From: Streptomyces griseochromogenes
GTDB taxonomy: Bacteria; Actinomycetota; Actinomycetes; Streptomycetales; Streptomycetaceae
DNA length: 64,000 nucleotides
NCBI RefSeq assembly: GCF_001542625.1
Contig: NZ_CP016279.1
Location: 2,418,001 to 2,482,000, forward strand
Reading direction: 5' to 3'
In this document: one piece after another, positions 1 through 64,000 of the stretch
Position numbering within the stretch: position 1 is the first letter of the stretch
Layout of the letters: each line of letters starts with the position of its first letter
Position numbers and translations under genes: made by a program
Notes under the pieces: model-generated
Database searches by the model: none
Told to the model about the DNA's origin: nothing
The model's input: the letters and a program-made list of their open reading frames with translations, nothing else

Positions 1-474
1 GCGGACCTGCTGGAGATGCGCGTGCTGCTGGAGCCCCTCGGCGCCCTCCGGGCCGCCCAGCGGCGCACCGAGGCCCATCTGAAGGTGCTGCGCGGCCTGG
101 TCAGGCTGGGCCAGGAGCGGGCCAGGCGGGGCAGCAGCGAGGATCTGCGCTCCCTGGGGGGCTGGTTCCACGAGACGCTCGCGCAGGCCTCCGGCAGCCA
201 TTCGCTGAGCTCGACGCTCACCCAGCTGCGGCACAAGATCGCCTGGATGTACACGGTGGACGCCCCGGCGAACCCCGTGGAGTCCTGGGCGGAGCACGGC
301 GCCATCGTGGACGCGGTGGCGCGGGGCGACGGCGAGCGCGCGCGGGTGATCGCGTCGCATCACGTCGAGCGTGCGACGGCCGTGCACCGGTTGCGGGCCT
401 CCCTGGGCGGTGGCCGGGTGGAGCGTGTGAGGAACTCGCAACATGCCGTAAACATGCCGAGCCTGCGGCATTAA
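1..474 (+). CDS. GntR-family regulator, C-terminal (FCD) part, 5' truncated by window
   Basis: The reading frame is open from the first base of the window and ends with TAA at 472-474, so the N-terminal winged-helix DNA-binding domain lies outside. What remains is an alpha-helical FCD ligand-binding domain. It has the typical opening around a DLLEMR-LLEP stretch, the FHETLAQASGS segment and the closing HGAIVDAVARGDGERARVIASHH segment, whose histidines usually help bind a metal or carboxylate effector. The gene is convergent with ptsH. The family usually regulates sugar-acid, amino-acid or organic-acid catabolism; the effector cannot be told from this fragment. The last 15 or so residues after the conserved domain are not conserved-looking. 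Confidence 0.85.
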   Translation, partial: ADLLEMRVLLEPLGALRAAQRRTEAHLKVLRGLVRLGQERARRGSSEDLRSLGGWFHETLAQASGSHSLSSTLTQLRHKIAWMYTVDAPANPVESWAEHGAIVDAVARGDGERARVIASHHVERATAVHRLRASLGGGRVERVRNSQHAVNMPSLRH

Positions 475-575
475 CATGGGCACCGTATACAAAGGGGGGG
501 ATATTTGGGTGCCAGGTATTTCCCGTTGCCCCGTTCGCCGAGTTTCGTGCATTCGCGATGGCGCGCCCTTCGCAT

Positions 576-609
576 GCCTGCGATAAACCCGGCGCGCCTG
601 CGATAAACC
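576..609. repeat. Two exact 14-bp direct repeats
   Basis: GCCTGCGATAAACC occurs at 576-589 and again at 596-609, a 20-bp period (about two helical turns). Both copies lie in the gap between the convergent GntR-type gene and ptsH. No protein is known to me that binds this sequence. The repeat may be a regulatory site, a slippage product or part of a processing signal. Confidence 0.6.
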
Positions 610-634
610 AGTCCGGTCCCCTGCCGAAAACGCG

Positions 635-668
635 GAAGCCGCGTCACCCTTCCGGACGACGCGGCTTC
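635..668 (-). terminator. Stem-loop downstream of ptsH
   Basis: GAAGCCGCGTC (635-645) and GACGCGGCTTC (658-668) form a perfect 11-bp stem with a 12-base loop, starting 11 bp beyond the ptsH stop codon in the direction of ptsH transcription. It has no U-tract, as is common for Streptomyces terminators. It probably also limits read-through from the convergent GntR gene. Confidence 0.6.
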
Positions 669-678
669 ACGGCACGGC

Positions 679-960
679 TCAGACCGTCTCGGGCAGCTCC
701 TCGAGGCCTTCGGCGACCAGCTTGGCCAGACGGTCCAGGGCGGCGTCCGCGCCCTCGGCGTCGGAGGCGAGGACGATCTCCTCGCCACCCTGGGCGCCCA
801 GGCTGAGGACGGCCAGCATGGAGGCCGCGTTGACGGGGCTGCCGTCAGCCTTGGCGATCGTCACCGGGACGCCTGCGGCCGTGGCGGCTCGGACGAAGAT
901 GGAGGCGGGTCGGGCATGGAGGCCCTCGGCCCAGCCGACGTTGACGCGGCGCTCAGCCAT
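679..960 (-). CDS. ptsH: HPr phosphocarrier protein of the sugar phosphotransferase system
   Basis: This 93-residue cytoplasmic protein carries phosphate from enzyme I to the sugar-specific IIA components, for example those for N-acetylglucosamine and fructose. The phosphorylated histidine lies in the GLHARPAS motif near residue 15, where the family requires it. Length and overall pattern match HPr throughout. A regulatory Ser46-type region (NAASMLAVLSLGA) is present, although HPr kinase is absent from streptomycetes. The gene stands alone, with a stem-loop at its 3' end and a DasR-type dre palindrome 25-40 bp upstream of the start, so control by the GlcNAc-responsive repressor DasR is likely. 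Confidence 0.96.
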   Translation of the reverse strand: MAERRVNVGWAEGLHARPASIFVRAATAAGVPVTIAKADGSPVNAASMLAVLSLGAQGGEEIVLASDAEGADAALDRLAKLVAEGLEELPETV

Positions 961-984
961 GTGTTGCTGCCCTTCACTGTTCAG

Positions 985-1000
985 GGTTGTCTAGACCAGT
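985..1000 (-). promoter_or_regulatory. DasR-responsive element (dre site) upstream of ptsH
   Basis: Read on the minus strand the sequence is ACTGGTCTAGACAACC. It matches 13 of 16 positions of the dre consensus ACTGGTCTAGACCAGT, including the invariant GGTCTAGAC core. ptsH is an established DasR target in S. coelicolor. The position just upstream of the ptsH start fits repression when glucosamine-6-phosphate is low. Binding here is inferred from the match. Confidence 0.8.
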
Positions 1001-1136
1001 TTCCCATATCGCGAAGCATGCCCGGAGCGGTCCTTCGTCCCGCCCCGAGTGTCGCCGGACCGCGGCCTCGGTCCGGCTTCCGTCCTCCACAGACTGCCTC
1101 GCGCCGTTGTCGTACGCGAGCCGTACTCTGGGGCCC

Positions 1137-4043
1137 ATGCAGAGCCCGGCGGACCGGCATGACCGGCACGAGTACCCCGCCCACTGGGAGGCGGACGTGG
1201 TGCTGCGCGACGGGGGTACCGCGCGCATCCGGCCCATCACCGTTGATGACGCCGACCGCCTGATCAGCTTCTACGAGCAGGTCTCCGACGAGTCGAAGTA
1301 CTACCGCTTCTTCGCGCCGTACCCGCGACTGTCCGCCAAGGACGTCCACCGCTTCACGCACCACGACTTCGTGGACCGGGTGGGACTCGCAGCCACCATC
1401 GGCGGCGAGTTCATCGCCACCGTACGCTACGACCGCATCGGCGCCGACGGTCTGCCCGCCTCGGCTCCCGCCGACGAGGCCGAGGTCGCCTTCCTGGTCC
1501 AGGACGCCCACCAGGGCCGCGGGGTCGCCTCCGCCCTGCTGGAGCACATCGCGGCCGTCGCGCGCGAGCGCGGCATCCGCCGCTTCGCCGCCGAGGTGCT
1601 GCCCGCCAACACCAAGATGATCAAGGTGTTCACGGACGCCGGGTACACCCAGCAACGCAGCTTCGAAGACGGCGTCGTACGCCTGGAGTTCGACCTCGAA
1701 CCCACCGACCGCTCCGTCGCCGTGCAGCACGCGCGGGAGCAACGCGCCGAGGCCCGCTCGGTACGGCGGCTGCTGGCACCGGGCTCCGTCGCGGTCGTGG
1801 GCGTCGGCCGCGCACCCGGCGGGGTGGGGCGCAGCGTCCTCGGCAACCTCCGGGACGCCGGCTACACGGGCAGCCTGCACGCCGTGAACCAGGCATTCCC
1901 CGAGGACCTCAAGGAGGTCGACGGGGTGCCCGCGTACCACTCGGTGCGGGACATCGAGGGCGCGGTGGACCTCGCCGTCGTCGCCGTACCGGCCGACCAC
2001 GTGCCCACGGTGGTCTCCGAGTGCGGCGAACACGGGGTGCAGGGACTGGTCGTCCTGTCCGCCGGGTACGCCGAGAGCGGGCCCGAGGGGCGCGAGCGGC
2101 AGCGGGCCCTCGTCCGGCTCGCGCGCGCGTACGGCATGCGGATCATCGGACCGAACGCCTTCGGTGTCATCAACACCGCGCCCGACGTCCGCCTGAACGC
2201 CTCGCTGGCTCCCGAGATGCCGCGTCCCGGCCGTATAGGGCTGTTCGCGCAGTCCGGTGCCATCGGCATCGCGCTGCTGTCCCGGCTGCACCGGCGCGGG
2301 GGCGGGGTCACCGGGGTCACCGGCGTGTCCACCTTCGTGTCGGCGGGGAACCGGGCCGACGTCTCCGGCAACGACGTCCTCCAGTACTGGTACGACGACC
2401 CGGAGACCGACGTCGTCCTGATGTACCTGGAGTCCATCGGCAACCCGCGCAAGTTCACCCGCCTCGCCCGGCGCACCGCCGCGGCCAAACCGCTGGTGGT
2501 GGTGCAGGGCGTCGGTTCGGCGCCGCAGGGACACGCGGTACGGGCGACCCGGCTGCCGCACGAGACCGTCTCCGCGCTGCTGCGGCAGGCCGGGGTGATC
2601 CGGGTGGACACCATCACCGAGCTGGTCGACGCGGGTCTGCTGCTCGCCCGGCAGCCGCTGCCCGCGGGGCCTCGCGTGGCGATCCTCGGCAACTCCGAGT
2701 CGCTGGGCGTGCTGACGTACGACCGCTGCCTCGCGGAGGGGCTGCGGCCGTCGCATCCGCTGGACCTGACGACGGCGGCGACGGCGGAGGACTTCCACCG
2801 GGCGTTGTCGCGGGCGCTCGCGGACGAGACGTGCGACGCGGTGGTGGTCGCGGCGATTCCGGCGATCGGAGAGGGATCGCCGGGGGACGCGGAGCTGGCG
2901 GAGGCGCTGCGGTCCGCGGCCGCCGCGGTTCCGGGCAAGCCGGTGCTGGTGGTGCATGTGGAGCTCGGGGGGCTCGCGGAGGCGTTGTCGGCCGCGGCGA
3001 GTACTGCACCACAGGCCGTCGGGAAAGCGCCCGGCGCCGCAGGCGTTGCCCACCCTCACCCCCGCTCGGCTTCGCCCGAGCATCGCCTCGTGGAACGACT
3101 GCCCACCCCGGAGGCCGAGCGACCGCCCACCGCGGTAGCGGCCTCTGATGAGAGTCCCGAGAGCCCTACCCCCGAAGGAACCCGCCTCATCCCCGCCTAC
3201 CCTGCCGCCGAACGCGCCGTGCGGGCCCTCGCCGAAGCCGTGAGGTACGGGCAGTGGCAGCGGGAGGCCGCTGATCCGGGCAAGGTGCCGGAGTACGACG
3301 ACATCGACGAGAAGGGTGCCGCCCAGCTGATCGGAGGGCTGCTGGAGCGCGGGCAGGGGCTCAGCATCGGGGAGGCCGAGACCTGCGAGCTGCTGGACAT
3401 GTACGGCATCCGCGTCCGCCGGGCGCTCCCCGCCCCCACCCCGGACGCCGCCGCCGAGGCCGCCCGCGCCCTCGGCTATCCGGTGGCTCTCAAAGCCACC
3501 GCCCCGCACCTGCGGCACCGCGCCGACCTGGGCGGCGTACGGCTCGACCTGGCGGACGAGGAGCAACTGCGCAGGTCCTACGCCGAGTTGACCGAGCTGT
3601 TCGGGCGGCCCGAGGAGCTGCGGCCCGTGGTGCAGGGTATGGCGCCCCGGGGCGTCGACACGGTCGTACGGGCGGTGATCGATCCGGCGGCCGGAGCCGT
3701 GCTGTCCTTCGGGCTCGCCGGGGCCGCCTCACAGCTGCTCGGGGACATGGCGCACCGGCTGGTCCCGGTCACCGACCGGGAGGCGACCTCACTGGTGCGG
3801 TCCATCCGCACGGCACCGCTGCTGTTCGGCTGGCGCGGCTCCACGCCGGTGGACACGCCCGCGCTGGAGGAGCTGCTGCTGCGTGTGTCCCGGCTGGTGG
3901 ACGACCACCCCGAGGTCGTCGCCGTCACCCTGGAGCCGGTCGTGGTCGCCCAGCAGGGTGTGAGCGTCCTCGGCGCCACCGTACGGCTCGCCCCGCCGCC
4001 CGCCCGCGACGACCTCGGCCCGCGCACGCTGCCGGCCTACTGA
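1137..4043 (+). CDS. pat: GNAT / ADP-forming acyl-CoA-ligase fusion, Pat-type protein lysine acetyltransferase
   Basis: This 968-residue protein has an N-terminal GNAT domain (about residues 15-180; acetyl-CoA loop QGRGVASALL). A CoA-binding/ligase-like region follows (about 200-620), then a disordered Pro/Ser/Ala-rich linker (about 625-690) and a C-terminal ATP-grasp-like domain (about 750-955). The GNAT-first order is the one described for the S. lividans protein acetyltransferase that acetylates and inactivates acetoacetyl-CoA synthetase. Where true ADP-forming synthetases have a catalytic SHTG histidine motif, this protein has a divergent GHAVRATRLPHETVSALL stretch. The ligase half is therefore probably a ligand sensor rather than an enzyme. 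The start at 1137 was chosen over an upstream in-frame ATG because similarity begins just after it. Confidence 0.88.
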   Translation: MQSPADRHDRHEYPAHWEADVVLRDGGTARIRPITVDDADRLISFYEQVSDESKYYRFFAPYPRLSAKDVHRFTHHDFVDRVGLAATIGGEFIATVRYDRIGADGLPASAPADEAEVAFLVQDAHQGRGVASALLEHIAAVARERGIRRFAAEVLPANTKMIKVFTDAGYTQQRSFEDGVVRLEFDLEPTDRSVAVQHAREQRAEARSVRRLLAPGSVAVVGVGRAPGGVGRSVLGNLRDAGYTGSLHAVNQAFPEDLKEVDGVPAYHSVRDIEGAVDLAVVAVPADHVPTVVSECGEHGVQGLVVLSAGYAESGPEGRERQRALVRLARAYGMRIIGPNAFGVINTAPDVRLNASLAPEMPRPGRIGLFAQSGAIGIALLSRLHRRGGGVTGVTGVSTFVSAGNRADVSGNDVLQYWYDDPETDVVLMYLESIGNPRKFTRLARRTAAAKPLVVVQGVGSAPQGHAVRATRLPHETVSALLRQAGVIRVDTITELVDAGLLLARQPLPAGPRVAILGNSESLGVLTYDRCLAEGLRPSHPLDLTTAATAEDFHRALSRALADETCDAVVVAAIPAIGEGSPGDAELAEALRSAAAAVPGKPVLVVHVELGGLAEALSAAASTAPQAVGKAPGAAGVAHPHPRSASPEHRLVERLPTPEAERPPTAVAASDESPESPTPEGTRLIPAYPAAERAVRALAEAVRYGQWQREAADPGKVPEYDDIDEKGAAQLIGGLLERGQGLSIGEAETCELLDMYGIRVRRALPAPTPDAAAEAARALGYPVALKATAPHLRHRADLGGVRLDLADEEQLRRSYAELTELFGRPEELRPVVQGMAPRGVDTVVRAVIDPAAGAVLSFGLAGAASQLLGDMAHRLVPVTDREATSLVRSIRTAPLLFGWRGSTPVDTPALEELLLRVSRLVDDHPEVVAVTLEPVVVAQQGVSVLGATVRLAPPPARDDLGPRTLPAY
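3064..3081. repeat. REP-like palindrome inside the pat linker
   Basis: GCTCGG-CTTCGC-CCGAGC is a perfect 6-bp inverted repeat with a 6-base loop. It is embedded in frame in the stretch encoding the low-complexity linker of the acetyltransferase. Very similar GCTTCGCCCGAGC units are common between genes in Streptomyces genomes. This looks like an intergenic palindromic unit tolerated as linker coding sequence; that origin is an inference. Confidence 0.5.
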
Positions 4044-4059
4044 GCGGCAAGGGGGGCAC

Positions 4060-4473
4060 ATGGAGATCGCCGGACGGGAACTGCCCGAGGGCAGCTGGTG
4101 GGACTGGGAGGTGATCGTCCAGGACGGCGGGCAGCTGCGGCTGGCCGCCGGATACGACCTCACGTATCACCACGGCCTGGAGCTGGTCTTCGTCGCCCCG
4201 TACTTCGTCTCCTGCCCGACCGGCTTCCAGGACCCCGTGTTCCGGGAGCCCACGGCCGAGGAGACGGCGCGCCTGGTGCGGATGCTGGGCGAACGGCCGC
4301 CCCTCGTCGTCGCGTTCGAGACGGACGCCGGCGGCCGCGATCCCGTCTCCTGTCTGGTCGCCGCCGAACGGCTGGACATCCTGCCGGGGCTCGTCCCGCG
4401 GCAGCCGCCCGCCGGTGCCGAAGCCGCCCCGGGTGCCCGCGACTGGCCCGGACCCCCCTTGCCCACGGATTAA
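4060..4473 (+). CDS. Conserved hypothetical protein, 137 aa
   Basis: The gene starts 16 bp after pat and ends 10 bp before the DUF5998 gene, so it is probably co-transcribed with both. The protein is acidic, with no signal peptide or membrane segment. It opens with a Trp-rich sequence (ELPEGSWWDWEV), continues as a compact beta-rich domain to about residue 110 and ends in a Pro/Ala tail. I do not recognise a family. The position between an acetyltransferase and DUF5998 is, from memory, conserved in streptomycetes, which argues for a real gene. The start is supported by a purine-rich AAGGGGGG ribosome binding site. Confidence 0.8.
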   Translation: MEIAGRELPEGSWWDWEVIVQDGGQLRLAAGYDLTYHHGLELVFVAPYFVSCPTGFQDPVFREPTAEETARLVRMLGERPPLVVAFETDAGGRDPVSCLVAAERLDILPGLVPRQPPAGAEAAPGARDWPGPPLPTD

Positions 4474-4483
4474 GATGGACGCC

Positions 4484-5071
4484 ATGGCCAAGACCAGTAC
4501 GACGACCCAGGGGCTGCGCGCAGCGATCGAGCGCAGCGGCTACTACCCGGCCCTCGTGGCCGAGGCGGTGGAGGCCGCCGTGGGCGGCGAGCCCATCCGG
4601 TCGTACCTGGTCCACCAGGAGACCACCTTCGACCAGAACGAGGTGCGCCGGCACGTGACCGTCCTGGTCCTCACCGGCAACCGCTTCATCGTCAGCCACA
4701 CCGACGAGCAGGCCGCCGACAGCACCTCCCCGACGCCCTACGCCACGACGTCCACGGAGTCCGTGAAGCTCGGCAGGATCTCGTCGGTCGTGGTCAGCAG
4801 GGTGGTCGCGAACCCTGAGCAGTACAAGCCGGGCACGCTGCCCCGCGAGGTCGTCCTGACGATCGGCTGGGGCGCGGTCAGCAGGCTCGACCTGGAGCCC
4901 GCCGCCTGCGGTGACCCCAACTGCGAGGCGGACCACGGCTACACGGGCAGCTCCACGGCGGACGACCTCAGCCTGCGCGTCAGCGAGGCCGGGGACGGCC
5001 CGGAGACGGTGCGCCAGGCGCTCGCCTTCGCGCAGGCCGTCTCCGAGGCGACCGCGGACGTCACGCGCTGA
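4484..5071 (+). CDS. DUF5998 family protein
   Basis: This is a 195-residue soluble protein matching the DUF5998 family seen in Streptomyces; its function is unknown. It has a beta-rich N-terminal half (IRSYLVHQETTFDQNEVRRHVTVLVLTGNRFIVSHTDEQ), which reads like a PH-like fold. A short cysteine pair (CGDPNCEADHG) could bind metal, and a helical C-terminus follows. An in-frame ATG nine bases upstream at 4475 is an alternative start. The stop overlaps the next start by one base (TGATG at 5069-5073), so translation of the downstream phosphatase is probably coupled. Confidence 0.85.
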   Translation: MAKTSTTTQGLRAAIERSGYYPALVAEAVEAAVGGEPIRSYLVHQETTFDQNEVRRHVTVLVLTGNRFIVSHTDEQAADSTSPTPYATTSTESVKLGRISSVVVSRVVANPEQYKPGTLPREVVLTIGWGAVSRLDLEPAACGDPNCEADHGYTGSSTADDLSLRVSEAGDGPETVRQALAFAQAVSEATADVTR

Positions 5072-6267
5072 TGTCCCAGCTCGCCTCCTGGGACCACCCG
5101 GAACCGCTCTCGCTCGACACCGCGCCGCTGCCCGAGTACGGCACCGGTTCGCTCGCCGACCTGCTGCCCACGCTGGCCGCCGGCCTCGGCGTCCCCGGTA
5201 CGACCGCAACGATCACGGAACTGACCCCGGCCGACCGGGTCTGTGTCTTCCTGGTCGACGGGCTCGGCTGGGAGCAGCTCAGGGCGCACCCCGACGAGGC
5301 GCCCTTCCTGACCTCGCTGCTGCCCGGATCGCGCGGCGGCACCGGACGCCCGCTCACCGCCGGCTACCCGGCGACCACCGCGACCTCCCTCGCCTCGGTC
5401 GGCACCGGCCTGCCGCCGGGCGCCCACGGCCTGCCGGGCTACACGGCGCGCAACCCGGCCACCGGCGAGCTGATGAACCAGCTCCGCTGGCAGCCGTACA
5501 CGGACCCGCGCCCCTGGCAGCCGTACCCCACGGTCTTCCAGCTGGCCCACGAGGCCGGCGTGCACGCCGCCCAGGTGTCCTCGCCCGCCTTCGAGCACAC
5601 CCCGCTGACCAAGATCGCGCTCAGCGGCGGCACCTTCCACGGCCGGCTGACCGGCGAGGAGCGCATGGACCTCGCGGCCGAGCAACTGGCCGCCGGTGAC
5701 CGCTCCCTCGTCTACACGTACTACGCCGAACTGGACGGCGCCGGGCACCGCTACGGCGTCGCCTCCGACACCTGGCGCGGCCAGCTCATGTACGTCGACC
5801 GGCTCGCCCAGCGCCTCGCCGAGCAGCTGCCGCCGCGCAGCGCGCTGTACGTCACCGCCGACCACGGCATGGTCGACATCCCGTTCGACGAGCAGCACCG
5901 CATCGACTTCGACGAGGACTGGGAGCTGCGTGCCGGCGTCGCCCTGCTCGGCGGGGAGGGGCGGGCGCGGCATGTGTACGCCGTGCCGGGCGCCGAGTAC
6001 GACGTACTGACCGTCTGGCGCGAGGTGCTCGGCGAGCAGTTCTGGGTGGCCTCGCGGGACGAGGCGATCGCGGCGGGCTGGTTCGGACGGCCCGGTGAGT
6101 GCGACGAGCGCGTGTACGCGCGCATCGGGGACGTGGTCGCGGCCGCGCACGACGACGTCCTGATCATCGCCTCCGAGCGGGAGCCCAAGGAGTCGTCGCT
6201 GGTCGGCAACCACGGCTCGATGACCCCTGCCGAGCAGCTGGTACCGCTGCTCGAAGTACGCTCCTGA
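5071..6267 (+). CDS. Alkaline-phosphatase-fold nucleotide pyrophosphatase/phosphodiesterase family protein
   Basis: This 398-residue protein has the landmarks of the type I phosphodiesterase/nucleotide pyrophosphatase fold. The metal aspartate is in VFLVDGLGWEQL (about residue 56). The Thr nucleophile region is YPATTATSLASVGTGLPPGAHG (about 92-115), followed by the ELDGAGHRYG metal site and the ADHGMVDIP motif (about 266-274). There is no signal peptide, so action in the cytoplasm is likely. The substrate is unknown. It overlaps the DUF5998 stop by one base, in an operon that continues from pat and ends just before tdk. Confidence 0.85.
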   Translation: MSQLASWDHPEPLSLDTAPLPEYGTGSLADLLPTLAAGLGVPGTTATITELTPADRVCVFLVDGLGWEQLRAHPDEAPFLTSLLPGSRGGTGRPLTAGYPATTATSLASVGTGLPPGAHGLPGYTARNPATGELMNQLRWQPYTDPRPWQPYPTVFQLAHEAGVHAAQVSSPAFEHTPLTKIALSGGTFHGRLTGEERMDLAAEQLAAGDRSLVYTYYAELDGAGHRYGVASDTWRGQLMYVDRLAQRLAEQLPPRSALYVTADHGMVDIPFDEQHRIDFDEDWELRAGVALLGGEGRARHVYAVPGAEYDVLTVWREVLGEQFWVASRDEAIAAGWFGRPGECDERVYARIGDVVAAAHDDVLIIASEREPKESSLVGNHGSMTPAEQLVPLLEVRS

Positions 6268-6312
6268 CACCGCCTGCCCTCCGCCCCCTCGCCGAAAGGT
6301 GCTCAACCCCTC

Positions 6313-6963
6313 ATGTCCGAGCTGGTGTTCTTCTCCGGAACGATGGACTGCGGGAAGTCCACGCTGGCTCTGCAGATCGAGCACAACCGCTCCGCGCGCG
6401 GCCTGGTCGGCGTGATCTTCACCCGGAACGACCGGGCCGGCGAGGGAAAGCTGTCCTCCCGGCTGGGCCTGGTCACCGATGCGGTGGAGGTCGAGGAGGG
6501 CCAGGATCTGTACGTGTACCTGGTCGAGCACCTCTCCCAGGGCGGGCGCGCGGACTATGTGATCGCGGACGAGGCACAGTTCCTCGCGCCCGAGCAGATA
6601 GACCAGCTCGCGCGCGTGGTGGACGACCTCGGCATGGACGTCTACGCCTTCGGGATCACCACCGACTTCCGTTCCAAGCTCTTCCCGGGCTCCCAGCGGC
6701 TGGTGGAGCTGGCCGACCGCATCGAGGTGCTCCAGGTCGAGGCGCTGTGCTGGTGCGGCGCCCGCGCCACGCACAACGCCCGCACGATAGGCGGCGCGAT
6801 GGTGGTGGAGGGCGCCCAGGTGGTCGTCGGCGACGTCAACCACGCCGCGGGCGAGGTCGGCTACGAGGTGCTGTGCCGCCGCCACCACCGGCGCCGGATG
6901 ACCGCCGCCTCGGCCCGCGCGGCGGTCCTGTCCCCGGACGTGCTGCCGGTGTCCACGGCCTGA
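6313..6963 (+). CDS. tdk: Thymidine kinase
   Basis: This 216-residue protein phosphorylates thymidine to dTMP in the salvage pathway. It has the Walker A loop GTMDCGKST (residues 9-17), the Walker B/DEAQF motif near 90 and a zinc-binding set comprising CWC near 150 and C-RRHH near 190. The lasso-loop region follows (HNARTIGGAMVVEGAQVVVGD). The length matches type II (TK1-like) enzymes. It follows the phosphatase by 45 bp with a GAAAGG ribosome binding site, and its end nearly abuts the convergent VOC-protein gene. Confidence 0.95.
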   Translation: MSELVFFSGTMDCGKSTLALQIEHNRSARGLVGVIFTRNDRAGEGKLSSRLGLVTDAVEVEEGQDLYVYLVEHLSQGGRADYVIADEAQFLAPEQIDQLARVVDDLGMDVYAFGITTDFRSKLFPGSQRLVELADRIEVLQVEALCWCGARATHNARTIGGAMVVEGAQVVVGDVNHAAGEVGYEVLCRRHHRRRMTAASARAAVLSPDVLPVSTA

Positions 6964-6980
6964 GGCCGCCCGAGAGCGGC

Positions 6981-7772
6981 TCAGGCCGGGTTCTGGATCA
7001 CCGAGAAGACCGCTCCCTCCGGATCCGTCACCGTGCCGACCCGGCCGTGCTCGCTGTCGTGGGCCGCCCTGAGCACCCGGCCACCCAGCTCGGCGGCCTG
7101 CCGCAGGGTCCGGTCGGCGTCCGCGACCTCGAAGTACGTCAGCCAGTGCGATCCGCGGTCCCGGGGCAGCCCATGGCCGACCCCATGGACACCGGCCACC
7201 GGATGGCCGGCTACGCGCAGGGTCACATAGTCGAAGCCGGCGGACAGCAGCGGCTCCTCCTCGTACCCGAACACGGTCTCGTAGAACTTGACGACGCTCT
7301 CGGTCTCGAAGGTGAGCAGTTCGTTCCAGGCCGGTGTGCCGGGGACGCCGCTGATCGCCGTGCCGAGGTGCGCCGTGCCCTGACAGATCCCGAACACCGC
7401 TCCGGAGGGGTCGGAGGCGATGGCCATCCGCCCGGCCTCGGCCGCGTCCAGCGGACCGACGGCCACCGTGCCGCCGCACAGCCGTACCGTGTCGGCCGTA
7501 TGGTCCACGTCGTCCGAGGCGAGGTAGGGCGTCCAGGCGACCGGCAGCCGACGGTCCGGCGGCAGCTGGCCGATGCCCGCCACCTCGTGCCCGTCCAGCA
7601 GCGCCCGCACATAGGGGCCGAACTGATGCGGGCCCGGCCGGAACTCCCAGCCGAACAGCGCCTCGTAGAACTCCTCGGTCGCGGCCAGCCCGTGCGCCAT
7701 CAGGCTCACCCAGCAGGGCGTGCCGGGCGCGCGCCGTGCGTGCGGGCCGGCCGACTCCCGTGCCTCGGTCAT
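6981..7772 (-). CDS. Two-domain VOC (glyoxalase/bleomycin-resistance fold) protein
   Basis: This is a 263-residue cytoplasmic protein with two tandem vicinal-oxygen-chelate domains (about residues 15-130 and 140-262). Each carries the typical 'FYEALFGW' or 'FYETVFGYE' helix and a closing 'SDPSGAVFGI' or 'TDPEGAVFSVIQ' strand. The family includes hydroxylases, glyoxalases and antibiotic-binding proteins. Metal ligands are not all obvious here, so binding rather than catalysis is possible. The gene is convergent with tdk, with only 17 bp between stops, and divergent from the rhodanese gene. Confidence 0.85.
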   Translation of the reverse strand: MTEARESAGPHARRAPGTPCWVSLMAHGLAATEEFYEALFGWEFRPGPHQFGPYVRALLDGHEVAGIGQLPPDRRLPVAWTPYLASDDVDHTADTVRLCGGTVAVGPLDAAEAGRMAIASDPSGAVFGICQGTAHLGTAISGVPGTPAWNELLTFETESVVKFYETVFGYEEEPLLSAGFDYVTLRVAGHPVAGVHGVGHGLPRDRGSHWLTYFEVADADRTLRQAAELGGRVLRAAHDSEHGRVGTVTDPEGAVFSVIQNPA

Positions 7773-8093
7773 CGATCACTCTCTCCCCGGCCCCTCACGG
7801 TGGCCGTGTCGCTTCCGCTCCCCGCAGGGCTGTGCCGCTGGTGCGGGCACGCCCGTGCCGCTCCCCGGATCCTCCCGTGCGCCGCATGCCGTGCCGCGCC
7901 GTTGGCCCGGGCGGTACCCCCAGGGAGGATGTCCGGTCTGCCGCCTTACGCGGCTTCCTGACGATGGACGACTGGTGTCCGCCAGCTGTACAGCGTGTGC
8001 CCGATCCCGTACGCCGGGTGATCGACCCTGTACGGCGGAGCAGAGTAGCCGGACCTGGACGCCGCGGCCACCCCTGGCGTAAGGATGGACGTC
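7773..8093. other. Divergent intergenic region, no gene seen
   Basis: About 320 bp separate the VOC gene from the rhodanese gene. It should hold promoters for both. I see no convincing ORF, RNA gene or strong palindrome; only the AAGGA ribosome binding site at 8081-8085 is clear. Confidence 0.5.
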
Positions 8094-8945
8094 ATGACAG
8101 CCATCATCACCGCAACCGAACTGGCCCATGACCTCGCCGCCGAGGCCCCGCCCGTTCTGCTCGACGTCCGCTGGCAGCTGAGTGTGGCGAAGGCGGCGGG
8201 CGCCCCCGCCTTCGACGGCCGAGCCGAGTACACGGCCGGGCACATCCCCGGCGCGGTCTTCGTCGACCTGGACCGGGAGCTGGCTTCCGCCCCTGGGGAA
8301 CGCGGCCGCCATCCGCTTCCGGACCTCGCGGAGTTCGGTGCGGCCATGCGCCGCGCGGGCGTGTCCGCCGCCCGGCCGGTCGTCGTCTACGACGGCGGGC
8401 AAGGCTGGGCGGCCGCGCGCGCCTGGTGGCTGCTGCGCTGGACGGGTCACCCGGACGTGCGGGTCCTCGACGGCGGATTGCCCGCCTGGCAGGGCCCGCT
8501 GTCGGCGGACGTACCGGTCACGGCCGAGGGAGACTTCGAACCGGCGCCGGCCGCGGCCGGGCGGCTCGACGCGGACGGCGCCGCCGCCCTGGCCCGCGCG
8601 GGCGTGCTGCTGGACGCGCGCGCGGGGCAGCGGTACCGCGGTGAGGTGGAGCCGATCGACCGGGTAGGCGGGCACATCCCGGGCGCGGTGTCGGCGCCGA
8701 CGAACGAGAACGTGGGGCCGGACGGCCGTTTCCTGCCCGCGGTGGAACTGCGGGACCGCTTCAAGGCCCTGGGTGTTTCCGGCGACGCGGAGGTGGGCGT
8801 GTACTGCGGCTCGGGCGTCTCGGGCGCCCACGAGGTGCTGGCGCTGGCGGTCGCGGGCATCCCCGCGGCCCTGTACGTCGGTTCCTGGTCGGAATGGTCC
8901 TCGGACCCGACCCGCCCGGTCGCGGTGGGCGCGGACCCGCAGTAG
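8094..8945 (+). CDS. Sulfurtransferase with two rhodanese domains
   Basis: This 283-residue enzyme moves a sulfane sulfur from thiosulfate or 3-mercaptopyruvate to an acceptor. It has an inactive N-terminal rhodanese domain (about 10-140) and a C-terminal catalytic domain (about 155-280). The active-site loop is CGSGVSG, the form typical of mercaptopyruvate-sulfurtransferase-like enzymes. The second ATG (8094) was chosen because AAGGA sits eight bases upstream; the first ATG at 8085 overlaps that site. A perfect bidirectional stem-loop follows the stop. Confidence 0.9.
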   Translation: MTAIITATELAHDLAAEAPPVLLDVRWQLSVAKAAGAPAFDGRAEYTAGHIPGAVFVDLDRELASAPGERGRHPLPDLAEFGAAMRRAGVSAARPVVVYDGGQGWAAARAWWLLRWTGHPDVRVLDGGLPAWQGPLSADVPVTAEGDFEPAPAAAGRLDADGAAALARAGVLLDARAGQRYRGEVEPIDRVGGHIPGAVSAPTNENVGPDGRFLPAVELRDRFKALGVSGDAEVGVYCGSGVSGAHEVLALAVAGIPAALYVGSWSEWSSDPTRPVAVGADPQ

Positions 8946-8953
8946 GCAGCAGT

Positions 8954-8983
8954 AAGTGGGGGCACGCGCGCGTGCCCCCACTT
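8954..8983. terminator. Bidirectional terminator between rhodanese gene and sepH
   Basis: A perfect 15+15-base palindrome with core GGGGGCACGCGCGCGTGCCC lies in the 58-bp gap between two convergent stop codons. AA/TT at its ends gives short A and T flanks on each strand. The placement fits a shared factor-independent terminator. Confidence 0.85.
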
Positions 8984-9003
8984 CATACGGCCGTACGGCC
9001 GGT

Positions 9004-10044
9004 TTACTCCTGCTTCTTGCGCCGTGTGCCGAACACGATCTCGTCCCAGCTCGGCACGGCGGCCCGGCGGCCGGGGCGGACGCCGTCGGCCTCGGCCTGA
9101 CGGTCGGTCGCGCCGATGAGCCGGTCGCGGTGGCTGCCCACCGAGCGGGGCATGAGCACGTCCGCGTAGGCGGAGCCGGCCGAGGCGGCGGGTGCCGGGG
9201 GCTCCTCCGCCTCGGGTTCTTCGACGGGCTCCTCCGGGGTCTCCGCCGGCCGTTCCGGGACCACCAGGTCGCCCCGGAAGCTCGGCACCGCCTCCAGGAG
9301 GCTGGTGAGCGAGTCGCGTTCGCCGGTGCTCTCCTCGGCGGCCTCGGACGGCGGAGCCGGCAGGCTCGGCCGCTCCCGGTCGCTCCGGTCGAGGCCGCGG
9401 TCCAGTGGACGGTCGCGCGGCAGCCGGGCGATGCGCGGGACGAACGGGAAGCTCGGCTCCGGCACGGCGAGGTCGTCGGACTCGCCGATCAGCGAGCGCG
9501 CCTCGTCGTCGACGGCCTGGACGAGCCGCCGCGGCGGGTCGTACGTCCAGCTCGCCGAGTGCGGCTCGCCCGCGACCCGGTAGACGAGGAGGACCTCCCA
9601 CGTGCCGTCGTCGCGGCGCCAGGAGTCCCACTGCACGGAATCCTTCTCGGCGCCGCGCAGCAGCAGCCGCTCCTGGACGGCCTCGCCGAGCAGCGGGCCG
9701 GAGTTCTCGCCGGGCCTGCGGACCGGGGTCTTGCGGGCGCGCTCGGCCATGAAGGCGCGTTCGGCCAGCACGGGACCCTCGAAGCGCCGTACCCGGTCGA
9801 CGGGGATGCCGGCGAGCTGGGCGACCTCTTCCGCGGTGGCGCCAGCGCGTATACGGGCCTGGATGTCACGGGGGCGGAGATGGCTCTCCACCTCGATCTC
9901 GATCTGGCCGAGGCGTGGCCGGTCGCCGCGCACGGCGGCACGCAGCCGTTCGTCGATCGGAAGCGTGTACTCCGTTGCGTCGGCAGCCTTCAGCACCAGT
10001 CGTGTGCCGTCATTCGAGACGGCCACGACACGCAGTTCGGGCAT
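9004..10044 (-). CDS. sepH: SepH, FtsZ-interacting cell-division protein
   Basis: This 346-residue protein starts MPELRVVAVSNDG. It has the SepH N-terminal region (DUF3071) with an embedded helix-turn-helix (RPRDIQARIRAGATAEEVAQ, about residues 75-105). A long acidic Pro/Glu-rich disordered middle follows, then the conserved C-terminal end PSWDEIVFGTRRKKQE. SepH stimulates FtsZ assembly and helps sporulation septation in Streptomyces venezuelae. The start at 10044 has a GGGAGG site six bases upstream; an ATG 87 bases further upstream lacks one. The gene is divergent from a hypothetical membrane-protein gene. Confidence 0.93.
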   Translation of the reverse strand: MPELRVVAVSNDGTRLVLKAADATEYTLPIDERLRAAVRGDRPRLGQIEIEVESHLRPRDIQARIRAGATAEEVAQLAGIPVDRVRRFEGPVLAERAFMAERARKTPVRRPGENSGPLLGEAVQERLLLRGAEKDSVQWDSWRRDDGTWEVLLVYRVAGEPHSASWTYDPPRRLVQAVDDEARSLIGESDDLAVPEPSFPFVPRIARLPRDRPLDRGLDRSDRERPSLPAPPSEAAEESTGERDSLTSLLEAVPSFRGDLVVPERPAETPEEPVEEPEAEEPPAPAASAGSAYADVLMPRSVGSHRDRLIGATDRQAEADGVRPGRRAAVPSWDEIVFGTRRKKQE

Positions 10045-10523
10045 GGGGACCTCCCGGGTGGTGCCTGCCGACGTCACGTGCGTCGCTGCTTCCGCTAGTC
10101 GAGTGTGGCCTGCCCGGGTGCAGCCTGCCACAACCTTGCCGAGTTGCCCGGCGTGTCGGGCGCGGGCCCTGGGTCGCCGTTATGGCACGGTGACCTATTC
10201 GCAACGCTAAGTGACCAAAGCTGTCACCCTGTGCAACTAGCCCCCTCCCGGCGGTCCTTGAAGGCCGCGGACACCCTGGTGGGAGACCGGACCCAGGGCT
10301 CGCCACAGTACTCCATTTGGACCACGTACGTGGATCGGCGCGCCGCCCAACTTCTGGCAAGGGGCGCGACTTGGCGCCCGTAGCCGCATTTCGAGGATCA
10401 TGAACGTGGTGAACTTCACGCAATCCCCAGAAACGGAACTAATGGTTTCGTCCGTACGTCCCTTTCTCGTGCAGTCGTTCGATCATGTCGTTCAGGTTCG
10501 GGAAAGGGAGGCAAGTTCCGGGT
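10045..10523. other. Long divergent intergenic region upstream of sepH
   Basis: About 480 bp lie between sepH and the divergent hypothetical gene. No convincing ORF is present. Two perfect palindromes stand out: CCACGTACGTGG at 10322-10333 and GTGAACTTCAC at 10409-10419. Either could be an operator. The region is less GC-rich than its neighbours, as expected for promoters. Confidence 0.5.
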
Positions 10524-11255
10524 ATGCGTGAAACGCCCGATGCGGGTCGCAGGCGGATCGATCTGAGCGTCCCTCAGGTCGCGGGCAGTGCCCTGGCGGC
10601 GGTGGTGGCGGCCAAGCTGGCCTCGTACTTCGGGGTGTACGGCACGATCCTCGGCGCCGGAATCGTCAGCATCGTCGCCACCTGCGGCGGCAGTCTCTTC
10701 CAGCACTTCTTCCGGCGGACGGGGGAGCAGATCCGGGAGGCCACGGTCACCGCCCGGCCCGCGGAGCGGGCGCCGTCGGCGCCGGACGGGTTCACCGAGG
10801 GCACCGTCTACCGCGCGCGGGTGAAGAGCTGGAAGCGCCCGGTCCTCGCCGCCTCCCTCGTCTTCGGCGTCACCATGGCCGGCATCACTGCGTACGAACT
10901 GGTGTCCGGAGGCAGTTTCAGTGGCGGCGGGGGGACGACGGTCGGGGACGCGGTCACCGGCCGGGGCCCGTCCCCGTCGAAGCCCGGTGACACCACGCCC
11001 TCCTGGTCCCCCTCGGACCTGCCCGCGAGCGGCGCCACGCCGTCCGGCGACAGCGCTACGACGCACTCGGCGACGCCCACACCCAGCGACTCCCCCGGCA
11101 GGGAGCCGGGCGGCGACGCGGCCACCCCGACGCCGCCCCCCACACCCACGCCCACGCCGGGTGAGTCCTCCGCGACGCCTACGCCCCCAGAACCCTCCGC
11201 AAGTAGTCGTTCTGGAACAGCCGTTCCGGGTCAAGGCGGTCCCGCAGAGCGGTGA
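10524..11255 (+). CDS. Hypothetical membrane protein with Pro/Ser/Thr-rich tail
   Basis: This 243-residue protein has a hydrophobic N-terminal stretch (about residues 15-60, rich in Gly/Ala) and a second membrane segment near 105-125. An extracytoplasmic-looking tail (about 130-243), dominated by Pro, Thr, Ser and Gly, follows. I know no family for it. The start at 10524 follows a GGGAGG about a dozen bases upstream; an in-frame ATG at 10485 has none. The 3' end overlaps the convergent oxidase gene by 77 bp, and the tail codons keep strong GC bias up to the stop. Confidence 0.75.
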   Translation: MRETPDAGRRRIDLSVPQVAGSALAAVVAAKLASYFGVYGTILGAGIVSIVATCGGSLFQHFFRRTGEQIREATVTARPAERAPSAPDGFTEGTVYRARVKSWKRPVLAASLVFGVTMAGITAYELVSGGSFSGGGGTTVGDAVTGRGPSPSKPGDTTPSWSPSDLPASGATPSGDSATTHSATPTPSDSPGREPGGDAATPTPPPTPTPTPGESSATPTPPEPSASSRSGTAVPGQGGPAER

Positions 11256-12498
11256 ACTCGCCGAAGCGCGGGTACACCTCGGCGAAGTACTCGGCGTCCC
11301 GCGTGTGCACCTTGCCCCAGTGCGGCCGTCCCTCGTGCGCCGTGAAGATGCGCTCGGCGGCGGTGAAGTAGGCCTGGTAGGGCGTGCCGCGGAACATGTG
11401 GACGGCGACGTACGCGCTGTCCCGGCCGGAGGCGGTGGACAGGGTGATGTCGTCGGCCGGGGCGGTGCGCACCTCGACCGGGAAGCTGACGCGCATCCCG
11501 GAGCGCTCGACCATGGCCTTCAGCTCACGCAGCGTCTCGGCCAGGGCCGCGCGCGGGACGGCGTACTCCATCTCCACGAAGCGCACCCGGCGCGGCGAAG
11601 TGAAGACCTTGTAAGGGATGTCCGTGTAGGTGCGCGCGGACAGCGCCTTGCTGGAGATCCGGGCGATCGCCGGAACGGCCGCGGGCGCGGCGCGGCCGAC
11701 CCACTGGGCCACCTGGAAGACGCCGTTGGAGAGGAACTCGTCCTCGAACCAGCCCGCCAGCTGCCCCACCGGCTGTTCGGGGCCCGTGCTGCGGTTGTTG
11801 CGTTTGGTGTTGGTGTTGCCGGTGTGCGGGAACCAGTAGAACTCGAAGTGCTCGTTCTCGGCCCACAGCTCATCGAACTCGGCCAGCACCCGCTCGAAGG
11901 GCATCGGCTCCTCGCGCGCGGTGAGCAGGAAGAGCGGCTCCACGGCGAAGGTGATCGCGGTGACCACGCCGAGCGCGCCGAGGCCTGTCCGGGCGGCCGC
12001 GAAGACGTCGGCGTTCTCCTTCTCGGAGCAGGAAAGGACCGAACCGTCCGCCGTCACGAGTTCGAGTGCCCTGATCTGGGCGGCGATGGAGGCGGATTCC
12101 CGGCCGGTGCCGTGCGTGCCGGTGCTCGTGGCCCCGGAGACGGTCTGCTCCATGATGTCGCCCATGTTGGTGAGCGACAGTCCCTCGCGCGCCAGCGCCG
12201 TATTGAGTCTCTTGAGCGGGGTTCCTGCCTCGACCGTGACGGTCATGGCGTTCCGGTCAATGTTGCGGATCCCGGTCAACAGTTGAGGGCGGATCAAGAC
12301 ACCGTCGGTGGCGGCGATCGACGTGAAGGAGTGCCCGGTCCCGACGGCCTTCACCTTCAGGCCGTCCTCGGCGGCCCGGCATACCGCCGCGGCCAGCTCC
12401 TCCACCGAGGCAGGCGTGACCTGCCGGGCCGGGCGGGCGGAGACATTGCCGCCCCAGTTACGCCAGGTGCCGTTCTTCGCGCTCGCTGTGGTGCTCAA
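11179..12498 (-). CDS. FAD-linked D-arabinono-1,4-lactone / alditol oxidase family protein
   Basis: This 439-residue flavoprotein belongs to the vanillyl-alcohol-oxidase fold. GTGHSFT places the histidine for covalent FAD attachment at residue 56, and TSTGTHGTG is the second FAD-contacting motif. The C-terminal HWGK region (GRPHWGKVH) is typical of aldonolactone and alditol oxidases. Such enzymes oxidise polyols or lactones with O2, releasing H2O2; the substrate here is unknown. A TTG start at 12498 is chosen because GGGGAGG precedes it by five bases and homology begins there. The start lies inside the 3' end of the MFS gene (41-bp overlap), so the two are probably translationally coupled. 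Confidence 0.85.
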   Translation of the reverse strand: MSTTASAKNGTWRNWGGNVSARPARQVTPASVEELAAAVCRAAEDGLKVKAVGTGHSFTSIAATDGVLIRPQLLTGIRNIDRNAMTVTVEAGTPLKRLNTALAREGLSLTNMGDIMEQTVSGATSTGTHGTGRESASIAAQIRALELVTADGSVLSCSEKENADVFAAARTGLGALGVVTAITFAVEPLFLLTAREEPMPFERVLAEFDELWAENEHFEFYWFPHTGNTNTKRNNRSTGPEQPVGQLAGWFEDEFLSNGVFQVAQWVGRAAPAAVPAIARISSKALSARTYTDIPYKVFTSPRRVRFVEMEYAVPRAALAETLRELKAMVERSGMRVSFPVEVRTAPADDITLSTASGRDSAYVAVHMFRGTPYQAYFTAAERIFTAHEGRPHWGKVHTRDAEYFAEVYPRFGEFTALRDRLDPERLFQNDYLRRVLGA

Positions 12499-13696
12499 CG
12501 GTGCCTCCCCGACCCGCGGCCGGCCTGCGGAGCCGGCGGTACCCGAGGAAACCGACCGCGACCGCGACGGCCCCGGACACGGCCGGAACCCCGTACCCGG
12601 CGCGCGCACCGGCTGCGTCGATCACCCAGCCGGCCACGGAGGAGCCGAGCGCGACCCCGACCGCGAGGCCGGTGCTCACCCAGGTCATGCCTTCGGTGAG
12701 CTTCGCGCGAGGTACGTGCTCTTCGATGAGGGACATCGTCGTGATCATCGTCGGCGCGATGGACAGCCCCGCAACGAACAGCGCCACGGCCAGAAGCGGC
12801 AAGTTTCCGACCAGTAGGAGGGGGATCATACTCACGGCCATCGCCCCCACGCCCAGCAACCAGCGACGTTCCGGTGCTCCCGCGAAGCGCAGCAGCCCGA
12901 AGACCACGCCCGCGACACAGGATCCCGCCGCGTACAGCGCCAGCACCACGCTCGCGGCGCCCTTGTGGCCGCGCTCGTCGGCGAAGGCGACGGTGACCAC
13001 GTCGACGGAACCGAAGATCGCTCCCGTGGCCACGAAGGTCGCCACCAGCACCTGGAGCCCGGCCGAGCGCAGTGCGCTGCCGTCGTCGTGCCGCTCGCGC
13101 GGGTGCGGTTCGGGCTCGGTGGCGCGCTGTGCGGTCAGCCAGAAGACGCCGGCGGCCAGGAAACAGCCGGCCAGCAGGGGTCCCGCCTCCGGGAACCAGG
13201 CCGTGGACAGGCCGATGGAGATGATCGGCCCGAAGATGAAGCAGACCTCGTCGACGACCGACTCGAACGAGTAGGCGGTGTGGAGCTTGGGCGTGCCCCG
13301 GTACAGGGCGGCCCAGCGGGCCCGGATCATCGCGCCGAGGCTCGGCACCGAGCCGATGCCGGCCGCGCAGACGAACAGCACCCAGTCCGGCCCTCCCACG
13401 TGCGCCGCGAGCAGCAGCCCGGCGGCGGCCAGAAGTGCCACAAGGGTCGCGGGGCGCAGCACCCGGCGCTGGCCGTGCCGGTCCACCAGGCGGGATATCC
13501 GGGGCCCGATCGCGGCGGCGGACAGGGCGATGGTGGCCGACAGCGCGCCCGCGAGACCGTAGCGCCCGGTGAGCTGCGAGACCATCGTGACCACGCCGAT
13601 GCCCATCATGGACAGCGGCATCCGGCCGAGGAATCCCGCGGCGGAGAAGCCCTTGGTGCCGGGCTCGGCGAACAGGGCGCGGTAGGGGCTGGGCAC
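12458..13696 (-). CDS. Major facilitator superfamily transporter
   Basis: This 412-residue protein has about 12 hydrophobic segments. The MFS loop between helices 2 and 3 reads RISRLVDRHGQRRVLRPA, and a central loop near residues 190-215 is charged (RATEPEPHPRERHDD). Proteins of this type are usually drug or metabolite exporters driven by protons; the substrate is unknown. It is divergent from hemH across a 171-bp gap with an inverted repeat. The downstream oxidase starts within its 3' end. Confidence 0.88.
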   Translation of the reverse strand: MPSPYRALFAEPGTKGFSAAGFLGRMPLSMMGIGVVTMVSQLTGRYGLAGALSATIALSAAAIGPRISRLVDRHGQRRVLRPATLVALLAAAGLLLAAHVGGPDWVLFVCAAGIGSVPSLGAMIRARWAALYRGTPKLHTAYSFESVVDEVCFIFGPIISIGLSTAWFPEAGPLLAGCFLAAGVFWLTAQRATEPEPHPRERHDDGSALRSAGLQVLVATFVATGAIFGSVDVVTVAFADERGHKGAASVVLALYAAGSCVAGVVFGLLRFAGAPERRWLLGVGAMAVSMIPLLLVGNLPLLAVALFVAGLSIAPTMITTMSLIEEHVPRAKLTEGMTWVSTGLAVGVALGSSVAGWVIDAAGARAGYGVPAVSGAVAVAVGFLGYRRLRRPAAGRGGTVEHHSEREERHLA

Positions 13697-13749
13697 GTGG
13701 TCTCCGGGAGCGGTCGTAAGGCGCGAATGCGGCCGATACAGCTTACGAG

Positions 13750-13763
13750 TTAGGTGACCCTAA
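13750..13763. promoter_or_regulatory. TTAGG-N4-CCTAA inverted repeat between MFS gene and hemH
   Basis: TTAGGTGACCCTAA is a 5+5 inverted repeat in the divergent promoter region. Read in reverse, AGGGTCACCTAA matches 11 of 12 bases of the right part of the Streptomyces iron box (AGGCTCACCTAA, DmdR/DtxR family), but the left part is poor. It may be a weak iron-regulator site, which would suit a ferrochelatase promoter. The assignment is tentative. Confidence 0.4.
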
Positions 13764-13867
13764 TTGCACCCGGCCGGACGGCTGGAAATACCGGACTAAA
13801 CCGCCTGGAACTCGACTCTTCACCCCGCTGTTGCCCGGCTGTCAGCACCGGGTGGCAGGATCGAGTC

Positions 13868-14995
13868 ATGCCAGACGCGCTCGATGCCACCCCGTACGAC
13901 GCCCTGCTCCTGCTCTCCTTCGGCGGCCCCGAGGGCCCGGACGACGTGGTCCCGTTCCTGGAGAACGTCACGCGCGGGCGCGGCATCCCCAAGGAACGCC
14001 TCAAGGAAGTCGGGCAGCACTACTTCCTGTTCGGCGGGGTCAGCCCCATCAACGACCAGAACCGCGCCCTGCTGGACGCCCTGCGCAAGGATTTCGCCGA
14101 CCATGGCCTGGACCTGCCGGTCTACTGGGGCAACCGCAACTGGGCGCCGTATCTGACGGACACCCTGCGCGAGATGGCCGCCGACGGCCGCCGCCGCATC
14201 CTGGTGCTCGCCACCAGTGCCTACGCCTCCTACTCGGGCTGCCGCCAGTACCGCGAGAACCTCGCCGACGCGCTGGCCGCCCTCGAGGCCGAGGGCCTGG
14301 AGCTGCCCAAGGTCGACAAGCTGCGGCACTACTTCAACCACCCCGGCTTCGTCGAGCCCATGGTCGACGGGGTGCTGCGCTCCCTCGCCGACCTGCCCGA
14401 GGACGTCCGCGACGGTGCCCACATCGCCTTCTCCACCCACTCCGTCCCGACCGCCGCCGCCGACACCTCCGGCCCGGTCGAGGCCCACGGAGAGGGCGGC
14501 GCGTACGTCGAGCAGCATCTGGACGTGGCCGAGCTGATCGCCGGCGCCGTGCGCGAGCGGACCGGCATCGACCACCCCTGGCAGCTCGTCTACCAGTCGC
14601 GTTCCGGCGCCCCGCACATCCCCTGGCTGGAGCCCGACATCTGCGACCACCTGGAGGAGCGGCAGGCGGCCGGCGCCCCCGCCGTCGTGATGGCGCCCAT
14701 CGGCTTCGTCTCCGACCACATGGAGGTCCTCTACGACCTCGACACGGAGGCCACGGCCAAGGCCGAGGAGCTCGGTCTGCCGGTGCGCCGCTCGGCGACC
14801 GTCGGCGCCGACCCGCGGTTCGCCGCGGCGATCCGCGAGCTGATCCTGGAGCGGGCCGCCGTGGAGCGCGGCCAGGAGGTCACGCCCTGCGCCCTGGGCG
14901 CGCTCGGCCCGAGCCACGACCTCTGCCCGGTCGGCTGCTGCCCGGCCCGTGCCCCCCGCCCGGCCGCCGCGGGCGCCGACAGCCCCTACGCGTGA
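13868..14995 (+). CDS. hemH: Ferrochelatase (coproporphyrin ferrochelatase type)
   Basis: This 375-residue enzyme inserts Fe2+ into coproporphyrin III in the actinobacterial haem pathway (also called CpfC). Conserved blocks include [21 protein letters not shown] at the N-terminus, the [12 protein letters not shown] loop, the catalytic histidine in FSTHSVP and the [17 protein letters not shown] segment. Cysteines at about 125, 341, 353, 357 and 358 resemble the set that binds a [2Fe-2S] cluster in other actinobacterial enzymes, although the spacing differs slightly. It is followed after 8 bp by the inositol-monophosphatase gene, so the two probably form an operon. Confidence 0.95.
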
Positions 14996-15003
14996 GGAGA
15001 CCC

Positions 15004-15819
15004 GTGACCGACGCCCTGCACAGGGAACTGCTCGACCTGGCCCGGGAAGCCGCCCGCCGCGCAGGCGAGCTGCTGCGCGACGGCCGTCCGGCCGACCTGG
15101 CGGTGGCCAGGACCAAGTCCAGCCCGATCGACGTCGTCACCGAGATGGACATCGCGGCGGAGAAGCTGATCACCGATCTGATCTCCGGCCGCCGTCCGGG
15201 CGACGGCTTCCTCGGCGAGGAGGGCGCCGACACCGAGGGCACCAGCGGCATCCGCTGGGTGATCGACCCGCTCGACGGCACCGTCAACTATCTGTACGGA
15301 CTGCCCACCTGGGCCGTGTCCATCGCGGCCGAGCAGGACGGCGAGAGCGTCGTCGGGGTCGTCGCGGCCCCGATGCGCGGCGAGACGTACCACGCGGTGC
15401 GCGGAGGCGGCGCCTGGGCCACCGGTGCGGGGGAGGGCGAACGCGCGCTGTCCTGCCGCCCCGCGCCCCCGCTGGACCAGGCGCTGGTCTCCACCGGCTT
15501 CAACTACGTGGCCGAGGTCCGCGCCCACCAGGCCGAGCTGGCCGGGCGGATCATCCCGCTGCTGCGCGACATCCGGCGCAGCGGCTCGGCGGCGATCGAC
15601 CTGTGCGACGTGGCCTCGGGCCGCCTGGACGGCTACTACGAGCGGGGACTCAACGCCTGGGACTTCGCCGCCGGGGACCTGATCGCGCGGGAGGCCGGTG
15701 CGCTGACCGGTGGACGGCCCGGAGAGCGCCCGTCACGCGATCTGACGGTCGCCGGTACCCCCGGCGTCTTCGAGCCCCTTCAGCGGCTGCTGGAGGACTT
15801 CGGGGCCTGGCACGACTGA
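15004..15819 (+). CDS. Inositol monophosphatase family protein
   Basis: This 271-residue Mg2+-dependent phosphatase has GEEG near residue 77, the metal-binding DPLDGTVNYLYG near 90-101 and NAWDFAAG near 218, all in the standard order. Likely substrates are inositol-1-phosphate or related sugar phosphates. GTG start with GAGGAG upstream. From memory, its mycobacterial counterpart in the same gene block is suhB (Rv2701c). A strong stem-loop follows. Confidence 0.92.
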   Translation: MTDALHRELLDLAREAARRAGELLRDGRPADLAVARTKSSPIDVVTEMDIAAEKLITDLISGRRPGDGFLGEEGADTEGTSGIRWVIDPLDGTVNYLYGLPTWAVSIAAEQDGESVVGVVAAPMRGETYHAVRGGGAWATGAGEGERALSCRPAPPLDQALVSTGFNYVAEVRAHQAELAGRIIPLLRDIRRSGSAAIDLCDVASGRLDGYYERGLNAWDFAAGDLIAREAGALTGGRPGERPSRDLTVAGTPGVFEPLQRLLEDFGAWHD

Positions 15820-15857
15820 CCGGGGCCGCGCCGGAGGGCGCGGGCCCCGAGGCACGA

Positions 15858-15892
15858 CAGGACCCCCGGCGCTGGATTCGCCGGGGGTCCTG
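15858..15892. terminator. Terminator after inositol monophosphatase
   Basis: CAGGACCCCCGGCG (15858-15871) pairs perfectly with CGCCGGGGGTCCTG (15879-15892) across a 7-base loop. It lies between the convergent IMPase and small-protein genes and probably serves both. Confidence 0.85.
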
Positions 15893-15917
15893 CCGAGTGC
15901 GCTTCGGGCCGATCAGA

Positions 15918-16091
15918 TCAGACGCGTGACGCGCCGACCTCCACACCGTGTTCGGCGGCGAGGCGGCGCAGGTCATCGAGCTCGGCCTGCTCCACCTCGA
16001 CGAGGAAGTCGTCGCCCTCGTCACGAGCCCGCGACAGGTCGGACTCGGTCGCCCTTATGCGCTGCAGAAGTCCTGCGGTGAATGCGTCCAT
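15918..16091 (-). CDS. Small hypothetical protein, 57 aa
   Basis: The frame encodes a 57-residue, acidic, almost entirely helical protein starting MDAFTAGLLQRIRATESDL. It is rich in Asp, Glu, Arg and Leu, with no cysteine or membrane segment. A GAGGGGG ribosome binding site lies about a dozen bases upstream of the ATG. Codon use is typical of the genome. The gene faces the IMPase terminator and is divergent from cutRS. I do not recognise its function; a heptad-like Leu pattern suggests a short coiled coil or helical hairpin. Confidence 0.75.
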   Translation of the reverse strand: MDAFTAGLLQRIRATESDLSRARDEGDDFLVEVEQAELDDLRRLAAEHGVEVGASRV

Positions 16092-16506
16092 GCTGCGCCC
16101 CCTCGTCCTGGGTCGTGGGTCGGTGGCACGGGGGTGTGCCCATTCTGGGAGGGGCGATCACGTCTCTCGCGGGTGCCCGGCCCTGCCCTGCCGGGCGGCC
16201 ACGGTGCCGGACTCCCACGCCCGCTCCGCGGAAGCGGAAGGCGAAGTACCGCATGGTGTTGCGGCACATGCAGAGCGTGATCGCGGGGTGTAAAGCCGTC
16301 CTCCCCCCGCTCCCTTCCACGGAAACCTAACCGGAGGAGAAAATCTCGTATTCCCCTCCCGGCGCCCCGATCCCTGCGGCCGGGCACCCGCCTTACAGCC
16401 GACTTATGGCCGAAAAGGGCAGGATGGAGCCCACCATCCCACGGACATCCCTGCCCGCGCGCACTCACTGTGCGCTACGCGGGTGGACACAGGAAGGACA
16501 TGCGAC
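16092..16506. other. Divergent intergenic region upstream of cutRS
   Basis: About 415 bp without a convincing gene. It should contain promoters for the small gene and for cutRS. A short inverted repeat GGATGG/CCATCC lies at 16422-16439, and the cutR ribosome binding site AGGAAGGA is at 16491-16498. Nothing else stands out. Confidence 0.5.
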
Positions 16507-17160
16507 GTGCGCGTACTCGTCGTCGAGGACGAGCAACTGCTCGCCGATGCGGTGGCCACCGGACTGCGCCGGGAGGCCATGGCCGTCGACGTCGTGTACG
16601 ACGGTGCGGCCGCCCTGGAGCGCATCGGCGTCAACGACTATGACGTGGTCGTCCTCGACCGCGACCTCCCGCTCGTGCACGGCGACGACGTCTGCCGCAA
16701 GATCGTGGAGCTGGGCATGCCCACGCGCGTGCTCATGCTCACCGCGTCCGGTGACGTCAGCGACCGCGTCGAGGGCCTGGAGATCGGCGCCGACGACTAT
16801 CTGCCCAAGCCGTTCGCGTTCAGTGAGCTGATCGCGCGTGTTCGTGCGCTCGGACGCCGTACGAGCGTGCCCCTGCCGCCGGTGCTGGAGCGCGCCGGCA
16901 TCAAGCTCGACCCGAACCGCCGCGAGGTCTTCCGCGACGGCAAGGAGGTCCAGCTGGCCCCGAAGGAGTTCGCGGTCCTTGAAGTGCTGATGCGCAGCGA
17001 GGGCGCGGTCGTCTCGGCCGAGCAGCTGCTGGAGAAGGCCTGGGACGAGAACACCGACCCGTTCACCAACGTGGTGCGCGTGACGGTGATGACGCTGCGC
17101 CGCAAGCTCGGCGAGCCGCCCGTCATCGTCACCGTGCCCGGCTCCGGCTACCGGATCTGA
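16507..17160 (+). CDS. cutR: CutR, OmpR-family response regulator
   Basis: This 217-residue protein matches CutR in length and sequence. The receiver domain (1-115) has the acidic pair in VVEDE, phospho-acceptor Asp51 (VVVLDRDLP), Thr80 and Lys102. A winged-helix DNA-binding domain (about 125-215) ends in VTVPGSGYRI. The GTG start follows AGGAAGGA by eight bases. CutRS was first described in S. lividans as affecting copper-dependent phenotypes and antibiotic production. The sensor gene follows five bases after the stop. Confidence 0.94.
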   Translation: MRVLVVEDEQLLADAVATGLRREAMAVDVVYDGAAALERIGVNDYDVVVLDRDLPLVHGDDVCRKIVELGMPTRVLMLTASGDVSDRVEGLEIGADDYLPKPFAFSELIARVRALGRRTSVPLPPVLERAGIKLDPNRREVFRDGKEVQLAPKEFAVLEVLMRSEGAVVSAEQLLEKAWDENTDPFTNVVRVTVMTLRRKLGEPPVIVTVPGSGYRI

Positions 17161-17165
17161 TCCCG

Positions 17166-18410
17166 ATGGCCGCGACACCCGCGCCGCCGCAGGCGCCCCC
17201 GAAGCCCACCTGGGACCCCCGCAGGCCGCAGCCCCCTTTCCCGTGGCTGCGCCCGACCATCCGGATACGCCTCACGCTGCTGTACGGCGGCATGTTCCTG
17301 ATCGCCGGCATCCTGCTGCTGTCGATCATCTATCTGCTGGCGGCACAGGCGATCACCACCGGAAACGCGACGCTTTTCAAGATCGTCAGCTTCCAGAACC
17401 TGCAGGTCGCCAGCGACAACTGCCCCGCGATCACCAACCACCTGCCGCTCGCGGACTTCAACGAAGCGATCAGCCGGTGCGCCGACCAGCAGCGTCAGAC
17501 GGCCCTGGACAACCTGCTCAGCCGCTCGCTGCTGGCCCTGCTGGGCCTCGCCGTGATCGCCTTCGCGTTCGGCTACGCGATGGCGGGCCGGGTGCTGTCC
17601 CCGCTCGGCCGGATCACCCGCACCGCCCGCCAGGTGGCCGGTTCCGACCTGTCCCGCCGGATCGAGCTGGACGGACCGGACGACGAGCTGAAGGAGCTGG
17701 CGGACACCTTCGACGACATGCTGGAGCGGCTGGAGCGGGCCTTCACCGCGCAGCAGCGCTTCGTCGGCAACGCCTCCCACGAGCTGCGCACACCGCTCGC
17801 GATCAACCGCACGCTCCTGGAAGTGCACCTGTCCGACCCGAACGCGCCGGTGGAGCTGCAGCAGCTCGGCAAGACGCTGCTGGCCACCAACGAGCGCAGC
17901 GAGCAGCTGGTGGAGGGCCTGCTGCTGCTCGCCCGCAGCGACAACCAGATCGTCGAGCGCAAACCGGTCGACCTGGCCGAGGTGGCCACCCAGGCCATCG
18001 ACCAGGTGCACGGCGAGGCCGAGGCGAAGGGCGTCAAGATCCGCGGTGAGCGCAAGCCCGCCGTGGTGCAGGGCAACGGCGTGCTGCTGGAGCGGATCGC
18101 GCTGAACCTCGTCCAGAACGCGGTGCGCTACAACGTGCCCGAGGACGGCTGGGTCGAGGTCGGCACGGAGGTCGAGCACCAGCAGGCGGTGCTGACCGTC
18201 ACGAACACCGGGCCGGTCGTGCCGGCGTACGAGATCGACAACCTCTTCGAGCCCTTCAGGCGGCTGCGTACGGAGCGCACGGGCAGCGACAAGGGCGTGG
18301 GACTGGGCCTGTCCATCGTCCGGTCCGTGGCCCGCGCGCACGGCGGTCACATCGCCGCGCGGCCCCGCGAGGGCGGTGGTCTGGTGATGCGCGTCACCCT
18401 GCCGCTGTGA
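17166..18410 (+). CDS. cutS: CutS, sensor histidine kinase
   Basis: This 414-residue membrane kinase has a Pro-rich cytoplasmic N-terminus (1-30), TM1 (about 36-60), a short extracytoplasmic loop of about 55 residues and TM2 (about 120-140). A HAMP linker (141-195), a dimerisation domain with phospho-acceptor His205 (ASHELRTPL) and a HATPase domain with its N box (NLVQNAVRYN) and G boxes follow. The outer loop holds exactly two cysteines (Cys86 and Cys105), suited to sensing redox state or disulfide formation outside the membrane. Cotranscribed with cutR. Confidence 0.94.
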   Translation: MAATPAPPQAPPKPTWDPRRPQPPFPWLRPTIRIRLTLLYGGMFLIAGILLLSIIYLLAAQAITTGNATLFKIVSFQNLQVASDNCPAITNHLPLADFNEAISRCADQQRQTALDNLLSRSLLALLGLAVIAFAFGYAMAGRVLSPLGRITRTARQVAGSDLSRRIELDGPDDELKELADTFDDMLERLERAFTAQQRFVGNASHELRTPLAINRTLLEVHLSDPNAPVELQQLGKTLLATNERSEQLVEGLLLLARSDNQIVERKPVDLAEVATQAIDQVHGEAEAKGVKIRGERKPAVVQGNGVLLERIALNLVQNAVRYNVPEDGWVEVGTEVEHQQAVLTVTNTGPVVPAYEIDNLFEPFRRLRTERTGSDKGVGLGLSIVRSVARAHGGHIAARPREGGGLVMRVTLPL

Positions 18411-18803
18411 TCAGGATCCGACACACCCGGAGGAAGTTCGCTTTGCGCGGAATTTTCCGGGCGCCCAGTTCGGTTGTTGTTGTGTGATCGATCACATGGA
18501 CGGATTTCCAGACATGCACTCTCCGTGATCATGACAGGGGTCGCAAAGCCGGGAAAATCCTGGTTTTCGGGGCTCTTGATCACGGGAAGTACACGGTGAG
18601 GCGCCTTTGAGGTGCGGCATTCGAACCGTGTACGGTCCTCACCGCCATCCAAGTCGATCACTCTTGAGAGATCGGATTGGGTGTCGATTGAGTAACAGAC
18701 CTTGATGTGAGGCAAAATCTCCGCCTCAGGTCGGGCACAAGTCCGGCCTCTCACGCGTTACGTGCGCTGGAGACACCGCAGACACCCAGAGGGGGAGAGC
18801 GAC
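18411..18803. promoter_or_regulatory. Long structured leader upstream of the DUF4193 gene
   Basis: About 390 bp without a gene but with several symmetric elements. TGTGATCGATCACA is a perfect palindrome at 18483-18496. GTACACGGT (18589-18597) pairs with ACCGTGTAC (18625-18633). The adjoining GGTGAGG (18595-18601) could instead pair with CCTCACC (18637-18643), giving mutually exclusive helices. Further TGATCA-type motifs lie near 18525 and 18577. The region may carry several operators or an RNA switch; no known riboswitch class is recognised. Confidence 0.45.
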
Positions 18804-19100
18804 ATGGCAACCGATTACGACACTCCACGCAAGACCGACGACGACGTCGACTCGGACAGCCTTGAAGAGCTGAAGGCCCGCCGGAACGACAAGTCCACCT
18901 CCGCGGTGGACGTCGACGAGTTCGAGGCCGCCGAGGGCCTCGAACTGCCGGGCGCCGACCTCTCGAACGAGGAGCTGGCCGTCCGTGTGCTGCCCAAGCA
19001 GCAGGACGAGTTCACCTGCATGAGCTGCTTCCTGGTGCATCACCGCAGCCAGCTGGCCCGGGAGAAGAACGGTCAGCCGATCTGCCGCGACTGCGACTGA
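18804..19100 (+). CDS. DUF4193 family protein
   Basis: This 98-residue acidic protein has a disordered N-terminal half (many Asp/Glu). A C-terminal zinc-ribbon-like module has CMSC near residues 72-75 and CRDC at 94-97. DUF4193 is nearly universal in actinobacteria and of unknown function. The ATG at 18804 follows GGGGGAGA. The long leader upstream suggests strong or regulated expression. Its neighbours match the conserved actinobacterial block around dut and suhB. Confidence 0.92.
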   Translation: MATDYDTPRKTDDDVDSDSLEELKARRNDKSTSAVDVDEFEAAEGLELPGADLSNEELAVRVLPKQQDEFTCMSCFLVHHRSQLAREKNGQPICRDCD

Positions 19101-19113
19101 GGACGGGTCGGCC

Positions 19114-20028
19114 GTGACTGGCTCGACCCCTCCTCGGAAGCGCCGCTTCTCTCTGCCGGGAGCGGACCAAGGGCCGTCCGGCGGCCCTCGCGGCACGCGT
19201 GACGACGAGCGGGGCTCATCCGGTGCGGGAGCCTCGCTCGAACCGGCGTCGGGCCCGGGCGGCCCGTCGGCGCAGCGGACCGCGCCCGTCGCACGGCGAC
19301 GGGCCGCGGTGATCCGGGACAAGACCTGGCAGCTGGCCCGGGAAGGCGCCCGTATGGGCGGCAGCGGCGCCCGGGCGGGCCTGGCGTATCTCACGGACCG
19401 GATCATCGAGATCGCCCCGCGTGTCCCCGTACGCGACCTCGCGACGCTGCGCAGGCAGTTCCCGGGCCTCGGGCCCGAGCAGCTCGCCGACAAGCTGGTG
19501 GCGGGCGCGGCCGGCGCGACCTCCGCGGTCGGGGCCGGGGTCGGGGCGGCGGCGATGCTGCCGGTGCCGCCGGCCATGCCGGCGGAGCTGGCCGCGGAGA
19601 TCACCGGGGTCGCCGCGATCGAGCTGAAGCTCGTCGCCGAACTGCACGAGGTGTACGGCTTGCGGCCGCCGGGGAATCTGATGGCCCGCAGTACCGCGTA
19701 TCTGTCCTCCTGGTCGGGGGAGCGCGGGGTCGACGTGATGAAGCCGTCGACGATCAACACGGCCCTCGGGGGCCAGATGAAGCGCGAACTGCGTCAGCAG
19801 ATCATGAAGCGGATGGTCCGGGACCTGCCCAGCCTGATGCCGTTCATGGTGGGTGCCGCGGTGGGGGCGGTCATGAACCGCCGCGACACGAAGAAGCTCG
19901 CCTCGCGGATCCGGGCGGACCTGCGCAAGATGCAGGTGCCGTGGGACCGGTTGACGGAGCTGCCGCCTCTGGAGAAGCCCGCGGACGCGCTCCGGATGGG
20001 CGAGATCGCCGAGGAGCAGTGGGACTGA
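19114..20028 (+). CDS. Conserved hypothetical protein with hydrophobic centre (EcsC-like)
   Basis: This 304-residue protein begins 13 bp after the DUF4193 gene at a GTG. A disordered basic N-terminus (1-70) is followed by a core of amphipathic and hydrophobic helices. The Gly/Ala-rich stretch AGATSAVGAGVGAAAMLPVPP near 130-155 and FMVGAAVGAVMNRR near 245-260 are examples. The pattern resembles EcsC-family proteins, but I cannot confirm this. It may associate with the membrane. Probably cotranscribed with the DUF4193 gene. Confidence 0.75.
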   Translation: MTGSTPPRKRRFSLPGADQGPSGGPRGTRDDERGSSGAGASLEPASGPGGPSAQRTAPVARRRAAVIRDKTWQLAREGARMGGSGARAGLAYLTDRIIEIAPRVPVRDLATLRRQFPGLGPEQLADKLVAGAAGATSAVGAGVGAAAMLPVPPAMPAELAAEITGVAAIELKLVAELHEVYGLRPPGNLMARSTAYLSSWSGERGVDVMKPSTINTALGGQMKRELRQQIMKRMVRDLPSLMPFMVGAAVGAVMNRRDTKKLASRIRADLRKMQVPWDRLTELPPLEKPADALRMGEIAEEQWD

Positions 20029-20104
20029 CGCCTCCCGCGCGGGCGGGTTGGGCACCGCCGGATCGCGCCGTCGTGGTCGGACGCCGGTCCGGCGGAGAAG
20101 CGAC

Positions 20105-20560
20105 CTACTTCCGAGCCGCCTCGATCGCCGCAGCCAGCTGCTCCGGCTCGCGGGTCGACAGGTACAGGTACGGCGTCGGGTCCTCCGGGTCCGTGACCTC
20201 GACGCGCAGGGCCGTGGGGATGTAGGACCGCAGCAGCAGGAAGGCGCGGGTGTCGGCCTTGTAGGTGCGCCAGGCCCGGGCCTCCTCCGGGTCCAGGACC
20301 TCCGACGCACCGAGCGCCGACACCGGGATCTTCGCCTCGCCGGCGATCAGGGAGTCGCCCACGACGCGGATGCGCGGGGAGCCGTAGGCGCTGGCGACCA
20401 CCGCGGCCGCGGCCGTGCCGCCCACCAGGCCGCCGAGCAGCGGCAGGGTGCCGAAGGGGAGCAGGATCAGGGCGAACGAGACGCCCACCAGGAAGCTGAT
20501 CAGCCACCACGAGCGGGGGGCGGTGAGGCGTTCTTCGTAGGGGGTGGCGGAGAGCTGCAT
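20105..20560 (-). CDS. DUF3093 family membrane protein
   Basis: This 151-residue protein begins with a short cytoplasmic piece and two adjoining membrane helices (about residues 18-60). A soluble domain with LRSYIPTALRVEV and PYLYLSTREPEQLAAAIEAAR follows, matching DUF3093. The function is unknown. It sits beside dut, as in the mycobacterial block, and is divergent from the thioesterase gene. Confidence 0.88.
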   Translation of the reverse strand: MQLSATPYEERLTAPRSWWLISFLVGVSFALILLPFGTLPLLGGLVGGTAAAAVVASAYGSPRIRVVGDSLIAGEAKIPVSALGASEVLDPEEARAWRTYKADTRAFLLLRSYIPTALRVEVTDPEDPTPYLYLSTREPEQLAAAIEAARK

Positions 20561-20672
20561 GGGGCCAAGCTTGGCACGGTATCCGTGTACGGCCGGAGTC
20601 GGGGCAGTCAGCGCGAAGCGCTGTCGGGGAGGGCGGTGGTGGGTGAAGGGCGGGCGGGTAAGGTCTGCGGCT

Positions 20673-21257
20673 GTGAGTGGTAGTTCCGCAGCTCTTCAGC
20701 CTCCCGCCGACGCCGTGACACCGGTGCGGCACCCCGACGCTCCCGCGCCCGGCGAGCTTCTCGGTGCCCACTACGAACACTGTTTCGGTTGTGGTCCCGA
20801 GCAGCCGCACGGGCTGCTCCTGGAGGCCCGCGCCGGTGAGGGTGTCTCGCTGACCGCCGAGTTCACCGTCCAGCCCGCCCACCAGGGCGCCCCGGGCCTC
20901 GCGCACGGCGGAGTGCTGGCCACCGCCCTCGACGAGACGCTCGGCTCGCTGAACTGGCTGCTGCGGACCATCGCCGTCACCGGGCGGCTGGAGACCGACT
21001 TCGTGCGGCCGGTCCCGGTGGGCACCACGCTGTACCTGGAGGCCGAGGTGACGGCCGTCGCGGGGCGGAAGATCTACTCCACCGCCACCGGACGCCTCGG
21101 CGGCCCCGACGGGCCCGTCGCCGTCCGTGCGGACGCCCTCTTCATCGAGGTGAAGGTCGATCACTTCATCGACCACGGCCGCACGGAGGAGATCCAGGCG
21201 GCCATGAGCGACCCGGACCAGATCCGGCGCGCCCGCGCCTTCGAGGTGAACCCGTGA
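20673..21257 (+). CDS. Hotdog-fold thioesterase (PaaI family)
   Basis: This 194-residue protein has a hotdog domain (about 45-165) with the cysteine motif CFGCGPEQPHGL and the catalytic-helix segment HGGVLATALDETLG, whose Asp/Glu normally activates water. It probably hydrolyses an acyl-CoA. The GTG at 20673 is chosen because the conserved region starts soon after and AAGG lies upstream. Its TGA overlaps the dut GTG start by four bases (GTGA at 21254-21257), so the two are translationally coupled. Confidence 0.85.
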   Translation: MSGSSAALQPPADAVTPVRHPDAPAPGELLGAHYEHCFGCGPEQPHGLLLEARAGEGVSLTAEFTVQPAHQGAPGLAHGGVLATALDETLGSLNWLLRTIAVTGRLETDFVRPVPVGTTLYLEAEVTAVAGRKIYSTATGRLGGPDGPVAVRADALFIEVKVDHFIDHGRTEEIQAAMSDPDQIRRARAFEVNP

Positions 21258-21898
21258 CCCCCGAGCATCCCGCGAGCCCCGACCACGACGACATGAGCGC
21301 CGACAACCCCGTGAACCCCGAAGACCTCGCGCACCCGCTGAGCCCTGGCCGCCGCGATCCCCTGAACGTCCTGATCCGCCGTGTCGACCCGGACGTACCG
21401 CTTCCGGCGTACGAGCACCCGGGGGACGCCGGGGCCGATCTGCGCACCACCGAGGCCCGCGGGCTGAAACCCGGTGAGCGGGCGGTGCTGCCCACGGGAG
21501 TGTCGATCGCCCTCCCGGAGGGGTACGCGGCCTTCGTGCACCCGCGTTCCGGCCTCGCCGCCCGCTGCGGTGTCGCGCTCGTGAATGCCCCGGGGACGGT
21601 GGATGCCGGGTACCGTGGGGAGATCAAGGTGATCGTGGTGAATCTCGACCCGCGCGAGGCCGTGCGGTTCGAGCGCTTCGACCGGATTGCCCAACTGGTC
21701 GTCCAGCAGGTCGAGAGGGTCCGCTTCCGGGAGGTGGCGGAGCTTCCCGGCTCGGCGCGGGCCGAAGGGGGCTTCGGGTCCACCGGAGGCCATGCCGCGG
21801 TGGGCGGTGAAAACGGCTCAAGCGGTCCTGCCGCCGTGGGCGGCAGGACGGGTGGGAATCGATACGCTTCGGTCGTATCCGACCGGGAAGGACAGTGA
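21254..21898 (+). CDS. dut: dUTP diphosphatase (dUTPase)
   Basis: This enzyme hydrolyses dUTP to dUMP and PPi. All five trimeric dUTPase motifs are present in order: HPGDAGADL (about 56), HPRSGLA (about 98), the catalytic-Asp motif GTVDAGYRGEI (about 116), DRIAQLV (about 140) and the P-loop-like RAEGGFGSTG (about 168). At 214 residues it is longer than the usual 150-185 because of a hydrophilic N-terminal extension of about 40 residues and a glycine-rich tail. A downstream ATG (21293) could be the true start; the overlapping GTG was kept for coupling. The next gene starts one base after the stop. Confidence 0.93.
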   Translation: MTPEHPASPDHDDMSADNPVNPEDLAHPLSPGRRDPLNVLIRRVDPDVPLPAYEHPGDAGADLRTTEARGLKPGERAVLPTGVSIALPEGYAAFVHPRSGLAARCGVALVNAPGTVDAGYRGEIKVIVVNLDPREAVRFERFDRIAQLVVQQVERVRFREVAELPGSARAEGGFGSTGGHAAVGGENGSSGPAAVGGRTGGNRYASVVSDREGQ

Positions 21899-21899
21899 C

Positions 21900-22667
21900 G
21901 TGTTCGGACGTCGCAAGAAGAAGGGTGCCGCCGAGGACGCGGCCGGCGAGGCCGAGCAGGTCGTCGACAGCGTCGACACCGAGGCGGACGAGGAAGAGGG
22001 CGAGGCCGAGCGCGATCGCGTCCGGCTGGAGCCGGGGCCCCGGCCCGACGGACCGTGGGACAGCGACGAGGTGCGCGACCCGGGTGAGGGGCGTGTCGAC
22101 CTCGGCGGTCTTTTCGTGCCGGGCGTCGACGGCATGGAACTCAGGGTCGAGGTCGCCGGTGACGCGATCGTCGCGGCGACCGTCGTACTGCGCGACAGCG
22201 CCATTCAGCTCCAGGCCTTCGCCGCACCCAAGCGTGAGGGCATCTGGGGCGAGGTCCGCGAGGAGATCGCGGGCGGCATCACCCAGCAGGGTGGCATCGT
22301 CGACGAGGTCGAGGGCCCGCTGGGCTGGGAGCTGCGCGCCCAGGTACCGGTGCAGCTGCCGGACGGCACCGGCGGCTTCCAGGTCGTCCGGTTCGTCGGT
22401 GTGGACGGCCCGCGCTGGTTCCTGCGCGGTGTGATCTCCGGCCAGGGCGCGGTGCAGCCGCAGGCGGCAGGTCTGCTGGAGCAGATCTTCCGGGACACGG
22501 TCGTGGTCCGCGGCGAGGGCCCGATGGCGCCCCGTGACCCGGTCGTCCTGAAGCTGCCGAACGACGCGCAGATGGTTCCCGAGGGCGTCCAGCAGGAGGA
22601 GGGCTCGCGCTTCTCCGGCGGCATGGGCCAGCTGCAGCGCGGACCGGAGATCACCGAGGTCCGCTGA
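21900..22667 (+). CDS. DUF3710 family protein
   Basis: This 255-residue protein matches DUF3710. A basic start (FGRRKKKG) is followed by a strongly acidic disordered segment (about 10-50) and a beta-rich domain (about 60-225; LFVPGVDGMELRVEV, LQAFAAPKREGIWGEVREEI). The function is unknown; the family is conserved beside dut in actinobacteria. The GTG start follows GGAAGGA. A terminator closes the thioesterase-dut-DUF3710 unit. Confidence 0.9.
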   Translation: MFGRRKKKGAAEDAAGEAEQVVDSVDTEADEEEGEAERDRVRLEPGPRPDGPWDSDEVRDPGEGRVDLGGLFVPGVDGMELRVEVAGDAIVAATVVLRDSAIQLQAFAAPKREGIWGEVREEIAGGITQQGGIVDEVEGPLGWELRAQVPVQLPDGTGGFQVVRFVGVDGPRWFLRGVISGQGAVQPQAAGLLEQIFRDTVVVRGEGPMAPRDPVVLKLPNDAQMVPEGVQQEEGSRFSGGMGQLQRGPEITEVR

Positions 22668-22691
22668 GTACGCCGCTCGGCAGAGCGATTC

Positions 22692-22724
22692 AAGGGCCGC
22701 ACCCCTTCCCGGGGTGCGGCCCTT
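22692..22724 (+). terminator. Terminator after DUF3710 gene
   Basis: AAGGGCCGCACCCC (22692-22705) pairs perfectly with GGGGTGCGGCCCTT (22711-22724) across a 5-base loop and ends in a short T run. It is a classical intrinsic terminator. Confidence 0.9.
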
Positions 22725-22740
22725 TCGCGTGCGCGACCCC

Positions 22741-22769
22741 TTGACGGGTGATTAGTCTGTACCTATGTT
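22741..22769 (+). promoter_or_regulatory. Possible vegetative promoter
   Basis: TTGACG (22741-22746) is followed after 17 bases by TATGTT (22764-22769), a good -35/-10 pair for the main sigma factor. It lies right after a terminator and upstream of a 50-residue ORF and the ABC ATPase gene. Transcription would start within the small ORF, so it more likely serves the ATPase. Confidence 0.4.
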
Positions 22770-22917
22770 CTCCGGCCAACGGTGCGGCGGGTCCCTCGAG
22801 CTCGGGCTCGGACCGGTCACCGAGGTCGGCTACAACGCCCTGCACAACCGCCCGGCGGGCAGCAACAACCTCTTCGTCGCCTGGGAGACGCTCACCCACG
22901 GCGACAACCCGGACTGA
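22765..22917 (+). CDS. Possible small protein, 50 aa
   Basis: The frame encodes 50 residues starting MFSGQRCGGSLEL and ending THGDNPD. The middle (VGYNALHNRPAGSNNLFVAWETL) looks like real protein rather than a shadow. No Shine-Dalgarno site is evident, so it would be leaderless or weakly translated. A stem of CCGGGCGCC (22930-22938) and GGCGCCCGG (22952-22960) follows the stop. It could be a remnant or a regulatory leader peptide for the ABC gene. Function unknown. Confidence 0.4.
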   Translation: MFSGQRCGGSLELGLGPVTEVGYNALHNRPAGSNNLFVAWETLTHGDNPD

Positions 22918-22996
22918 ACCGTTGAACGGCCGGGCGCCCCGCGGCGATACTGGCGCCCGGTCCACGGGGGACGCGGTGGGACACGGGGGAGGCGCA

Positions 22997-23689
22997 ATGA
23001 GTCAGGTGCTCACCGAGGCCATGGTGCGCGTCGAGGACGTCCACAGGTCCTACGGGCGCGGCCCGGCCGCAGTCCATGCCCTGCGCGGAGTCTCCTTCGA
23101 GGTCCCGCGCGGCGAACTCGTCGCCCTCAAGGGACGCTCCGGCTCCGGCAAGACCACCCTGCTGAACATCGTCGGCGGGCTCGACACCCCCGACCGGGGA
23201 CGGGTCGAGGTCGACGGGCGGGACCTGGCCGGGCTCGGCGAGAGCGGGCTGCTCGAGCTGCGCCGGGACCGGATCGGATTCGTCTTCCAGTCCTTCGGGC
23301 TCATCCCGATCCTCAGCGCCGCCGAGAACGTCGGCGTACCCCTCAGGCTGCGCCGGGCCGAGCCGCGCGAGCGCGAGGAGCGCGTCGAGCTGCTGCTGTC
23401 CCTGGTCGGGCTCGCCGATCACGCGGCCCAGCGGCCGGGCGAGCTGTCCGGCGGCCAGCAGCAGCGGGTCGCCATCGCCCGCGCCCTCGCCAATCGCCCC
23501 GCCCTGCTCATCGCCGACGAGCCGACCGGGCAGCTCGACGCCGAGACCGGCCACGCCGTCATGGAGCTGCTGCGGGACGTCGTCCGCGGCGAGCGAGCCA
23601 CCGCCCTGGTCGCCACGCACGACGCCGCTCTGCTCGATCTGGCCGACCGGGTGCTGGAGCTGCGCGACGGCGAGATCGTGCACCACTGA
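22997..23689 (+). CDS. ABC transporter ATP-binding protein (MacB/LolD type), without adjacent permease
   Basis: This 230-residue ATPase has Walker A GRSGSGKTT (about 47-55), Q-loop FVFQSFGLI, signature LSGGQQQR and Walker B LLIADEPTGQLD, then the H-loop ATHD. The sequence is closest to the lipoprotein-release/macrolide-export (MacB/LolD) group, which acts with a FtsX-fold permease. No permease gene is next to it, as the following gene is kdpD. It starts after a strong GGGGGAGG. Confidence 0.88.
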   Translation: MSQVLTEAMVRVEDVHRSYGRGPAAVHALRGVSFEVPRGELVALKGRSGSGKTTLLNIVGGLDTPDRGRVEVDGRDLAGLGESGLLELRRDRIGFVFQSFGLIPILSAAENVGVPLRLRRAEPREREERVELLLSLVGLADHAAQRPGELSGGQQQRVAIARALANRPALLIADEPTGQLDAETGHAVMELLRDVVRGERATALVATHDAALLDLADRVLELRDGEIVHH

Positions 23690-23850
23690 GACCGCGCGGC
23701 ACGGGGCCGCCGGGCTCTCGCCGAGGCCGTCCGGCGCCGTCAGAGTTGTGTCAAAGAGCCCTGTTGACCGGGCCCTCGTCCCGATTGTCCGCATCGCTGG
23801 CCGTAAGGTCGACGCTGCGTACGCAGCAGTTACGGGAAGACAATGGGGCC

Positions 23851-26406
23851 ATGGCACGCGGCAAGCTTCGGATATACCTCGGCGCGGCACCCGGCGTGGG
23901 CAAGACCTACGCCATGCTGTCCGAGGCGCACCGCCGTATGGAGCGGGGCACTGATTGCGTCGTGGCCTTCGTCGAGCACTACGACCGCCCGCGCACCGAG
24001 GTCATGCTGCACGGCCTGGAGCAGGTGCCGCGCCGGCGGCTGGAGTACCGGGGCAGCACCTTCGGCGAGATGGACGTCGACGCGGTGGTGCGCCGCGCCC
24101 CCGCCGTCGCCCTCGTGGACGAACTCGCCCACACCAACATCCCCGGCTCCCGCAACGCCAAGCGCTGGCAGGACGTGGAAGAGCTGCTCGCGGCCGGCAT
24201 CGACGTCGTCTCCACCGTCAACATCCAGCATCTGGAGTCCCTCGGCGACGTGGTGGAGTCGATCACCGGGGTGCGGCAGCGGGAGACGGTGCCCGACGAG
24301 GTCGTGCGGCGGGCCGACCAGATCGAGCTGGTCGACATGTCGCCACAGGCGCTGCGCCGCCGGATGGCGCACGGCAACATCTACAAGCCGGACAAGGTCG
24401 ACGCGGCCTTGTCCAACTACTTCCGGCCCGGCAATCTGACCGCGCTGCGCGAGCTGGCGCTGCTGTGGGTGGCCGACCGGGTCGACGAGTACCTGACCGA
24501 GTACCGCAGCGAACACCGGGTCTCGAAGATCTGGGGCTCGCGCGAGCGGATCGTCGTCGGCCTGACCGGCGGCCCCGAGGGCCGCACCCTGATACGACGT
24601 GCCGCCCGGCTGGCCGAGAAGGGCGCCGGCGGCGAGGTCATGGCCGTCTACATCGCCCGCAGCGACGGGCTGACCTCGGCCTCCCCGAAGGAGCTGGCCG
24701 TCCAGCGCACCCTCGTGGAGGACCTCGGCGGCACCTTCCACCACGTCGTCGGGGACGACATACCGGCCGCGCTGCTCGACTTCGCGCGCGGCGTCAACGC
24801 CACCCAGATCGTGCTCGGCTCCTCGCGCCGCAAGGCCTGGCAGTACGTCTTCGGACCCGGCGTCGGCGCCACGGTCGCCCGGGAGTCCGGACCCGACCTC
24901 GACGTCCACATCGTCACCCACGGCGAGGTCGCCAAGGGCCGCGGGCTGCCCGTCGCCCGGGGCGCGCGCCTCGGCAGGGCGCGGATCATCTGGGGCTGGC
25001 TGGTGGGACTGGCCGGCCCGGTGATCCTCGCGGTGCTCCTGAACACCGTCGACCTCGGCCTCGCCAACGACATGCTGCTGTTCCTGTCGGTCACGGTCGC
25101 GGCGGCCCTGCTCGGCGGCCTGCTGCCCGCCCTGGCCTCGGCGGCCTTCGGCTCCCTCCTGCTGAACTACTACTACACCCCGCCCCTGCACCGGCTGACG
25201 ATCGCCGACCCGAGGAACATCGTCGCCATCGCGATCTTCGTCGGGGTCGCCGTGTCCGTCGCGTCGGTGGTGGACCTGGCCGCCCGCCGCACCCACCAGG
25301 CGGCCCGGCTGCGCGCCGAGTCCGAGATCCTCTCCTTCCTCGCCGGGAACGTGCTGCGCGGCGAGACCGGCCTGGAGGAGCTGCTGGAGCGGGTCCGGGA
25401 GACCTTCGGCATGGAGTCGGCGGCCCTGCTGGAGCGCGCCGGCGACGTGTCGCCCTGGACCTGTGCGGGCCGCGCCGGATTCGGGCCGTCCCTGGAGCGG
25501 CCCGAGGACGCCGACGTCGACGTGCCGGTCGGCGACCACATGGCGCTCGCGCTCACCGGCCGGGTGCTGCCCGCCGAGGACCGCCGGGTGCTCGCCGCCT
25601 TCGCCGCCCAGGCCGCCGTCGTCCTGGACCGCCGCCGCCTCCAGGAGGAGGCCGACCAGGCCCGTGCGCTCGCCGAGGGCAACCGCATCCGCACCGCCCT
25701 GCTCGCCGCCGTCAGCCACGACCTGCGCACCCCGCTGGCCGCCATCAAGGCCGCGGTCAGCTCCCTGCGCTCCGACGACGTGTCCTGGTCCGAGGAGGAC
25801 CAGGCGGAGCTGCTGGAGGGCATCGAGGAGGGCGCCGACCGGCTCGACCACCTCGTGGGCAACCTGCTCGACATGTCCCGTCTGCAGACCGGCACGGTCA
25901 CGCCGATCGTCCGCGAGATCGACGTGGACGAGGTGGTCCCGATGGCCCTGGTCGGCGTGCCCGAGGACAGCGTCGAGCTGGACGTGCCCGAGACGCTGCC
26001 CATGGTCGCGGTCGACCCCGGACTGCTGGAGCGGTCCGTGGCCAACCTGGTCGAGAACGCCGTCAAGTACAGCCCGCCCGGACAGCACGTCCTGGTGTCC
26101 GCCAGCTCCCTGGTCGACCGGGTCGAGGTACGCATCATGGACCGCGGCCCCGGAGTGCCGGACGACGCCAAGGACCGCATCTTCGAGCCCTTCCAGCGCT
26201 ACGGTGACGCCCCTCGCGGCGCCGGTGTGGGCCTCGGCCTCGCGGTGGCCCGCGGCTTCGCCGAGGCGATGGGAGGCACCCTGAACGCCGAGGACACGCC
26301 GGGTGGCGGACTCACCATGGTGCTCAGCCTCCGCGCGGCAGGATCACCTCCCGAGCCCCTCCCCCTCGGGGAGTTCAGCACAGAACCAGAAAGGCAGGCC
26401 CTATGA
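23851..26406 (+). CDS. kdpD: KdpD-type sensor histidine kinase
   Basis: This 851-residue protein has a KdpD N-terminal domain with Walker A GAAPGVGKT (11-19) and a USP-like domain (about 230-370). Four closely packed membrane helices (about 385-475), a GAF-like region (about 490-600) and a kinase core with His623 (SHDLRTPL), N box (NLVENAVKYS) and G boxes follow. KdpD normally senses K+ limitation and signals to KdpE to induce the KdpFABC pump, but no kdpFABC gene is nearby. It overlaps kdpE by four bases (ATGA at 26403-26406). Confidence 0.92.
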   Translation: MARGKLRIYLGAAPGVGKTYAMLSEAHRRMERGTDCVVAFVEHYDRPRTEVMLHGLEQVPRRRLEYRGSTFGEMDVDAVVRRAPAVALVDELAHTNIPGSRNAKRWQDVEELLAAGIDVVSTVNIQHLESLGDVVESITGVRQRETVPDEVVRRADQIELVDMSPQALRRRMAHGNIYKPDKVDAALSNYFRPGNLTALRELALLWVADRVDEYLTEYRSEHRVSKIWGSRERIVVGLTGGPEGRTLIRRAARLAEKGAGGEVMAVYIARSDGLTSASPKELAVQRTLVEDLGGTFHHVVGDDIPAALLDFARGVNATQIVLGSSRRKAWQYVFGPGVGATVARESGPDLDVHIVTHGEVAKGRGLPVARGARLGRARIIWGWLVGLAGPVILAVLLNTVDLGLANDMLLFLSVTVAAALLGGLLPALASAAFGSLLLNYYYTPPLHRLTIADPRNIVAIAIFVGVAVSVASVVDLAARRTHQAARLRAESEILSFLAGNVLRGETGLEELLERVRETFGMESAALLERAGDVSPWTCAGRAGFGPSLERPEDADVDVPVGDHMALALTGRVLPAEDRRVLAAFAAQAAVVLDRRRLQEEADQARALAEGNRIRTALLAAVSHDLRTPLAAIKAAVSSLRSDDVSWSEEDQAELLEGIEEGADRLDHLVGNLLDMSRLQTGTVTPIVREIDVDEVVPMALVGVPEDSVELDVPETLPMVAVDPGLLERSVANLVENAVKYSPPGQHVLVSASSLVDRVEVRIMDRGPGVPDDAKDRIFEPFQRYGDAPRGAGVGLGLAVARGFAEAMGGTLNAEDTPGGGLTMVLSLRAAGSPPEPLPLGEFSTEPERQAL

Positions 26407-27089
26407 CCCGGGTGCTCGTGGTCGACGACGAGCCGCAGATCGTGCGCGCCCTCGTGATCAACCTCAAGGCGCGCAAGTACGAAGTGGACGCGGCACCCGA
26501 CGGCAGGACCGCCCTCGAACTCGCCGCCTCCCGTCACCCCGACGTGGTCGTCCTGGACCTGGGCCTGCCGGACATGGACGGCGTCGAGGTGATCAAGGGG
26601 CTGCGCGGCTGGACCAGGGTGCCGATCCTGGTGCTGTCCGCCCGCCACTCCTCCGACGAGAAGGTCGAGGCGCTCGACGCGGGCGCCGACGACTACGTCA
26701 CCAAGCCCTTCGGCATGGACGAGCTGCTGGCCCGGCTGCGGGCCTCCGTGCGCCGGGCCGAGCCGGTCGGGCCCGGCGAGGACGATGTGACGACCGTCGA
26801 GACCGAGGGCTTCACCGTCGACCTGGCCGCGAAGAAGGTCAACCGTTCGGGCAAGGACGTCCGCCTCACCCCGACCGAGTGGCATCTGCTGGAGGTGCTG
26901 GTCCGCAACACCGGCCGCCTGGTCAGCCAGAAGCAGCTGCTGCAGGAGGTGTGGGGGCCGTCGTACGGCACGGAGACCAACTATCTGCGCGTCTACATGG
27001 CCCAGCTGCGAAGGAAGCTGGAGGCGGATCCGTCACACCCGAAGCACTTCATCACGGAGCCGGGGATGGGGTATCGGTTCGAGAGGTGA
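26403..27089 (+). CDS. kdpE: KdpE-type response regulator
   Basis: This 228-residue OmpR-type regulator has a receiver domain with acceptor Asp52 (VVVLDLGLPDMDG), a conserved Ser/Lys pair (VLSARHSS, DDYVTKPFG) and a C-terminal winged helix ending in GYRFER. The start overlaps the kdpD stop. The 3' end is partly duplicated about 85 bp downstream. Confidence 0.93.
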   Translation: MTRVLVVDDEPQIVRALVINLKARKYEVDAAPDGRTALELAASRHPDVVVLDLGLPDMDGVEVIKGLRGWTRVPILVLSARHSSDEKVEALDAGADDYVTKPFGMDELLARLRASVRRAEPVGPGEDDVTTVETEGFTVDLAAKKVNRSGKDVRLTPTEWHLLEVLVRNTGRLVSQKQLLQEVWGPSYGTETNYLRVYMAQLRRKLEADPSHPKHFITEPGMGYRFER

Positions 27090-27166
27090 GGGGCAGAGTG
27101 GCCGGGGGGCCGGGGGTTGTCCCCCGGGGGACGCGGCATCACGGAGCCGGGGACGGGCGGTTCGAG
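27051..27166 (+). repeat. Duplicated copy of the kdpE 3' end
   Basis: The sequence ATCACGGAGCCGGGGATGGG (27051-27070, within kdpE) recurs as ATCACGGAGCCGGGGACGGG at 27138-27157, 19 of 20 identical. In both cases a CGGTTCGAG follows. The second copy has lost four bases and lies outside the gene. This looks like a local segmental duplication rather than a functional site. Confidence 0.7.
27110..27127 (+). terminator. Stem-loop after kdpDE
   Basis: CCGGGGG (27110-27116) pairs with CCCCCGG (27121-27127) across a TTGT loop, 20 bp after the kdpE stop. The adjoining GTCCCCCGGGGGAC (27119-27132) is also a perfect palindrome. It probably ends kdpDE transcription. Confidence 0.55.
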
Positions 27167-27253
27167 CGGTCGGCGGTCAGCGGCGGGGCGGCCCGGGACG
27201 CGGGAAGTGAGCTGCGCTACGGCGCTGTGGGTGTGCCCCGGTACGCTTCACGT

Positions 27254-27652
27254 ATGACTGCTGTTCCTCGCTCCGAAAAGCCGGCCGGCCGGTTCCGGCG
27301 CATGCTGGGCCGGCTCTCCTCCTCGCAGGAGGACCTGGAGTCCGAGGAGCTGCGGGAGGACGCCGAGACGGCGGGCTGTACCCGGATCGGTGACTGTCTG
27401 GACCGGCAGATCGTCACCGTAACTGGTACCTTGCGCACGGTCACCCTGCGTCCGCGTGCCGGAGTTCCGGCCCTGGAGGCGGAGCTGTTCGACGGCTCCG
27501 CCGCGCTGGACGTGGTGTGGCTCGGCAGGCGTTCCATCGTGGGCATAGAACCGGGGCGCAAGCTGATCGCATCGGGCCGGATCTCGATGAGCCGGGGCCG
27601 CCGGGTGCTCTTCAACCCGAAATACGAACTGCGACCCCTCGGACGGGAGTAG
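27254..27652 (+). CDS. OB-fold nucleic-acid-binding-domain protein
   Basis: This 132-residue protein has a charged helical N-terminus (1-40) and an OB-fold domain (about 45-130; QIVTVTGTLRTVTLRP, ALDVVWLGRR, LIASGRISMSRGRRVLFNPKYEL). The family occurs next to DUF3159 and trkA genes in most actinobacteria, with unknown role. It is followed after three bases by the DUF3159 gene. Confidence 0.88.
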   Translation: MTAVPRSEKPAGRFRRMLGRLSSSQEDLESEELREDAETAGCTRIGDCLDRQIVTVTGTLRTVTLRPRAGVPALEAELFDGSAALDVVWLGRRSIVGIEPGRKLIASGRISMSRGRRVLFNPKYELRPLGRE

Positions 27653-27655
27653 CCG

Positions 27656-28432
27656 GTGACGTCCCTCGACAAGCCGACCCAAGACACCGAACAGACCCGG
27701 CCCGACGAGACCCGCGACGCCCGCGCGGTCACCGAGGCCGCGCTGTTCGAGGCGTTCGGCGGTGTCCGCGGCATGGTCGAGACGGTCCTGCCCGGTCTCC
27801 TCTTCGTCGCGATCTTCACGGTCAACAAGGACCTGCACATCTCGGCGATCGCCGCACTGGCCGTGTCCCTGGTCCTGGTCGTCGTCCGGCTGGTGCGCAA
27901 GGACACCGTCAAGCACGCCTTCAGCGGTGTCTTCGGCGTGGCCTTCGGCGTCGTGTTCGCGATGTTCACGGGCAACGCCAAGGACTTCTACCTCCCCGGC
28001 ATGCTCTACACGCTGGGCCTGGCGCTGGCCTACATCATCACGACGCTCGCGGGCGTGCCCCTGATCGGCCTGATCCTCGGCCCGGTCTTCAAGGAGAACC
28101 TCTCCTGGCGCACCCGCAACCCGGGCCGGAAGAAGGCCTATGCGAAGGCCAGCTGGGCCTGGGGCCTGATCCTGCTCGCCAAGTGCGCGATCCTCTTCCC
28201 GCTCTACTGGTGGTCCGACACCACCAAGCTCGGCTGGGTCCTCGTGGCCCTGAAGATCCCGCCGTTCCTGCTGGCGGTCTGGCTCACCTGGGTCTTCCTG
28301 GCGAAGGCGCCCGCGCCGATCGACGTCTTCGCCGAGATGGAGGCGGAGGAGAAGGCCGAGGAGGAGCGCAAGGCCGCGCTGGCCGCCGAGAGCGGCGACG
28401 CCACGGGCGGACGGCACCGCAGGCAGGCATAG
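27656..28432 (+). CDS. DUF3159 family membrane protein
   Basis: This 258-residue protein has a hydrophilic N-terminus (1-40), about five or six membrane helices (45-215) and a highly charged Glu/Ala tail (PIDVFAEMEAEEKAEEERKAA). It matches DUF3159 (intracellular septation protein A-like in older annotations). The GTG start is three bases after the OB-fold gene. A strong bidirectional terminator separates it from the convergent trkA pair. Confidence 0.88.
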   Translation: MTSLDKPTQDTEQTRPDETRDARAVTEAALFEAFGGVRGMVETVLPGLLFVAIFTVNKDLHISAIAALAVSLVLVVVRLVRKDTVKHAFSGVFGVAFGVVFAMFTGNAKDFYLPGMLYTLGLALAYIITTLAGVPLIGLILGPVFKENLSWRTRNPGRKKAYAKASWAWGLILLAKCAILFPLYWWSDTTKLGWVLVALKIPPFLLAVWLTWVFLAKAPAPIDVFAEMEAEEKAEEERKAALAAESGDATGGRHRRQA

Positions 28433-28447
28433 ACAGTCGTCGCACGA

Positions 28448-28483
28448 CGAAAGGGGCGCCCTGTGACCAGGGCGCCCCTTTCG
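28448..28483. terminator. Bidirectional terminator between DUF3159 and trkA genes
   Basis: CGAAAGGGGCGCCCTG (28448-28463) pairs perfectly with CAGGGCGCCCCTTTCG (28468-28483) across a TGAC loop: a 16-bp stem with A and T flanks. It lies in the 58-bp gap between convergent stops. Confidence 0.92.
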
Positions 28484-28490
28484 CGTGGGT

Positions 28491-29159
28491 TCAGCTTTCC
28501 TTCCGCACCGACAGCAGCTCCTCCAGCTGCTCCTCCCGGGCCTGCGCCGCCACGAAGAGGAGTTCGTCGCCCGCCTCCAGGGAGTCCTCCTTGGAGGGGG
28601 TCAGCACCCGGGTGCCGCGGATGATCGTGACCAGGGAGGTGTCCTGGGGCCACTCCACGTCGCCGACCTGGGTGCCGGCCAGGGCCGACTCCTCGGGCAG
28701 GGTCAGCTCGACCAGGTTGGCGTCCCCGTGGCTGAAGCGGAGCAGACGGACCAGGTCGCCGACGCTCACCGCCTCCTCGACCAGCGCGGACATCAGGCGC
28801 GGGGTGGACACGGCCACGTCGACGCCCCAGGACTCGTTGAACAGCCACTCGTTCTTGGGGTTGTTCACGCGGGCGACGACGCGCGGAACGCCGTACTCCG
28901 TCTTCGCCAGCAGCGAGACGACCAGGTTGACCTTGTCGTCGCCGGTCGCGGCGATCGCGACGTTGCAGCGCTGGAGCGCCGCCTCGTCCAGGGACGTGAT
29001 CTCACAGGCGTCGGCCAGCAGCCACTCCGCCTGCGGCACCCGCTCCACCGAGATGGCGGTCGGGGCCTTGTCGATGAGCAGGACCTCGTGGCCGTTCTCC
29101 AGCAGCTCGCCCGCGATCGAGCGGCCGACGGCGCCGGCCCCGGCAATGGCGACCCTCAT
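28491..29159 (-). CDS. TrkA-type potassium channel/transporter regulatory protein (RCK)
   Basis: This 222-residue cytoplasmic regulator has an N-terminal Rossmann (RCK-N) domain with the dinucleotide loop GAGAVGRSIAG. A C-terminal RCK-C (TrkA-C) domain is near 140-215 (VELTLPEESALAGTQVGDVEWPQ). It gates a K+ transporter in response to nucleotides. Its ATG overlaps the stop of the upstream trkA paralogue (TGATG). From memory, the mycobacterial counterparts in this block are ceoB/ceoC. Confidence 0.92.
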   Translation of the reverse strand: MRVAIAGAGAVGRSIAGELLENGHEVLLIDKAPTAISVERVPQAEWLLADACEITSLDEAALQRCNVAIAATGDDKVNLVVSLLAKTEYGVPRVVARVNNPKNEWLFNESWGVDVAVSTPRLMSALVEEAVSVGDLVRLLRFSHGDANLVELTLPEESALAGTQVGDVEWPQDTSLVTIIRGTRVLTPSKEDSLEAGDELLFVAAQAREEQLEELLSVRKES

Positions 29160-29830
29160 CAGTGACCGCCCTCCTCTTCCGGGCCGGAGGCGAACGCCGC
29201 CTCGACCTTGTCGACGTCGCTCGCGCGCATCATCACGTGCACGAGGTCGCCCTCCTGCAGCACCGTCTGCGAGGTGGGCAGGATCGCCTCGCCCAGGCGG
29301 GTCAGGAACGCCACGCGGACGCCCGTCTCGTCCTGCAGCCTGCTGATCTTGTGGCCGACCCACTTCGTGGAGGCGTGCACCTCGGCGAGTTGGACACCGC
29401 CGGTGGGGTCGCGCCACAGCGGCTCGGCGCCCGAGGGCAGCAGACGGCGCAGCATCTGGTCGGCGGTCCAGCGCACGGTGGCCACGGTGGGGATGCCCAG
29501 GCGCTGGTAGACCTCGGCGCGGCGAGGGTCGTAGATACGGGCGGCCACGTTCTCCACGCCGAACATCTCGCGGGCCACGCGTGCGGAGATGATGTTCGAG
29601 TTGTCACCGCTGGAGACGGCGGCGAAGGCGCCCGCCTCCTCGATGCCCGCCTCGCGCAGGGTGTCCTGGTCGAAGCCGACACCGGTGACCCGGCGGCCCC
29701 CGAATCCCGGGCCCAACCGGCGGAAGGCGGTGGGATCCTGGTCGATCACGGCGACCGTGTGCCCCTGTTGCTCCAGGGTCTGGGCCAGAGCGGAACCCAC
29801 TCTTCCGCAGCCCATGATGACGATGTGCAC
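29159..29830 (-). CDS. TrkA-type potassium transporter regulatory protein (RCK), second copy
   Basis: This 223-residue protein starts at GTG (VHIVIMGCGRVGSALA) with GGAAGGA upstream; an upstream ATG in frame lacks support. It has an RCK-N Rossmann domain with the GCGRVGS loop and an RCK-C domain near 135-210. It ends in an acidic GPEEEGGH tail. Paired with the downstream paralogue, it likely forms a hetero-oligomeric gating ring for the neighbouring permease. No KtrB/TrkH channel is next to it. Confidence 0.92.
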   Translation of the reverse strand: MHIVIMGCGRVGSALAQTLEQQGHTVAVIDQDPTAFRRLGPGFGGRRVTGVGFDQDTLREAGIEEAGAFAAVSSGDNSNIISARVAREMFGVENVAARIYDPRRAEVYQRLGIPTVATVRWTADQMLRRLLPSGAEPLWRDPTGGVQLAEVHASTKWVGHKISRLQDETGVRVAFLTRLGEAILPTSQTVLQEGDLVHVMMRASDVDKVEAAFASGPEEEGGH

Positions 29831-29894
29831 GACCGTCCTTCCGGTGTCCGAAAAGTTGCTGCTGAGCATCAGGGTCTCAGACCGACGCACAAAG

Positions 29895-30056
29895 CTACAC
29901 ACGTGCGCTTCGGGCGGGGCACCCCTGTGCGGGGGTTTCCTGGATCATCGCGGCCGGTGGCCGTCGGCGCGTGATGCTGCGCACGCTGCACAGGGTCAGG
30001 ATTCCGAGGCCGAGAAGAGTGACCGTCGCTCCGATCAGCTCTGCGGTCGCGGGCAT
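29895..30056 (-). CDS. Small membrane protein, 53 aa
   Basis: This 53-residue frame starts MPATAELIGATVTLLGLGIL, has one membrane helix (about residues 7-25) and continues with a basic segment (RSITRRRPPA) and a short tail. A GGAGG site lies a few bases upstream of the ATG, and codon use is typical. It is transcribed just before the trkA pair, so it could be a small membrane partner of the K+ regulators. That role is inferred from position only. Confidence 0.7.
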   Translation of the reverse strand: MPATAELIGATVTLLGLGILTLCSVRSITRRRPPAAMIQETPAQGCPARSARV

Positions 30057-30217
30057 GGGACCTCCGAAGTGCGGTGAAGGGCGGGGTCTGCCATCTAGAC
30101 ACGGGGGGCGCGCGGACCACGGAATCCGCAGTCCAGGGCGCCTGTGATTTCACTCGTGAGGCAGAACACGGACACCGGGTGGGCGGCTGCCTGTTCGAAG
30201 CCTTACGATCCTCTGTC

Positions 30218-32269
30218 GTGTCCAAACTGACCGACGTGCCCAAACGGATCCTGATCGGGCGCGCACTGCGCAGTGACCGGCTGGGCGAAACGCTCCTGCC
30301 GAAGCGCATCGCACTCCCCGTCTTCGCCTCCGACCCGCTGTCCTCCGTCGCCTACGCGCCGGGGGAGGTTCTTCTGGTCCTGTCCATCGCGGGCGTGTCG
30401 GCCTACCACTTCAGCCCGTGGATCGCCGTCGCGGTCGTCGTGCTGATGTTCACGGTCGTCGCCTCCTACCGGCAGAACGTGCACGCCTACCCGAGCGGCG
30501 GCGGCGACTACGAGGTGGCCACCACCAACCTCGGTCCCAAGGCCGGCCTCACCGTGGCCAGCGCGCTGCTCGTCGACTACGTCCTGACCGTCGCCGTCTC
30601 CATCGCCTCCGGCATCGAGAACCTCGGCTCCGCGGTCCCCTTCGTGGTCGAGCACAAGGTGCTGTGCGCGGTCGCCGTGATCGTTCTGCTGACGCTGATG
30701 AACCTGCGCGGCGTGAAGGAGTCCGGCAAGCTCTTCGCGATCCCGACGTACGTGTTCGTCGGCGGCGTCTTCATCATGATCGCGTGGGGTGCCTTCCGCG
30801 GCATGGTCCTCGGCGACACCATGCACGCCCCGACGGCCGACTACCACATCAAGGCCGAGCATCAGGGTCTCGCGGGCTTCGCCCTGGTCTTCCTGCTGCT
30901 GCGCGCCTTCTCCTCCGGCTGCGCCGCGCTCACCGGCGTCGAGGCGATCTCCAACGGCGTCCCGGCCTTCCGCAAGCCCAAGTCGAAGAACGCGGCGACC
31001 ACGCTCGCGCTGATGGGCGGGCTTGCCGTCACCATGTTCTGCGGCATCATCGCCCTCGCCATGTCGACCAAGGTCCGCATGGCCGAGAACCCGGCCACCG
31101 ACCTGATCCACAACGGCCACCCGCTCGGCTCCGGCTATGTCCAGAACCCGGTGATCTCCCAGGTCGCCGAGGCGGTGTTCGGCAAGGGCAGCTTCCTGTT
31201 CATCGTGCTCGCGGCGGCGACCGCCCTGGTCCTCTTCCTGGCGGCCAACACGGCGTACAACGGCTTCCCGCTGCTCGGCTCGATCCTCGCCCAGGACCGC
31301 TACCTCCCGCGCCAGCTGCACACCCGCGGCGACCGCCTCGCCTTCTCCAACGGCATCGTGCTGCTCGCCGGCGCGGCGGCCCTGCTGACGGTCGTCTACG
31401 GCGCCGACTCCACCCGCCTGATCCAGCTGTACATCGTCGGCGTGTTCGTGTCCTTCACGCTCAGCCAGACCGGCATGGTGAGGCACTGGAACCGCCACCT
31501 GGCGACGGAGCGGGACCCGGCCAAGCGCCGCCACATGATCCGCTCCCGCGCGATCAACGCGTTCGGTGCCTTCTTCACCGGCCTGGTGCTCGTCGTCGTC
31601 CTCGTCACCAAGTTCACGCACGGTGCCTGGGTGGCCCTGCTGGGCATGTGCATCTTCTACGCGACGATGACCGTGATCCGCAGGCACTACGACCGCGTCG
31701 CCGAAGAGCTCGCGGCCCCCGAGGGCCCGAGCGACGACAGCGTCCGACCCTCCCGTGTCCACTCGGTCGTCCTCATCTCCAAGATCCACCGCCCCACCCT
31801 GCGTGCCCTGGCCTACGCCAGGCTGATGCGCTCGGACACCCTGGAGGCGGTCACGGTCGGCGTCGACCCGGCGGAGACCAGGGCGCTGCGCGAGGAGTGG
31901 GAGCAGCGCGGCATCGACGTACCGCTGAAGGTCCTCGACTCGCCGTACCGGGAGATCACCCGCCCGGTGATCGAGTACGTCAAGGGCCTGCGCATGGAGT
32001 CCCCGCGGGACGCGATCTCGGTGATCATCCCCGAGTACGTGGTCGGCCACTGGTACGAGCACCTGCTGCACAACCAGAGCGCCCTGCGCCTGAAGGGCCG
32101 CCTGCTGTTCACGCCGGGCGTCATGGTGACCTCGGTGCCCTACCAGCTGGCGTCCTCCGAAGCGGCCAAGCTGCGGGCCCGCAAGCGGCAGGAGTGGAGC
32201 GCGCCGGGCGCGGTCCGACGCGGTCCGGCGGCCGAGCGGCCGAAGGAGCCGTCGACCGTCGAGGACTGA
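30218..32269 (+). CDS. APC-superfamily permease, KimA-like potassium/amino-acid transporter
   Basis: This 683-residue protein has about 12 membrane helices (35-500) opening with VFASDPLSSVAYAPGEVLLVL, the APC signature seen in the KimA (YdaO) K+ importers. A cytoplasmic domain of about 150 residues (LISKIHRPTLRALAYARLMRSD ... VVGHWYEHLLHN) resembles the USP-like C-terminal domain of KimA. The location beside two TrkA genes favours K+ over amino acids. No ydaO-type c-di-AMP riboswitch is recognisable upstream. GTG start; divergent from the small membrane-protein gene. Confidence 0.85.
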   Translation: MSKLTDVPKRILIGRALRSDRLGETLLPKRIALPVFASDPLSSVAYAPGEVLLVLSIAGVSAYHFSPWIAVAVVVLMFTVVASYRQNVHAYPSGGGDYEVATTNLGPKAGLTVASALLVDYVLTVAVSIASGIENLGSAVPFVVEHKVLCAVAVIVLLTLMNLRGVKESGKLFAIPTYVFVGGVFIMIAWGAFRGMVLGDTMHAPTADYHIKAEHQGLAGFALVFLLLRAFSSGCAALTGVEAISNGVPAFRKPKSKNAATTLALMGGLAVTMFCGIIALAMSTKVRMAENPATDLIHNGHPLGSGYVQNPVISQVAEAVFGKGSFLFIVLAAATALVLFLAANTAYNGFPLLGSILAQDRYLPRQLHTRGDRLAFSNGIVLLAGAAALLTVVYGADSTRLIQLYIVGVFVSFTLSQTGMVRHWNRHLATERDPAKRRHMIRSRAINAFGAFFTGLVLVVVLVTKFTHGAWVALLGMCIFYATMTVIRRHYDRVAEELAAPEGPSDDSVRPSRVHSVVLISKIHRPTLRALAYARLMRSDTLEAVTVGVDPAETRALREEWEQRGIDVPLKVLDSPYREITRPVIEYVKGLRMESPRDAISVIIPEYVVGHWYEHLLHNQSALRLKGRLLFTPGVMVTSVPYQLASSEAAKLRARKRQEWSAPGAVRRGPAAERPKEPSTVED

Positions 32270-32371
32270 GGCGCGAGGGACTGAGCGCGGGAGAGAGGCC
32301 GTAGACTGGTGGGCTGTTGCCAGGCTCACCGGCTGCGGCCGCTTCCCTCCCCGATCTGGAGTCACCCCACC

Positions 32372-33700
32372 ATGCAGGCAGAACCGACCAAGTCTCTGGT
32401 GGGCGAGGAGTACGAGGTCGAGATCGGCCCCGTCGCCCACGGCGGCCACTGCATCGCCCGTACCTCCGAGGGCCAGGTGCTGTTCGTCCGGCACGCGCTG
32501 CCCGGCGAGCGGGTGGTGGCCCGGGTGACGGAGGGCGAGGAGGGCGCCCGCTTCCTGCGCGCGGACGCCGTCGAGATCCTGGAGGCGTCCAAGGACCGCG
32601 TCCAGGCCCCCTGCCCCTACGCCGGCCCCGGCCGCTGCGGCGGCTGCGACTGGCAGCACGCCAAGCCGGGCGCCCAGCGCCGGCTGAAGGGCGAGGTGAT
32701 CGCCGAGCAGCTCCAGCGGCTCGCGGGCCTCACCCCCGAGGAGGCGGGCTGGGACGGCACGGTGATGCCGGCCGAGGGCGACAAGCTCCCGGCGGGCGAG
32801 GTGCCGCAGTGGCGGACGCGGGTGCAGTACGCGGTGGACGCCGACGGCAACGCAGGACTGCGCCGCCACCGTTCGCACGAGGTCGAACCGATCGAGCACT
32901 GCATGATCGCCGCGCCCGGTGTGAGCGAACTCGGCATCGAGGACCGGGACTGGTCCGGCATGGCCTCCGTCGAGGCGATCGCCGCGACGGGATCCCAGGA
33001 CCGCATGGTCATCCTGGAGCCGAGGCCCGGCGCCCGGCTGCCGCTCGTCGAGCTCGACAGGCCCGTCTCCGTCATGCGCGTCGACGAGAAGGACGGCGGC
33101 GTCCACCGCGTCCACGGCCGCGCCTTCGTGCGCGAGCGCGCCGACGACCGCACCTACCGCGTCGGCAGCGGCGGCTTCTGGCAGGTCCACCCGAAGGCCG
33201 CCGACACCCTGGTCAAGGCCGTGATGCAGGGCCTGCTGCCGCGTAAGGGCGAGATGGCCCTCGACCTCTACTGCGGCGTGGGCCTCTTCGCCGGCGCCCT
33301 CGCCGACCGCCTCGGCGAGAAGGGCGCCGTCCTCGGTATCGAGTCCGGCAAGCGGGCGGTGGAGGACGCGCGGCACAACCTGGCCGACTTCCCGCGGGTC
33401 CGCATCGAACAGGGCAAGGTCGAGTCGGTCCTCCCGCGCACCGGCATCACCGAGGTCGACCTCATCGTCCTCGACCCCCCGCGCGCGGGCGCGGGCCGCA
33501 AGACGGTCGCACACCTCGCCTCCCTCGGCGCCCGCCGCATCGCCTACGTCGCCTGCGATCCCGCTGCGCTGGCCCGGGATCTGGGGTACTTCCGGGAGGG
33601 CGGGTACCGGGTGCGGACGCTTCGGGCGTTCGATCTGTTTCCGATGACGTCGCACGTGGAGTGCGTGGGGATTTTGGAGCCTGCTGCAAAGGGGCTCTGA
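32372..33700 (+). CDS. Class I SAM-dependent 23S rRNA/tRNA (uracil-5-)methyltransferase, RlmD/TrmA family
   Basis: This 442-residue enzyme has an N-terminal TRAM RNA-binding domain (about 8-68) and iron-sulfur-type cysteines in CPYAGPGRCGGCDW plus a later EHC. The methyltransferase domain has LDLYCGVGLFA (SAM site), DPPRAGAG (motif IV) and the nucleophile/base region YVACDPAALARD. It methylates C5 of a uridine in rRNA or tRNA. It ends the conserved core block; beyond its stop the gene content becomes accessory. Confidence 0.92.
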   Translation: MQAEPTKSLVGEEYEVEIGPVAHGGHCIARTSEGQVLFVRHALPGERVVARVTEGEEGARFLRADAVEILEASKDRVQAPCPYAGPGRCGGCDWQHAKPGAQRRLKGEVIAEQLQRLAGLTPEEAGWDGTVMPAEGDKLPAGEVPQWRTRVQYAVDADGNAGLRRHRSHEVEPIEHCMIAAPGVSELGIEDRDWSGMASVEAIAATGSQDRMVILEPRPGARLPLVELDRPVSVMRVDEKDGGVHRVHGRAFVRERADDRTYRVGSGGFWQVHPKAADTLVKAVMQGLLPRKGEMALDLYCGVGLFAGALADRLGEKGAVLGIESGKRAVEDARHNLADFPRVRIEQGKVESVLPRTGITEVDLIVLDPPRAGAGRKTVAHLASLGARRIAYVACDPAALARDLGYFREGGYRVRTLRAFDLFPMTSHVECVGILEPAAKGL

Positions 33701-34032
33701 CCTGCGGCTTTCTTGGGTTTTCCAGATGTGGTCGGTGGTGCTCGACCTGTTTCCCGAAGTTCACCGCGTGAAGCGTTTCGCAGGTGCACGGCATGGGTCT
33801 CACCTGTTTCTCGTAGCGGGACGCCGAGTGGGAGGTGCTCCCACGATCTTTCTGAGGCGGTTGGGGGAACGTCTTGACGCTCGTCCGACGCTGATTCCGG
33901 CGGAGTGTCATGACGTCTGCTCGGCCGACTCTCGATGCAAGGCGAAGGTCCCGTCATGGAGCAGCGGCGCTGCGGTGTCCTCAGGCTGGGCGGACCCGCG
34001 GTAGCCGTCCTGTTCTGCTCGCAGGTGCTGCG
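33701..34032. other. Intergenic boundary between core and accessory region
   Basis: About 330 bp with no convincing gene. It is less GC-biased than its surroundings. The string ACCTGTTTC occurs twice (near 33747 and 33801). A hairpin GTGGGAG-GTG-CTCCCAC lies at 33828-33844. It may contain the remains of an integration or deletion event. Confidence 0.45.
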
Positions 34033-34737
34033 TCAGCGGCTCGGGCCGGCGTCGTCATCGCCGTTCGAAGGATTCCGCTGCCTCCCACTGTCCGGAGAGG
34101 AATTGTCCCCTTGCTCTCTCAACAGTTCGAGGAGTGCGGCATCCGCCCTTTTCTGATCTTCCTTCGTCAGCTCGACCGGTGCGTTGTTGTAGACGGTGTA
34201 GCGATCCGGATCGATGATGTTGGCGGCCCGCAGGGTGAACGTCAGCAGGCGGCGCCACCCCTTGCGGTGACCGACCCGCGCTTGCAACTGGACCTTGTAG
34301 TCACGGGCCTCCGGCATGAATCCGGAGAACGGTGCCTCGAACTCGATGAAGAGCTGTTGCGCTTCCCTGCCGGGCACGACGAAGCCCGCCGGCAGCTTCG
34401 CATCCTCGTCCGGCCCCGGCTGGAGGCGGGACGGTGAGGACAACCACAGAAGCGGCAGGTGAGAAGCGGGCTCGTCAGGAAAGGTCAGGATGAGGTCCTG
34501 TACGACGATCGGCTTGGGGCCGGTGTTGTGCAGCACGAGCGGAAGCCGCAGGCGGGTCGAGGATGAGTGGACGATCGCTGCGAAGGCGTGAGGCTCCCAC
34601 GTCTTCAGCCGCCCTTGTCTGGCGTTGAGCCACCAGAACGATGCGACGGTGAAGAGCAGTGCGCAGACCGACACCACGCCGGCGCCTGTGAGTGATGAGG
34701 ACGCGGCCTGATCCGCCGCGGTCATCAGCGGAACCAC
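34033..34737 (-). CDS. Hypothetical protein with one membrane anchor
   Basis: This 234-residue protein has one membrane helix near residues 18-40 (GAGVVSVCALLFTVASFWWL), then a beta-sandwich-like domain (about 55-180; LRLPLVLHNTGPKPIVVQDLILTF) and a charged C-terminal tail. I do not recognise a family; the pattern resembles small anchored Ig-like proteins in Streptomyces. Start uncertain: GTG 34737 or ATG 34725, neither with a good ribosome binding site. Base composition is slightly lower in GC than the core. Confidence 0.65.
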   Translation of the reverse strand: MVPLMTAADQAASSSLTGAGVVSVCALLFTVASFWWLNARQGRLKTWEPHAFAAIVHSSSTRLRLPLVLHNTGPKPIVVQDLILTFPDEPASHLPLLWLSSPSRLQPGPDEDAKLPAGFVVPGREAQQLFIEFEAPFSGFMPEARDYKVQLQARVGHRKGWRRLLTFTLRAANIIDPDRYTVYNNAPVELTKEDQKRADAALLELLREQGDNSSPDSGRQRNPSNGDDDAGPSR

Positions 34738-34862
34738 AGATTCAGTGTGCCAGCCGCGGCATGGGTTGGCAGGACTCAGGGGGCTCCGCCGCCTGCGGCC
34801 AGCAGCCGATGATCAGGAGGATTCCGCAGGTCACGGGGGGGCGAGCCATCGCTCGGCCCCTG

Positions 34863-35216
34863 TCACGAGCCGGCACCGGCAAGGAGCGAGAGATACCAGG
34901 TGACCAGTGCGGCGCACACCACTGCGGGGACGAGTTTCGGCAACCTGTCTCCCTTGCGTACGTGAGTGGTCACGGCACCGGCGAGCAGTATCAGGAGCCC
35001 GACGCCGGCCACCCCTCCGAGCAGCGGTAGGACCGGGCAGAGGGCCACGCCGATGGCGCCTGCCAGCTCCAGTGCACCGATCACCCGGTAGGCCGTGATG
35101 GTGAAGCCGACGTGGGCGGCCAGCTCGGGCATCGGGCCGAGGGCCAGGATCTTGGCTGCGCCCAGCAGGGCGAAGATCAGCACGATCGGACAGGCCAGGG
35201 CGGCGGAGGGGCTCAT
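34863..35216 (-). CDS. DoxX-like small membrane protein
   Basis: This 117-residue protein has four membrane helices and the DoxX-type pattern AAKILALGPMPELAAHVGFTITAYRVIGALELAGAIGVAL. The family is tied to quinone or thiol redox processes, but its precise role is usually unknown. It is the last gene of the catabolic operon and overlaps the acetoacetyl-CoA synthetase stop by four bases (ATGA at 35213-35216), so it is translationally coupled to that enzyme. Confidence 0.85.
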   Translation of the reverse strand: MSPSAALACPIVLIFALLGAAKILALGPMPELAAHVGFTITAYRVIGALELAGAIGVALCPVLPLLGGVAGVGLLILLAGAVTTHVRKGDRLPKLVPAVVCAALVTWYLSLLAGAGS

Positions 35217-37246
35217 GGGGCGTCCTTGACGGTGTGCGGGTGACGGGCCTGGCGGCGTTCGGCTCCCAGGCCGGCGAAGTAGGCGACGAGGTCCGGGTTG
35301 TCGACCGCCGAGGGGTTGAGGACCTGTTCGGCGGGGGCGCCCTGGAGGAGGCGCTTGACCGGGACTTCGAGTTTCTTGCCGGTCCTGGTGTGCGGGATGG
35401 CCGGCACGGCGAGGATCTCGTCGGGGACGTGGCGGGGGGAGGCGCCGGTGCGGATGGCGTCGCGGATCTTCTCGCGCAGGGCGTCGTCCAGCGTGACACC
35501 AGGCGCGGGAACGACGAAGAGGGGCATCCAGTAGCCGCCGTCGGGTTCCTCCGCGCCGATGACCAGGGCTTCGGTGACCTCGGGGAGGCGTTCGACGATG
35601 TCGTGGATGTCGGCGCTGCCCAGGCGCACGCCGTTGCGGTTGAGGGTGGCGTCGGAGCGGCCGTGGACGATCACCGATCCGTGGGAGGTGAGGGTGATCC
35701 AGTCGCCGTGCCGCCACACGTCCGGGTAGGCGCCGAAGTAGGTGTCGCGGTAGCGGCTGCCGTCGGCGTCGTTCCAGAAGTACAGCGGCATGGAGGGCAT
35801 GGGGCGGGTGACGACCAGTTCGCCGACCTGATCGACGACCGCCCGTCCCGCGCTGTCGTACGCCGCGAGCGCCACGCCGAGGTTGGGGGCGGACAGCTCG
35901 CCCGCCCATACGGGGGTGGTGGGGGCGCTGCCGGCGAAGGCGGAGACGATGTCGGTGCCGCCGCTGGTGGAGGCCAGCTGAATGCCCGCGCCGACGTGGT
36001 CGCGGACCCAGGGGTAGGCGGAGGCGGGCAGGGTGGAGCCGGTGCTGCCGATGGCGCGGATGGCCGACAGGTCGTGCGCGGAGGGTTCGATGCCCAGTTT
36101 GGCCGTGGCCAGCAGGTACTGGGGGCTGGTGCCGAACACGGTGACTTTGTGGCGGGCCGCCAGCTCCCACAGGATGTCCGGGCGTGTCACCGGCGCGGGG
36201 CTGCCGTCGTAGGTGCAGGTGGTGGCGCCGGTCAGCAGGGTGGAAACGACCAGGTTCCACATCATCCAGTGGGTGGTGGTGTACCACAGCAGGCGGTCGC
36301 CGGGGCCGAGGTCGGAGTGCAGGCCGAGGGTCTTGAGGTGTTCGAGCAGGACGCCGCCGTGCCCGTGGACGATGCCTTTGGGCAGGCCGGTGGTGCCGGA
36401 GGAGAAGACGATCCACAGGGGGTGGTCGAACGGCACCGGGGTGATGGTGAGGTATTCGGTGCGGGTGGCGGCGTCGTCCCAGGGGACCGTCAGGTTGGTG
36501 TGCCGGGTCTCGGGCCAGGTGAGGCCCAGGTGGTCCACGAGCATCGTGGCCCTCAGGGTGGGCAGGGCGTCGGCCAGTTCGAGGGAGGCGGCGCGGCGGT
36601 CGTGTCGGGTGCCGTTGAAGAGGTAGCCGTCCGCGGTGATGAGAACCGTGGGCTCCAGCTGGGTGAAGCGGTCGGCGGCGGCCTTGGGGGCGTAGTCCTG
36701 GCCGCACACCGACCACACCGCGCCCAGGCTGGCCGTGGCGAGGAAGGCGATGACGGCGTGGGGGGTGTTGGGCAGGTAGCCGACTACCCTGTCGCCCTGT
36801 CCGACGCCCAGGCCGCGCAGGGTGGCCGCAACGGAGGCGACCTGGGCGCGCAGCTGCCGGCCCGTGATCTCGTAGTCGGCTCCTGTCTCGTCCAGGGCGG
36901 TGATCGCGGGTGCGTCCAGGTGCAGGTTGCGCAGCGCGTGGTGGGCGTAGTTGAGGGTGGCGCCGGGAAACCAGCGGGCGCCGGGCATGGTCTCCTCGGC
37001 CAGCACCCGCTGGTACGGAGTGGCGGCGTCGATGTCGAAGTACTGCCACACCGCCGCCCAGAACCCCTCCAGGTCGGTGACGGACCAGTGGTGCAGGGCC
37101 CGGTAGTCGGTCGGGTCCTGGATCGTTTCGGCGCCCTGGTGCCGGGCGGCCCAGCGGGCGAAGTCCGCGATGCGGCTGCCGGCGGCAGTCTTCGGGTCGG
37201 GCGGCAGGAACGGTTCCGGACGCGGCGTGGGATGCGGGGTGGTCAT
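35213..37246 (-). CDS. Acetoacetyl-CoA synthetase (acetoacetate-CoA ligase)
   Basis: This 677-residue AMP-forming enzyme activates acetoacetate to acetoacetyl-CoA. It has an N-terminal ACS-type cap (HHWSVTDLEGFWAAVWQYFDI), the AMP-binding motif SSGTTGLPKGIVHGHGG (about 280), STSGGTDIVSAF and the C-terminal TRTGKKLEVPVKRLL. In that last motif the lysine is the catalytic residue and the classic target of regulatory acetylation. It starts 16 bp after the monooxygenase gene and overlaps the DoxX gene. Its place beside a fumarylacetoacetate-hydrolase-family enzyme suggests it consumes acetoacetate released by ring cleavage. Confidence 0.93.
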   Translation of the reverse strand: MTTPHPTPRPEPFLPPDPKTAAGSRIADFARWAARHQGAETIQDPTDYRALHHWSVTDLEGFWAAVWQYFDIDAATPYQRVLAEETMPGARWFPGATLNYAHHALRNLHLDAPAITALDETGADYEITGRQLRAQVASVAATLRGLGVGQGDRVVGYLPNTPHAVIAFLATASLGAVWSVCGQDYAPKAAADRFTQLEPTVLITADGYLFNGTRHDRRAASLELADALPTLRATMLVDHLGLTWPETRHTNLTVPWDDAATRTEYLTITPVPFDHPLWIVFSSGTTGLPKGIVHGHGGVLLEHLKTLGLHSDLGPGDRLLWYTTTHWMMWNLVVSTLLTGATTCTYDGSPAPVTRPDILWELAARHKVTVFGTSPQYLLATAKLGIEPSAHDLSAIRAIGSTGSTLPASAYPWVRDHVGAGIQLASTSGGTDIVSAFAGSAPTTPVWAGELSAPNLGVALAAYDSAGRAVVDQVGELVVTRPMPSMPLYFWNDADGSRYRDTYFGAYPDVWRHGDWITLTSHGSVIVHGRSDATLNRNGVRLGSADIHDIVERLPEVTEALVIGAEEPDGGYWMPLFVVPAPGVTLDDALREKIRDAIRTGASPRHVPDEILAVPAIPHTRTGKKLEVPVKRLLQGAPAEQVLNPSAVDNPDLVAYFAGLGAERRQARHPHTVKDAP

Positions 37247-37262
37247 GGCGTGGTGCTCCTGG

Positions 37263-38864
37263 TCAGGTGACGGGCCGGGCGTCGGCGGTACGGCGGGCCG
37301 TGTGGAGCAGGGAGGCCCAGATGGTGGGGTCCGGGAAGTGGCCGGCCCCGGCGGGGACGATGTCCATCACGACACGGTCGGGGCGCAGCAGGACGGCGTC
37401 CGCCCGGCCGCGTGCCAGCCAGGCGGCCAGTGTGCCGTCGTCGTCCAGGTCATCGACGTGGATCGTGGCTGCGTCGAGTGCCGTGGTCACGGCCGTCATG
37501 TGCGGGGTGGGCGGCACAGCGGTCAGGAGGGCGAAGGAGTCTCCGAGGACGTCGTCCAGGCGCGTCCGTCTGCCGTCGACGATCACCCAGGGCTGCGGGC
37601 AGAAGGTGCCGGTCAGCCCGCGTCCGATGAGCCCGGGACGGCGCGGTACCAGTGGGCCGGCGGTCAGCGCGGGGCTGAGGTCGCGGCTCACCGCCGTGGT
37701 CACGCCGGGGACGCGGCATGCCGCGCCGACGACGGCCCGGCGGAGTGCCGCGCCACGGTCCTGTCCACCCGTCATGGCCCAGCCGATGGCCACCGCGAGC
37801 CGGATCACGTAGCGGGCGTGCGGTTTGCGCTCGCGCTCGTAGGTGTCCAGAAGCCTGTCGTCCGCGCCCTGTCGGAGAACGCGGGCAAGCTTCCAGGTGA
37901 GGTTGCGGGCGTCGCGCAGACCAGCGCACAGACCCTGCCCGATGAAGGGCGGGGTGAGGTGGGCCGCGTCGCCCAGCAGGAAGACGCGTCCCTGGCGCCA
38001 CCGGTCGGCGAGGCGGGCGCGGAAGGTGTACTGCGCCTGCCGGATCACCTCGAAGTCGTCGGCCCCCGCGACGCCGGACGGCACGTCCACCCAGGGGGCG
38101 ACCAGCTCGCGCAGGCGTTCCCGCCCGTCCGGGCCGTCCAGGTGTACGTCGGCGGGCAGCCGGAACTCCCAGCGGTAGCGGTCCTCGCCGAGGCGCATGA
38201 AGGTGGCGGGCTGGGTGGGGCAGCAGATCTGGTCGACGCCCTCCCAGGTCCGCACCGGGCGGCTGGTGCGCACGTCGATGACCCGCCAGCTCTCCTCGAA
38301 GTGCAGGTCCTCCCATACGGCGCCGATGGCGTCGCGGGTGAGGCTGCCGGCGCCGTCGCAGCCGAGGACGGCGTCGGCCCAGACGTGCTCGTCCTCGTCG
38401 CTGCCGTCGCGGCGGAAGGTGACCCGGACCGGCGCCGTCCCGTCGGTGTCCTGGCTGACGGACACGACCTCCACCCCGCCCCACAGCTCAGACTCCGGGC
38501 GGCGCGCCAGAGCGTCGCGCAGCAGACGCTCCAGGTCCGGCTGATCGAACATGCTGGTCTGGGGGAAGCCGTGACGCCCGTGCAGGGATCGCGCGAATTC
38601 GGCGATCACCCGGTGCCGGGCGTCCAGCAGCCGCAGCCCGCGCGCCGGCCGGGCGAGGGCGGCGAACTCCTCATGGATGCCGACACTCTGCAGGATCCGG
38701 CGCACCTCGTCGTCCACGACGACAGCGCGTGGCAAGGGGTAGACGTCCCGGTGGCGTTCCAGGACGAGGCTGGGCACTCCGTGCCGGGCCAGCAGGAGCG
38801 CGGCCGTAACGCCCACGGGCCCCGCGCCGATGATCACCACCGGTCTCCGGGATGCGGTGCTCAC
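37263..38864 (-). CDS. FAD-dependent aromatic-ring monooxygenase (PheA/MhpA/TfdB family)
   Basis: This 533-residue flavoprotein hydroxylase uses NAD(P)H and O2. It has the FAD motif VVIIGAGPVGVTAALLLARHG (about 10-30), the DG motif LGCDGAGSLTRDAIG (about 170) and the GD motif VFLLGDAAHLTPPFIGQGLCAGLRD (about 295). A thioredoxin-like C-terminal domain (about 420-530) follows, as in phenol hydroxylases. It probably places a hydroxyl ortho to an existing one to make a catechol. The GTG start overlaps the upstream hydrolase stop (GTGA at 38861-38864). Confidence 0.9.
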   Translation of the reverse strand: MSTASRRPVVIIGAGPVGVTAALLLARHGVPSLVLERHRDVYPLPRAVVVDDEVRRILQSVGIHEEFAALARPARGLRLLDARHRVIAEFARSLHGRHGFPQTSMFDQPDLERLLRDALARRPESELWGGVEVVSVSQDTDGTAPVRVTFRRDGSDEDEHVWADAVLGCDGAGSLTRDAIGAVWEDLHFEESWRVIDVRTSRPVRTWEGVDQICCPTQPATFMRLGEDRYRWEFRLPADVHLDGPDGRERLRELVAPWVDVPSGVAGADDFEVIRQAQYTFRARLADRWRQGRVFLLGDAAHLTPPFIGQGLCAGLRDARNLTWKLARVLRQGADDRLLDTYERERKPHARYVIRLAVAIGWAMTGGQDRGAALRRAVVGAACRVPGVTTAVSRDLSPALTAGPLVPRRPGLIGRGLTGTFCPQPWVIVDGRRTRLDDVLGDSFALLTAVPPTPHMTAVTTALDAATIHVDDLDDDGTLAAWLARGRADAVLLRPDRVVMDIVPAGAGHFPDPTIWASLLHTARRTADARPVT

Positions 38865-39799
38865 GTCGCGTTCGCCACAGCGGTCCGCTGCTCGCCCAGG
38901 TCGATGTGCCCGTCGGGGGTGGCGATGGTGGCGGTGACGAGGTCACCGTTGCGCAGGTACAGGGGATTCTTGGCCTGGCCGTTGAAGAACGCCTTCCACT
39001 TCAAGGCGGGCGGCAGCAGAGCGGCGATCTTCTCGACCGGCTTGGGCGGGGCCTTCAGAGCGGTGCCGCCAGGTGTGCCGGTGAGCAGCAGGTCGCCCGG
39101 GTCGAGGGTCTGGAAGCGGGCGAGCAGGGTGAGTGCCTGCGCCGGTCGCACGATCATGTCGGCGAGTGTGCGGTCCTGGCGCGGTACGCCGTTGACGGAC
39201 AGCCGCAGCCGCAGGTCGATCAGACGGGCGAAGTCCTCGGGCTCCAGCAGGGCCAGGTACGGCCCCGTCGGTGTGAAGGTCGGGTAGGACTTGCTCTCGT
39301 AGAACTGGGTCTTGGTCAGCTGGACGTCGCGGGCGCTGACGTCGTTGGTGAGGACGAGCCCGGCGACGTACGAAGGCAGGTCCCGCTCCTTCACAACAGT
39401 GCCCACGGGCAGCGGTGCGCCCATGACGAGGCCGAGTTCCACCTCGTAGTCGAGGAAGTTCACGTGCGCGGGGCGGACGATCGTCTCGTGCGGGCCGCTG
39501 ATCGAGCCGGATGCCTTGCGGAAGAAAGTGGGCGGGATGTCGCCGGTGAAGCCCGAATCCTTGGCGTGGCTGCGGTAATTGACCATCTGGGCGACCACCC
39601 GGCAGGGGGTGGTGACCGGGGGCAGCGCCACCAGGTCGGCGACGGGCGTGCCGCTCTCGCCGGAGGCGGCGGCCTCGCGGACCGCGTCCCGGTCGGCGAG
39701 CAGTTCGGCGGTGGTGACCGCCTTGGTCTCGACGCGGACGGCGCGCTCGTCCCGGACGACCCACCAGCCGTCGGCGGTGCGCAGAACGTTGGTGCTCAT
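38861..39799 (-). CDS. Fumarylacetoacetate hydrolase family protein
   Basis: This 312-residue enzyme has the C-terminal FAH fold with the metal ligands in FLDYEVELGLVMG (E-x-E) and LTNDVSARDVQ (Asp), and the closing LTGTPGG loop. Family members hydrolyse C-C bonds of acylpyruvates or fumarylacetoacetate, or act as hydratases/decarboxylases in meta-cleavage pathways. It starts within the stop of the dioxygenase gene (ATGA overlap at 39796-39799) and overlaps the monooxygenase start. Within this operon, hydrolysis of a ring-cleavage product is the likeliest role. Confidence 0.9.
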   Translation of the reverse strand: MSTNVLRTADGWWVVRDERAVRVETKAVTTAELLADRDAVREAAASGESGTPVADLVALPPVTTPCRVVAQMVNYRSHAKDSGFTGDIPPTFFRKASGSISGPHETIVRPAHVNFLDYEVELGLVMGAPLPVGTVVKERDLPSYVAGLVLTNDVSARDVQLTKTQFYESKSYPTFTPTGPYLALLEPEDFARLIDLRLRLSVNGVPRQDRTLADMIVRPAQALTLLARFQTLDPGDLLLTGTPGGTALKAPPKPVEKIAALLPPALKWKAFFNGQAKNPLYLRNGDLVTATIATPDGHIDLGEQRTAVANAT

Positions 39800-40941
39800 G
39801 AGCTCATCGCTTTCATCAGGCCCAGCAGGCGTGCGGGGTCGAGTTCGTTGTCGTCGCGCAGGGCCGTCATGACCTCGCGCAGCTTGGCGGGAGAGGGGTT
39901 GGTCCCCAGGAAGTCGCGGGTGACCGGCGGGCCCCACTGGGCCAGGCCGCTCGCCGACATCGGTGCCCATCCGGGTTCGAGGTCGCAGGAGAACAGGTCG
40001 CCGTCGGCGAAGTGCTCCAGCATGAAGCGGTCGGGGTCGCGCCAGTAGTCGAAGAGCTGGCTGCCCTGGATGTGCCGGCCGATGCCCCAGCTGCGCTGGT
40101 AGCCGCGCTCGGCCAGGTACTCCCCGCCGGCGGCGATCGCGTCGAGGTCGGTGACCTGGTAGGCGGAGTGGACGTAGCCGGTACCGGGACCCAGGTGCAG
40201 GGCGAGGGTGTGGTGGTCCACGGGCAGGCTGCCCTGGTCGCAGCGGATGAACGCCATGGTCGGCCCGCGCCCGCGCTGCCCGTCCAGGAACAGGAAGTCG
40301 GACACGATCATCCCGAGGGTGTCCAGGTACCAGTCCAGGGTGCGGGCGAACGTCCGTGTCTCCAGCACCACATGGCCCAGGCGCTGGATGCGGGACGGCT
40401 CACGGGGCGGACGCTGGGTGGCGTTCGTACGGCGGGGTCGGGTGCCGGTGTTGAGGGGCAGCGGCGGCTGCTCGGGGAGCGCGGGCAGCGGTTCGGCGCA
40501 GTGCACCACCCGGACCGGGAGGCCCGAGGGATCAAACAGGGCGACCGACCGACCGCCGCCGGTGACGTCGATGTCCCGGACGGTGTGTCCGACGGCGGCG
40601 GCCAGCCGGTCCACATCGGCCCGTTCGGCCGCGCGAAACGCCGGCCCGAGGAAGCGGGAGGCGCGCCCACGCCGGATGACCATGCAGGGAGAGCCCGCGA
40701 ACGTGCCACGCAGCCAGAGTTCGTGCGGAGTGCGGGCGGCGATCGCGAAGCCGAAGTCACGGGCGAACACCTCGGCCCGGTCCAGATCCGGCTTCTCGAA
40801 CTCCAGCCAGGCCAGGTCCGCCACCCTGATCACGGGATTGCGGGCTCGTCCGGGATGCTCGCCACGCAGGGCGCCCTGCTCACTGTGGAGGTCTTGGTGG
40901 GGCGTCAGAGGACCGCCCTTGTTAACCGGGATGTGGGACAT
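39796..40941 (-). CDS. Extradiol ring-cleavage dioxygenase (two-domain VOC type)
   Basis: This 381-residue protein has two VOC modules (about 45-165 and 200-330). The C-terminal one carries the expected metal triad candidates: His in RLGHVVLETRTF, His in HHTLALHLG and Glu in RFMLEHFADGD. It fits a type I extradiol (catechol-2,3-dioxygenase-like) enzyme that opens a dihydroxylated ring. The ATG at 40941 is preceded by GGAGG at optimal spacing. First gene of the five-gene catabolic operon, divergent from a TetR gene. Confidence 0.88.
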   Translation of the reverse strand: MSHIPVNKGGPLTPHQDLHSEQGALRGEHPGRARNPVIRVADLAWLEFEKPDLDRAEVFARDFGFAIAARTPHELWLRGTFAGSPCMVIRRGRASRFLGPAFRAAERADVDRLAAAVGHTVRDIDVTGGGRSVALFDPSGLPVRVVHCAEPLPALPEQPPLPLNTGTRPRRTNATQRPPREPSRIQRLGHVVLETRTFARTLDWYLDTLGMIVSDFLFLDGQRGRGPTMAFIRCDQGSLPVDHHTLALHLGPGTGYVHSAYQVTDLDAIAAGGEYLAERGYQRSWGIGRHIQGSQLFDYWRDPDRFMLEHFADGDLFSCDLEPGWAPMSASGLAQWGPPVTRDFLGTNPSPAKLREVMTALRDDNELDPARLLGLMKAMSS

Positions 40942-40968
40942 GGTGTCCTCCAAGCAACACTGCTGTAA

Positions 40969-41038
40969 TGAGGAAATCATCAACTCTGCCGTTTCTCGTC
41001 GTCAATAGGCGTAGCGCAAATAATTGAGGATCTCATCA
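40969..41038. promoter_or_regulatory. Paired 14-bp operator-like repeats in the catabolic-operon/TetR promoter
   Basis: TGAGGAAATCATCA (40969-40982) and TGAGGATCTCATCA (41025-41038) are 12 of 14 identical, each nearly palindromic, and 56 bp apart. ACTCTGCC (just after the first copy, near 40983-40990) and GGCAGAGT (41044-41051) form an outer inverted repeat. They sit between the divergent dioxygenase and TetR genes and are good candidates for the TetR operators. Confidence 0.6.
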
Positions 41039-41079
41039 GTAATGGCAGAGTCATCGTGGCGGCGGTTACACTGAGCCGT

Positions 41080-41715
41080 ATGCCGACGTCAGCCCCGCCC
41101 AAGAACCGCTTCGAGCGGCGCCGCGCCGAAACCCGTCAGGCCCTCGTCCGCGCGGCCCGGCAGATCCTCGCGGAGACCGGGGACACCAGCGCCAGCATCC
41201 AGGCCATCGCCGAGCGCGCCGATGTAGGTTTTGGATCCTTCTACAACCACTTCGAGTCCAAGACGGAGCTGTTCGACGCCGCGGTGACGGACGCCCTGGA
41301 GGAGTTCGGGCAGGTCATCGACACGCGAGTGGAAGGCGTCGACGACCCGGCCGAGCTGGTCGCGGCCGGCTTCCGGCTCACCGCCCGGATGGCCGACTCC
41401 CACCCGGAACTCATGCGGATCCTGCGCGACCGCGGCCTGTCCCACATCCACTCCGACACCGGCCTCTCCCCGCGCGCTCTGCGCGACCTGGAGATCGGCA
41501 TCGCCTCGGGCCGCTTCACCTGCGGCAACGCGACCACCGCCCTGTCCGCCCTGGGCGGCACCCTGCTGTCCCTCGTGGCTCTCAGGCTGGACCGTCCGGA
41601 CCTGGACGGCGATGAGGCCGCCTCTGACCTGGCCGAGATGGTCCTGCGCATGCTCGGCGTCCCGCCGGACGACGCCCATGAGGTCACCCGGCGCCCGCTG
41701 CCCGACCCCGCCTGA
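41080..41715 (+). CDS. TetR-family regulator of the aromatic catabolic operon (predicted)
   Basis: This 211-residue repressor has an N-terminal helix-turn-helix (SIQAIAERADVGFGSFYNHFESKTELF, about 35-62) and a helical ligand domain. It is divergent from the dioxygenase operon and flanked by paired operator-like repeats, so it probably represses that operon and itself until a pathway substrate binds. The 3' end overlaps the convergent second TetR gene by 32 bp. Confidence 0.9.
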   Translation: MPTSAPPKNRFERRRAETRQALVRAARQILAETGDTSASIQAIAERADVGFGSFYNHFESKTELFDAAVTDALEEFGQVIDTRVEGVDDPAELVAAGFRLTARMADSHPELMRILRDRGLSHIHSDTGLSPRALRDLEIGIASGRFTCGNATTALSALGGTLLSLVALRLDRPDLDGDEAASDLAEMVLRMLGVPPDDAHEVTRRPLPDPA

Positions 41716-42334
41716 CAACGTCCTGCACCTGGAGCGCAGCCGCCTGTGGTGCCACGCCGGCGGCTACGAGGAACGCAGTCGATGCAGCTTCACCCGTGGG
41801 GTCCGCCCACGGGCGCGCGGCGTTCTCCTCGGCGAGTGCCAGCACCAGTGCCTCCAGCGCCTGAGCGAGTACGGGTGCTGGAAGATGGTCCGCGAAGACG
41901 CCTTCGCGCTGACCACGTCGTAGGGTCGCGACGGCCTCTTCGCGGGCCGGTGCCACAGTGGCGCGGAACGCGTCCTCGCCCGGATGACGCCGCCCCAAGG
42001 CGATGAGCATGCGGTATTGATCGCCCACCGCCCATGCCGCCAGCACCATCCGCGTCATCGCCTCGATCGGGTCGGCATCCGTGGTACGGGCTGTGGCGAA
42101 TGCCTGCCGGAGTTCATCGCCTGCTTCCTGAGTCAGGTCGGCGATCAGCGCATGTCGGCTGGGGAAGTGTCCGTAGAAGGTGCGCCGGGCGACGCCGGCC
42201 GCCTCAGCGATGCCGTCGAGACTCGCGGCGGGGTCCTCCTGCAGTTTCTGCCGGGCGGCCACGAGGATGCGTCTGCGGTTGGACTGAGCATCCCTGCGCT
42301 GCGGAGTACGGCCCAGGGCGTCGGTCGTCTGCAT
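41684..42334 (-). CDS. TetR-family regulator
   Basis: This 216-residue protein has a helix-turn-helix near residues 38-65 (SLDGIAEAAGVARRTFYGHFPSRHALIADL) and a C-terminal ligand domain. ATG 42334 is chosen because the conserved region starts soon after. It lies downstream of, and in the same direction as, the alcohol dehydrogenase and CYP102 genes (109-bp gap), so it may have its own promoter. Its target is unknown. Confidence 0.88.
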   Translation of the reverse strand: MQTTDALGRTPQRRDAQSNRRRILVAARQKLQEDPAASLDGIAEAAGVARRTFYGHFPSRHALIADLTQEAGDELRQAFATARTTDADPIEAMTRMVLAAWAVGDQYRMLIALGRRHPGEDAFRATVAPAREEAVATLRRGQREGVFADHLPAPVLAQALEALVLALAEENAARPWADPTGEAASTAFLVAAGVAPQAAALQVQDVVRRGRAAGAG

Positions 42335-42443
42335 GGCTTCTGTCTCTTCACGGTTGCCGGAAAGCCGCGGGCGCCGGTGCTCCCTCACGCACCGGCGCCC
42401 GCTCACCCCTGCCCAGGGTGGCTTGATGTCCTGCTGACAGGCG

Positions 42444-43490
42444 TCAGGGGACGAGGATGAGGCGGATCGGGTCGCCGATCTTGTTCTCCAGACGGCTGAC
42501 CGCGTCGGCCGCGTCCACCAGCGGGATGTGGTCCGTGATGGAGGGGGCCAGGTCGAGGCGACCTGCCGCGGTCAGCCGCACCAGCTCGGAGACCGACTCG
42601 GGGCTGCCGCCGTAGTGACCGCGGACCTGCTTGCACATGTAGTTGAAGGTCAGACCCTCGGTGATGGTGAGCGGCCTGGGGGTAATGCCCACCAGGATCA
42701 GGGAGCCGCCCAGGCCGAGCACGGCGGCGGCCTGCTCGCGGACGGCGGGTACGCCGGCGCAGTCGAAGGCGAAGTCCAGGCCCCGTCCTTCGGTGGCCGC
42801 GCGGACCTGGTCGGCGAAGTCGGGGGCGGCCGGGTCCAGGGCGTAGTCGGCGCCGAAGGCCAGGGCGCGCTCGCGGGCGCTGGGCAGCGGGTCGACGGCG
42901 ATGATCGGGGCGGCGCCGACCAGGCGGGCGAGGCGTACGTTGTGGGCGCCGACTCCGCCCACGCCCCAGACGCCGACGGACTGGGCGGGACGGACGCCGG
43001 CGGTGGTGACGACGGCGGCGTAGGGCGTGGAGACCGCGTCGGGGATGATCGCGGCCTGGTCGAAGGGGAGGCTGTCGGGGATGGGGATGAGAGTGTCCTC
43101 GCGGGCGATCACGTACTCGGCCCAGCCGCCGTCATAGTCGATCCCGGCGGTGAGCATCTGGGTGCAGGGGCGGCGGCGCACGCAGCCGGCGCACTTACCG
43201 CAGGTCTTGCCGGCCTCCAGGGTGACGCGGGTGCCGACGGTCAGGCCGCGCTTGAGGTCGGGGCCGAGCGTGTGGACCACACCGGAGACCTCGTGGCCGA
43301 CGGTGACCGTGTCGGAGGTCGCGAACAGCGGGACGAGGGAGCCGTCGAGCAGGTGGACGTCGGAGAGGCATACGCCGGCGGCCTTGACCTCGATGAGGAC
43401 CTCGCCCGGACCCGGCACGGGGATCGGGACCTCTTCCACGGCGAACTTCTTGCTGTCCAGGTGGAAGCGGCCGGCGAGCATGGTGTCCAT
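42444..43490 (-). CDS. Zinc-dependent alcohol dehydrogenase (MDR family)
   Basis: This 348-residue enzyme has the catalytic-zinc ligands in GVCLSDVH and GHEVSG, a structural zinc cluster CGKCAGCVRRRPC (about 98-110) and the Rossmann motif GVWGVGGVGAHNV (about 170). It probably oxidises a primary or secondary alcohol with NAD(P)+. It follows the CYP102 gene in the same direction, so it may oxidise the hydroxylated product of that P450. Confidence 0.9.
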   Translation of the reverse strand: MDTMLAGRFHLDSKKFAVEEVPIPVPGPGEVLIEVKAAGVCLSDVHLLDGSLVPLFATSDTVTVGHEVSGVVHTLGPDLKRGLTVGTRVTLEAGKTCGKCAGCVRRRPCTQMLTAGIDYDGGWAEYVIAREDTLIPIPDSLPFDQAAIIPDAVSTPYAAVVTTAGVRPAQSVGVWGVGGVGAHNVRLARLVGAAPIIAVDPLPSARERALAFGADYALDPAAPDFADQVRAATEGRGLDFAFDCAGVPAVREQAAAVLGLGGSLILVGITPRPLTITEGLTFNYMCKQVRGHYGGSPESVSELVRLTAAGRLDLAPSITDHIPLVDAADAVSRLENKIGDPIRLILVP

Positions 43491-43653
43491 GGTGATCTGC
43501 TTTCCGTGAGCGGCACGGCCCGGTGGTTCGGGCCATGGGTGCCATGGGGTGTGTGAATGGCTGGTGGGGCCGGGAGGTGTGCGGGGGAAGCAGGACGTCC
43601 GCACGCCTCCCGGCGGCTGAGGGGGAGCGCGCCTTGACGGCGTGCGGCGGCGG

Positions 43654-46600
43654 TCAGGCGAAGACGTCCTGCTGGTAGCGCTCGTCGGCCTCGAGCTGGG
43701 CGAGCCACTGCTGGGCGGTCTCGTCGTCGCTGCCGGTCCGCTGGCAGTGGATGGCGGCGAGGGCCTCGCGGACGGCGGGGGCCATGCGGCGGCCGTCACC
43801 GCAGACGTAGATGTACGCGCCGTCCTCGATGGCCTGCCACACGGTGTCGGCGGCGTTGGCGATGGCGTTCTGCACGAACCGGGCCGGGTGGCCGGTCACC
43901 GCGGAGTAGGCGGTGTGGACCTGCGCGATCCCGGTCTGCTCCCAGTCCTGCATCTCCTGCTTGTAGAAGTAGTCGTGCTCCGGGTGGCGGCAGCCGACGA
44001 ACACCTGAGACAGGCCCACCTGGGTGCCGTTCGCGTGCTGTGTCGCCCGCTCCTCCAGGAAGCCGCGCAGCGGTGCGATGCCGGTGCCGGGGCCGATGAG
44101 GATCAGCGGAGTGGCGGGGTCGGCGGGCGGGGCGAACGTCGGGGAGGGCACGCGGACGTAGCCGTACACGACGTCTCCGGGCTCGAGGCCGGCGATGTAG
44201 GAGGAGCAGGTGCCGCGGTACTGTCCGTCACCGGACATTGCCGGGCCCTCCAGCAGGCCGACGGTCAGGCGCACGTGGCGCGGGTTGGCCGACGGGGCGG
44301 AGGAGATGGAGTAGAAGCGCGGGCGGATCGGTCCCATCATCTCCAGGAACACCGCCAGCGGCAGCTCGATGGCCTCGAAGCGCTCCAGCAGGCCCAGCAC
44401 CGAGATGCGCTTGCCGAGGATCTCCTTTTGGTAGTGCTCCTCGGCCTCCCGGGTGTCGGCCGTGTAAGCCTGGAGCTGCGGCCGGGTCCACGGGCACTGG
44501 GTGTACTCGGCGAGGGTCTGGATCTGGGAGCGGGTGGCGACGTCCTGCAGTTCCAGGAACTCGGTGAGCAGGATGCCGGCGGTGACCGGGGTGCCGACCG
44601 GCAGGTGGGTGCGGCCGCCGCCGGGCTGGTCGAGCCGGAGTACCTGGCCGTAGTCGACACCGAGTCGCCTCAGTGCGCGCTCGACCAGGGCGGCTTCGTT
44701 CTTGGCGAAGACGGCCAGGTGGTTGCCGGTGTCGTAGGTGACATTCTCGGGCAGCTCGACGGTGATGGACTTCGCGGACGGGCGCGGCGGCTCGATGGCG
44801 AAGTCCCACAGGCCGGTCGCGTCGGCCACGAGCTCCTCGTTGGCCACCACCGTGAGCGGGTATGCCTGCTCGGAGACGATGGCGGGGCGCACGTCGGACT
44901 CGGTGAGCAGCTGGACCTGGTAGCGGGGGCCGCTCGCCTGGGAGGTGTCGGCGGCGTACTCCTCGGCCAGGGTGGCCCACAGGATGTCCATCCACCGCGT
45001 GGCCATGCCGTCGAAGTCACCGGCGGCGTCCGCGATACCGCGCTCGACGACCGGGGTGGCGCCGGCCGCCAGCAGACCTTCCTCGATCCGCTTGGGGAAT
45101 GCCTGGTAGGTGGCCACCCACTGGGTGTTGCCGGCGCCCAGCAGCGCGAACCGCACGTTCGCCAGTGAACCCTGGGGCAGCCCGGTGGCGAGCAGGTCGT
45201 CGAAGCGCTGGGCGTTGTCGGGAGCCTTGCCGTTGTAGCTGGCCGCCACGACGACGAGCAGGCCCTCGGTGGGCAGGTTGTCACCCAGTTCGTCCAGGCT
45301 CATCAGCGTGGTGCCGAAGCCGGAGCGCTCACCGCGGTCGGCGATGGTGCGGGCCAGGTCCTCGCACGAGCCGAGGCTGGAGCCGTAGGCCACGGTCAGG
45401 TTCACCCCGACACCGCTGACCGCTGCCTGCGACTGCGTGTCGCCGGTCCGCAGGTCGGCGGCGCCGAAGACGGTCCGCTGGTGCTCCTGACGCCTGCGGA
45501 CGACCAGCTGGAAGTCGCCGGGCTTGCGCGTCAGCGCCTCGCGGACGTCCATCTTGTAGTCAGTGGTGTCGGAGAACCTGAACTTCTGCAGTACCAGTGC
45601 GAGGGCCAGGCGGGCCTCGGTGAGCGCGAACTGGCGGCCGATGCACGCACGCACACCGTTGCCGAACGGCTTGTAGGCGTGCGGGTGCTGCTCGGCGCGG
45701 TTCTCCGGCAGCCACCGGTCGATGTCGAACTCCTCCGGGCGGTCCCACGCCTTGGGGTGGGAGTGCAGTGCGCCCATGAGGATGTTGGCCCTGGTTCCCT
45801 TCTTCAGCTCGTACCGGTCGCCGATGACGGTGTCGTCGATGGGTGCCTTGGCGATCAGCGGGATGGGCGCCCACAGGCGCAGGGTCTCCTCCAGGATCCG
45901 CGGGATGACGTCGAGCTGCATGATGGTGTCGTAGTCCGGGACCGTGTCACCGGGTAGCAGGCGGTCCACCTCGGCGTACGCCTGCGCCAGGACGTGCGGG
46001 TTGCGCATCAGCGAGTACGTGGCGAACGACAGCAGGCCACTGGTCGTCTCGTGACCGGCGATCAGGAAGGTCACCACCTGGTCGCGGACGTTCTCGTCCG
46101 CGAGCAGCTCGCCGGTCTCCGGGTCGGTGGCCTCCAGCATCAGGCCCAGCAGGTCCTCCTCGCCGGTGCCCTTCCCCTCGCGGCGCTCCTTGATCACGCT
46201 CTCGACCAGGTCGCGCATCAGCTGGATGTTCTCGCGGTACTTCCTGTCGTCCGCCTTGCGGAGCCTGGTCATCATCGGCAGTTCCTGGGAGCGCCGCATC
46301 GACTCGATCAGCGCCTCCAGCAGCGAGTTGAGGAAGGGGTGCAGCTCCTCCTTGTCGAAGGACTGGAAGCGGTAGCCGAACCCGGACAGGGCGATGGTGT
46401 CCAGGGTGAGCCGGGTGTAGTCGTCGGTGATGGCGACCGGCTGACCCTCCCGGCTCTCCCACTTGCCGACGAGGTTCTGGGCGATCTCCAGCATCTGCCC
46501 GTAGTAGGTCTTCATGGCCCGCTGGCTGAAGGCCGGCAGCAGGATCCGGTGGGCCATGGCCCATTCCTCTTCGTGCTGGTGGGCTGTGAACAGGCCCGCC

Positions 46601-46875
46601 CCCGTGTAGTCCCGCACATGGCTCAGCGGCGTCTTCTCGATCTGCTTGAAGAACCGCGTCTCGTCGCACACCTCGGCCACCAGGTCCGGGTCGTAGACGA
46701 AGACCTGCTCGATGCCGGCGATGTCCATGCCGTAGATGCCCTCGGGGAACTGCTTGGACAGCTCGTTGAAGTACTCCACGGGGTTGGTGTCGGGGATCTG
46801 CGGCGTGTAGCCGAGCAGGGGGATCCCGCGCGGGGACCGGATGGGGCGAAGGCCGTTCGCGGAGTGCGTGGTCAT
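43654..46875 (-). CDS. Self-sufficient cytochrome P450-reductase fusion, CYP102 (P450-BM3) family
   Basis: This 1073-residue protein has an N-terminal P450 domain (about 1-475): I-helix LIAGHETTSG, ExxR in EETLRLW, and heme loop FGNGVRACIG with Cys411. A Phe equivalent to BM3 Phe87 (GAGLFTAH) and the RILLPAFSQRAMK region are present. A flavodoxin-like FMN domain (about 500-640; YGSSLGSCEDLA) and an FAD/NADPH reductase domain (about 680-1073; RPRFYSIS, GPGTGIAPLRGFLEER) follow. Such enzymes hydroxylate fatty acids near the omega end using NADPH. GAGGAG precedes the ATG at 46875. It is divergent from a TetR gene, like other CYP102 genes that sit beside fatty-acid-responsive TetR repressors (Bm3R1, FatR). 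Confidence 0.95.
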   Translation of the reverse strand: MTTHSANGLRPIRSPRGIPLLGYTPQIPDTNPVEYFNELSKQFPEGIYGMDIAGIEQVFVYDPDLVAEVCDETRFFKQIEKTPLSHVRDYTGAGLFTAHQHEEEWAMAHRILLPAFSQRAMKTYYGQMLEIAQNLVGKWESREGQPVAITDDYTRLTLDTIALSGFGYRFQSFDKEELHPFLNSLLEALIESMRRSQELPMMTRLRKADDRKYRENIQLMRDLVESVIKERREGKGTGEEDLLGLMLEATDPETGELLADENVRDQVVTFLIAGHETTSGLLSFATYSLMRNPHVLAQAYAEVDRLLPGDTVPDYDTIMQLDVIPRILEETLRLWAPIPLIAKAPIDDTVIGDRYELKKGTRANILMGALHSHPKAWDRPEEFDIDRWLPENRAEQHPHAYKPFGNGVRACIGRQFALTEARLALALVLQKFRFSDTTDYKMDVREALTRKPGDFQLVVRRRQEHQRTVFGAADLRTGDTQSQAAVSGVGVNLTVAYGSSLGSCEDLARTIADRGERSGFGTTLMSLDELGDNLPTEGLLVVVAASYNGKAPDNAQRFDDLLATGLPQGSLANVRFALLGAGNTQWVATYQAFPKRIEEGLLAAGATPVVERGIADAAGDFDGMATRWMDILWATLAEEYAADTSQASGPRYQVQLLTESDVRPAIVSEQAYPLTVVANEELVADATGLWDFAIEPPRPSAKSITVELPENVTYDTGNHLAVFAKNEAALVERALRRLGVDYGQVLRLDQPGGGRTHLPVGTPVTAGILLTEFLELQDVATRSQIQTLAEYTQCPWTRPQLQAYTADTREAEEHYQKEILGKRISVLGLLERFEAIELPLAVFLEMMGPIRPRFYSISSAPSANPRHVRLTVGLLEGPAMSGDGQYRGTCSSYIAGLEPGDVVYGYVRVPSPTFAPPADPATPLILIGPGTGIAPLRGFLEERATQHANGTQVGLSQVFVGCRHPEHDYFYKQEMQDWEQTGIAQVHTAYSAVTGHPARFVQNAIANAADTVWQAIEDGAYIYVCGDGRRMAPAVREALAAIHCQRTGSDDETAQQWLAQLEADERYQQDVFA

Positions 46876-46957
46876 GTCTTGCTCCTCTGCGCAGAGGGGG
46901 TGGAGGGGGGTGGGCAAGGGCGCGCTGTGCGGGTCGATGCTGTGGCGCCGTACAGAA

Positions 46958-46995
46958 ACATACACTGTATGGAATTAGTACCGTACGAGGTATGG
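46958..46995. promoter_or_regulatory. CYP102-proximal operator pair (CCRTAC-N3-GTAYGG)
   Basis: ACATACACTGTATGG (46958-46972) and CCGTACGAGGTATGG (46981-46995) are 15-bp palindromic sites, 23 bp from start to start. They lie 80-120 bp upstream of the CYP102 start codon. Two further pairs of the same motif occur in the window. They are probably binding sites of the divergent TetR protein. Confidence 0.75.
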
Positions 46996-47046
46996 AAACC
47001 GGGCGCAACCCCGGCGTGCAGGCCAGTGCTGTGATTCAGGTCATTT

Positions 47047-47084
47047 CCATACGACGTACGGAACTGATATCGTACGCAGTATGG
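47047..47084. promoter_or_regulatory. TetR-proximal operator pair (CCRTAC-N3-GTAYGG)
   Basis: CCATACGACGTACGG (47047-47061) and TCGTACGCAGTATGG (47070-47084) repeat the motif of the CYP102-side pair with the same 23-bp spacing. The second site contains the ATG of the TetR gene (47081-47083), so a bound repressor would block its own transcription start or initiation. Autoregulation is strongly suggested. Confidence 0.78.
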
Positions 47085-47782
47085 AAAAGAAGGTGAGGCG
47101 TCCCCCGCGGGGAACGAGGAAGAGGGACGTGCCTCTGACCGAGGCCGGGATCTATGCCGCCGCCCTGCGGCTGATCGACGCGGACGGTGTCGAGGCGCTC
47201 ACCATGCGCAAACTCGCCACCGAGCTCGACGCGAACCCGATGTCGCTGTACCACCACGTGCCGAACAAGGAAGCGGTGCTGCGTGGCGTGACACGAATGG
47301 TCGGCGCCCAGTTCCGGACCGTGACGCTTGAGGACGCGCCTTGGCAGGAGCGCATCCGCCTGCTCGCGACGGACTTCCGTACGCTGGCGCACCGTCACCC
47401 CGAGCTGCTGGCCTACTCGTTCAGCCACCAGCCGGACTTCATTCAGCCCGACGACCCGTTCTGGACCACGCTCACCGCGATCGTGGAGGCTGCCGGGGTT
47501 CCGCAGTCAGATGTCTCGGAGATCGCGGCGCTGATAGTCGCCGTCGTCATCGGCGTCCTCGCCGCCGAACTCAACGGCTCGCTCCACCAGTGGTCGACCC
47601 TCAAGCCCCCCGGCTTTGGCGACGGTGAAGACGGTGACGGGGAGGCTGACCCCGATTCTGCGGACACAGCTCCTGAAGGCCCTGACCAGGACCACATGTT
47701 CCGCCTCGTGATGGACACGCTCATCACGGGCCTGGAAAGCCGGCTCACCGGCGATCGTGACGGCCCGGACGCCGGTGTTTGA
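47081..47782 (+). CDS. TetR-family regulator divergent from CYP102
   Basis: This 233-residue protein has a basic N-terminus, a helix-turn-helix near 40-65 (TMRKLATELDANPMSLYHHVPNKEAVLRG) and a TetR_C-type ligand domain. An acidic Gly/Asp insert lies near 180-205 (GFGDGEDGDGEADPDSADTAPEGP). The start codon lies inside one of four CCRTAC-N3-GTAYGG sites. Predicted to repress itself, CYP102 and the 50.6-kb divergent pair; by analogy with Bm3R1/FatR the inducer may be a fatty acid or related lipid. Confidence 0.9.
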   Translation: MEKKVRRPPRGTRKRDVPLTEAGIYAAALRLIDADGVEALTMRKLATELDANPMSLYHHVPNKEAVLRGVTRMVGAQFRTVTLEDAPWQERIRLLATDFRTLAHRHPELLAYSFSHQPDFIQPDDPFWTTLTAIVEAAGVPQSDVSEIAALIVAVVIGVLAAELNGSLHQWSTLKPPGFGDGEDGDGEADPDSADTAPEGPDQDHMFRLVMDTLITGLESRLTGDRDGPDAGV

Positions 47783-47826
47783 GCCACACCTTCTGAGATG
47801 CGCGAGGTGTATCGGGAGACCGCCTC

Positions 47827-48708
47827 TTGGAGCTGCGTGCGGGGCGCGGGCTGCTGGTGATCGCGCTCGCACTGATCGTGGTCATCACCGTGACGGACCT
47901 CGGCATAGGCACCAGTGTTCATCTGGGCCCGTTGCTGCTCATCGCGCCGACACTGACTGCCTCCTTCGCCGGTCCGCGGCTGACCGCTCTGGTCGGGGCT
48001 CTGGCACAGGCAGCCCTGGTGATCATCTCGGTCTTCCAGGGCGGTCTGACCACGACGAATCACGTGGCGCAGCTCATCGCCCTGGCGGTGCTGTCGGCTC
48101 TGGTGGTCTTCATCACCTACGTGCGGGAGCCGCGTGCCCGGGAGCTGAGCCGGGTGCGGTCGGTGGCCGAGACGGCACAGCGGATGCTGCTGCGGCCTCC
48201 ACCCCGACGGATCGGACCCTGGAGGGTGGCCTGGCTGTATCTGGCCGCCGAGGACGAGGCCCAGATCGGGGGAGACCTGTTGGCGGTCGCCCGCGCTGAT
48301 CACCCCTGCACCCGGGTGCTCATCGGCGACGTGCGGGGCCATGGGCTGGCCTCCATCGGCGAGGCATCAGTGGTGATGGGCGCGTTCCGTGAGGGCGCTC
48401 AAACGGCCGCACCGACCCGTTCACCTTGGAACCGGGCGACATGCTGCTGCTCTACACCAACGGCGTGATCGAAGCCCGCTCACCGACCGGAGCCTTCTAG
48501 CCGCGCGCCGAACGGGGTCGCCTCCTTCCCCGCCTCAAGCCCCGACGCTCTGCTGCACCGCCTTCACCGCGACCTGCTCGAACACACCGGTGAGCAGCTC
48601 ACCGACGACGCCGCGTTCCTGATCATCGAACGCACCCCCTCGCGCCATCTGCACCGGCCGCACCTCATGTCCCATGCCGGCGGATCTCTCCCGTCCACGA
48701 CCGGCTGA
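47827..48708 (+). pseudogene. Decayed PP2C/SpoIIE-type serine phosphatase
   Basis: The intact part (TTG start, 47827 to about 48400) encodes about four membrane segments and the start of a PP2C domain (AQIGGDLLAVARAD, IGDVRGHGLASIGEASVVMGAFREGA). Then about 60-70 residues of the domain are missing. A shifted frame resumes with PFTLEPGDMLLLYTNGVIEARSPTGAF followed by TAG, where TAC (Tyr) is usual. A third frame gives the normal C-terminus (DLLEHTGEQLTDDAAFLIIERT) to a stop at 48706-48708. An internal deletion, a nonsense change and a frameshift make it non-functional. Confidence 0.85.
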
Positions 48709-49111
48709 CCGTAACCGCCGTCCCCGCCGGGTGGCGCAGTCACGGGGAGCGCGAGCGTGGGCGAACCTGTCGTCCGGTCCCCTGAGCACGTTCTGCGGAT
48801 TCGTCACCCTGCGAGCCGCATTTCGTCGGTTGTCGATGAGCGAACCGCCGTTGCGCGGTGCGCTGCGGCTGGATGGGCACCGGATCTCCTCGCCATCGTG
48901 ATCGCCGTCCGTCGAGCCGTTCACCGTGCCCGAGAGCACTCTGGCTGTAGTGACCACATCCCGCGTGGCCGCCGCTCGGCTGACGGACCGACCGCCACCG
49001 CCGGCCTCGCCGACTGCGTCCAGGGACCCTGCCGACTGGTGCGCGCCTTGGCCGAGTGACGCGCGTCGGATGCCGGCGCTTTCGGCCGCGTCACTCGTCG
49101 CAGGACGGCCG
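48709..49111. other. Intergenic stretch with no recognised gene
   Basis: About 400 bp between the phosphatase pseudogene and the NIPSNAP gene. Several frames are open, but none shows a ribosome binding site or a recognisable protein. It probably contains more decayed coding sequence. Nothing can be assigned. Confidence 0.5.
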
Positions 49112-49441
49112 TCAGCGCAAGGGCGAGTCCACGGTGGGCGTCAGCAGGATCTCGTCGAGGCCGACGATCTGGCCGATGTCGAAACCCTCCATGTCCGCGC
49201 GGAATTCAGGACTCGACAGGTACGCCTCCAGCCGCTCCCGCACGGCGTCGGCATCCCTGTAGGAAACGAGGGCGTAGAGCCGGGGGGTCTCGTTTCCGGG
49301 TGCTGCGGGCACCGTCCAGACGCCGTGGGTGGTGATCCGGTGCTTGGCCATACCGGGAATGTGCTGGGCCCAGATCTTCTCGTAGGCGGAGAGCGCGTCG
49401 GGGCTGCGCAGGGTGTAGACACGGAGCTGGTACTGGGGCAT
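49112..49441 (-). CDS. NIPSNAP family protein
   Basis: This 109-residue protein matches the NIPSNAP ferredoxin-like fold (MPQYQLRVYTLRSPDALSAYEKIWAQHIPGMAKH ... YLSSPEFRADMEGFDI). Small bacterial NIPSNAP proteins often accompany oxidative or aromatic metabolism; no precise reaction is known. The ATG at 49441 follows AAGGAA. It is 40 bp downstream of the SsgA-like gene on the same strand. Confidence 0.88.
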   Translation of the reverse strand: MPQYQLRVYTLRSPDALSAYEKIWAQHIPGMAKHRITTHGVWTVPAAPGNETPRLYALVSYRDADAVRERLEAYLSSPEFRADMEGFDIGQIVGLDEILLTPTVDSPLR

Positions 49442-49481
49442 GACGCTGGTTCCTTTGCTTTGGAGATTGGATGGTCGGCGG

Positions 49482-49904
49482 TCAGCCGTGGGGGAGCAGG
49501 TGTGCCAGTTCGGCATCCCAGTCGATGTGTCCGGACTCGGTCCCCCGTGGCACCAGAGCCTCCGTGTCCTGAAGGAAGGCCGTGAGGTCCCGCACGGGGA
49601 CCTCGAGCAAGGCGGTGCCGGCGGAGGACCCGAGGGCCATGTACATCGACTGGTCGCCCCGCCCCGCGGCCGACCAGATCCGGACGTCCGCGTGGCCTGC
49701 GGAGCCCTTCAGGCCATCAGTCAGGAGATCCCGCCCCAGAATCCATTCGACCGGCTCGTGACAGTCGACGAAGAAGCCGGCACGGACGACGTAGGGATCA
49801 GTGGGCTCGTACCGCAGACGTGCGCAGAGGGGCAATGAGTAGGCGTGCGAGACGACCAGCTCCACGGCCATCCGCCGCTCTACGGCCTTCAAGGACTTCT
49901 TCAT
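49482..49904 (-). CDS. SsgA/SsgB-like protein (SALP), sporulation and cell-division family
   Basis: This 140-residue protein has the SALP pattern: SLPLCARLRYEPTDPYVVRAGFFVD, VEWILGRDLLTDGL, DVRIWSA and TALLEVPVRDLTAFLQDTEALVPRGTES. SALPs occur only in sporulating actinomycetes and help place FtsZ or control spore-wall formation. This copy sits in an accessory region, so it is probably a strain-specific paralogue rather than ssgA or ssgB. The ATG at 49904 follows GGAAAG. Confidence 0.9.
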   Translation of the reverse strand: MKKSLKAVERRMAVELVVSHAYSLPLCARLRYEPTDPYVVRAGFFVDCHEPVEWILGRDLLTDGLKGSAGHADVRIWSAAGRGDQSMYMALGSSAGTALLEVPVRDLTAFLQDTEALVPRGTESGHIDWDAELAHLLPHG

Positions 49905-50165
49905 GATGGACTTTCCGCTCCTGGGTGTGGTTCGGCGGCGCCTCACGCCGGCCTGTGGTGAAGGCGCAGCGGGGGCGGAGGCGGCGGTACAGCAGGCCGC
50001 GGGCGCCGGACGGCACCGGTGCACCGCACGATGAGTGGCGCGGGGCGGCACTCACTCGGCAGGCGGGCGAGGCGCCGGCCCACGGGACACCGGGCGTCTC
50101 CGTGCCGCCGGCAGGGACCGGGCCGAGGGCACGGCCCGATCCCACGGCCTCGGCCGGTACCCGTC

Positions 50166-50582
50166 TCACCGGTCGTCGCGGCTCAAGTCGTGGTGGTCCC
50201 AGCCCCGGCCGTCGTGCTCGTGGCGGTACCCGTCGTGAAGGTACGACCTGTCCGACTTCCAGCCGCCGTGTCCCTCGCCCTCCCAGCGGTAGAAGTGACC
50301 ATCACGGTAGAAGAGACCGTCGCAGTCGTGCCGGGTCGAGTCGGTGCCGTTGTGGTCCTGGTGCCAGCCGCGGACCTCGTCGCAGGAGTAGCCCCGCTCG
50401 AGCAGGTAGCCGACACCGTGGTCCCAGCTGTAATCAGCGGCCACGCCCCCTACGGTCGGGCGCTGGGCGTGCGTGGACGCAAGGGACGCGGCCGATGCGG
50501 CGCCCCCGGCACCGAGGACGGCGACACCGGCGACCGCGACGGAGGAGACAGTGAGGGCGATGCGCTTCGTGAGCTTCTTCAT
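50166..50582 (-). CDS. Small secreted His/Asp/Arg-rich protein
   Basis: This 138-residue protein has a Sec signal peptide (MKKLTKRIALTVSSVAVAG, then AGGAASAA; cleavage near residue 31). The mature part is extremely hydrophilic. It has two cysteines (YSCDEVRGW, HDCDGLF) that could form a disulfide, and a tail dense in His, Asp, Arg, Gly and Trp (HEHDGRGWDHHDLSRDDR), suited to metal or polyanion binding. No known family is recognised. GGAAGGA lies six bases before the ATG. Two TetR-type palindromes lie 90-140 bp upstream. Confidence 0.8.
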   Translation of the reverse strand: MKKLTKRIALTVSSVAVAGVAVLGAGGAASAASLASTHAQRPTVGGVAADYSWDHGVGYLLERGYSCDEVRGWHQDHNGTDSTRHDCDGLFYRDGHFYRWEGEGHGGWKSDRSYLHDGYRHEHDGRGWDHHDLSRDDR

Positions 50583-50667
50583 GATCATTCCTTCCCGCGG
50601 GCGTGATAGGCCACAACGGCTGTTCCGTCAGGCGATGTGCGGCGCCTGAGATGGTCCGAACGAGCAC

Positions 50668-50719
50668 TTCCATACACTGTATGGAATCTCCTGGTTCATT
50701 GGTACCATACGATGTATGG
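50668..50719. promoter_or_regulatory. Third operator pair (CCRTAC-N3-GTAYGG)
   Basis: CCATACACTGTATGG (50670-50684, perfect, extending to TTCCATACACTGTATGGAA at 50668-50686) and CCATACGATGTATGG (50705-50719, perfect) lie between the divergent secreted-protein and 68-residue genes. The starts are 35 bp apart. The motif is the same as in the CYP102/TetR promoter, so the same regulator is likely to act here. Confidence 0.8.
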
Positions 50720-50746
50720 AAATGTCGATGTGGTGAGGACCACCAC

Positions 50747-50953
50747 GTGCGACCGATAAGGTTTCTGGTGATCGCCGACGGCCTCACCGCTCGGATCTGG
50801 GCGGGAAAGTCGTCCGCACTGAAGCCCGTGCCCGACCCGCTCGGGCAACTGCGGGTGCGGGTGACCCCTCACGTGTACGACCGCAGCGACCAGGGACTGC
50901 CGATGCGTGAGTTGACTTGCACCGGGCGACGGCCCACACCGGCTTCTTCGTAA
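50747..50953 (+). CDS. Small protein, 68 aa, unknown function
   Basis: The GTG at 50747 follows GAGGA at seven to eight bases, and 28 bp upstream lies a perfect CCATAC-N3-GTATGG operator. The 68-residue product (RPIRFLVIADGLTARIWAGKSS ... VTPHVYDRSDQGLPMREL) has an N-terminal beta-strand-like hydrophobic stretch and a polar C-terminus, with no signal peptide. I recognise no family. The strong translation signals and the operator argue for a real, regulated gene. Confidence 0.6.
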   Translation: MRPIRFLVIADGLTARIWAGKSSALKPVPDPLGQLRVRVTPHVYDRSDQGLPMRELTCTGRRPTPASS

Positions 50954-51348
50954 GCAGCTGACAGAAGGCGGCCGTGCTCCGGCCGCTGCCCGCACTGCAT
51001 CTGCCCTGTCGCCGCTTGTTCTGCAGCAGCGGCGGGTTTGCGATCGCCGGAAGGCGGGACGACCATTCTTTTAGGGCTGTATCGACCAGGGCGCACCCTG
51101 ATGCCGACGTCGTTGATGTATCGCCCTCTGCGGGCTGTGCCGCGCACGGCCGAGCGAGCGCCACCGTCAAGGCTGCGGCGCAGCGAACATGACCGAACCT
51201 GTTCAGTCGACGGCCGTGGACGGGTGATGGGTGGGACGTGCAGCCCGGTCGACTGACGGGACGGTCGAGATCGCCGCATGGCTTCCTGACCGGGGCGATG
51301 GGTCGATGGTCGCTGTGGGGCGGGAGGCAGAACGGAAGGAGTCTGCCC
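50954..51348. other. Intergenic region upstream of the ferredoxin-P450 operon
   Basis: About 395 bp without a convincing gene. Composition is irregular and several frames are open without ribosome binding sites, so degraded sequence is possible. It must contain the promoter of the operon that follows; the ferredoxin ribosome binding site GGAAGGAG lies at its end. Confidence 0.45.
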
Positions 51349-51567
51349 ATGCGGATCGTCGTGGACCTGAATCGCTGCCAGGGATACGCACAGTGCGTGT
51401 ATCTGGCACACGAGGTCTTCAGATTGCACGGTCAGGAGGCGCTCACCTATGAGCCGAACCCCGATGACGAGCGGCGCCTGCAGGTCGAGCGAGCCGCTGC
51501 GGCCTGCCCGGTGCAGGCGATCATGATCGACCGCGTGGAGGGCGCGGATCGGGGCGCGACGTCATGA
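51349..51567 (+). CDS. 3Fe-4S ferredoxin of a P450 system
   Basis: This 72-residue ferredoxin has Cys10, Cys16 (CQGYAQC) and Cys53 (CPVQAI), the three-cysteine C-x5-C ... CP pattern of [3Fe-4S] ferredoxins that serve actinobacterial P450s. It carries electrons from the reductase encoded next to it to the P450. The ATG follows GGAAGGAG. The stop overlaps the reductase start (ATGA at 51564-51567). Confidence 0.95.
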   Translation: MRIVVDLNRCQGYAQCVYLAHEVFRLHGQEALTYEPNPDDERRLQVERAAAACPVQAIMIDRVEGADRGATS

Positions 51568-52967
51568 CCTTGCGGGCAACGGTCGAAGAGCTGGTGCGCG
51601 AGTTCCGGGCCAACGGCCGGATCGTGATCGTGGGTGCCTCCCTGGCCGGGCTGCGGGCCGCGGAAACCCTGCGCGCGGAGGGCTTCACCGGTTCGCTGAC
51701 CATCATCGGGGACGAGCCGTACGAGCCCTACGACCGTCCCCCGCTGTCCAAGCAGGTACTCAAGGGCTGGGTGCCGGCCGACCACACCAAGCTGCCCCGC
51801 ATGCGAGAAGTGGATGCGGACTGGCGGCTCGGGGTGGCCGCCACCGGGCTGGACCGGGACACCAAGCAGGTGCGCCTGGCCGACGGGGAGCAGGTGCCGT
51901 ACGACCGGTTGCTGATCGCCACGGGCACCCGCGCGCGACAGTGGCCGAACCCGAGCGAGGCCGCCCTGTACGGAGTCCACACGATCCGCTCGCGTGACGA
52001 TGCCGCACAGTTGCAGAAGGCACTGGCCGAGTCGCCATCGCGGGTACTGGTCATCGGCGCCGGGTTCATCGGCTCGGAAGTGGCCTCCGTCTGCCGGGAG
52101 CTCGACATCCCGGTGACCGTCGTCGAGCGGGGTTCGGCGCCGCTGGTCGGCGCGCTCGGCGGGGTGATCGGGGAGATCGCCGCGCAGATGCAGCGTGAGC
52201 ACGGCGTGGACCTGCGCTGCGGGCTGGGCGTGTCGTCACTGGAGGGCGACTCCGGAGGGCACGTGCGGCGTGCGCATCTGTCGGACGGAACCACCGTCGA
52301 CGCCGACGTGGTGGTGGCCTCGTTGGGGTCGATCCGCAACGTGGAATGGCTGGAGGGATCCGGGCTGGCGGCCGGTTTCTGGGGCGTCGGGTGCGACGCG
52401 GGTGGTCGGGCCTTCGACATCAACGGCGTGGTCACCGACAGCATCTACGTGGCGGGGGACGTGGCGCGTGCGCCGCACGTGCTGTACGAGTACCAGTTCC
52501 TGGCGATGGAGCACTGGGACAACGCCGTTCTCGGCGCCGAGGTCGCGGCGCACAACATGGTGAACCTCGAGCCCAACTATCGCCCGCATCTGCTGCTGCC
52601 CGGCTTCTGGTCAGGTCAGTTCGGCGTGAACATCAAGTCCGTCGGGGTGCCGCCATTCGGTGACGAGATCGTCTTCACCCAAGGGTCGGTCGAGGAGCGC
52701 CGTTTCGCAGCCGCCTACGGGCATGGGGGCCGCATCGTCGCGGCTGTCACCTTCGATCACGGGAAGTGGCTGGAGTACTACGGGAAGCTGATCGAGCAAT
52801 CCGGTCCGTTCCCGCCTCCGCCGCCGGGGTGGGACCAGCCGCCCGACATGAAGCCGGTGCCTGCCGAGTTCCCGGACCCGAGGGTCCCGACGGCGATCCC
52901 CGACGTCGTCCTGACCGGACACGCCCCGAGCGAGCGGACGGCCGAGTTCCGGCCGCGACGTCACTGA
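51564..52967 (+). CDS. FAD-dependent ferredoxin reductase with proline-rich C-terminal extension
   Basis: This 467-residue NAD(P)H:ferredoxin reductase has the FAD motif IVIVGASLAGLRAAETL (about 20-36) and the YEPYDRPPLSKQVL segment. The NAD(P)H-binding motif VLVIGAGFIGSEVAS (about 162-176) and the second FAD motif SIYVAGDVARAP follow. The usual length is about 400-420; here a Pro-rich tail (about 413-467, PFPPPPPGWDQPPD) is added. The tail may be a flexible tether or docking segment; that is inference. It sits between ferredoxin and P450 genes of one operon. Confidence 0.92.
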   Translation: MTLRATVEELVREFRANGRIVIVGASLAGLRAAETLRAEGFTGSLTIIGDEPYEPYDRPPLSKQVLKGWVPADHTKLPRMREVDADWRLGVAATGLDRDTKQVRLADGEQVPYDRLLIATGTRARQWPNPSEAALYGVHTIRSRDDAAQLQKALAESPSRVLVIGAGFIGSEVASVCRELDIPVTVVERGSAPLVGALGGVIGEIAAQMQREHGVDLRCGLGVSSLEGDSGGHVRRAHLSDGTTVDADVVVASLGSIRNVEWLEGSGLAAGFWGVGCDAGGRAFDINGVVTDSIYVAGDVARAPHVLYEYQFLAMEHWDNAVLGAEVAAHNMVNLEPNYRPHLLLPGFWSGQFGVNIKSVGVPPFGDEIVFTQGSVEERRFAAAYGHGGRIVAAVTFDHGKWLEYYGKLIEQSGPFPPPPPGWDQPPDMKPVPAEFPDPRVPTAIPDVVLTGHAPSERTAEFRPRRH

Positions 52968-53028
52968 CGCGACCACGGGGGCAAGCCTGTAGGCGGACAG
53001 CATCGACAGGAAGAAGGAGGGAAGCCTC

Positions 53029-54297
53029 GTGGTCGAGGAAACCCCCTGGCAGCAGGCCCTCCGCTACGCCAACCGGGCCAATCCGTACCCGTTCTACGAG
53101 GAACTCCGCAGGACACCGGTGGCGCGGCAGCCGGACGGCACCTATGTCGTCAGTACCTACCAAGAGATCGTCGCGCTGCTGCACGACCCCCGGGTCAGTT
53201 CGGATGTCAGGAAGCTCCCCGTCCCGGTTGCGGCCCCGGCCGAGGGCTCGGCGGAAGCCGAGCCGATCACGGAGGCGGTCATCTCTTTGGAGCCGAACAT
53301 CATCACCCAGGATCCACCCGAGCACGATCGAGATCGGCGGATGATGACGCCGCGTTTCGTCGGCCCTCCCCATTCCCCTCACCTGATCTCCGACCTTGAA
53401 CCCGAGATCCGCCGCATCGTGGACGGCCTTCTCGACAACATGCAGGGCAAGACCCGGTTCGATGCCGTCGACGAGTTCGCCTACCCCCTGCCGGTGACCG
53501 TGATCTGCAAGGTCCTGGGCGTGCCACTGGAGGACGAGCCACGCTTCCACAGCTGGATCGAGACGGCCCTGGACGCTTTGGATTTCGGCCCCGAGGCTGC
53601 CTCGGAGGAGATGCAGAGCCGACTGGCCGGGGGGCGCCGGGCCGTGCAGGAGTTCGGGCAGTTCGCAGCGGATCTGCTCGACCGGTACGCCCGGCAGCCC
53701 GGTCCGGGCATGCTTTCGGCCATGGTGAACGAGGACGGCCCGGAGGAACGGATGTCCCAGGGCGTGCTCGCGAGCAATGCACTGCTCCTGATCTTCGCGG
53801 GACACGAAACCACGGTCAACCTCATCGCCCACAGCGTGCTCACCCTGCTGCGCCACCCTGACGCGCTCGAGAAGCTGCGCCGCCGGCCCGAGCTGATCGT
53901 GCCCGGTGTGGAGGAACTGCTGCGGTTCGAGTCGTCGGTGCAGTTCTGGCACACCCGCTCCGCCGTGGAAGACATCGACATCGCCGGCACCACCATCCCA
54001 AAGGGGGCGCCGATCTTCCTGGCGTACGGCTCGGCGAACCGCGACCCGCAACGGTTCACCGACCCCGACGAACTCGACCTCGAACGCTGCGACAACCAGC
54101 ACCTCGGATTCAGCCAGGGCATCCACTTCTGCTTCGGCGCCCCGCTGGCGCGGCTCGAAGTCCAGGTCGCGGTCGGCGAGTTCGTCCGGCGGGTGCAGAA
54201 CCCGCGGCTGGTCGAGGACCCGCCGCCGTACCGCCACAACCAGATCTTCCGCGGTCCGCGCCACGTCCTCGTCGACATCGACGGCATCCACGACTGA
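53029..54297 (+). CDS. Cytochrome P450 (class I, ferredoxin-dependent)
   Basis: This 422-residue soluble P450 has the I-helix motif LIFAGHETTVN (about 265), ExxR in EELLRFES (about 302) and heme loop FSQGIHFCFGAPLARLE with Cys368. The GTG start follows GAAGGAGGG. The genes for its ferredoxin and reductase lie directly upstream, so the redox chain is complete. An alcohol dehydrogenase follows after 25 bp, suggesting hydroxylation followed by oxidation of the product. The CYP family and substrate cannot be fixed by eye. Confidence 0.93.
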   Translation: MVEETPWQQALRYANRANPYPFYEELRRTPVARQPDGTYVVSTYQEIVALLHDPRVSSDVRKLPVPVAAPAEGSAEAEPITEAVISLEPNIITQDPPEHDRDRRMMTPRFVGPPHSPHLISDLEPEIRRIVDGLLDNMQGKTRFDAVDEFAYPLPVTVICKVLGVPLEDEPRFHSWIETALDALDFGPEAASEEMQSRLAGGRRAVQEFGQFAADLLDRYARQPGPGMLSAMVNEDGPEERMSQGVLASNALLLIFAGHETTVNLIAHSVLTLLRHPDALEKLRRRPELIVPGVEELLRFESSVQFWHTRSAVEDIDIAGTTIPKGAPIFLAYGSANRDPQRFTDPDELDLERCDNQHLGFSQGIHFCFGAPLARLEVQVAVGEFVRRVQNPRLVEDPPPYRHNQIFRGPRHVLVDIDGIHD

Positions 54298-54322
54298 CCC
54301 GGTGTGTGCGTAGAGGATCTCT

Positions 54323-55366
54323 ATGCGAGCCTTTCAACTCGTCGGTTGGCGGCAACCGCCCGAGCTGCGCGAGGTGCCGGTGCCCGAGCCCGGCCCAGGC
54401 CAGGTCCTGGTGAAGGTCGCGGGTGCCGGTGCCTGCCACTCCGATCTGCACATCATGCAGGCACCCGGACCGCTGCCCGGCTTCACGAGTCCGCCCTTCA
54501 CGCTCGGCCACGAGAACGCGGGATGGGTGGAGCGGCTCGGACCGGGCGTCACCGGTTTCGAGCTCGGAGACCCTGTGATCGTCTACGGCTCCTGGGGCTG
54601 CGGGGTGTGCGTCAACTGCCGTCAGGGCCGGGAGAACTACTGCCAAGACCTCGGTGGTCAGGGCCCGGGCCTGGGTGGTGGTCACGACGGCGGCATGGCC
54701 GAGTACCTGCTCGTCCCGGCCGCGCGCCACCTGATTCCGCTGGGCGCCCTCGACCCCTGCCAGGCCGCACCGCTCAGCGACGCCGGACTGACCAGCTATC
54801 ACGCCGTCAAGCGGTCGCTGCACCTGCTGGGGCCGGGCTCCACCGCCGTGGTGATCGGGGCCGGCGGTCTTGGTCAGATGACCATCCAGATTTTGCGTGC
54901 GCTCAGTGCGGTGACCACCGTTGTGGCCGTGGATACCGACGCCGGCAAGCTGGAGACTGCCAAGCGCATGGGCGCAGACGAGGCTCTGCTCTCGGGCGAC
55001 GAGGCGATCACCCGTATCAAGGACATGACGGCGCAGCAGGGCGCTCAGCTCGTGTTGGACATGGTCGGCACAGACCCGACACTGCGGATGGCTGCTCAGG
55101 CGGCCGGGATGCTCGGCCACCTGACCATTGTCGGCCTCGGGGGCGGGGCTCTGCCCGTGGGTTTCTCCAGCCTGCCGCACGAGTGCTCGGTCGCCTCCCC
55201 TTACTGGGGTTACCTCCCCGAACTGATGGAAGTGATCAGTCTCGCCCAGCAGGACAAGATCAGGATGCTGGTCGAGCACTTTCCCCTGCAACGCGCCAAC
55301 GAGGCGTACGAGCTCTTGCACGACGGCAGGATCCAAGGACGCGCCGTCATCACCCCTCACGCGTGA
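54323..55366 (+). CDS. Zinc-dependent alcohol dehydrogenase of the P450 operon
   Basis: This 347-residue MDR enzyme has catalytic-zinc ligands in GACHSDLH and GHENAG, the structural-zinc set CGVCVNCRQGRENYC (about 92-106) and the Rossmann loop VIGAGGLGQM (about 175). It probably oxidises the alcohol made by the adjacent P450 to an aldehyde or ketone with NAD+. Last gene of the ferredoxin-reductase-P450-ADH operon. Confidence 0.92.
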   Translation: MRAFQLVGWRQPPELREVPVPEPGPGQVLVKVAGAGACHSDLHIMQAPGPLPGFTSPPFTLGHENAGWVERLGPGVTGFELGDPVIVYGSWGCGVCVNCRQGRENYCQDLGGQGPGLGGGHDGGMAEYLLVPAARHLIPLGALDPCQAAPLSDAGLTSYHAVKRSLHLLGPGSTAVVIGAGGLGQMTIQILRALSAVTTVVAVDTDAGKLETAKRMGADEALLSGDEAITRIKDMTAQQGAQLVLDMVGTDPTLRMAAQAAGMLGHLTIVGLGGGALPVGFSSLPHECSVASPYWGYLPELMEVISLAQQDKIRMLVEHFPLQRANEAYELLHDGRIQGRAVITPHA

Positions 55367-55588
55367 ATGCCGTCGTCAACCCGAACGGGACACCACGACT
55401 GTGCCTGGCCGCTGGCATCGGACGGTCCGGCGGAAACGCACCCCGGCTCCCGCAGGACGGAGGAGCTTGCCCGGAATACCTCATGCGCCACGGCCCCCTG
55501 CCCTTCCCGCCGAGCGACATGCGGCTGATCGGGTGACGATGGACATGTAGTGACGTGACCACGCTGCTCACAGAAGGAGGTAGGTGCC

Positions 55589-56266
55589 ATGACATCTCCT
55601 TCCGATTCCCCCGGTTCCGTTCCGCCACGTGGCACCGAGCCAAAAGAGGGTCCTGCGGCCGAAGGCATCGCAGCCCTGGCGAACGTGGGCTGGCAGATCC
55701 TGCTCACCATGGGCCTCGCCACCGTCGCCCTGGGCGTCATCGCCCTGGTCTGGCCGGGCGAGACGCTGCGCGTCGTCGGCGTGCTCTTCGGCGTCTACCT
55801 GCTGGCCACCGGTGTCTTCCAACTCGCCGCCGCCTTCGGCACCCACGTCCCCCGGCATCTTCGCGTACTGCACTTCATCACCGGCGCGGCCTCCGTCCTG
55901 TTGGGACTGATCTGCTTCCGGGGCTCCCTCGAGTCGGTCTTTCTGCTCGCCCTGTGGATCGGCTTCAGCTGGCTGCTTCGGGGCACCTTGGAGACGGTCG
56001 CGGCGGCCTCTGATCAGACCATGCCGGCGCGCGGCTGGCACGTGGCCTTCGGCATCATCGGCACCATGGCCGGCATCGTGATGATCGTCATGCCGTTCGC
56101 CTCCATCGCGACACTCACGCTGGTAGTGGGCGTCATGGCCATTGTCGTCGGCCTGACAGAAGTGGTCCGCGCCATCAGGACACGCGTCGAGATCGGCCAC
56201 CTCGCTGCCGGCACCGCCCCCCAGCGGCGCCCCCTGTTCCACGCAGGTCCGCACCCCCAGCACTGA
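55589..56266 (+). CDS. HdeD-like DUF308 membrane protein
   Basis: This 225-residue protein has six membrane helices (about 35-200) in three hairpins, with the DUF308 pattern ALGVIALVWPGETLRVVGVLFGVYLLATGVFQL repeated as TMAGIVMIVMPFASIATLTLVVGVMAIVVGLTEV. HdeD helps acid resistance in E. coli; actinobacterial homologues have no proven role. An AGAAGGAGG site precedes the ATG. Confidence 0.9.
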   Translation: MTSPSDSPGSVPPRGTEPKEGPAAEGIAALANVGWQILLTMGLATVALGVIALVWPGETLRVVGVLFGVYLLATGVFQLAAAFGTHVPRHLRVLHFITGAASVLLGLICFRGSLESVFLLALWIGFSWLLRGTLETVAAASDQTMPARGWHVAFGIIGTMAGIVMIVMPFASIATLTLVVGVMAIVVGLTEVVRAIRTRVEIGHLAAGTAPQRRPLFHAGPHPQH

Positions 56267-56439
56267 TCGGCGGAGCCAGAGCGACCGGACGCGGCGAGCG
56301 GCGACATCGCCACCTCCGCGGGCCGTCGGCCGACGAGCGGTCCTTCACGCTCGTCGCAGTGGGCGCGGCCGTGATGGCGACCCTGGCGTCGCGCGGCGCG
56401 CCCAACTGGCGGGGCAATCCCGGGCACCGACTCATCAGG

Positions 56440-56649
56440 GCCGCACTCACGCCCCGCCCGAGCCGGAGAACCGGAGAAGCCATCCCCGTGTGACCACCGC
56501 AGCGGCAACCGAGGTGTTCAGGCAGTTCGGCGTCCAGGGCCCGTTCGAACACCGCCCGGGTGAGGGCCGGTCAGCAGCGCGTCCTCTCCTAGCAGCGCGG
56601 CTCCCGAGGCGTCGGCACGGTCCATCGACCGCTCGACGACCTCATCCAT
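56440..56649 (-). mobile_element. Remnant of an IS256-family transposase N-terminus
   Basis: On the minus strand from 56649 the frame reads MDEVVERSMDRADASGAALL and, after a one-base shift, ALTRAVFERALDAELPEHLGC. This matches the start of IS256/mutator-type transposases (the ...VLERALEAEMTEHLGYEK... region). The rest of the transposase, including the DDE domain, is missing. It is a decayed fragment with no obvious terminal repeats left. It marks past mobile-element activity in the accessory region. Confidence 0.6.
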
Positions 56650-56852
56650 CGGCTTGTCCTCCACCGGCTCTACACAGTCAGGTTCTCGCTGTCTGCCAGG
56701 TCTGTCCGTTCCTGCTGGTCAACGCCCTGCACCCCCCGACCGGCCTGTCAGCCTGGGGACGTACACGATCTTTCGCTTTACGGAGAAAGGCGTAGCCGTC
56801 GACCTGGGCGAACTCCTCGCTGCGCGTGTGGCGGCCGGATTCCAGGGGGACG

Positions 56853-57956
56853 TCATCCGGGCGCGTCGGACCGGTCGGTGTTCTCGGGGCTGTTGGCCGC
56901 CCGTGTCGCCAGTCCCAGTGGCCGACCGCCGCGGTGAGCCCAGATGTCACCGAGGATGACCTGGATGATGCCGGTGACGGGAATCGCCAGCAGGGCACCG
57001 AGGATCCCGGCGACTTCGGCGGCGATCAGGGTGGCCAGCAGCACGGTGAGGGGGTTGAGTTTCACCGTCCGAGACAGGATGACCGGTTGCAGGAGGTGGT
57101 TTTCAGCCTGCTGATAGACGATGAAGAAGACGACGGCTCCGATGCCGGCCGGCAGGGAGTGGACGAACGCCACTGCGGAGGCGACGACAGCTCCGATGGT
57201 GGCTCCCACCAGGGGGATGAGGTCGGTCACGGCGACGAAGAGGGCCAGCAGGCCGGCGAACGGCACTCCGGAAACCAGCAGCACGACGTAGGTCAGAAGC
57301 CCGCAGATGACGCTGATCAGCAAGTTCCCCGTCAGATAGCCGTTCACGGTACGGGCACACGCGGCTCCCACGCGGCGTATGCGGGCCGCGGGAGCCTCGT
57401 CCACGAGGGCTAGCGACCGGTCTATGGCCCTGGGGCCCTCCAGCACCATCAGATAGGCCAGGACGAAAATCGTGAGAGCGCCCGCCGCGGTGCTCGCGGC
57501 ACTGCGGAGGAACTTCGCGACGGGCGTGCTCAGTCCGGTGGCGAACGCGCGGATCTGCGCCTGATGGTGCTGGACATACCGCAGAGCGTGCGCCCGCTCC
57601 AGCAGGTTGCCGACTGGCCCGCGGCCGGCCTGGGCGTCCTTGATCATCGCGGGCAGGCGACCGGCGAACCGGCCGCCCTCCTGGGCCAGGGGGATGACGA
57701 ACAGGGCAACCACCGCGCCGACGGCCGCAGCCGCGGCCAGGAAGACCAGCAAGGCGGCCACCGACCGTCGGCACCGCGGCACCCGTCGCTGCAGTGCTTC
57801 GACCGCCGGATGAAGGGAGACGGCCAGGAACAATGCGATGACCGCCCAGATCAGGACCCGACGAGCCTGGACCACCAACTCGAGTACGACATAGGCGGCG
57901 AGCACCAAGCCGATGGTGGCGAGGATGGTTCGCACCGGAACCGGACGCGTCGCCAT
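56853..57956 (-). CDS. AI-2E family (PerM-like) transporter
   Basis: This 367-residue protein has about eight membrane helices and the AI-2E pattern: LIWAVIALFLAVSLHPAVEALQRR, a large loop (about 100-160), then LTGNLLISVICGLLTYVVLLVSGVPFAGLLALFVAVTDLIPLVGATIG and a C-terminal ENHLLQPVILSRTVKLNPLTVL. The family includes autoinducer-2 exporters and Na+/H+ antiporters; the substrate is unknown. The ATG at 57956 is chosen because the upstream in-frame extension is low-complexity and atypical. Confidence 0.88.
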   Translation of the reverse strand: MATRPVPVRTILATIGLVLAAYVVLELVVQARRVLIWAVIALFLAVSLHPAVEALQRRVPRCRRSVAALLVFLAAAAAVGAVVALFVIPLAQEGGRFAGRLPAMIKDAQAGRGPVGNLLERAHALRYVQHHQAQIRAFATGLSTPVAKFLRSAASTAAGALTIFVLAYLMVLEGPRAIDRSLALVDEAPAARIRRVGAACARTVNGYLTGNLLISVICGLLTYVVLLVSGVPFAGLLALFVAVTDLIPLVGATIGAVVASAVAFVHSLPAGIGAVVFFIVYQQAENHLLQPVILSRTVKLNPLTVLLATLIAAEVAGILGALLAIPVTGIIQVILGDIWAHRGGRPLGLATRAANSPENTDRSDAPG

Positions 57957-58512
57957 GGGTATCGGGTGCCCAGCCCCGGTCACGGGAAAACGAGGAGACC
58001 TCCTCGCCCGGTGGGCGATACTTCCCTGCGCTGTCGCACGTGACACCCTCTGGCACGGGCTGAGGCGGGTCGCCGTCGGCCGCCAGGGATGGAGACAGAG
58101 ACAACCAATGGATGCCTCAGCCGTCCCCCGACGGATCGCTTCTGAGGCGGCCGCGTCCGTCACCTCCTGGGCGTTCTCGCCTCGTACGGCTGGCGCTGGA
58201 GAAGGCCCCGGCCGGGCGCTCATCCGTACGCCGTGGATGAAAAGCGCATCCTGGTCCGTGCGCCGTCCGACCAGGCCCGCATGTGGGGACGCGGCGTCGG
58301 CTCCGCGGTGGTGAGAGCGTTCTGGGCACCGCTGTATTCCAGGTGCGGATCCCCAGGCCGAGCTGCAAGCTGATGCCGTAGGCCATAACTGTCGAAGGAA
58401 GTGTCATGGTGGCGGTGGCCGCAGGCGCAATCGCCGGACCGTCGGCTCGGTTGCGGACGGAGCCGTCAATGAGGTGCGCCCGGCTGAGGCATGCGGCTTT
58501 CGGGTACGCGCC
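57957..58512. other. Intergenic region, no gene recognised
   Basis: About 555 bp between the AI-2E gene and the lipid-kinase pseudogene. It contains a hairpin CGAGGAG-AC-CTCCTCG at 57991-58006. Short open frames occur, for example 37 codons from about 58406, but none has convincing support. Probably mixed promoter and degraded sequence. Confidence 0.45.
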
Positions 58513-59455
58513 GTGACCGAGAACGCGCCGCGGCCGACGACCGGCGGCCCTATCTGATCGTGAATCCGCGTTCGGGGGGGGAGGGAAAGCGAGCCGGTTC
58601 CGGGTCGCGGAACGAGCGCGCACGTTCGGAGCCCAGGTGTCCCTGATCGATCATTCCCTGCCCCAGGACCTGGACCGTCGCCTGACGCGCGGTGGACGAC
58701 GGTGCGGATCTGCTGGGCGTGGCCGGCGGAGAGGTACACAGGCGCTTGTCGCCGAGGTGGCCGCGGAGAGCGGCCTGCCCTTCGTGGTCGTTCCGGCGGG
58801 TACCCGCAACCACTTCGCCATGGATCTCGGCCTGGACCGTGAGGACCCTTGAGCCGCGCTGGAGGCCCTCACGGACGGCGTCGAGCTGCGCGTGGATCTG
58901 GGATACGCAGGCGAGCGGGCGTTCGTCAACAACGTCTCGTTCGGTGCTTATGCCACCCTGGTGCAGGACCCGGCTTATCGGGACGACAAGCTTGGCACGG
59001 CGGTGCGCATCCTTCCGGAATTCCTGGCCCGCCACGAGGGCCCGGAGCTGGTGGTCCGCACCGGGCTGCTCACCGTTGGCGGGCCGGATGCCGTGCTGGT
59101 GAGCAACGACCCTTACCAAGTGGATGACCCGGCCGGGCCCGGCAGGCGGGCGCACCTCGACTCCGGTCTCCTGAGAGTACTGGCCGTCAGGGCGGAGACG
59201 CCCGCCGAGACGGCCACGAGGCTGCGCAGCGGACAACCGCACGGCCTCACCCGTCTCGCCACGCCCGACGTCGTCGTCTACGCCGCCGTCCCGGCTCTCC
59301 CCGCCGGGCTGGACGGCGAAGCCGTCAGCCTGCCGACTCCCGTGCGCTGCCGCATCAGTCCTCGGGCGCTGCGGGTGTGGGTTCCCCGACACGGTCGCGG
59401 CGCCGGGCCCGCCGGACGACCGCCGGGCTGGGCCGCCATCCGGCGGGTGGTCTGA
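58513..59455 (+). pseudogene. Decayed diacylglycerol/lipid kinase (DAGK_cat) gene
   Basis: Fragments in several frames form one DAGK-type protein: PYLIVNPRSGGEGK, then SLIDHSLPQDLDRRL, VDDGADLLGVAGG, TQALVAEVAAESGLPFVVVPAGTRNHFAMDLGLDREDP, and AALEALTDGVELRVDLGYAGERAFVNNVSFGAYATLVQDPAYRDDKLG to the end. Single-base losses break the frame, one of them exactly in the GGDGT nucleotide-binding signature (near 58730). An in-frame TGA follows LDREDP (near 58850). The C-terminal 187 codons (58892-59455) remain open. It cannot make an active kinase. Confidence 0.85.
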
Positions 59456-59603
59456 GCCTCGGGCGAGCTGTTCCTGGCCGCCACACCAAATGCCCCGACC
59501 ACTCGGCGCCCATCCCGCGGACCGGTGTCTGCGGGATGCGGACCTTTTGAAGCCCCGTGAGCTGCAACCCGCATTTCTGATTGTTCGATCATGCATGAGG
59601 GTC

Positions 59604-59641
59604 TTGACGTCTAAGCGATTACATCTGATTATTTCATCAGA
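59604..59641 (+). promoter_or_regulatory. Possible promoter and inverted repeat upstream of the PAS-PP2C gene
   Basis: This is an AT-rich patch unusual for the window. TTGACG (59604-59609) is followed after 17 bases by GATTAT (59627-59632), and TCTGAT-N6-ATCAGA (59624-59641) is a perfect 6-bp inverted repeat over the -10 region. This could be a repressed promoter for the phosphatase gene at 59780. Confidence 0.45.
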
Positions 59642-59779
59642 AATGGACGAATTGCTCTGATACGACACAAACCGCACCGTGTGCCGCTCACCGGGACATC
59701 GCCGTTCACCACGGCTGCACACAGGACCGCCGGGCCACATGCCGACGCTCTTACTTCCGCACCGATGGGACGGACCGCG

Positions 59780-62242
59780 ATGACCAACACCGACCAAACC
59801 CTCCTCGCCGAGCCGGTGAGCCTTCCTGAGGTGCCCGATGCCGCGATAGCGATGATCGATGCCGAGGGCATCGTCGTGGGGTGGACGCACGCCGCTCAGC
59901 AGCTTGTCGGCTATGCGGCCGGGGAGGTGGTGGGCCGGTCCGTCGTACACGTGCTGCCGCCTCCCGAGGACGCCCGGAGGGCCTTGGCGTTCTCCGAGCA
60001 GTGCCGTGCGCGGGGCGGCTGGTCCGGCACCGCGGCCATACGCCACCGCGACGGTCACACGCTCAGGATGACGCTGCGGGTCTCGCTGCTGCGGGGACAG
60101 GACGCCGGCACCCGGTGGCTGGTGTCCGTGACGGACATAGGTTCCCTGTCCTCGGGGCCTGCCAACGGACCGGTGCGGGAGTCGCTCCTTGCCCGAGCCC
60201 CGATCGGCATCGTCGTCTACGACTCGCAGCTGCGCTGTGTCTGGGTGAACGACGCCATGGAGCGGCACGACGGCGTTCCTCGTCACCGACGCTTCGGGTG
60301 CGGTCTGAAGGACTCACTGCCCGCCGTCGAGGCCGAAGCGCTCGAGGTGGTGATGCGGCAGGTGCTGGAGAGCGGCACGACGACGGTGCACGAGTACCGG
60401 GCGTGGCCGCCTGAGGACCGGCCCCGTGAGCACGCGTTCTCCGCCTCGTTCTTCTGTCTCCAAGGCGCGGACGGCACGCCGCTGGGCGTGTGCTCCATGA
60501 TCGTGGACGTCACCGGGAACCGGCGGGCGCGCGAGCGCCTGGCCATCCTCAGCGAGGCCAGCACACACATCGGGAGCACCCTCGACGTGATGCAGACCGC
60601 GCAGGAACTGGCAGAGCTCACCGTGCCCCTGCTGGCCGACCACGTCGTCGTCGACCTGGTGGAGTCGGTTCCGTTCGGACTCGAGCCGGCCGCACGGATC
60701 GGCACGACGAGCGGCCGCCGCCCCGTGCTGCGCCGTGCCGGGGTGGCCTCCGTCGACCAGGGTGTCCTGGAGTTGCCGGCGGTGCGTGAAGAGGTGATCC
60801 ACGTCCCCCCGGCCTCGTCGTTCGCCGCCGTCCTGCGCACGGGCAGGTCTCACCTGGAACCGGTGCTGGACACCCATGCCGGCCCCTGGGTCGACCACGA
60901 CCCGACGCGTGCGCAGAAGGTACGCGACAGCGGCGTCCACTCGCTGATGGTCGTACCCATCCGCGCGCGGCGCTGCGTACTGGGACTGGCGCTGTTCGGC
61001 CGCTCCGTGGAACAGACGCCGTTCCAGGAGGACGACCTGCTCCTCGCCGAGGAACTGGTCACCCGGGCCGCACTCTGCCTGGACAACGCGCTCCAGTACG
61101 CGCGTGAGCGCACTGCCGCCCTCACGCTGCAACGCGACCTGCTCCCTCACCGGGTGCAGGGCGGTGCCGCCGTCGAGGTCGCCTCGCGCTATGTGCCGGC
61201 CGACCTGGACCACGGTGTGGGGGGCGACTGGTTCGACGTGATCGAGCTGTCGGGCGCCCGGGTGGCCCTGGTCGTCGGCGATGTGGTGGGCCACGGCATC
61301 AACGCCGCGGCGACCATGGGAAGGCTGCGCACCGCCGTGCGCACGCTCGCGGACCTCGACCTGCCCCCGGACGCACTGCTGGCGCACCTCGACGACACGG
61401 TCCGTCGGCTGAACGACGAGGACGCCGACGACTCCGACCAGGTCTCCGCGGTGGTCGGTGCCACCTGTCTGTACGCCGTCTACGACCCGGTCTCCCGACG
61501 GTGCACGCTGGCGCGGGCTGGGCATCCGCCGCCCCTGGTCGTCGACGCGCAGGGCGGGGTCACCGTCCCCGACCTGCCCGCCGGGGCCCCGCTCGGCCTC
61601 GGTCTCGGCCTGGTGCCTTTCGAGTCCGTGGAACTGGACCTGCCCGAAGGAAGCGTGCTCGCCTTCTACTCCGACGGCCTGGTGGAGTCCCGCGGCGAGG
61701 ACATCGACGTCGGCCTGCGGCGTCTGGGCGCCGCCCTGGCCCGGCCGGGCACGTCCCTGGAGGACCTGTGCTCGCGGGTGATGGAGACCTTGTCGCCGCA
61801 GGCACCGGCCGACGACGTCACCTTGCTCCTGGCGCGGACGCGCGCACTGCGACCCGCCCAGGTCGCCTCCTGGGATCTGCCGAACGAACTCGTCACCGTC
61901 CCGACGGCCCGGCATCTGGCCGCCCGCCAACTCCGTGAATGGGGTCTGGAGCGGCTTGTGACGCCCGTGCAGTCGATCGTCAGCGAACTGGTCACCAACG
62001 CGATCCGCCACGGCGACGGCCCGATCCGCCTACGGCTCATCCAGCACCGGGTCCTCACCTGCGAAGTCTCCGACACCAACACCGGTCAGCCGCGCCCCCG
62101 CCATCCCGGCACTCTCGACGAGCAGGGCCGCGGTCTTTACCTCGTTGCTCGGCTGTCGCGCAGGTGCGGTTCCCGCTCCGCGGCAGACGGCAAGGTCGTC
62201 TGGGCCGAACAAGACCTGCCGTCCCGAGCCGGCGCCCGCTGA
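59780..62242 (+). CDS. Multidomain PAS-PAS-GAF-PP2C (SpoIIE-type) phosphatase with anti-sigma-like ATPase domain
   Basis: This 820-residue cytoplasmic protein has PAS 1 (about 15-120), PAS 2 (about 140-255), a GAF domain (about 270-440) and a PP2C/SpoIIE phosphatase domain (about 455-680). The metal aspartates of the last are in GVGGDWFDVIEL and VVGDVVGHG. A C-terminal HATPase_c domain with an N box (ELVTNAIRHGDGP, about 735-750) follows. Such proteins dephosphorylate anti-anti-sigma factors and can phosphorylate them through the kinase-like domain, controlling SigB-like stress sigma factors. ATG 59780 is preferred; ATG 59765 and GTG 59681 are possible. Confidence 0.9.
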   Translation: MTNTDQTLLAEPVSLPEVPDAAIAMIDAEGIVVGWTHAAQQLVGYAAGEVVGRSVVHVLPPPEDARRALAFSEQCRARGGWSGTAAIRHRDGHTLRMTLRVSLLRGQDAGTRWLVSVTDIGSLSSGPANGPVRESLLARAPIGIVVYDSQLRCVWVNDAMERHDGVPRHRRFGCGLKDSLPAVEAEALEVVMRQVLESGTTTVHEYRAWPPEDRPREHAFSASFFCLQGADGTPLGVCSMIVDVTGNRRARERLAILSEASTHIGSTLDVMQTAQELAELTVPLLADHVVVDLVESVPFGLEPAARIGTTSGRRPVLRRAGVASVDQGVLELPAVREEVIHVPPASSFAAVLRTGRSHLEPVLDTHAGPWVDHDPTRAQKVRDSGVHSLMVVPIRARRCVLGLALFGRSVEQTPFQEDDLLLAEELVTRAALCLDNALQYARERTAALTLQRDLLPHRVQGGAAVEVASRYVPADLDHGVGGDWFDVIELSGARVALVVGDVVGHGINAAATMGRLRTAVRTLADLDLPPDALLAHLDDTVRRLNDEDADDSDQVSAVVGATCLYAVYDPVSRRCTLARAGHPPPLVVDAQGGVTVPDLPAGAPLGLGLGLVPFESVELDLPEGSVLAFYSDGLVESRGEDIDVGLRRLGAALARPGTSLEDLCSRVMETLSPQAPADDVTLLLARTRALRPAQVASWDLPNELVTVPTARHLAARQLREWGLERLVTPVQSIVSELVTNAIRHGDGPIRLRLIQHRVLTCEVSDTNTGQPRPRHPGTLDEQGRGLYLVARLSRRCGSRSAADGKVVWAEQDLPSRAGAR

Positions 62243-62309
62243 ACCCCGACAGCCGCCACAGGATCCCCTTCTGCCGTAGCCGCGGATCCACGTCATGGAA
62301 GCCAGAGAC

Positions 62310-64000
62310 ATGGACACATCGAATGCTGAAAACGCCGACCCGGCAGGCGCCTCCCAAGGAGCGACGAGCGTCTCCGGCGCCGGCCCCGGCGGCAGGCCGC
62401 CCGCCTTCGACGGGCTGGCCGCTGCCGTGCTCGACGACCGAGGCACGGTGGTGGGGTGGACCGGCACAGCACAGGAGCTGACCGGGTTCTGCGCCGACGA
62501 GGTCCACGGCCGCCCCGTGCGGGAACTCGTGGCCGACCTCCCGCTCGACCCGCGCAGGGCCACGCAATGGCCGGCGACCGGCCGGGTACGACTGCGACAC
62601 CGGTGCGGCACCACGATCGAGGTCACGTTCCGGACCACACGGGTGAACGGCTCGGCGGACTTCCTCGTGCTCGCGGCCCCCACTCCTCACGTCGCCGACC
62701 ACCAGCACGGCGCCGCGCTCCTGCGTGCACTGTCCGCACAGAGCGGGATCACGATCGCTCTGCACGACACGGATCTCACCACCGTGCAGACGAACGCCGT
62801 GCCGGACACTCCCGATCCCCGTCCCGTACAGCCGGGCGCCCGGCTGGGCGACGTGCTGTGCGCCGAGGACGCCCAGAGCATCGAGGCGGTACTGCGCCAG
62901 GTACTCGAAACGGGCATCCCGGTGCTCGGCAGGAACCAGCACGTGAGCTGGCGGCACCATCCGGTGCCGCGGCACGCGCTGTCGCTGTCCGCCTTCCGTC
63001 TGGAGGACGCGCGAGGACGCCCCGCCGGGGTCGCAGCCCTGTACATGGACGACACCGACCAACTGCGTGCCCGCCGCCACCTGGATCTCTCCCGCGAGGT
63101 TGCCGAACGCGTGGGAGAATCCCGGGACATCGTGCGCACCGCGCAGGACCTCGCGGACGTCCTCGTACCCGCCTTCGGCGATCTCGCAGCAGTCGACCTT
63201 GCGCGGGCCGTCTTCGACGGTGACGAACCCGGCGAACGGCTGGGCGGAGGAGATCTGCATCTGCGCAACGCGGCCCTGGCTCCCGCCACAGCTGCGTGGC
63301 CGCCTGGCATCCAGCGCGGCAACCTCGTCCCACCCCTGTCCGACCACCCCCTTCTGCGCCGCTTCCAACGCGGCGAGACGGTCGTCTACGGCCGGGACGA
63401 CTACATCGCCCTGATCGGCAGCCCACAGCCGGCCGAGCAGCTCCTCCCGCACGACACCCACGCGGTGATGGTGGCACCGCTGCACGCCCGCGGCCTCACC
63501 CTCGGCGCGATCGTGGTCTGGCGCACCGTCCCGTCCGACCCGTTCACCGCGGACGAGACGGATCTCATGCGGCAGATCGCCTCACGGGGAGCGCTCGCCA
63601 TCGACAACGCCCGCCGCTACACGCGCGAGCACAGAGCGGCCATGGCCCTGCAGCAAAGACTCCTTCCCCCGGCCACGACCGACACGCCGGCAGCCGAGAC
63701 CGCCGGCGTCTACCTGCCCACAGGCCGTGGCGCGGGCACCAGAGGCGACTGGTACGACGCCATACCCCTGCCCTCTCTCCGGCTGGCCCTCGTCGCCGGA
63801 GACGTGATCGGCCACGGCATACCCGCCAGTGCCACCATGGGCCGTCTGCGCGCCGCCATCCAGACCCTCGCCGACCTAGAACCGGAACCGGACGAATTGC
63901 TCACCCGGATTGCCGACCTGGTCCAGCGCCTCGCGGCGGAAGCGCCACCCGGCGATCACGACGTCATGGGCGCCAGCTGCCTGTACGCGGTCTACGACCC
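62310..64000 (+). CDS. Second PAS/GAF/PP2C (SpoIIE-type) phosphatase, truncated by window end
   Basis: The frame is open from ATG 62310 (GGAAG nine bases upstream) to the window end, giving 563 residues of an incomplete protein. It has a PAS-like domain (about 35-125), a second PAS-like part (about 135-260), a GAF domain (about 270-435) and the start of a PP2C domain (about 450 on; GTRGDWYDAIPL, LVAGDVIGHGIPASATMGRLRAAIQTLADL). Layout and many residues parallel the preceding phosphatase 68 bp upstream, so the two are probably tandem paralogues. In the first metal motif an Arg replaces the usual Gly before Asp (RGDWYDA). Confidence 0.88.
   Translation, partial: MDTSNAENADPAGASQGATSVSGAGPGGRPPAFDGLAAAVLDDRGTVVGWTGTAQELTGFCADEVHGRPVRELVADLPLDPRRATQWPATGRVRLRHRCGTTIEVTFRTTRVNGSADFLVLAAPTPHVADHQHGAALLRALSAQSGITIALHDTDLTTVQTNAVPDTPDPRPVQPGARLGDVLCAEDAQSIEAVLRQVLETGIPVLGRNQHVSWRHHPVPRHALSLSAFRLEDARGRPAGVAALYMDDTDQLRARRHLDLSREVAERVGESRDIVRTAQDLADVLVPAFGDLAAVDLARAVFDGDEPGERLGGGDLHLRNAALAPATAAWPPGIQRGNLVPPLSDHPLLRRFQRGETVVYGRDDYIALIGSPQPAEQLLPHDTHAVMVAPLHARGLTLGAIVVWRTVPSDPFTADETDLMRQIASRGALAIDNARRYTREHRAAMALQQRLLPPATTDTPAAETAGVYLPTGRGAGTRGDWYDAIPLPSLRLALVAGDVIGHGIPASATMGRLRAAIQTLADLEPEPDELLTRIADLVQRLAAEAPPGDHDVMGASCLYAVYD

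Follow-up and report, generated by a model that had tools for sequence, protein, structure and literature searches.

A probable SAV576-type TetR regulator with six putative operators at CYP102 and a secreted-protein operon in Streptomyces griseochromogenes

Overview

Six palindromes in two intergenic regions of Streptomyces griseochromogenes point to a small regulon that extends beyond the P450 system already described in Streptomyces avermitilis. With a probability of roughly 0.87, the TetR-family protein encoded at 47081 would act as a SAV576-type repressor of its own gene, of the CYP102 and dehydrogenase genes, and of a secreted-protein unit via these six sites, with release by a small molecule. 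The mechanism itself is known; new here are a further member of the family and a well-supported extension of the regulon by the second unit. All coordinates refer to the window, i.e., the whole analysed stretch of 64,000 nucleotides. The relevant genes are the following:

42444..43490, minus strand: zinc-binding dehydrogenase, downstream of CYP102; counterpart SAV574
43654..46875, minus strand: CYP102-type self-sufficient P450 (P450, flavodoxin and FAD/NAD reductase), target 1; assigned by domains, primer GJ109 exact at the 3' end
47081..47782, plus strand: TetR-family regulator (TetR_N and TetR_C_33 domain matches), predicted repressor
49112..49441, minus strand: NIPSNAP-domain protein; corresponds to SAV579 by position and primer
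49482..49904, minus strand: SsgA-family protein by Pfam (SsgA), with the NCBIfam SsgD model scoring below its cutoff; SAV580/ssgZ is the positional counterpart
50166..50588, minus strand: small protein whose N-terminus, by eye, resembles a signal peptide; it opens the leftward run and is predicted target 2; counterpart by position SAV581
50747..50953, plus strand: 68-codon ORF named in an earlier note on this DNA, not considered a gene
51349..54297, plus strand: ferredoxin, FAD reductase and P450 genes (51349-51567, 51564-52967, 53029-54297), possible third target

The palindromes and their specificity

The earlier note had described six CCRTAC-N3-GTAYGG palindromes, and the window scan located each of them in its place. 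Four are exact (46981, 47047, 50670, 50705), while 46958 (ACATAC...) and 47070 (TCGTAC...) carry one mismatch each, so that the count of six is valid only when one mismatch is permitted. Successive sites are 23, 66, 23, 3600 and 35 bp apart, in agreement with the two intergenic pairs of equal 23-bp spacing and the two further perfect sites 3.6 kb away that had been reported. The TetR ATG at 47081 lies within the site at 47070-47084, also as noted before.

46958..46972, no strand: putative operator 1, CYP102 side, one mismatch; corresponds in position to SAV576 site I, at the start point of CYP102
46981..46995, no strand: putative operator 2, CYP102 side, exact; positional counterpart of SAV576 site II
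47047..47061, no strand: putative operator 3, exact, on the TetR side; for S. avermitilis no footprint is reported at a corresponding position
47070..47084, no strand: putative operator 4, over the TetR ATG, one mismatch; positional counterpart of SAV576 site III
50670..50684, no strand: putative operator 5, exact; lies 82 bp before the start of the secreted protein
50705..50719, no strand: putative operator 6, exact; lies 117 bp before the start of the secreted protein

The start of the secreted protein may instead be 50582. The published consensus CCRTACRVYGTATGS, which is built from three sequences, is matched letter for letter only at 50670 and 50705 (2/6 sites), and the four sites between CYP102 and TetR differ from it by one or two bases.

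The sites, their positions, their specificity and their conservation, including that at the second unit, were all computed in this work. For specificity, the 10.76-Mb genome (one contig) was scanned with the reversed motif as control. The exact 15-mer CCRTACN3GTAYGG occurs at eight places, four of them in this region. With up to one mismatch it occurs at 145 places, twice as often as the reversed control (72), as might be expected of a repeated element or of chance matches in a GC-rich genome. At this density only 0.05 places would be expected in the 3.8-kb stretch, and the Poisson probability of six or more is approximately 2e-11. Furthermore, position and spacing of the sites are constant across genera, and a footprinted counterpart exists in S. 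avermitilis (PMC3742746), which makes a repeat or chance origin barely conceivable. The six sites are real and not chance.

Extension of the motif to the 19-mer TWCCRTACN3GTAYGGWA places all four perfect matches of the genome, and its single one-mismatch match, in these two intergenic regions. Site 46958 departs from the 19-mer at two positions, as do seven other scattered places, and at up to three mismatches the genome total of 95 is not above the control value of 99. The earlier statement that the motif is confined to these two promoters is borne out by the genome scan for the 19-mer with up to one mismatch, but not for the 15-mer, which has four further exact places. At these four, 0 to 2 of the 4 flanking positions agree with the 19-mer, and they were rejected as targets; two lie within long high-GC3 open frames and two outside such frames. 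A one-mismatch place (G000:C1:2370513) is situated about 50 bp before a gene pair for a histidine phosphatase and an ADP-ribosylglycohydrolase, with flanks fitting at 2 of 4 positions.

The S. avermitilis counterpart

The CYP102/TetR half of the regulon is already known from SAV576/SAV575 of S. avermitilis. According to that report (PMC3742746), the TetR protein SAV576 represses SAV575 (CYP102D1), SAV574 and its own gene via CCRTACRVYGTATGS, and SAV574 is co-transcribed with SAV575. Three regions were footprinted: +19/-7 and -10/-33 relative to the start point of SAV575, which is 87 nt before the start codon of that gene, and the start codon of SAV576; site II overlaps the -10 region (same source). 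Projected onto the window, the two SAV575 footprints fall at 46943-46969, overlapping the site at 46958, and at 46972-46995, containing the site at 46981. The palindromes follow the SAV576 pattern at the CYP102 start point and the TetR start codon, with CCRTACRVYGTATGS letter-exact at neither position. The SAV576 start point is given as 405 nt upstream of its start codon (PMC3742746). Counted back from the TetR gene, this distance would end within CYP102, and the promoter of TetR may therefore be different from that of SAV576.

The gene order of the window is that of the SAV574-SAV581 region, with divergent CYP102 and dehydrogenase genes and the NIPSNAP, SsgA and secreted-protein genes beyond TetR. 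Three of four printed S. avermitilis primers (GJ109, GJ110 and GJ160) match the window: GJ109 at the CYP102 end with 0 mismatches, the dehydrogenase-start primer with one and the NIPSNAP primer with two. For GJ159, directed towards SAV581, no place in the window matches with three or fewer mismatches. A published S. avermitilis primer had 0 matches among the 392 genomes searched.

The regulator and its sites across actinobacteria

The protein encoded at 47081 contains a TetR_N DNA-binding domain (PF00440, E 8e-11). Among its relatives with at least 42% identity, 85/86 have a site upstream of the TetR gene, compared with 2/19 below this identity and 0/105 for the reversed motif. All 65 relatives with a divergent CYP102 carry a site, and 23 bp is the commonest spacing (81 cases). 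The relative L101 (60% identity) has no sites, and the start-codon site is absent in 13 of the 86. The pairing of TetR and operator was found in Streptomyces, Arthrobacter, Rhodococcus, Saccharothrix, Microtetraspora and others, and holds across actinobacteria.

Another TetR-family protein could bind the palindromes alone or in competition, for example the one encoded at 41684-42406, downstream of the dehydrogenase, which has relatives in many loci. In S. avermitilis, a second TetR protein, SAV577, binds the same sites more weakly. However, operators are present upstream of the adjacent TetR gene in loci without a TetR2 match, such as Arthrobacter L090-L093. SAV577 is reported to be 59% identical to SAV576, and a search of this genome at E<=1e-40, with 9 of 106 first-look candidates scored, gave no such second paralogue. 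Control by a different TetR protein is therefore considered very improbable.

The second unit

The second site pair tracks the leftward operon of secreted protein, SsgA-like and NIPSNAP genes rather than the 68-residue ORF. Sites lie upstream of the secreted-protein gene in 27/28 loci, the 28th locus being cut off, and in 24/27 the pair is located 73-91 and 107-125 bp from it. In a sample of 295 genomes, the secreted protein occurs at 21 places in 15 genomes, with a site at 21/21, even at the two places more than 40 kb from the regulator. All 15 genomes are among the 21 with TetR (Fisher P 9e-21). The secreted-protein operon appears to be a further target of the repressor, and a conserved one.

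The 68-residue ORF was rejected as a regulon target, since tblastn at E<=1e-4 gave no match for it in 79 loci, although 28 of these contain the secreted-protein gene, and the DNA at its expected position is not conserved in four aligned relatives. Of the earlier proposal that one regulator joins CYP102 with two uncharacterised proteins, a TetR regulon linking CYP102 with a second transcription unit has strong support from the literature on the S. avermitilis counterpart and from comparative genomics; the two unknown proteins give way to the leftward run.

To the right, the possible candidate is the ferredoxin, FAD reductase and P450 operon from 51349, whose control by the sites is uncertain. 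The second pair might mainly serve these genes, with the secreted-protein unit incidental, resulting in a two-P450 oxidation regulon. Consistent with this, the genes follow in the window, a site lies at most 1.5 kb upstream of ferredoxin in 18/21 loci, and the nearest site is 133-214 bp from the projected frame start in 11 of these 18. Yet in each of these 18 the secreted-protein gene lies next to the sites as well, and the three ferredoxin loci without this neighbour (L064, L096, L098) have no sites by ferredoxin; those of L096 adjoin SsgA, where no secreted protein was found. The nearest-site distance to ferredoxin varies from 133 to 648 bp, in contrast to the narrow ranges for the secreted protein, and sites are kept in secreted-protein loci without a ferredoxin match (e.g., L053, L061, L078, L082, L095). 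A primary role at the rightward genes is thus unlikely, and repression of the leftward operon is preferred.

Proposed mechanism and implications

In the proposed mechanism, one TetR dimer would occupy each 15-bp palindrome (19 bp with flanks). The sites at 46958 and 46981 would sit on the predicted start point and -10 region of CYP102, where the bound repressor would block transcription of CYP102 and the dehydrogenase gene. TetR would repress its own gene through those at 47047 and 47070, located on the leader and start codon of that gene. The pair at 50670 and 50705, 82-131 bp upstream of the secreted-protein gene, would repress the secreted-protein, SsgA-like and NIPSNAP genes, and perhaps also the rightward ferredoxin, reductase and P450 genes. 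Release of the repressor would be brought about by a small molecule, the likeliest being a fatty-acid-like compound that the P450 consumes or makes. Binding by this TetR protein is predicted by analogy with the S. avermitilis counterpart, for which binding, the palindrome, and repression of the CYP102 and dehydrogenase genes and of itself have been shown; repression of the second unit and the nature of the ligand are further predictions.

Tentatively, the regulator might link the oxidation of a fatty-acid-like compound, by CYP102, the dehydrogenase and possibly the second P450 with its ferredoxin and reductase, both with an SsgA-like protein of development and with the release of a small secreted protein at a set time. 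An oxidised lipid would be the signal read by the repressor. The secreted protein would be a dedicated partner, as it never occurs without the regulator in the 295 genomes and has the operator even more than 40 kb away.

SAV576 and SAV581 were stated in 2013-2014 to have no orthologues in other Streptomyces, and the present results suggest that this statement is outdated. Deletion of SAV576 raises avermectin yield, and an unknown further target is one explanation offered in the literature. The secreted-protein, SsgA-like and NIPSNAP unit is a concrete candidate for it.

Comparison with known systems

The closest known system is SAV576/SAV575/SAV574 (PMC3742746, PMC4051647), which shares the TetR gene divergent from CYP102 and dehydrogenase, the CCRTACRVYGTATGS-type palindrome and the corresponding SAV579-580-581 genes. 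It differs in having three footprints, whereas four intergenic sites in two 23-bp pairs are present here, and in its paralogue SAV577, no equivalent of which was found in this genome at E<=1e-40. The main text on SAV576 does not name the second pair, in front of the secreted-protein gene, among its tested targets, but the secreted-protein unit may already be predicted in PMC3742746. Bm3R1/FatR of Bacillus are likewise TetR-family repressors dedicated to a CYP102-type P450, and are displaced by fatty acids (PMC3814354). In B. subtilis, fatR shares an operon with cyp102A3, and its single operator is the sole site bound genome-wide (same source), whereas here the genes diverge and six sites are distributed over two site-bearing promoter regions.

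Predicted operator sites and genome-wide occurrence of the motif

The locus around the CYP102 gene of Streptomyces griseochromogenes constitutes a predicted repressor regulon of the SAV576 type and comprises the following genes.

42444-43490: zinc dehydrogenase
43654-46875: CYP102-type P450-reductase fusion
47081-47782: TetR regulator (PF00440, PF13305)
49112-49441: NIPSNAP protein
49482-49904: SsgA-like protein
50166-50588: small protein with a signal-peptide-like N-terminus (by eye), without a match in Pfam or NCBIfam
51349-54297: ferredoxin, FAD reductase and P450

Residues 14-1073 of the 1073 in CYP102 match solved P450-reductase fusions. Between TetR and NIPSNAP lies a remnant-like SpoIIE-type phosphatase ORF (47827-48468), whose below-cutoff Pfam match is confined to the beginning of the profile, and pieces of which reappear in some relatives.

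Six predicted operators of the form CCRTACN3GTAYGG (15-mer) are found here.

46958: one mismatch
46981: exact
47047: exact
47070: one mismatch; spans the TetR ATG
50670: exact
50705: exact

All six sites described in an earlier note are present, albeit only four of them exactly. Their successive spacings of 23, 66, 23, 3600 and 35 bp confirm two pairs with identical 23-bp spacing, and site 47070 bears out the described overlap with the TetR start. The exact 15-mer occurs at eight places in the 10.76-Mb genome, including four of the window sites. With up to one mismatch, 145 places are found versus 72 for the reversed control pattern; at this density, the Poisson probability of six sites in 3.8 kb is approximately 2e-11. 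Extension of the flanks to TWCCRTACN3GTAYGGWA (19-mer) gives the motif its specificity: four perfect places and one with a single mismatch exist in the genome, all within the two intergenic regions. At the sixth site the 19-mer fits with two mismatches, as it does at seven unrelated genome places, and at up to three mismatches the genome total of 95 is not above the control (99). The proposed restriction to two promoters thus holds for the 19-mer with at most one mismatch, but not for the 15-mer, which has four exact places elsewhere. A one-mismatch site 94 kb from the cluster (L044:5014; position 2370513 of the window's own contig, G000:C1), about 50 bp before a histidine phosphatase-ADP-ribosylglycohydrolase gene pair, is a possible weak extra target.

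Conservation upstream of TetR relatives

Sites with at most one mismatch were sought within 260 bp upstream of TetR homologues, window included; 105 distinct regions remained after removal of 15 identical rows and one late-starting row. Where the homologue is at least 42% identical to the window protein, 85/86 regions have at least one site, against 2/19 below 42%; the reversed motif is found in 0/105. Among these 86, all 65 with divergent CYP102 have a site, 59 of them two or more. The 23-bp spacing occurs 81 times, and a site begins 8-11 bp upstream of the projected TetR start in 73/86 relatives at or above 42% identity. Sites extend beyond Streptomyces to Arthrobacter, Rhodococcus, Saccharothrix, Actinoallomurus and Microtetraspora, being fewer or otherwise spaced in more distant genera. 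The regulator (E<=1e-40) is carried by 21 of 295 Streptomyces genomes, with a single copy in the window genome.

In loci of Arthrobacter and Rhodococcus opacus (L085, L087, L090-L094), TetR is 67-73% identical to that of the window and has predicted operators, while the best segments of CYP102 and dehydrogenase reach 86-91%. This suggests horizontal transfer.

Target of the second operator pair

Sites 50670 and 50705 lie between the small secreted-protein gene and a 68-residue ORF, both of which had been proposed as targets. The secreted protein stands as a candidate, with sites upstream in 27 of the 28 loci holding its gene; the pair is located 73-91 and 107-125 bp upstream in 24, and the promoter of the 28th locus (L062) lies outside the stored DNA. 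The 68-residue ORF is rejected as a target, having no tblastn match in 79 loci and lying in a region not conserved in four relatives (L055, L067, L105, L053). A site within 1.5 kb upstream is present in 18/21 ferredoxin loci, 133-648 bp from the projected frame at the nearest. All 18 adjoin a secreted-protein gene, and the three loci without this neighbour have no site within that distance. Since the sites follow the secreted protein rather than the ferredoxin or the 68-residue ORF, the leftward unit (secreted protein-SsgA-like-NIPSNAP) is the main predicted target, and the rightward ferredoxin unit is a possible further one.

About 300 bp before the ferredoxin, a block at 51026-51077 (GGCGGGTTTGCGATCGCCGGAAGGCGGGACGA...) is conserved in L055, L060, L067 and L105, where the surrounding DNA diverges, and may represent the actual ferredoxin promoter or operator. 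No such block was found upstream of the ferredoxin genes in L064 and L096. The ferredoxin-reductase-P450 cassette that goes with the cluster in related strains is of two markedly different kinds, about 87-95% (L055, L064, L067, L105) or 46-63% (L056, L066, L076, L104) identical to that of the window, as if swapped.

At E<=1e-12, 15/295 genomes encode the secreted protein, all of them among the 21 with the regulator (Fisher P 9e-21, which overstates independence because genomes share ancestry). In this search, which partly overlaps the 28-locus set, at least one perfect 15-mer lies within 400 bp upstream of all 21 secreted-protein places, and two in 17; the reversed motif was not found in these regions. 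Two paralogues (L148, L150) have sites although the closest regulator gene identified at E<=1e-40 is 42-44 kb away, which argues for predicted control in trans and not mere neighbourhood.

Comparison with SAV576 and SAV577

In Streptomyces avermitilis, SAV576 represses SAV575 (CYP102D1), SAV574 and itself via CCRTACRVYGTATGS, as demonstrated by ChIP, gel shift, footprinting and RT-PCR (PMC3742746). The CYP102 half of the single TetR regulon proposed in the earlier note was therefore already known from S. avermitilis, while its extension to the second unit is backed by co-conservation of sites with both regulator and secreted protein. Among the papers listed in literature searches, none has a title or abstract describing a test of the secreted-protein genes as a target; these genes may already be among the putative targets in Table S2 of PMC3742746. 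A fatty-acid-like ligand is inferred by analogy, because Bm3R1/FatR provides a precedent (PMC3814354) and CYP102D1 oxidises fatty acids (PMC3742746).

The SAV575 start point lies 87 nt 5' of its start codon, with SAV576 footprints at +19/-7 and -10/-33 (PMC3742746). Transferred by distance from the window CYP102 ATG (46875), these correspond to 46943-46969, overlapping site 46958, and 46972-46995, containing site 46981. A third footprint covers the SAV576 start codon (PMC3742746), just as site 47070 spans the TetR ATG. The published consensus is matched letter for letter only by 50670 and 50705, the other four sites departing by one or two bases.

Three of four printed S. avermitilis primers match the window, at the CYP102 end (0 mismatches), dehydrogenase start (1) and NIPSNAP (2); the fourth, GJ159, has no window match at up to three mismatches. 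The window dehydrogenase, CYP102 and NIPSNAP thus appear to be the counterparts of SAV574, SAV575 and SAV579, respectively. SAV579-580-581 form a single transcript (PMC3742746), paralleling NIPSNAP-SsgA-secreted protein.

SAV577, a paralogue of SAV576, competes for the same sites (PMC4051647). In four loci (L041, L042, L083, L086), a second, SAV577-like TetR gene lies near the first; these genes show 55-58% identity to that of the window, and a site is located 8 bp before each projected start. The mechanism is already known from SAV576, to which the present locus adds a further predicted instance and a conserved second unit.
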